This document shows positions 1-13,832 of a DNA stretch of 13,832 nucleotides, piece by piece; position 1 is the first letter of the stretch; each line of letters starts with the position of its first letter. This DNA is from Gemmatimonadota bacterium (GTDB lineage Bacteria > Gemmatimonadota > Gemmatimonadetes > Longimicrobiales > Gaopeijiaceae), in assembly GCA_015492755.1 (NCBI GenBank), contig WGEM01000553.1, positions 1 to 13,832 on the forward strand, given 5' to 3'. The position numbers and the translations under genes are program-made. Below the pieces are notes generated by a model. That model did not search any database and was not told where the DNA came from. It saw only the letters and a list, made by a program, of their open reading frames with translations.

Positions 1-299
1 ACCCCACGGTGGGCGCCGCCATCCAGGGCCTCCCCAGCGTGCGCGCCTACCAGGCGGGTTACCGCTGGTTGTTCCGTTTCCGCCGGGGCGCCAGCCAGTT
101 CGACCCCGGGTGTGCACCCGACGTCTGGCTGGACGGCGTCCGCGTGGTGCGGGCCGGGCAACCGCTGGACGAGTTCCTCTCGCTGAACACGGTGGAGGTG
201 GAGGTGGTGGAGCTCTTCCCCAGCCCAAGCTCCATCCCGGCGGAGTACTCCAGCGGGGCCCTGTGCGCCATCGGCATCTGGACCAAGCGTGGAGGGTGA
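1..299 (+). CDS. TonB-dependent receptor plug-like protein, C-terminal fragment
   Basis: Partial gene running off the left edge; the frame is open from base 3 to a TGA at 297-299. The visible end has the pattern of a plug-like domain: a CAPDVWLDG stretch, then an acidic segment (LDEFLSLNTVEVEVVE), a PSPSSIPAEYSSG segment and a CAIGIWTKRG ending. In TonB receptor plug domains the equivalents are the 'P.vyiDG', 'ieriEVyrG' and 'CGvIliwTk' elements. The protein stops right after this motif with no beta-barrel, as in the short carboxypeptidase-regulatory/plug proteins frequent in Gemmatimonadota (from memory). The role is likely at the outer membrane or periplasm, but the ligand is unknown. It overlaps the next gene by 11 bp, suggesting co-transcription. 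GTG at base 9 is only an internal codon; the true start lies outside the window. Confidence 0.6.
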   Translation, partial: PTVGAAIQGLPSVRAYQAGYRWLFRFRRGASQFDPGCAPDVWLDGVRVVRAGQPLDEFLSLNTVEVEVVELFPSPSSIPAEYSSGALCAIGIWTKRGG

Positions 300-1104
300 G
301 GCGGCGCTGAGGCGCCGGCTCGAGACCGCCCGCCTGGCCGCCGATGCCGCTGCGGCGGTGCACCGCCGCGACGGGAGTCGCGTGGGGGTGGGCGCCGCCG
401 CCACCAAGGGGCGCGCCGACTACGTCTCCAGCACCGACACCGAGGCGCAAGCGGCGGCACTGGCGGTCATCCGCGCCCACCATCCCCACGACGCGATCCT
501 GGCCGAAGAGGAGGAAGGCTCGGTGGCGGAGCGCGTGCGCAACGCAGGCACGCGCCCCCTCTGGATCGTGGACCCGCTGGACGGCACCGCCAACTTCCTC
601 CACGGTCACCCGCAGCACTGCGCTTCGGTGGCGCTGGCGGTGGAGGGCCGGGTGGTGGTGGGCGCGGTGACGTCCGCGCCCACCGCGGAGCGCTGGTGGG
701 CCGCCGAGGGCGCGGGCGCCTTCAAGTGCGGCCGGCCCGTCCGGGTGTCGGAGCCCTGCACGCTGCGCGACGCGCTGGTGGGGACCGGCTTTCCCTTCAA
801 GGCGCTGGACGTGCTCCCCCGCTACATGAGGGAGTTCGAGCGGGTGCTCCGGAGCGCCGCGGGCGTGCGACGCGCCGGCTCGGCGGCGCTGGACCTCTGC
901 TACGTGGCGCAGGGCTCGCTGGACGTCTTCTGGGAAGACGTGCTCATGCCCTGGGACTTCGCCGCCGGGATCGTGCTCATCCGGGAGGCGGGCGGTGTCT
1001 TCCGCCGCCCCGACGGCCTCACCGAGCTGGAGCCCGGCGGCGTCCTGGCGGGAAACACGCCGGAGCTGGTGGACGCGCTGGTGGAGGTGCTGGCGGGAGG
1101 GTAG
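289..1104 (+). CDS. Inositol monophosphatase family protein
   Basis: A 271-residue Mg-dependent sugar/inositol phosphatase of the IMPase/FBPase superfamily, of usual length. Metal-site motifs are complete: the acidic run LAEEEE at residues 71-76, the DPLDGTANF signature at 95-103 (two Asp plus Thr of the catalytic site), and MPWDFAAG at 220-227, whose Asp binds the second or third metal. RAGSAALDLCYVAQGSLD (195-212) is the conserved substrate-side segment. It has no signal peptide, so it should be cytosolic. The substrate cannot be fixed from sequence: inositol-1-phosphate, histidinol-phosphate, fructose-1,6-bisphosphate or PAP (CysQ-like) remain possible. The GTG start at 289 lies inside the upstream gene and has no clear Shine-Dalgarno, so translational coupling is likely. 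The next in-frame GTG (358) would remove the first helix. Confidence 0.9.
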   Translation: MEGEAALRRRLETARLAADAAAAVHRRDGSRVGVGAAATKGRADYVSSTDTEAQAAALAVIRAHHPHDAILAEEEEGSVAERVRNAGTRPLWIVDPLDGTANFLHGHPQHCASVALAVEGRVVVGAVTSAPTAERWWAAEGAGAFKCGRPVRVSEPCTLRDALVGTGFPFKALDVLPRYMREFERVLRSAAGVRRAGSAALDLCYVAQGSLDVFWEDVLMPWDFAAGIVLIREAGGVFRRPDGLTELEPGGVLAGNTPELVDALVEVLAGG

Positions 1105-1112
1105 GCTTACCC
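1099..1112. repeat. Short inverted repeat carrying both convergent stop codons
   Basis: GGGTA (1099-1103), a 4-nt loop GGCT, and TACCC (1108-1112) form a perfect 5-bp stem. The TAG stop of the phosphatase gene (1102-1104) and the TAA stop of the ATPase gene (1107-1109, minus strand) both lie inside it. No T-run follows on either strand, so it is a weak candidate for a bidirectional terminator and may be chance. Confidence 0.35.
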
Positions 1113-3293
1113 GGCACGCTCCTCCGGGTCGAGGCGCGACAGCCGGAGCGCGTTGACGATGACCAGGAGCGACACACCCATGTCGCCGATGAGGACCGCC
1201 GCCACCAGCGGCACCACTCCGAAGGGAACACCCAGCGCCAGGAGCATCTTCACCCCGATGGCCACGGAGATGTTCTCCCGGATCACCGCCCTCGCCCGCG
1301 TGGAAAGCCGGCGGAGGTAGGCGAGTCGCGACAGGTCGTCTCCCATGAGGGCCACGTCCGCGGTCTCCAGCGCCGCGTCGGTTCCCGCTGCGCCCATGGC
1401 GATCCCCACCGTGGCCCGGGCCAGAGCCGGAGCATCGTTCACACCGTCGCCCACCATCGCCACGGGGCCCCAGCGCGATTCCAGCTCCTCCACCACCGCC
1501 ACCTTCTCCTCGGGAAGGAGTCCCGCCCGCACCTCATCCACGCCCACCTCTCGGGCGATGAGCCGTGCCGCCTCCGGCATATCCCCGGTGAGCATGACCA
1601 GGTGGCGGATCCCCGTGCTTCGCAGAGCCGCCAGCGCCTCCCGGGCGCCGGGGCGCAGCGTGTCCCGAAGCACCAGCCACCCCAGAAGGCGGTCGTCGGC
1701 CCGCACCTCCACGCTGGTATGGCCGGGGCGGCGTGGCACACCCGCGTCGTCACGACTTCGCCCGACCCGGATTCTCTTTCCCTCGATGGTGGCCATCGCA
1801 CCACGCCCGGGCTCGGAGACGAAGTCGGCCACGTCTGTGGGGACGGCAACGCCCTGCTCCTCCGCGTGTTCCACCACCGCGCGTGCAATGGGGTGTTCGG
1901 AGCGAGACTCCACCGCCGAGGCGAGGCGGAGTAACTCCCTCGCATCCACCCCGTGACGGGGCACCACCTCCACCACCTCCAGGTGCCCCACGGTGAGCGT
2001 GCCCGTCTTGTCCAGCGCGAGCGCCTCCACCGCCGACATGGCCTCCAGATAGACTCCCCCCTTGACCAGGACCCCGCGCCTTGCTCCGGCAGTGATCCCG
2101 CTGACGACGGCCACCGGAGTGGAGATCACCAGGGCACACGGGCATGCGATAACCAGGAGCGTCAGTCCGCGGACGAACCAGACTGTGAAGGGTGCGCCCC
2201 ACAGGAGCGGAGGACCCACGATCACCAGCACCGCCGCCAGCGTCACCATCGGTGTGTAGACCCGGGCGAACCGTTCCACGAATCGCTCCGCGCGGCTCTT
2301 TCGCTTCTCTGCTTCCGTTACGAGGCGGGCGATCCGTGCCACGGTGCTCTCACCGGCCGGGCGGTCCACACGGATCTCCAGGTAACCCTCGTGGTTGATG
2401 GAGCCGGCAAAGGCGGGGTCCCCCGGTCCGAGATCCACCGGCAGCGACTCCCCGGTGACGGGTGATTGATCCACCGCTGAAGCGCCCGTAACCACCGTGC
2501 CATCGGCGGCGATCCGCTCCCCCGGCCGGACCACGATGACATCTCCGGGCCGGAGCTCTTCCGCGGCCACCACCACCTCCTCCCCGTCCTTCAACACCCG
2601 GGCCGAGTCCGGTGCGAGCTCCATCAGGGCTTCCACCGATCGATGCGCCCGGTCCGCCGCATAGCCCTCCAGGAGCTCCGCCAGAGAGAAGAGGAAGGCG
2701 ATGGCCGCCCCTTCCATCACCTCCCCGATGGCGACGGCGCCCACGATGGCCACCGTCATGAGCACGTTCATGTCCAGGTTGCGGCGCACCGCCGCCCGAA
2801 CCCCCTTCCCGAAGAAGTTGGAGCCGCCCGCGAGGGCGGCCGCGAGGAAGAGGAAATCCGCCAGATCGTAGACGTGGAGCGGGGCCCGAACCAGCTCCAC
2901 CTCCGGGGCGACGAGCCGGGCCAGCGCGCCGGCCGCGAAGAGCGCCATGGAGAGGTACGTGCGGCGTGCCTTGCTCCCCCTCCAGATGCTCCCCCGCGCG
3001 GCGGCGCGTGCTTCCCGGCGACCCGCATCCGTGACCGCGGCGGGCACCGACGCGTATCCCAGCACTGCCAGCTCCCGGCGGACGCGCTCCGCACTCACCT
3101 CCGGCCGATGCCGCACCGCAAGCGAACGCCTGATGGGACTTCCCTCTACCTCCTCCACCCCGTCCAGGCGGGACAGGTGCGACCGGATCTTCTGGATGCA
3201 GCTCGGGCAGTCCATCTCCGGCACGCGGAGCTCCAGCGTCTGCAGCTCACCGGCGCGGTCCGGCGCCGGTGTGCGGCGCTCACTCACGGACAT
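1107..3293 (-). CDS. cadA: Heavy-metal P1B-type ATPase (ZntA/CadA family, Zn/Cd/Pb exporter)
   Basis: Inner-membrane ATP-driven exporter of cytosolic divalent soft metals, 728 residues from the ATG at 3293. In order: one HMA metal-binding domain with MDCPSC at 27-32; transmembrane helices from about 112; actuator TGES at 280-283; membrane CPC at 384-386; phosphorylation site DKTGT at 428-432; HP at 467-468; TGD at 569-571; hinge GDGVND at 615-620. Near the C-terminus, Lys682 and DMG at 704-706 match the K...DxG pair of the P1B-2 (Zn/Cd/Pb) group rather than the copper ATPases. The frame opens upstream to 3338, but that extension lies inside the sensor gene. The ATG at 3293 overlaps the upstream stop by 14 bp. 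A GTG at 3287 has GGAG 7 nt upstream (3295-3298) and is an equally good start. Transcribed with the ArsR gene, its likely repressor. Confidence 0.93.
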   Translation of the reverse strand: MSVSERRTPAPDRAGELQTLELRVPEMDCPSCIQKIRSHLSRLDGVEEVEGSPIRRSLAVRHRPEVSAERVRRELAVLGYASVPAAVTDAGRREARAAARGSIWRGSKARRTYLSMALFAAGALARLVAPEVELVRAPLHVYDLADFLFLAAALAGGSNFFGKGVRAAVRRNLDMNVLMTVAIVGAVAIGEVMEGAAIAFLFSLAELLEGYAADRAHRSVEALMELAPDSARVLKDGEEVVVAAEELRPGDVIVVRPGERIAADGTVVTGASAVDQSPVTGESLPVDLGPGDPAFAGSINHEGYLEIRVDRPAGESTVARIARLVTEAEKRKSRAERFVERFARVYTPMVTLAAVLVIVGPPLLWGAPFTVWFVRGLTLLVIACPCALVISTPVAVVSGITAGARRGVLVKGGVYLEAMSAVEALALDKTGTLTVGHLEVVEVVPRHGVDARELLRLASAVESRSEHPIARAVVEHAEEQGVAVPTDVADFVSEPGRGAMATIEGKRIRVGRSRDDAGVPRRPGHTSVEVRADDRLLGWLVLRDTLRPGAREALAALRSTGIRHLVMLTGDMPEAARLIAREVGVDEVRAGLLPEEKVAVVEELESRWGPVAMVGDGVNDAPALARATVGIAMGAAGTDAALETADVALMGDDLSRLAYLRRLSTRARAVIRENISVAIGVKMLLALGVPFGVVPLVAAVLIGDMGVSLLVIVNALRLSRLDPEERAG

Positions 3294-3726
3294 GCTCCAA
3301 CCCCACCGCGAGCAGGGTCGTCGCGTGGTCGTCCGCAAGGCGGTAGAAAACCATCCGACCCGCCTTACGGTACCGGACGAGCCCCATCTGCCGGAGCTGC
3401 CTGAGCTGATGACTCAGAGCCGACTGGCTGATCCCGGTCACCACGGCAAGATCGCACACGCACAGCTCCTCCAGAGCCAGAGCTTCCAGGATCCGCAAAC
3501 GCGTGGGGTTCGCCAGCGTCCGGAAGAGCTCCGCCAGGTCCTGGATCTCAGCGCCCCCCGCCTGCGACGCGCGCACGTGTTCCACCGCACCCCGGTGCAC
3601 CGCTTCCACCTCGCAGTGCGGGTCCGCTGTGCCGGGAGACCGGCGCGCCGTCCGACCCCGAACCGTGGGGAGTGGTGCAGTGGCAGGCGCGGACTCGGGG
3701 CTGTACTTATATGAATTACTCTTCAT
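3280..3726 (-). CDS. ArsR/SmtB-family metal-responsive repressor (CadC/SmtB-like)
   Basis: A 148-residue winged-helix repressor that should release DNA on binding Zn, Cd or Pb. The recognition region is QSALSHQLRQLRQMGLVRYRKAG (101-123; helix, then the start of the beta wing). Two metal sites are visible. The alpha3N type comprises Cys89 and Cys91 in ELCVCDL plus the N-terminal Cys38/His44 (HCEVEAVH), similar to CadC. The alpha5 type is Asp132, His134, His145 and Glu148, with the same spacing (2, 11, 3) as Asp104, His106, His117 and Glu120 of SmtB. The ATG at 3726 is the only usable start: no ATG, GTG or TTG occurs in frame before Cys38. The protein therefore has an unusual, poorly conserved 30-residue N-terminal extension. 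It overlaps the ATPase gene by 14 bp, a classic sensor-pump operon. No Shine-Dalgarno precedes it (see promoter entry). Confidence 0.93.
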   Translation of the reverse strand: MKSNSYKYSPESAPATAPLPTVRGRTARRSPGTADPHCEVEAVHRGAVEHVRASQAGGAEIQDLAELFRTLANPTRLRILEALALEELCVCDLAVVTGISQSALSHQLRQLRQMGLVRYRKAGRMVFYRLADDHATTLLAVGLEHVRE

Positions 3727-3743
3727 ATATTCATACTAATGAA
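3709..3743 (-). promoter_or_regulatory. Candidate ArsR operator: two adjacent inverted repeats over the arsR start
   Basis: An AT-rich island in GC-rich surroundings holds two perfect inverted repeats. The first is ATATGAA (3709-3715) / TTCATAT (3722-3728) with a 6-nt spacer, covering the first codons and start codon of the sensor gene. The second is TTCAT (3730-3734) / ATGAA (3739-3743) with a 4-nt spacer, covering the predicted -10 box. ArsR/SmtB-family operators are typically AT-rich imperfect repeats at the promoter of the sensor-pump operon, so autoregulation is the natural reading. The repeats are seen; protein binding is inferred. Confidence 0.7.
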
Positions 3744-3762
3744 CCGACTGTGCCGGGCGCAA
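3727..3762 (-). promoter_or_regulatory. Candidate promoter of the arsR-ATPase operon, likely leaderless
   Basis: On the minus strand a -35-like TTGCGC (3762-3757) is followed after 18 nt by a -10-like TAGTAT (3738-3733). A start about 7 nt further on would fall at 3726, the A of the sensor's ATG. There is no purine-rich ribosome binding site upstream, unlike most other minus-strand genes here, so a leaderless mRNA is plausible. The -35 match is weak. Confidence 0.5.
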
Positions 3763-3811
3763 CGGTGCGCTTCCGCCGCAGGTGGGGACCCGATCCCCGA
3801 TCCGCGTGGGT

Positions 3812-4159
3812 TCACTCCCTCGTAGGATCTCCCTGCGGTTCAGGATCGCGGATCTTGTGCACGCTCTCCACGTTGCTGACCCAGACGAGCCCGTCCCCCC
3901 GCAGGCCGGTATGGGCACCCTGTCGGATGGCCTCGACCACCTGCGACGCCACGTCCTCTTCCGCCAGGATCTCCAGCCGGACACACTCCCGGAAGTCTGT
4001 GAGCGCCTCACGGCGAGATTCGCCGGCGTGCTCCACATGCCAGCGGTCCATTCCTGATGCGTCCAGCACCGTCATTCCCGGAAACCCCGGGATCGCCTCC
4101 AGCGCGAGCGCCACATCCTGGAGCTTCACGCGTTTGATCACCGCTCCGATGTACTTCAT
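3812..4159 (-). CDS. PII-like (GlnB-fold) signalling protein linked to RND metal efflux
   Basis: A 115-residue P-II family protein. The N-terminal strand MKYIGAVIKRVKLQDVALAL and the GMTV at 28-31 match GlnB/GlnK. The B-loop TGLRGDG (84-90) followed by VWVSNVESVHKIR (92-104) keeps the nucleotide-binding pattern, so ATP/ADP binding in a trimer is likely. The T-loop region (about 36-60) is divergent: it lacks the Tyr51 uridylylation site and instead has MDRWHVEHAG, with two His, plus Cys59. That argues against an ordinary nitrogen regulator. It fits the PII-like group described near CusA/CzcA-type heavy-metal RND pumps (PII-NG, from memory). GGAGG (4165-4169) lies 5 nt before the ATG. It is 54 bp downstream of the second RND gene with a strong hairpin between them. 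A role in tuning the pump to energy state or metal is inference. Confidence 0.85.
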   Translation of the reverse strand: MKYIGAVIKRVKLQDVALALEAIPGFPGMTVLDASGMDRWHVEHAGESRREALTDFRECVRLEILAEEDVASQVVEAIRQGAHTGLRGDGLVWVSNVESVHKIRDPEPQGDPTRE

Positions 4160-4175
4160 GTCATCCTCCGGATGG

Positions 4176-4206
4176 CGGGGCCGGGCGGTGGTGCCGCCCG
4201 GCCCCG
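4176..4206 (-). terminator. Strong GC-rich hairpin between RND pump and PII-like gene
   Basis: GGGGCCGGGCGG (4177-4188), a 5-nt loop TGGTG, and CCGCCCGGCCCC (4194-4205) form a perfect 12-bp stem, extendable to 13 bp with C4176-G4206. It occupies most of the 54-bp gap after the pump stop codon. No U-tract follows in the minus-strand transcript, so it is not a textbook intrinsic terminator. It could cause partial termination, or stabilise the 3' end of the pump mRNA, lowering expression of the downstream PII-like gene. Confidence 0.6.
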
Positions 4207-4213
4207 TTCGTTG

Positions 4214-7200
4214 TCAGGTCTCCGTCCCGTCGAACCACACATAGAAGCTGGGCAGGAGGAGGAGTGTCAGGAGGGTGGAGGTGACCACACCACCCACCAC
4301 CACTACCGCCAGCGGTCTCTGCACTTCTGAGCCGGCACCCGTGGAGAACAGAAGGGGAATCAGACCGAGGCTCGTCGACAGCGCCGTCATGAGCACCGGC
4401 CTCAGTCGAAGGTGCGCACCACGGCGGGCGGCGTCCTCCACGGACAGTCCCTCGCGCCGCCTCAGATCGATGATGTAACTCACCATGACGACGCCGTTCA
4501 GCACCGCCACGCCGAAGAGCGCGATGAACCCCACCGACGCAGGTACGGAGAGGTACTGCCCGCTCACCCAGAGGCCGACGATCCCACCGATGAGGGCGAA
4601 CGGAATGTTGAGGATGATGAGCGACGCCATACGGAGCGAGTTGAAGCTGAAGTACAGCAGAAGGAAGATGAGTCCCACGGTGATGGGCACGATGATGGAG
4701 AGACGCCGCATCGCACGACGCTGGTTCTCGAACTGTCCGCCCCACTCCAGAATGTATCCGGACGGCAGATCCACCTGACGCGCCACCGCCTCCTGGGCTT
4801 CGGCCACGAACCCCCCCATGTCCCGGCCGCGCACATTCGCCTGAACGACGATGCGGCGCTGATTGAACTCGCGACTGATCTGCTTGGGCCCGATGATTTC
4901 GGTGAGGTCCGCCACCTGGCTGAGTGGGACCGTCGCACCCGTAGGCGTGGGAATGAGAATGGCGGAGATGGCATCCAGGTTCCTCCGGTAAGGCTCCTGA
5001 AGACGCACGAAGATGTCGAAGCGTCTCTGGCCCTCGAAAACCTGGCCGGCTTCCTCCCCTCCAACCGCCACCTCCACCACTTCCAGGACGTCGTCCACGT
5101 TGAGACCGTAGCGGGCGATGGCGTCACGACGTACACGCACCTGAAGCTGAGGTTGCCCGGCAACCTGCTCCGCCTGCACATCCGCGGCCCCTGGAATCCC
5201 CTGCACCACCCGCACGATTTCGTCGGCCTTCTGCCGAAGGACATCCAGGTCGTCCCCGAAGAGCTTGATGGCCAGTTGTGCTCGAACTCCGCTCAGCAGC
5301 TCGTCCACGCGGGTGGCGATGGGCTGAGAGAAGTTGAGGAGAACACCCGGGTATTCGGAGAGGCGCTCTTCCATCGCCTCCACCAGCTCGGCCTTGGTGT
5401 CGAAGCGCCATTCGCTCGGATCGGTGAGGCCCATGTAGATCTCCACGTTGTTCACCGGTTCCGGGTCTCCACCCACCTCGGCCCGACCGACCTTCGAGAC
5501 GACCGTGGTGACTTCGTGCTCGCCGAATTCGTCGAGCACGATTCGCTCCAGCGTGTTGGCCGCCCGGATGGCTTCGTCGAGACCCGTACTGGGCGCCAGC
5601 GTCACCCTCAGCATCACCGACCCCTCTTCCAGCGCGGGCACGAACTCCGTGCCCAGGAAGGGGAAGAGTGAGAGGCTGCCAGCCAGAAGCGCCACGGCGC
5701 CCGCCGCCACCGCCTTCCGTCTGGCCAGCGCCCGGTCCAGCAGCGCCGTATACGGCCCGCGGAGCTTGCGCATGATCCACGTATCCTCCTCCGATCCCCC
5801 CCTGAGGAAGAACGAGGACAGCACCGGTATGACGGTGAGGCTGAACACGAGGGAGCCCAGCATGGCGAAGCTCATCGTGAAGGCCATGGGCTTGAAAAGC
5901 TTCCCTTCCACCCCTTCCAGCGTGAAGAGCGGGAGGAAAACCACGATGATGATGACGATGGCGAACACGATGGGGCGCCCCACCTCCTGCGCCGCGCGGA
6001 GGATGAGGTGCGCCCTGGGTTCCCTGGCCCCGTCTCCCGCCTCCCCAGCGGCTTCCGCGTGTTCCGCCTCGGAGAGGTGACGGAAGACGTTTTCGACCAT
6101 CACCACGGCGCCGTCCACCATCATCCCGATGCCGATGGCGAGCCCGCCCAGCGACATGAGGTTGGCCGACATCCCGGCGAGGTCCATGAGCCAGAATGCC
6201 AGAAGGAGAGAGAGCGGGAGACTCGCCGTGACGATGAGGGCGCTCCGTACATTCCCCAGAAAGAGGAAGAGCACCGCCACCACGAGGATGCCGCCCACCA
6301 GGAGTGCCCCCTTGACCGTGTTCACCGCCCGCTGCACAAGGTCGGCCTGGTCGTAGAAGGGCACGACACGCACGCCCTCCGGAAGGATCCGGTTGATGGC
6401 CTCCACCTTCTCCTTCACACGGTCGATCATGACGGAGGTGTTCTCGCCGATGAGCTTCAGTACGATGCCCGAGACCACCTCGCCCTTTCCGTCCTTCAGG
6501 ACCGCTCCGCGACGGATCTCGGGGCCCAGCGTCACCTCGCCCAGGTCGGCAACATAGATGGGTGTGCCCTCACCGCGCGTGTCCACGACGATGCGGCGTA
6601 TATCCTCCAGATTCTCCGTGAGACCGATGCCCCGGACGAGGTACTCTTCCGACGCACGCACGATGTAGCTTCCGCCCACATTGCGGTTGTTGCGCCGGAT
6701 CGCTTCCATGACCTCAGCGAGGGTCACGTCGTACTGGAGGAGTTTTCCGGGGTCCAGCCGCACCTGGAATTGTTTCACCTCGCCGCCGAATGAGAGCACC
6801 TCCGTGACGCCGGGGACCGTCCGGAGATTGAAGCGGACGATCCAGTCCTGAATCTCCCGCAGTTCCATGAGGCTGAGTCCCTCACCCTCCACCGTGTACT
6901 GATAGACCTGGCCCAAGCCGGTGGTGATGGGTCCCAGTGCGGGTTCGCCGAAGCCCTCGGGAATCTCCTCCCGCGCAGACTGCAGCCGCTCCAGCACGAG
7001 CTGCCGGGCGAAATAGATGTCCACGTCGTCTTCGAAATACACGAAGACCGCCGAAAGACCGAACATGGAGATGGAACGGACCTGCCGGATGCCCGGGAGG
7101 CCGTTCATCGCCACCTCCACGGGGTAGGTGACGAGCTTTTCCACCTCCTCGGGCGCCAGTCCCGGGGTCTCCGTGAAGACCTGAACGAGAACCGGCGTCA

Positions 7201-7324
7201 CGTCCGGGAAAGCGTCGATGGGAAGGCGTCGCAGGGATCTGAAGCCGACGCCCACCACAAGAATGGCGAAGATACTCACCAGCAGGCGGTTCTTCAGAGA
7301 GAACGCGATGATACGGTCGATCAC
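4214..7324 (-). CDS. Heavy-metal RND efflux pump, inner-membrane subunit (CzcA/CusA family, likely divalent-metal type)
   Basis: Proton-driven trimeric RND transporter of 1036 residues, full family length. An N-terminal transmembrane helix (about 12-28) is followed by the first periplasmic loop, TM2-6 (about 338-508), the second periplasmic loop, and TM8-12 (about 876-1030). The TM4 proton-relay motif reads AIGIGMMVDGAVVMVEN (396-412), with Asp404 and Glu411. It has DGA like divalent-metal pumps but lacks the first Asp of the CzcA DFG motif. Positions matching the E. coli CusA methionine triad are Arg573, Asn626 and Glu675 (in RVDELLSGV), so a Cu(I)/Ag(I) role is unlikely. The exact metal (Zn, Co, Ni, Cd) cannot be told. 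The GTG start at 7324 is supported by GGGGAGG (7330-7336), 5 nt upstream. It begins 12 bp after the adaptor stop, in one operon. A linker at 417-438 is rich in Glu and Ala. Confidence 0.95.
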   Translation of the reverse strand: MIDRIIAFSLKNRLLVSIFAILVVGVGFRSLRRLPIDAFPDVTPVLVQVFTETPGLAPEEVEKLVTYPVEVAMNGLPGIRQVRSISMFGLSAVFVYFEDDVDIYFARQLVLERLQSAREEIPEGFGEPALGPITTGLGQVYQYTVEGEGLSLMELREIQDWIVRFNLRTVPGVTEVLSFGGEVKQFQVRLDPGKLLQYDVTLAEVMEAIRRNNRNVGGSYIVRASEEYLVRGIGLTENLEDIRRIVVDTRGEGTPIYVADLGEVTLGPEIRRGAVLKDGKGEVVSGIVLKLIGENTSVMIDRVKEKVEAINRILPEGVRVVPFYDQADLVQRAVNTVKGALLVGGILVVAVLFLFLGNVRSALIVTASLPLSLLLAFWLMDLAGMSANLMSLGGLAIGIGMMVDGAVVMVENVFRHLSEAEHAEAAGEAGDGAREPRAHLILRAAQEVGRPIVFAIVIIIVVFLPLFTLEGVEGKLFKPMAFTMSFAMLGSLVFSLTVIPVLSSFFLRGGSEEDTWIMRKLRGPYTALLDRALARRKAVAAGAVALLAGSLSLFPFLGTEFVPALEEGSVMLRVTLAPSTGLDEAIRAANTLERIVLDEFGEHEVTTVVSKVGRAEVGGDPEPVNNVEIYMGLTDPSEWRFDTKAELVEAMEERLSEYPGVLLNFSQPIATRVDELLSGVRAQLAIKLFGDDLDVLRQKADEIVRVVQGIPGAADVQAEQVAGQPQLQVRVRRDAIARYGLNVDDVLEVVEVAVGGEEAGQVFEGQRRFDIFVRLQEPYRRNLDAISAILIPTPTGATVPLSQVADLTEIIGPKQISREFNQRRIVVQANVRGRDMGGFVAEAQEAVARQVDLPSGYILEWGGQFENQRRAMRRLSIIVPITVGLIFLLLYFSFNSLRMASLIILNIPFALIGGIVGLWVSGQYLSVPASVGFIALFGVAVLNGVVMVSYIIDLRRREGLSVEDAARRGAHLRLRPVLMTALSTSLGLIPLLFSTGAGSEVQRPLAVVVVGGVVTSTLLTLLLLPSFYVWFDGTET

Positions 7325-7336
7325 GGTGTCCTCCCC

Positions 7337-8491
7337 TTAGTGGTGGTCGCCGCCGAAGGACTCCTTCAGCAGCTCCGACTTCAGGTAAAAGGCCCCGCGA
7401 GCCACGACGGTGTCGCCGGCGGAAAGGCCGGAAAGAACGGTGAGGCGGCCGTCGGCCAGTCGCGGTCCCACAGACACCTCCCGCACCTCGAAGGTGAGCG
7501 GTTCACCGGGAACCGGGATGAACACCACGGTGCGGCCTTCCATCTGCTGGGCGGCCTCCTCGGGAATGGCCAGATCGCCACGCGGCTCGAGCCCGTGGAT
7601 GACCGCCCGCACGAACATTCCGGGACGGAGTTCCCGGTCCGGGTTCCGCACCTCCACCCTGGCCTTGACCGTACGGGTCACAGAGTCCATCACCTGGCCC
7701 AGGTACGTCAGGGTCCCAGAGAACGTCCGGTCGGGGAAGGCGGCGGTGAGGATGTCCACGTCCATCCCTTCCCGAACCCGCGCGAGATCGCGGTCGTAGA
7801 TGTCGAGGATCACCCAGAGGTTGGTGAGATCCGCCACGGTGAAGAGGTCATCCTCAGGTCCGACGATCTGTCCCGGCACCAGGTTGCGTTCCACCACCGT
7901 ACCGCTGATGGGGGCGATGACGGTGTACAGACCCCGCACCGCCGTACTGTCCTCCACATGATCCAGAGCGCCCAGCGTCCGGTGCCGGGCCAGCGCCGCT
8001 TCGTACGCCGCCTTCGCCGCCTCAAACGCGGTGCGCGCTTCCAGCATCTCCTGTCGGGAGCTGATGCCTTGCTCGTAGAGGGCGAGTTCTCGCTCGTAGG
8101 TCTCTCTGGCGAGATCCAGCTCCGCGCGCGCCTGCACGTGTGCCGCCTCGGCTTCGCCGAGTTCCGGGCTCTCCAGCACCGCCAGAGCTTCGCCGCGCGC
8201 CACCCGATCTCCCAGATCTTTCAAGATCTGGACCACCCGGCCCTCTGCACGAGGTCCCACATGGGCTACCCGGTTCAGATCGAACCCCAGCACTCCGGTG
8301 GCCTCCAGTGTCTCATTGCGAACCTCGAGCACGGCGACGCGCTCGAGCTCCACAGCGGCTGCCGCCACCGAATCGAGCGAGACCACCTCCTCGGCGTGCT
8401 CGTCCTCTTCCAACGGAGTTTCACCCACCTCCGGGCTACCGCACCCGCCGAGAGCAGGGAGGAGCACGCCCACGGCCAGAAGTGTCCTCAC
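7337..8491 (-). CDS. RND efflux periplasmic adaptor (CusB/CzcB family), lipoprotein
   Basis: Membrane-fusion protein bridging the second RND pump to an outer-membrane channel; 384 residues from the GTG at 8491. The signal is short and classic: MRTLLAVGVLLPALGG then Cys17, a lipobox LGGC, so the mature protein should be lipid-anchored in the periplasm. Lipoyl/barrel-sandwich halves lie at about 73-110 and 185-212 (APISGTVVERNLVPGQIV), separated by a helical hairpin (111-172). The beta-barrel is at about 225-300 and the membrane-proximal domain at 305-375. The C-terminus ends GGDHH. Start choice: GGAGG (8499-8503) sits 7 nt before this GTG. The open frame continues upstream, and an ATG at 8578 (413 residues, 8 bp after the channel stop) or a GTG at 8572 is possible. 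That extra stretch has less G/C at third codon positions and would make a long n-region. Confidence 0.92.
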   Translation of the reverse strand: MRTLLAVGVLLPALGGCGSPEVGETPLEEDEHAEEVVSLDSVAAAAVELERVAVLEVRNETLEATGVLGFDLNRVAHVGPRAEGRVVQILKDLGDRVARGEALAVLESPELGEAEAAHVQARAELDLARETYERELALYEQGISSRQEMLEARTAFEAAKAAYEAALARHRTLGALDHVEDSTAVRGLYTVIAPISGTVVERNLVPGQIVGPEDDLFTVADLTNLWVILDIYDRDLARVREGMDVDILTAAFPDRTFSGTLTYLGQVMDSVTRTVKARVEVRNPDRELRPGMFVRAVIHGLEPRGDLAIPEEAAQQMEGRTVVFIPVPGEPLTFEVREVSVGPRLADGRLTVLSGLSAGDTVVARGAFYLKSELLKESFGGDHH

Positions 8492-8586
8492 GGGCCGCCC
8501 TCCAGCCCTCCGAACAAGGAATCCGACGGGCGGAAGAGCCCGCATCAGTCGCAACATCATCTCTATGTACACGGTCATTCTCCCCG

Positions 8587-9874
8587 TCAGCGTTGGGAAA
8601 GGCCGGCGGAAACCGTCGCCTGGAGCCTGGTCCATTCCAGGCGACGCTCCATCCACGAGTTCCAGTAATCCAGCTCCGCATCCAGCAGCGCGTTCCGCGT
8701 CAGCAGCACGGTGGGGAGGTCCATCTTCCCCGCCCTGTACGCCTCCTCGAGCATGGGGTGACTCTCCTCCACCGGCTCGAGGACCGTTCGCCTGGCCATA
8801 CGTTCTTCCTGCGTGGCGCTGCGGTAGCGTTGCAGCGCATCCAGTACCTCGACGCGGATCCGCCACTCCAGTGCTTCACGGTTGCGCCGCGCCCGGTCCA
8901 CCTCCGCCCGCACGGCGTCCGCTTCGCCCTGGTTACGATTCCACAGGGGGATTGAGAGCCCCACCCCCACACCGATCTTCTCGCTGCCCGGGCCCTCCAG
9001 ACGGTCGAAGGGGATGCTCAGGCGCAGGTTCGGCAGCGCCTCGCGGTTCACGAGCCGCAGAAGGGATCGGTTCATCTCCACCTCCGCCGCGACACCGGCG
9101 AGATCGGGTCGCCGCTCCAGCGCCACCCGGGTGAGTGAGTCGGCGTCCAGCCCCTCCGGCTCCGGAGGGGACGCGCCCACACGCACCGCGAGGGCGGCAT
9201 CGTCGGGGAGCGCGAGTATTCGCCTGAGCTCGAGGAAGGCGGACTCGGCCTCCCGCCGCAGCTCCATGACGCGAGCCTGCGCCCTGCCCGACTCCACCCG
9301 TGCCAGGTTCTCCTCCAGGCGGCTCACCTCTCCCGCTTCCCTCATCCGTTGCGCCGCATCCATGAGTCTGAGGTTGAGCTCCATGACCTCGGTGGCCACA
9401 TCCAACTGCCGCTGCGCGGCCGCCGCACGGTAGAAGGCCTCGGCTGCCGCCTGGAGCGTGACACGCTCGGCGTCTCGGACCAGCGCGTCCGCGCGGGCGA
9501 CATCCTCTCGTGCCACCGCCCTCCGCAGTCCTCTCTGGCCGGCCCACTCCACCTCCTGGCTCACTTCGCCTTCGTAGGCCTGCAGCGTTCGTCCGGCACC
9601 CACCTGCTCGCTCTCCAGGGAGAACTCGGGATTGAAGGGGAGCACGCCCGCGGGCGACCTCGCGCAACCGGCGCTGAGCTTGCAGCTCGGGATTCCGCTC
9701 CAGCGCCATTCGCAGCGCGTCGTCGAGCGTGAGGACCAGCGAATCGGGCCGATCGCCACCCACCGCCTGTCCGGCCGCCTCTTCGGCCAGGGAGGCGAGG
9801 CCGATCCCGGCCGCGACCGTGAGACACACGAGCCGCCACCAAGCTGCGCGACTCAACAGAAAGCTTCGTTGCAT
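8587..9874 (-). pseudogene. Outer-membrane efflux channel (TolC/CzcC family), frameshifted
   Basis: Outer-membrane exit duct for RND pumps. The N-terminal part is read in one frame from an ATG at 9874 (GAGGG 6 nt upstream): a signal peptide (MQRSFLLSRAAWWRLVCLTVAAG..., likely cut near EEAAGQ) and the canonical start of the first OEP repeat, LTLDDALRMALERNPEL (48-64). The rest continues in a different frame from about 9645 (VLPFNPEFSLESEQ) to the stop at 8587. It includes both coiled-coil repeats and a typical C-terminus (LLDAELDYWNSWMERRLEWTRLQ). The switch falls within 9646-9680. The joining segment is shorter than in relatives as I recall them, so a deletion of about 17 nt (or one extra base) is likely. 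No slippery site is visible. Either the gene is broken or the assembly has an error; the fused product would be about 428 residues. It stops 8 bp before the possible ATG of the adaptor. Confidence 0.82.
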
Positions 9875-9914
9875 GACCATCCCTCGAGGCATGGAGAAAC
9901 ACCGGAACCCGGTC

Positions 9915-9930
9915 CACGGGCGTACCCGTG
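9915..9930. repeat. Small perfect inverted repeat upstream of the TolC-type gene
   Basis: CACGGG (9915-9920), loop CGTA, CCCGTG (9925-9930). It lies in the 119-bp gap between the His-rich gene and the channel gene, about 40 bp upstream of the channel start. It could be an mRNA hairpin or a protein site; nothing else supports either. Confidence 0.4.
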
Positions 9931-9951
9931 CTCCGGGGGGAGAGGTGAGGT

Positions 9952-9979
9952 TCCGCCGGGCGCGGATGCCCCCGGCGGA
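9952..9979 (-). repeat. GC-rich hairpin just downstream of the His-rich protein gene
   Basis: CCGCCGGG (9953-9960) and CCCGGCGG (9971-9978) form an 8-bp stem, 9 bp with T9952-A9979, around a 10-nt loop. It starts 14 bp after the stop codon of the His-rich gene on the minus strand. No U-run follows, so termination would be at best partial. Confidence 0.45.
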
Positions 9980-9993
9980 TCACGAGTGAGGGG

Positions 9994-10464
9994 TCAGCCT
10001 CGAGGAGGGGTGCGGAGCGGCGGGGTCACGTGCTCGGAAGGTTCGAGCGCCGTACGGACACGGTGGCGTGTGACTTCCCTCCGGAACTCCAGCCCGGACG
10101 CGGGGACCACGGCGGGTCCGTGGGCGTGCGAGCAGTGATCCGGGCCTCGCACGTGCGTGTGCCCCGGCATGTCTTCCCGGGAACCGTGCGACGCACCGTC
10201 CTCGTGGGAGGCACCGTCGTCGGACGGGTGTCCGTCGGGATGCGTGCAGAGGAGTTCCACCGGCTCCGTGGCGTGCGGCGTCCGGCCCGTGACCGGGTGG
10301 ACGGTGCACTCCGCGTGCTGTTGCAGCTCGGAGATGGACGCAAGCGCATCCTCGGCGGCCCCGGCGGTGAGTACCGCCAGGGCCCCCAGGGTCAGAAGCC
10401 TCCGGGAGGCGCCGCGCCGTGTGAGCCGGGGTGGGAACATGGTCCGAAAGCTACCCGAACTCAT
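9994..10464 (-). CDS. Small secreted His/Cys-rich protein in the copper-efflux operon
   Basis: A predicted 156-residue exported protein of no family I can name. The n-region is Arg-rich, the hydrophobic core is LLTLGALAVLTAGAA (23-37), and cleavage is likely after ALA at 40-42. The mature part of about 114 residues holds about 14 His and three Cys (53, 73, 111), clustered in CTVHP, CTHPDGH, SHEDGASHG and GHTHVRGPDHCSHAHG. This suggests periplasmic metal binding. The C-terminus is Pro/Arg-rich (VTPPLRTPPRG). Small His-rich preproteins of this style occur beside RND metal pumps (from memory). The ATG at 10464 begins 7 bp after the pump stop; there is no strong Shine-Dalgarno, so coupling is likely. 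An ATG at 10440 would give a tighter signal peptide and is a fair alternative. Function as a copper-binding or buffering protein is inference. Confidence 0.62.
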   Translation of the reverse strand: MSSGSFRTMFPPRLTRRGASRRLLTLGALAVLTAGAAEDALASISELQQHAECTVHPVTGRTPHATEPVELLCTHPDGHPSDDGASHEDGASHGSREDMPGHTHVRGPDHCSHAHGPAVVPASGLEFRREVTRHRVRTALEPSEHVTPPLRTPPRG

Positions 10465-10471
10465 TCGCAAC

Positions 10472-13400
10472 TCAACCCACCCGCCTCACCTCCCACTCCT
10501 TCCAGAGCGAGTAGGCGGCGGGGATGACCAGGAGGGTGAGTACGGTGGACGACAACATGCCGCCCACCATGGGCGCCGCGATACGCTTCATCACGTCCGC
10601 ACCCGGTCCGTGCGCCCACAGGATGGGGAGGAGGCCCGCGGTGATGGCCGTCACCGTCATCATCTTCGGGCGCACCCGCTCCACCGCTCCGTACTCCACC
10701 GCCGCGTCCACATCCGCCCGCCCGCGCATCATGCCACGCTCCTTCCGGTGGCGGTAAGCCTGATCGAGATAGATGAGCATGATCACCCCCGTTTCGGCGG
10801 CGACGCCGGCCAGCGCGATGAACCCGATGGCCGTGGCCACACTCAGGTGATATCCCAGGAACCACATCAGCCACACGCCACCCACCAGCGAGAACGGCAG
10901 TGCAGCCATGATGAGGGAGGTCTCCATCAGGCTACCGAACTGCAGGTACAGGAGGAGGAAGATGATCCCGATGGTGACGGGGACCACGTAGGTGAGGCGT
11001 GCCTTGGCACGCTCCATCGCCTCGAACTGCCCGGACCAGACGAGCCGGTAGCCCGGCGGCATGGGCACCCTCCGCTCCACCTCAGCGGCGGCCTCCCGCA
11101 CATACGAGCCGATGTCCCTGCCGCGAACATCGACGTAAACCAGGTTCACCAGCTCGGCATTCTCCGACTTGATCATGGGAGGGCCCTGCATCGCCCGGAC
11201 CCGAGCAACCTCCCCGAGTCGGATGTGCGCGCCGGTTCTGGTGGGCACGCGGACAGCCGAGATGCGATCGGGGCGGTTGCGGAGTTCCCGCGGATAGCGC
11301 ACCAGCACGCCGTATCGCTCCCGCCCCTCGATGACCTCGCCCGCCGGCATGCCGCCCACCGCCGCGCTGAACGCACGCTGGACGTCGCCTACCGTCAGGC
11401 CGTGCCGCGCCGCGGCGTGTCGGTCGACATCCACGTCGAGGTATCGGCCACCCATGACCCGCTCCGCAAACACCGAATTGGTCCCCGGAACCGACGCGAG
11501 CGCCTCTTCCAACGCGCGCCCCAGAGAATCCAGGACGGCGAGTTCCGGCCCGAACACCTTGATCCCCACCGGCGTCTTGATCCCCGTGGCCAGCATGTCG
11601 AGACGGTTCTTGATGGGCATGGACCACATGTTCGCCACGCCCGGGGTTCGGACCCGTGCATTGAACTCGGCCACGATGGAGTCATAGGTCACGCCCGGTC
11701 GCCACTCCTCCTCCGGCTTCAGGATCGCGATGGATTCGATCATGGCCATGGGCGCCATATCCGTGGCACTCTCCGCCCGACCGATCTTGCCGAGCACGGT
11801 GGCCACCTCCGGAACCGCAGCCATCGCGGCGTCCCGCTGCACGAGGATGGCCTTCGCCTGGGCCGTCCCGATGGCCGGCTGGAAGGACGGCATGTCCATG
11901 ATGGAGCCCTCGTTGAGCGGCGGCATGAACTCACTCCCCAGATGCCGCCACGGGTACACGGTCGCCAGGAGAACAGCGGCCGCGATGGCGAGCGTCCACC
12001 AACGGTGGCGGAGCACGAGATGGATCATCGGTCGATAGACTGCCATCATGACGCGATTGAGCGGATTCTCGGATTCGGAGCGGACGCCGCGCCGGATGAA
12101 GATCCCCATGAGGACCGGAACCAAGGTGATGGAGAGGAGCGCCGCCGCAGCCATGGAGAGCGTCTTGGTCCACGCCAGCGGCTTGAAGAGCCGCCCTTCC
12201 TGCGCCTCCAGGGCAAAAACGGGGAGGAAGGAGAGCGTGATGAGCAGAAGCGACGTGAAGAGCGCGGGCCCCACCTCGGAGGCCGAACGCACCACCAGCT
12301 CCCAGTGGCGGGTCGCATCCCCGGGTCTCCCCTCACGCTCCATGTGCTTGTGAAGATTCTCCACCATCACGATGGCCGCGTCGATCATCGCACCGATGGC
12401 GATGGCGATGCCCCCCAGGCTCATGATGTTGGCACCGAGACCCAGGTACCGCATGGCGAGGAACGCCATGAGAATGCCCACGGGGAGGGTGAGGATCGCC
12501 ACCAGCGCGCTCCGGGCGTGGAGGAGGAAGAGGAGCGTCACCAGTGCCACGATGAGCGACTCCTCCAGGAGCTTCTCCCGGAGTGTACGGATGGCCCCAC
12601 GGATGAGGTGGGAACGATCATAGCCCACCACGAAACGAACGCCCTCCGGAAGCGCGGACTCCAGCTCACGCATGCGATCCGTCACGCGCTCGATGACCTC
12701 CAGAGGATTCTCTCCATAACGCATCACCACGAACCCCGTCACCACCTCACCACGACCGTCCAGATCCGCGATACCACGGCGGATCTCGGGCCCGAACCGG
12801 ATCTCGGCCACATCACGAACGCGTACGGGTGTACCGTCGGGACCGACGGAAACGGGAACCTCGGCCACGTCGTCGAGGCCTTCGAACCGTCCCTGACTCC
12901 GCACCATGAACTCGCTGCCTCCGAGTTCCAGCACGCGCCCACCGACGTCCTGGTTGGAGCTCCGCAGGGCGCGCCACACCTGGTCCACGGAAACTCCGTG
13001 GGCCAGGAGCCGCTCGGGGTCCACCACCACCTGATACTGCCGCTGTACGCCGCCCAACGTGGCGATCTCCGCCACACCGGGGACCGCGGTGAGGCCCGGC
13101 TTCACCGTCCAGTCCTGGAGACTGCGTAGTTCGGCCAGGTCGAGGCGGCCGGTGGTGTCGGCCAGGATGTACTGCAGCACCCAACCCACGCCGGTGGCGT
13201 CCGGCCCCAGAGCGGTGCGGGCGCCCTCGGGGAGCTTGTCACGGATGCTGTTCAGGTACTCCAGCACACGGCTGCGCGCCCAGTACAGATCCGTCCCGTC
13301 GTCGAAGACCACGTACACGGCGGACAGTCCGAACTGGCTCACCCCCCGGACCCAGCGCGTGCCCGGAACTTTCAGCATTTCCGTGGAGAGCGGGTACGTC

Positions 13401-13594
13401 ACCTGGTCCTCCACCAGGTCCGGCGACTGCCCCGGCCACTCGGTCATGACGATCACCTGGATGTCCGAAAGGTCGGGGATGGCGTCGACAGGCGTTCGCA
13501 GCATCGCCCAGCTGCCGCCCAGGGACAGCGCCAACGTGGCCAGAAGGACGAGGAACCGATTCCGGACCGACCAGGCGATGATTCGCGTCTGCAT
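10472..13594 (-). CDS. cusA: Copper/silver RND efflux pump CusA
   Basis: Inner-membrane Cu(I)/Ag(I) exporter of the HME-RND family, 1040 residues. The periplasmic methionine triad of E. coli CusA (Met573, 623, 672) is present as Met568 (MDMPS), Met618 (MAMIES) and Met667 (RLDMLATGIK). Membrane methionines equivalent to the E. coli relay pairs are also present: Met391, 403, 410, 481, 496 and 1009. TM4 reads AIAIGAMIDAAIVMVEN (397-413), the DAA form typical of monovalent-metal pumps, with Asp405 and Glu412. Additional Met residues (566, 613, 616, 656, 659) line the same region. The open frame extends upstream to 13708, but the ATG at 13594 is chosen. It has GGGGAGG (13602-13608) 7 nt upstream, and the protein then starts MQTRIIAWSVRNR as in the family. 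It lies 4 bp after the adaptor stop, so the two are translated together. Confidence 0.97.
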   Translation of the reverse strand: MQTRIIAWSVRNRFLVLLATLALSLGGSWAMLRTPVDAIPDLSDIQVIVMTEWPGQSPDLVEDQVTYPLSTEMLKVPGTRWVRGVSQFGLSAVYVVFDDGTDLYWARSRVLEYLNSIRDKLPEGARTALGPDATGVGWVLQYILADTTGRLDLAELRSLQDWTVKPGLTAVPGVAEIATLGGVQRQYQVVVDPERLLAHGVSVDQVWRALRSSNQDVGGRVLELGGSEFMVRSQGRFEGLDDVAEVPVSVGPDGTPVRVRDVAEIRFGPEIRRGIADLDGRGEVVTGFVVMRYGENPLEVIERVTDRMRELESALPEGVRFVVGYDRSHLIRGAIRTLREKLLEESLIVALVTLLFLLHARSALVAILTLPVGILMAFLAMRYLGLGANIMSLGGIAIAIGAMIDAAIVMVENLHKHMEREGRPGDATRHWELVVRSASEVGPALFTSLLLITLSFLPVFALEAQEGRLFKPLAWTKTLSMAAAALLSITLVPVLMGIFIRRGVRSESENPLNRVMMAVYRPMIHLVLRHRWWTLAIAAAVLLATVYPWRHLGSEFMPPLNEGSIMDMPSFQPAIGTAQAKAILVQRDAAMAAVPEVATVLGKIGRAESATDMAPMAMIESIAILKPEEEWRPGVTYDSIVAEFNARVRTPGVANMWSMPIKNRLDMLATGIKTPVGIKVFGPELAVLDSLGRALEEALASVPGTNSVFAERVMGGRYLDVDVDRHAAARHGLTVGDVQRAFSAAVGGMPAGEVIEGRERYGVLVRYPRELRNRPDRISAVRVPTRTGAHIRLGEVARVRAMQGPPMIKSENAELVNLVYVDVRGRDIGSYVREAAAEVERRVPMPPGYRLVWSGQFEAMERAKARLTYVVPVTIGIIFLLLYLQFGSLMETSLIMAALPFSLVGGVWLMWFLGYHLSVATAIGFIALAGVAAETGVIMLIYLDQAYRHRKERGMMRGRADVDAAVEYGAVERVRPKMMTVTAITAGLLPILWAHGPGADVMKRIAAPMVGGMLSSTVLTLLVIPAAYSLWKEWEVRRVG

Positions 13595-13598
13595 GGTC

Positions 13599-13832
13599 CT
13601 ACCTCCCCTGCCCGGTGGCGTGAGAGGAGTCTGCCGCGGAGGTCCCGTCCATCTCCATGTCCATGCCGCGCATGTCCATGCCACCCATGTCCATGCCACC
13701 CATGTCACCCGCGCCCATCATGCTCATCATGCTCCGCATGACGGCGCCGATGTTGGCCTCTGCATCGATGAGATACTGGGCGGATGTGACCACCCTGTCC
13801 CCCACCTCCAACCCGTCCAGGATCCCGGCACA
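13599..13832 (-). CDS. cusB: CusB-type RND adaptor, C-terminal fragment with Met-rich tail
   Basis: The gene runs off the right edge; 77 residues are visible. LDGLEVGDRVVTSAQYLIDAEANIG matches the end of the membrane-proximal domain of CusB/CzcB adaptors, where 'l..GL..Ge.VV.sg.FLid.E' is standard. After it comes a tail with 13 Met in about 30 residues, including GGMDMGGMDMRGMDMEMD, then a Ser/Gly-rich end. Most adaptors stop soon after the FLID-SE motif. Clustered thioether residues suit Cu(I)/Ag(I) and agree with the adjoining CusA. The tail may collect or hand over copper in the periplasm (inference). The stop codon TAG (13599-13601) lies between the Shine-Dalgarno and the start codon of cusA. 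Confidence 0.9.
   Translation of the reverse strand, partial: CAGILDGLEVGDRVVTSAQYLIDAEANIGAVMRSMMSMMGAGDMGGMDMGGMDMRGMDMEMDGTSAADSSHATGQGR
13656..13706 (-). repeat. 15-bp tandem repeat encoding GGMDM/RGMDM pentapeptides
   Basis: Three full units, CATGTCCATGCCGCG, then CATGTCCATGCCACC twice, followed by a partial CATGTC. Units 2 and 3 are identical and unit 1 differs at two bases. In the adaptor frame (minus strand) they give repeated (G/R)GMDM pentapeptides. The near identity suggests recent expansion by slippage, so copy number may vary among strains. Confidence 0.85.

Follow-up and report, generated by a model that had tools for sequence, protein, structure and literature searches.

A divergent PII-NG-type protein encoded behind a heavy-metal RND pump in Gemmatimonadota and its possible docking on the pump

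What might a PII-type protein do in a metal efflux operon, and on which partner would it act? The question is raised by the window, i.e., the whole stretch of 13,832 nucleotides analyzed here, which is contig 553 of the draft genome of a Gemmatimonadota bacterium (2.96 Mb, 82% complete). On its minus strand, the genes run in the order outer-membrane factor, periplasmic adaptor, CusA/CzcA-family RND pump, PII-type protein, ArsR, and Cd/Zn-type P1B-ATPase. The PII-type gene (3812..4159, minus strand) codes for 115 residues; 54 nt separate its start from the end of the preceding pump gene (4214..7324, minus strand, stop codon included), whose product of 1036 residues, the predicted partner, is a heavy-metal RND protein (PF00873, 1009.3 bits; TIGR00914, 1184.6 bits).

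The other genes of the locus are all on the minus strand. The adaptor (7337..8866; HlyD_D23) has the CzcB/NccB family as its best NCBIfam match, below the cut-off of that family, and its true start is probably inside the open reading frame because Pfam recognizes the protein only from residue 184 onward. The TolC-type outer-membrane factor (8587..9892) has its N-terminal and main parts in two frames, with a switch near 9620-9651 that reflects either a frameshift or an assembly error. On the other side lie the ArsR/SmtB-family metalloregulator (3280..3726; NF033788, 98.8 bits for a cut-off of 55), with an 8-bp inverted repeat, TATATGAA-6-TTCATATA, at the start of its reading frame (3708..3729) that looks like an operator and may function as one, and the P1B-ATPase (1107..3338), with an N-terminal HMA domain and scores above the cut-offs of TIGR01512 and TIGR01525. 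The window also contains a second CusA/CzcA-family RND gene (10472-13603), and the next reading frame on the strand of that gene (9997-10470) codes for a His-rich, probably exported protein without a Pfam match, which is not a PII protein.

Between the pump and PII genes, the mRNA contains a perfect 13-bp inverted repeat with a 5-nt loop (4176..4206, minus strand); the 63-nt region 4157-4219 has a predicted folding energy of -38.6 kcal/mol (z -5.6). The ribosome-binding region of the PII gene lies in a second, small stem within the same region, beside the stable hairpin. As no T-run follows the hairpin, a role in mRNA processing or in setting the dose of the PII-type protein is more likely than transcription termination.

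The protein belongs to the PII family, both by its PF00543 domain, the only one listed for it (no PF11582 match at E values up to 0.01), and by its predicted fold. With regard to SbtB and CutA, the fold and sequence matches listed, which are capped in number, were PII proteins, and no CutA or SbtB row was among those of one of these comparisons. The initial description, a PII-like protein akin to PII-NG in a metal efflux operon, was borne out. A tree was built from 126 rows (121 of them different); it rests on few columns and has several long branches, that of the window protein among them. In it, a single branch (SH-aLRT 98) separates 67 canonical PII proteins, i.e., those with the YRG motif and no RND gene upstream, from 59 pump-linked proteins. 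The window protein groups with proteobacterial PII-NG proteins such as those of Zoogloea.

An ordinary nitrogen-signaling PII protein that came to lie beside a pump by chance would have the same fold and Pfam family, and canonical GlnB and GlnK also resemble the window protein in overall length. However, the window protein falls outside the canonical group, as the sequence-only reading had expected, and it scores far below the NCBIfam equivalog cut-offs for GlnB/GlnK (57.2 bits for a cut-off of 202, 46.3 for 181). It lacks the YRG feature of the T-loop, with its Tyr51, as well as Lys58 and Lys90, both of which are typical of GlnB/GlnK. No glnA or amtB gene was found among the window proteins scanned. 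We therefore regard a misplaced nitrogen regulator as most improbable. From these sequence features we assign the protein to the PII-NG type rather than to GlnB/GlnK, and the gene to a new, divergent PII-NG member outside the Proteobacteria. PII-NG, which is known through its genome context, has been described as a proteobacterial clade in a study (PMC7726332) that cites Sant'Anna 2009 for its linkage to CzcABC. The window protein shares with PII-NG (GSU2134) a PF00543 domain outside GlnB/GlnK and the linkage to CzcABC-type RND genes, but it is found in Gemmatimonadota and has Cys at the position of Lys58 and Leu at that of Lys90.

Residue conservation bears on the possible ligand. The B-loop (TGLRGDG, followed by Leu) keeps its GDG, whereas other residues stand in place of Gln39, Lys58, and Lys90, which makes sensing of 2-oxoglutarate unlikely. 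Rather than a sensor of ATP and 2-oxoglutarate, the pattern suggests a protein that binds a ligand resembling AMP or ADP, or one whose role is purely structural. The proposal that an intact nucleotide site reports the ATP/ADP state is doubtful given the replaced Lys58 and Lys90. A second proposal, that His41 and His44 of the T-loop (GMDRWHVEHAGESRREALTDF) and the downstream Cys59 serve to sense metal, found no support at the level of the group. The T-loop region has on average 1.38 His and Cys residues in 34 RND1-linked PII-NG proteins versus 1.35 in 66 canonical proteins. His41 is common to 32 of 121 database relatives; Cys59, which replaces Lys58, occurs in 2 of the 121 and in none of the other 33 pump-linked proteins.

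The gene neighborhood of PII-type proteins was then compared across genomes. Using the window protein or a PII-NG alignment as a query, we collected 99 distinct PII-family proteins (loci L001 to L109). An RND gene lies directly upstream of 28 proteins, all without YRG, versus none of the 66 proteins with YRG (two of which are near a contig edge), confirming that the RND linkage is conserved in relatives. Five proteins have neither YRG nor an RND gene. One of them is cut at its 5' end and adjoins an apparent transposase reading frame identified by eye (L015), one is a second, spurious match (L053), and two have YRAS and on visual inspection resemble canonical proteins (L017 and L070), which leaves L069 as a true exception.

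We also sampled CzcA-type pumps by pump similarity, without regard to PII genes. The query pumps were themselves PII-linked, and the sample covers part of two pump lists: 30 loci from each and a further 26 and 54 stretches, with several genes located at contig ends excluded. The following counts should therefore not be read as prevalences among CzcA pumps at large. For the class to which Zoogloea belongs, Gammaproteobacteria in GTDB, 63 of 83 CzcA-type genes (27/29 and 36/54) are followed directly by a PII, DUF3240, or HRNR-type gene, the last being a name coined here. In Gemmatimonadota, 9 of 53 (9/28 and 0/25) have a gene of the PII superfamily directly downstream. The two reading frames overlap by 4 nt in 32 of 83 pump-PII pairs.

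This linkage suggests the pump as partner. We propose, giving the model an even chance of being right, that three copies of the window protein together bind its CzcA-type pump from the cytosol and tune the export of metal in response to a small ligand that they carry. RND pumps are trimers. We infer the trimeric state of the window protein from its fold family; the contact and the ligand are likewise predictions, as is the direction of regulation, which by precedent would be inhibition. In this model, the PII-NG trimer would sit on the cytosolic face of the pump trimer and modulate export much as GlnK acts on AmtB and SbtB on SbtA. The comparison with these systems is one of working principle: in them, a small PII-fold protein is encoded beside a trimeric transporter (glnK-amtB; PMC10710835) or acts on one. 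In contrast, the transporter of the window is a heavy-metal RND pump, the length of the T-loop is not conserved, and the contact is predicted. As the T-loop, whose sequence is also highly variable, ranges from 13 to 47 residues in the PII-NG group versus 21 in all 66 canonical proteins, it need not be the plug; this variability weighs against the model. The sequence-only reading had modeled docking on GlnK and AmtB; an AmtB-GlnK-type insertion of the T-loop is thus not favored, while the cytosolic face gains indirect support from the rate comparison given below.

A regulator of the neighboring P1B-ATPase would account for the order RND-PII-P1B-ATPase, which is common in the phylum of the window, with an ATPase gene in 12 of 14 loci checked. 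However, none was found in the seven proteobacterial PII-NG loci checked (9-16 kb each), and some pumps of the phylum that lack PII run straight into the ATPase gene. The RND pump is therefore the steadier neighbor of PII-NG, and the ATPase, which is not a constant one, was rejected as partner; we consider its regulation by the window protein quite unlikely.

Alternatively, the protein might be a soluble sensor of metal or a metabolite that controls how strongly the efflux operon is expressed, for instance through ArsR, and that has nothing but the operon in common with the pump. The adjacent arsR gene and the frequency of His41 among relatives are in line with such a role. So is a precedent in Geobacter sulfurreducens, where GSU2134-2137 are induced by cobalt and GSU2134, upregulated together with czcABC, has been proposed to be a metal sensor (PMC7726332). 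Against it, His and Cys are not enriched in the T-loops, an ArsR match is present in only some annotated loci of the phylum, the pump being the usual neighbor, and a soluble sensor leaves slower evolution of the cytosolic loops of the pumps (see below) unexplained. We hold this explanation to be unlikely, albeit to be kept in mind.

Finally, the gene might be the decaying relic of a lost regulatory pairing, retained by chance. Its presence in the phylum is patchy, no relative exceeds 50% identity among the matches listed (120 of 4636 in one search), and the outer-membrane factor gene of the operon appears frameshifted. However, the reading frame is open, the fold-defining Gly and the GDG residues are retained across the PII-NG group, and the arrangement recurs in many genomes, which make a relic improbable. 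The pump of locus L115 is 93% identical, outside the cytosolic loops, to the PII-linked pump of L182 and yet has no PII gene, suggesting that the PII partner is dispensable and would be a modulator rather than a structural subunit.

Returning to the docked trimer, we asked which PII-type proteins accompany CzcA-type pumps. Three classes are found directly 3' of such pump genes, PII-NG, HRNR with a degenerate B-loop, and DUF3240 (PF11582); the class labels come from profiles and patterns of this analysis, as do the names RND1 and RND2 for CzcA- and CusA-type pumps. When 73 pumps were arranged in a tree, those with DUF3240 (13 pumps) and those with HRNR (10 pumps) each occupied one side of a branch with a support of 100, and pumps with PII-NG and those with no such gene were intermixed. 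Presence versus absence of PII requires nine changes on the pump tree and is therefore not fixed by clade. DUF3240 is like PII-NG in being encoded directly 3' of CzcA-type pumps; it has no recognizable B-loop, unlike the window protein, which in turn is not recognized by the DUF3240 profile. One DUF3240 protein is recognized by PF11582 (47.6 bits) as well as by PF00543 (32.2 bits), so this family grades into PII, and a solved member (PDB 3ce8) is labeled 'putative PII-like'. A further PII-type class lies behind CusA-type pumps, also in the genome of the window (L002/L171). Judged by gene context and profiles, the presence of PII-type genes behind many CzcA-type pumps in distinct classes, DUF3240 included, with two classes that follow pump clades, is new with respect to the openly licensed literature searched.

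Docking of a PII-type protein would constrain the cytosolic face of the pump, which is hence expected to be more conserved in pumps that have such a gene. For close pump pairs, we divided the divergence of the seven cytosolic segments by the divergence of the rest of the protein, i.e., its membrane and periplasmic parts. Pairs were chosen greedily, without overlap, at 5-40% divergence. Identical pumps, pumps shorter than 950 residues, and pumps without a PII-type gene that had less than 300 nt of downstream sequence were excluded. Segment borders were set by hydrophobicity, and the effect survives shifting them by 3 residues either way. In the final set of 160 pumps (87 with and 73 without a PII-type gene), the ratio was 1.29 with the gene (39 pairs) versus 1.84 without it (33 pairs; p 3.6e-6). 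The difference was seen within the phylum of the window (1.44 versus 1.84; 9 versus 24 pairs; p 0.011) and within the gamma group (1.25 versus 1.90; 30 versus 8 pairs; p 0.0013).

Controls were run on a first, smaller set, in which the ratios were 1.28 with (36 pairs) versus 1.81 without (29 pairs; p 2.8e-5). The short periplasmic loops gave 0.40 in both groups, and none of 500 random sets of blocks from the periplasmic domains produced as large a difference. The membrane part evolved at 0.76 of the rest with a PII-type gene versus 0.83 without, a slight difference. The result was robust to removal of single segments, to the divergence range, and to normalization by the membrane or the periplasmic part (p 5.8e-7 to 0.0036), normalization by the membrane part giving the weakest effect (p 0.0036). 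Taken singly, six of the seven segments differed at p <0.05, TM8-9 giving p 0.09; the strongest were the C-terminus (0.36 with versus 1.28 without) and the TM10-11 loop (1.15 versus 1.96). By class, compared with 1.81 without a gene, the ratios were 1.43 for PII (p 0.0077), 1.23 for DUF3240 (p 4.7e-5), and 1.35 for HRNR (p 0.071); three gamma loci counted as PII (L217, L221, and L267) read HRNR-like, which affects the class counts and the PII-only value but not the comparison with versus without.

Triplets of pumps were scored for faster cytosolic change where the PII gene is absent. The trend was not significant, neither in the first data (7 of 11, p 0.087) nor in an enlarged sample (7 of 13, odds ratio 1.15, p 0.15), and pump clades may therefore simply differ in this rate. 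The slower relative evolution of the cytosolic loops in pumps with a PII-type gene is indirect evidence that the partner docks there.

More broadly, PII-fold proteins may cap CzcA-type RND metal pumps in general on their cytoplasmic side. This would be an ancient three-on-three partnership, with its own PII class for each pump clade, from nucleotide-competent PII-NG to DUF3240 without a B-loop, and would add RND pumps to the transporter families that PII proteins control. We put this generalization forward tentatively, as somewhat short of an even bet. In the part of a 2023 review that we drew on (PMC10710835), PII-controlled transporters appear restricted to those able to act as trimers, no RND pump is among them, and the RND modulators named, AcrZ, YajC, and WatS1, include no PII protein. 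Similarly limited, the openly licensed literature searched yielded no report of contact between PII and RND pumps, of classes that follow pump clades, of DUF3240 as a partner of the same kind, or of slower cytosolic loops. A DUF3240 protein of Helicobacter pylori encoded near Co-Zn-Cd resistance genes has been proposed to be a toxin-antitoxin partner (PMC8935386). If PII-type proteins do cap metal RND pumps, a cytosolic signal would set the activity of these pumps once they have been made, a function could be given to pump neighbors that are now annotated 'nitrogen regulator' or DUF3240, and a new pump family would join those under known PII-type regulation.

Other PII-like genes were seen in the genome of the window. 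That at 12195-12560 of L171, behind the CusA-type pump, codes for CTGxxGDGV in its B-loop region. At 5866-6171 of L170, a third RND gene ends within the first bases of a PII-like reading frame (PF00543, 23 bits for a cut-off of 25), with a 4-nt overlap at its stop codon; among NCBIfam models, this RND gene scores best with a multidrug RND family, although below the threshold. A weakly PII-like protein (101-472 of L172) adjoins a reading frame that by eye resembles PTS EIIA. Elsewhere, PII domains occur in open frames of approximately 610-700 residues (L025, L038, L039, L042, and others), perhaps Amt-PII fusions. Gene order varies as well, which counts against the docking model. On a plasmid of Candidatus Manganitrophus (L270, CP114558.1), the PII gene precedes an RND gene whose match is split up. 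On a conjugative plasmid of Cupriavidus oxalaticus (L272, NZ_CP032520.1), it is divergent from an operon for outer-membrane factor, adaptor, and RND pump, and in L175 PII genes flank both sides, in the order PII, adaptor, RND, PII.
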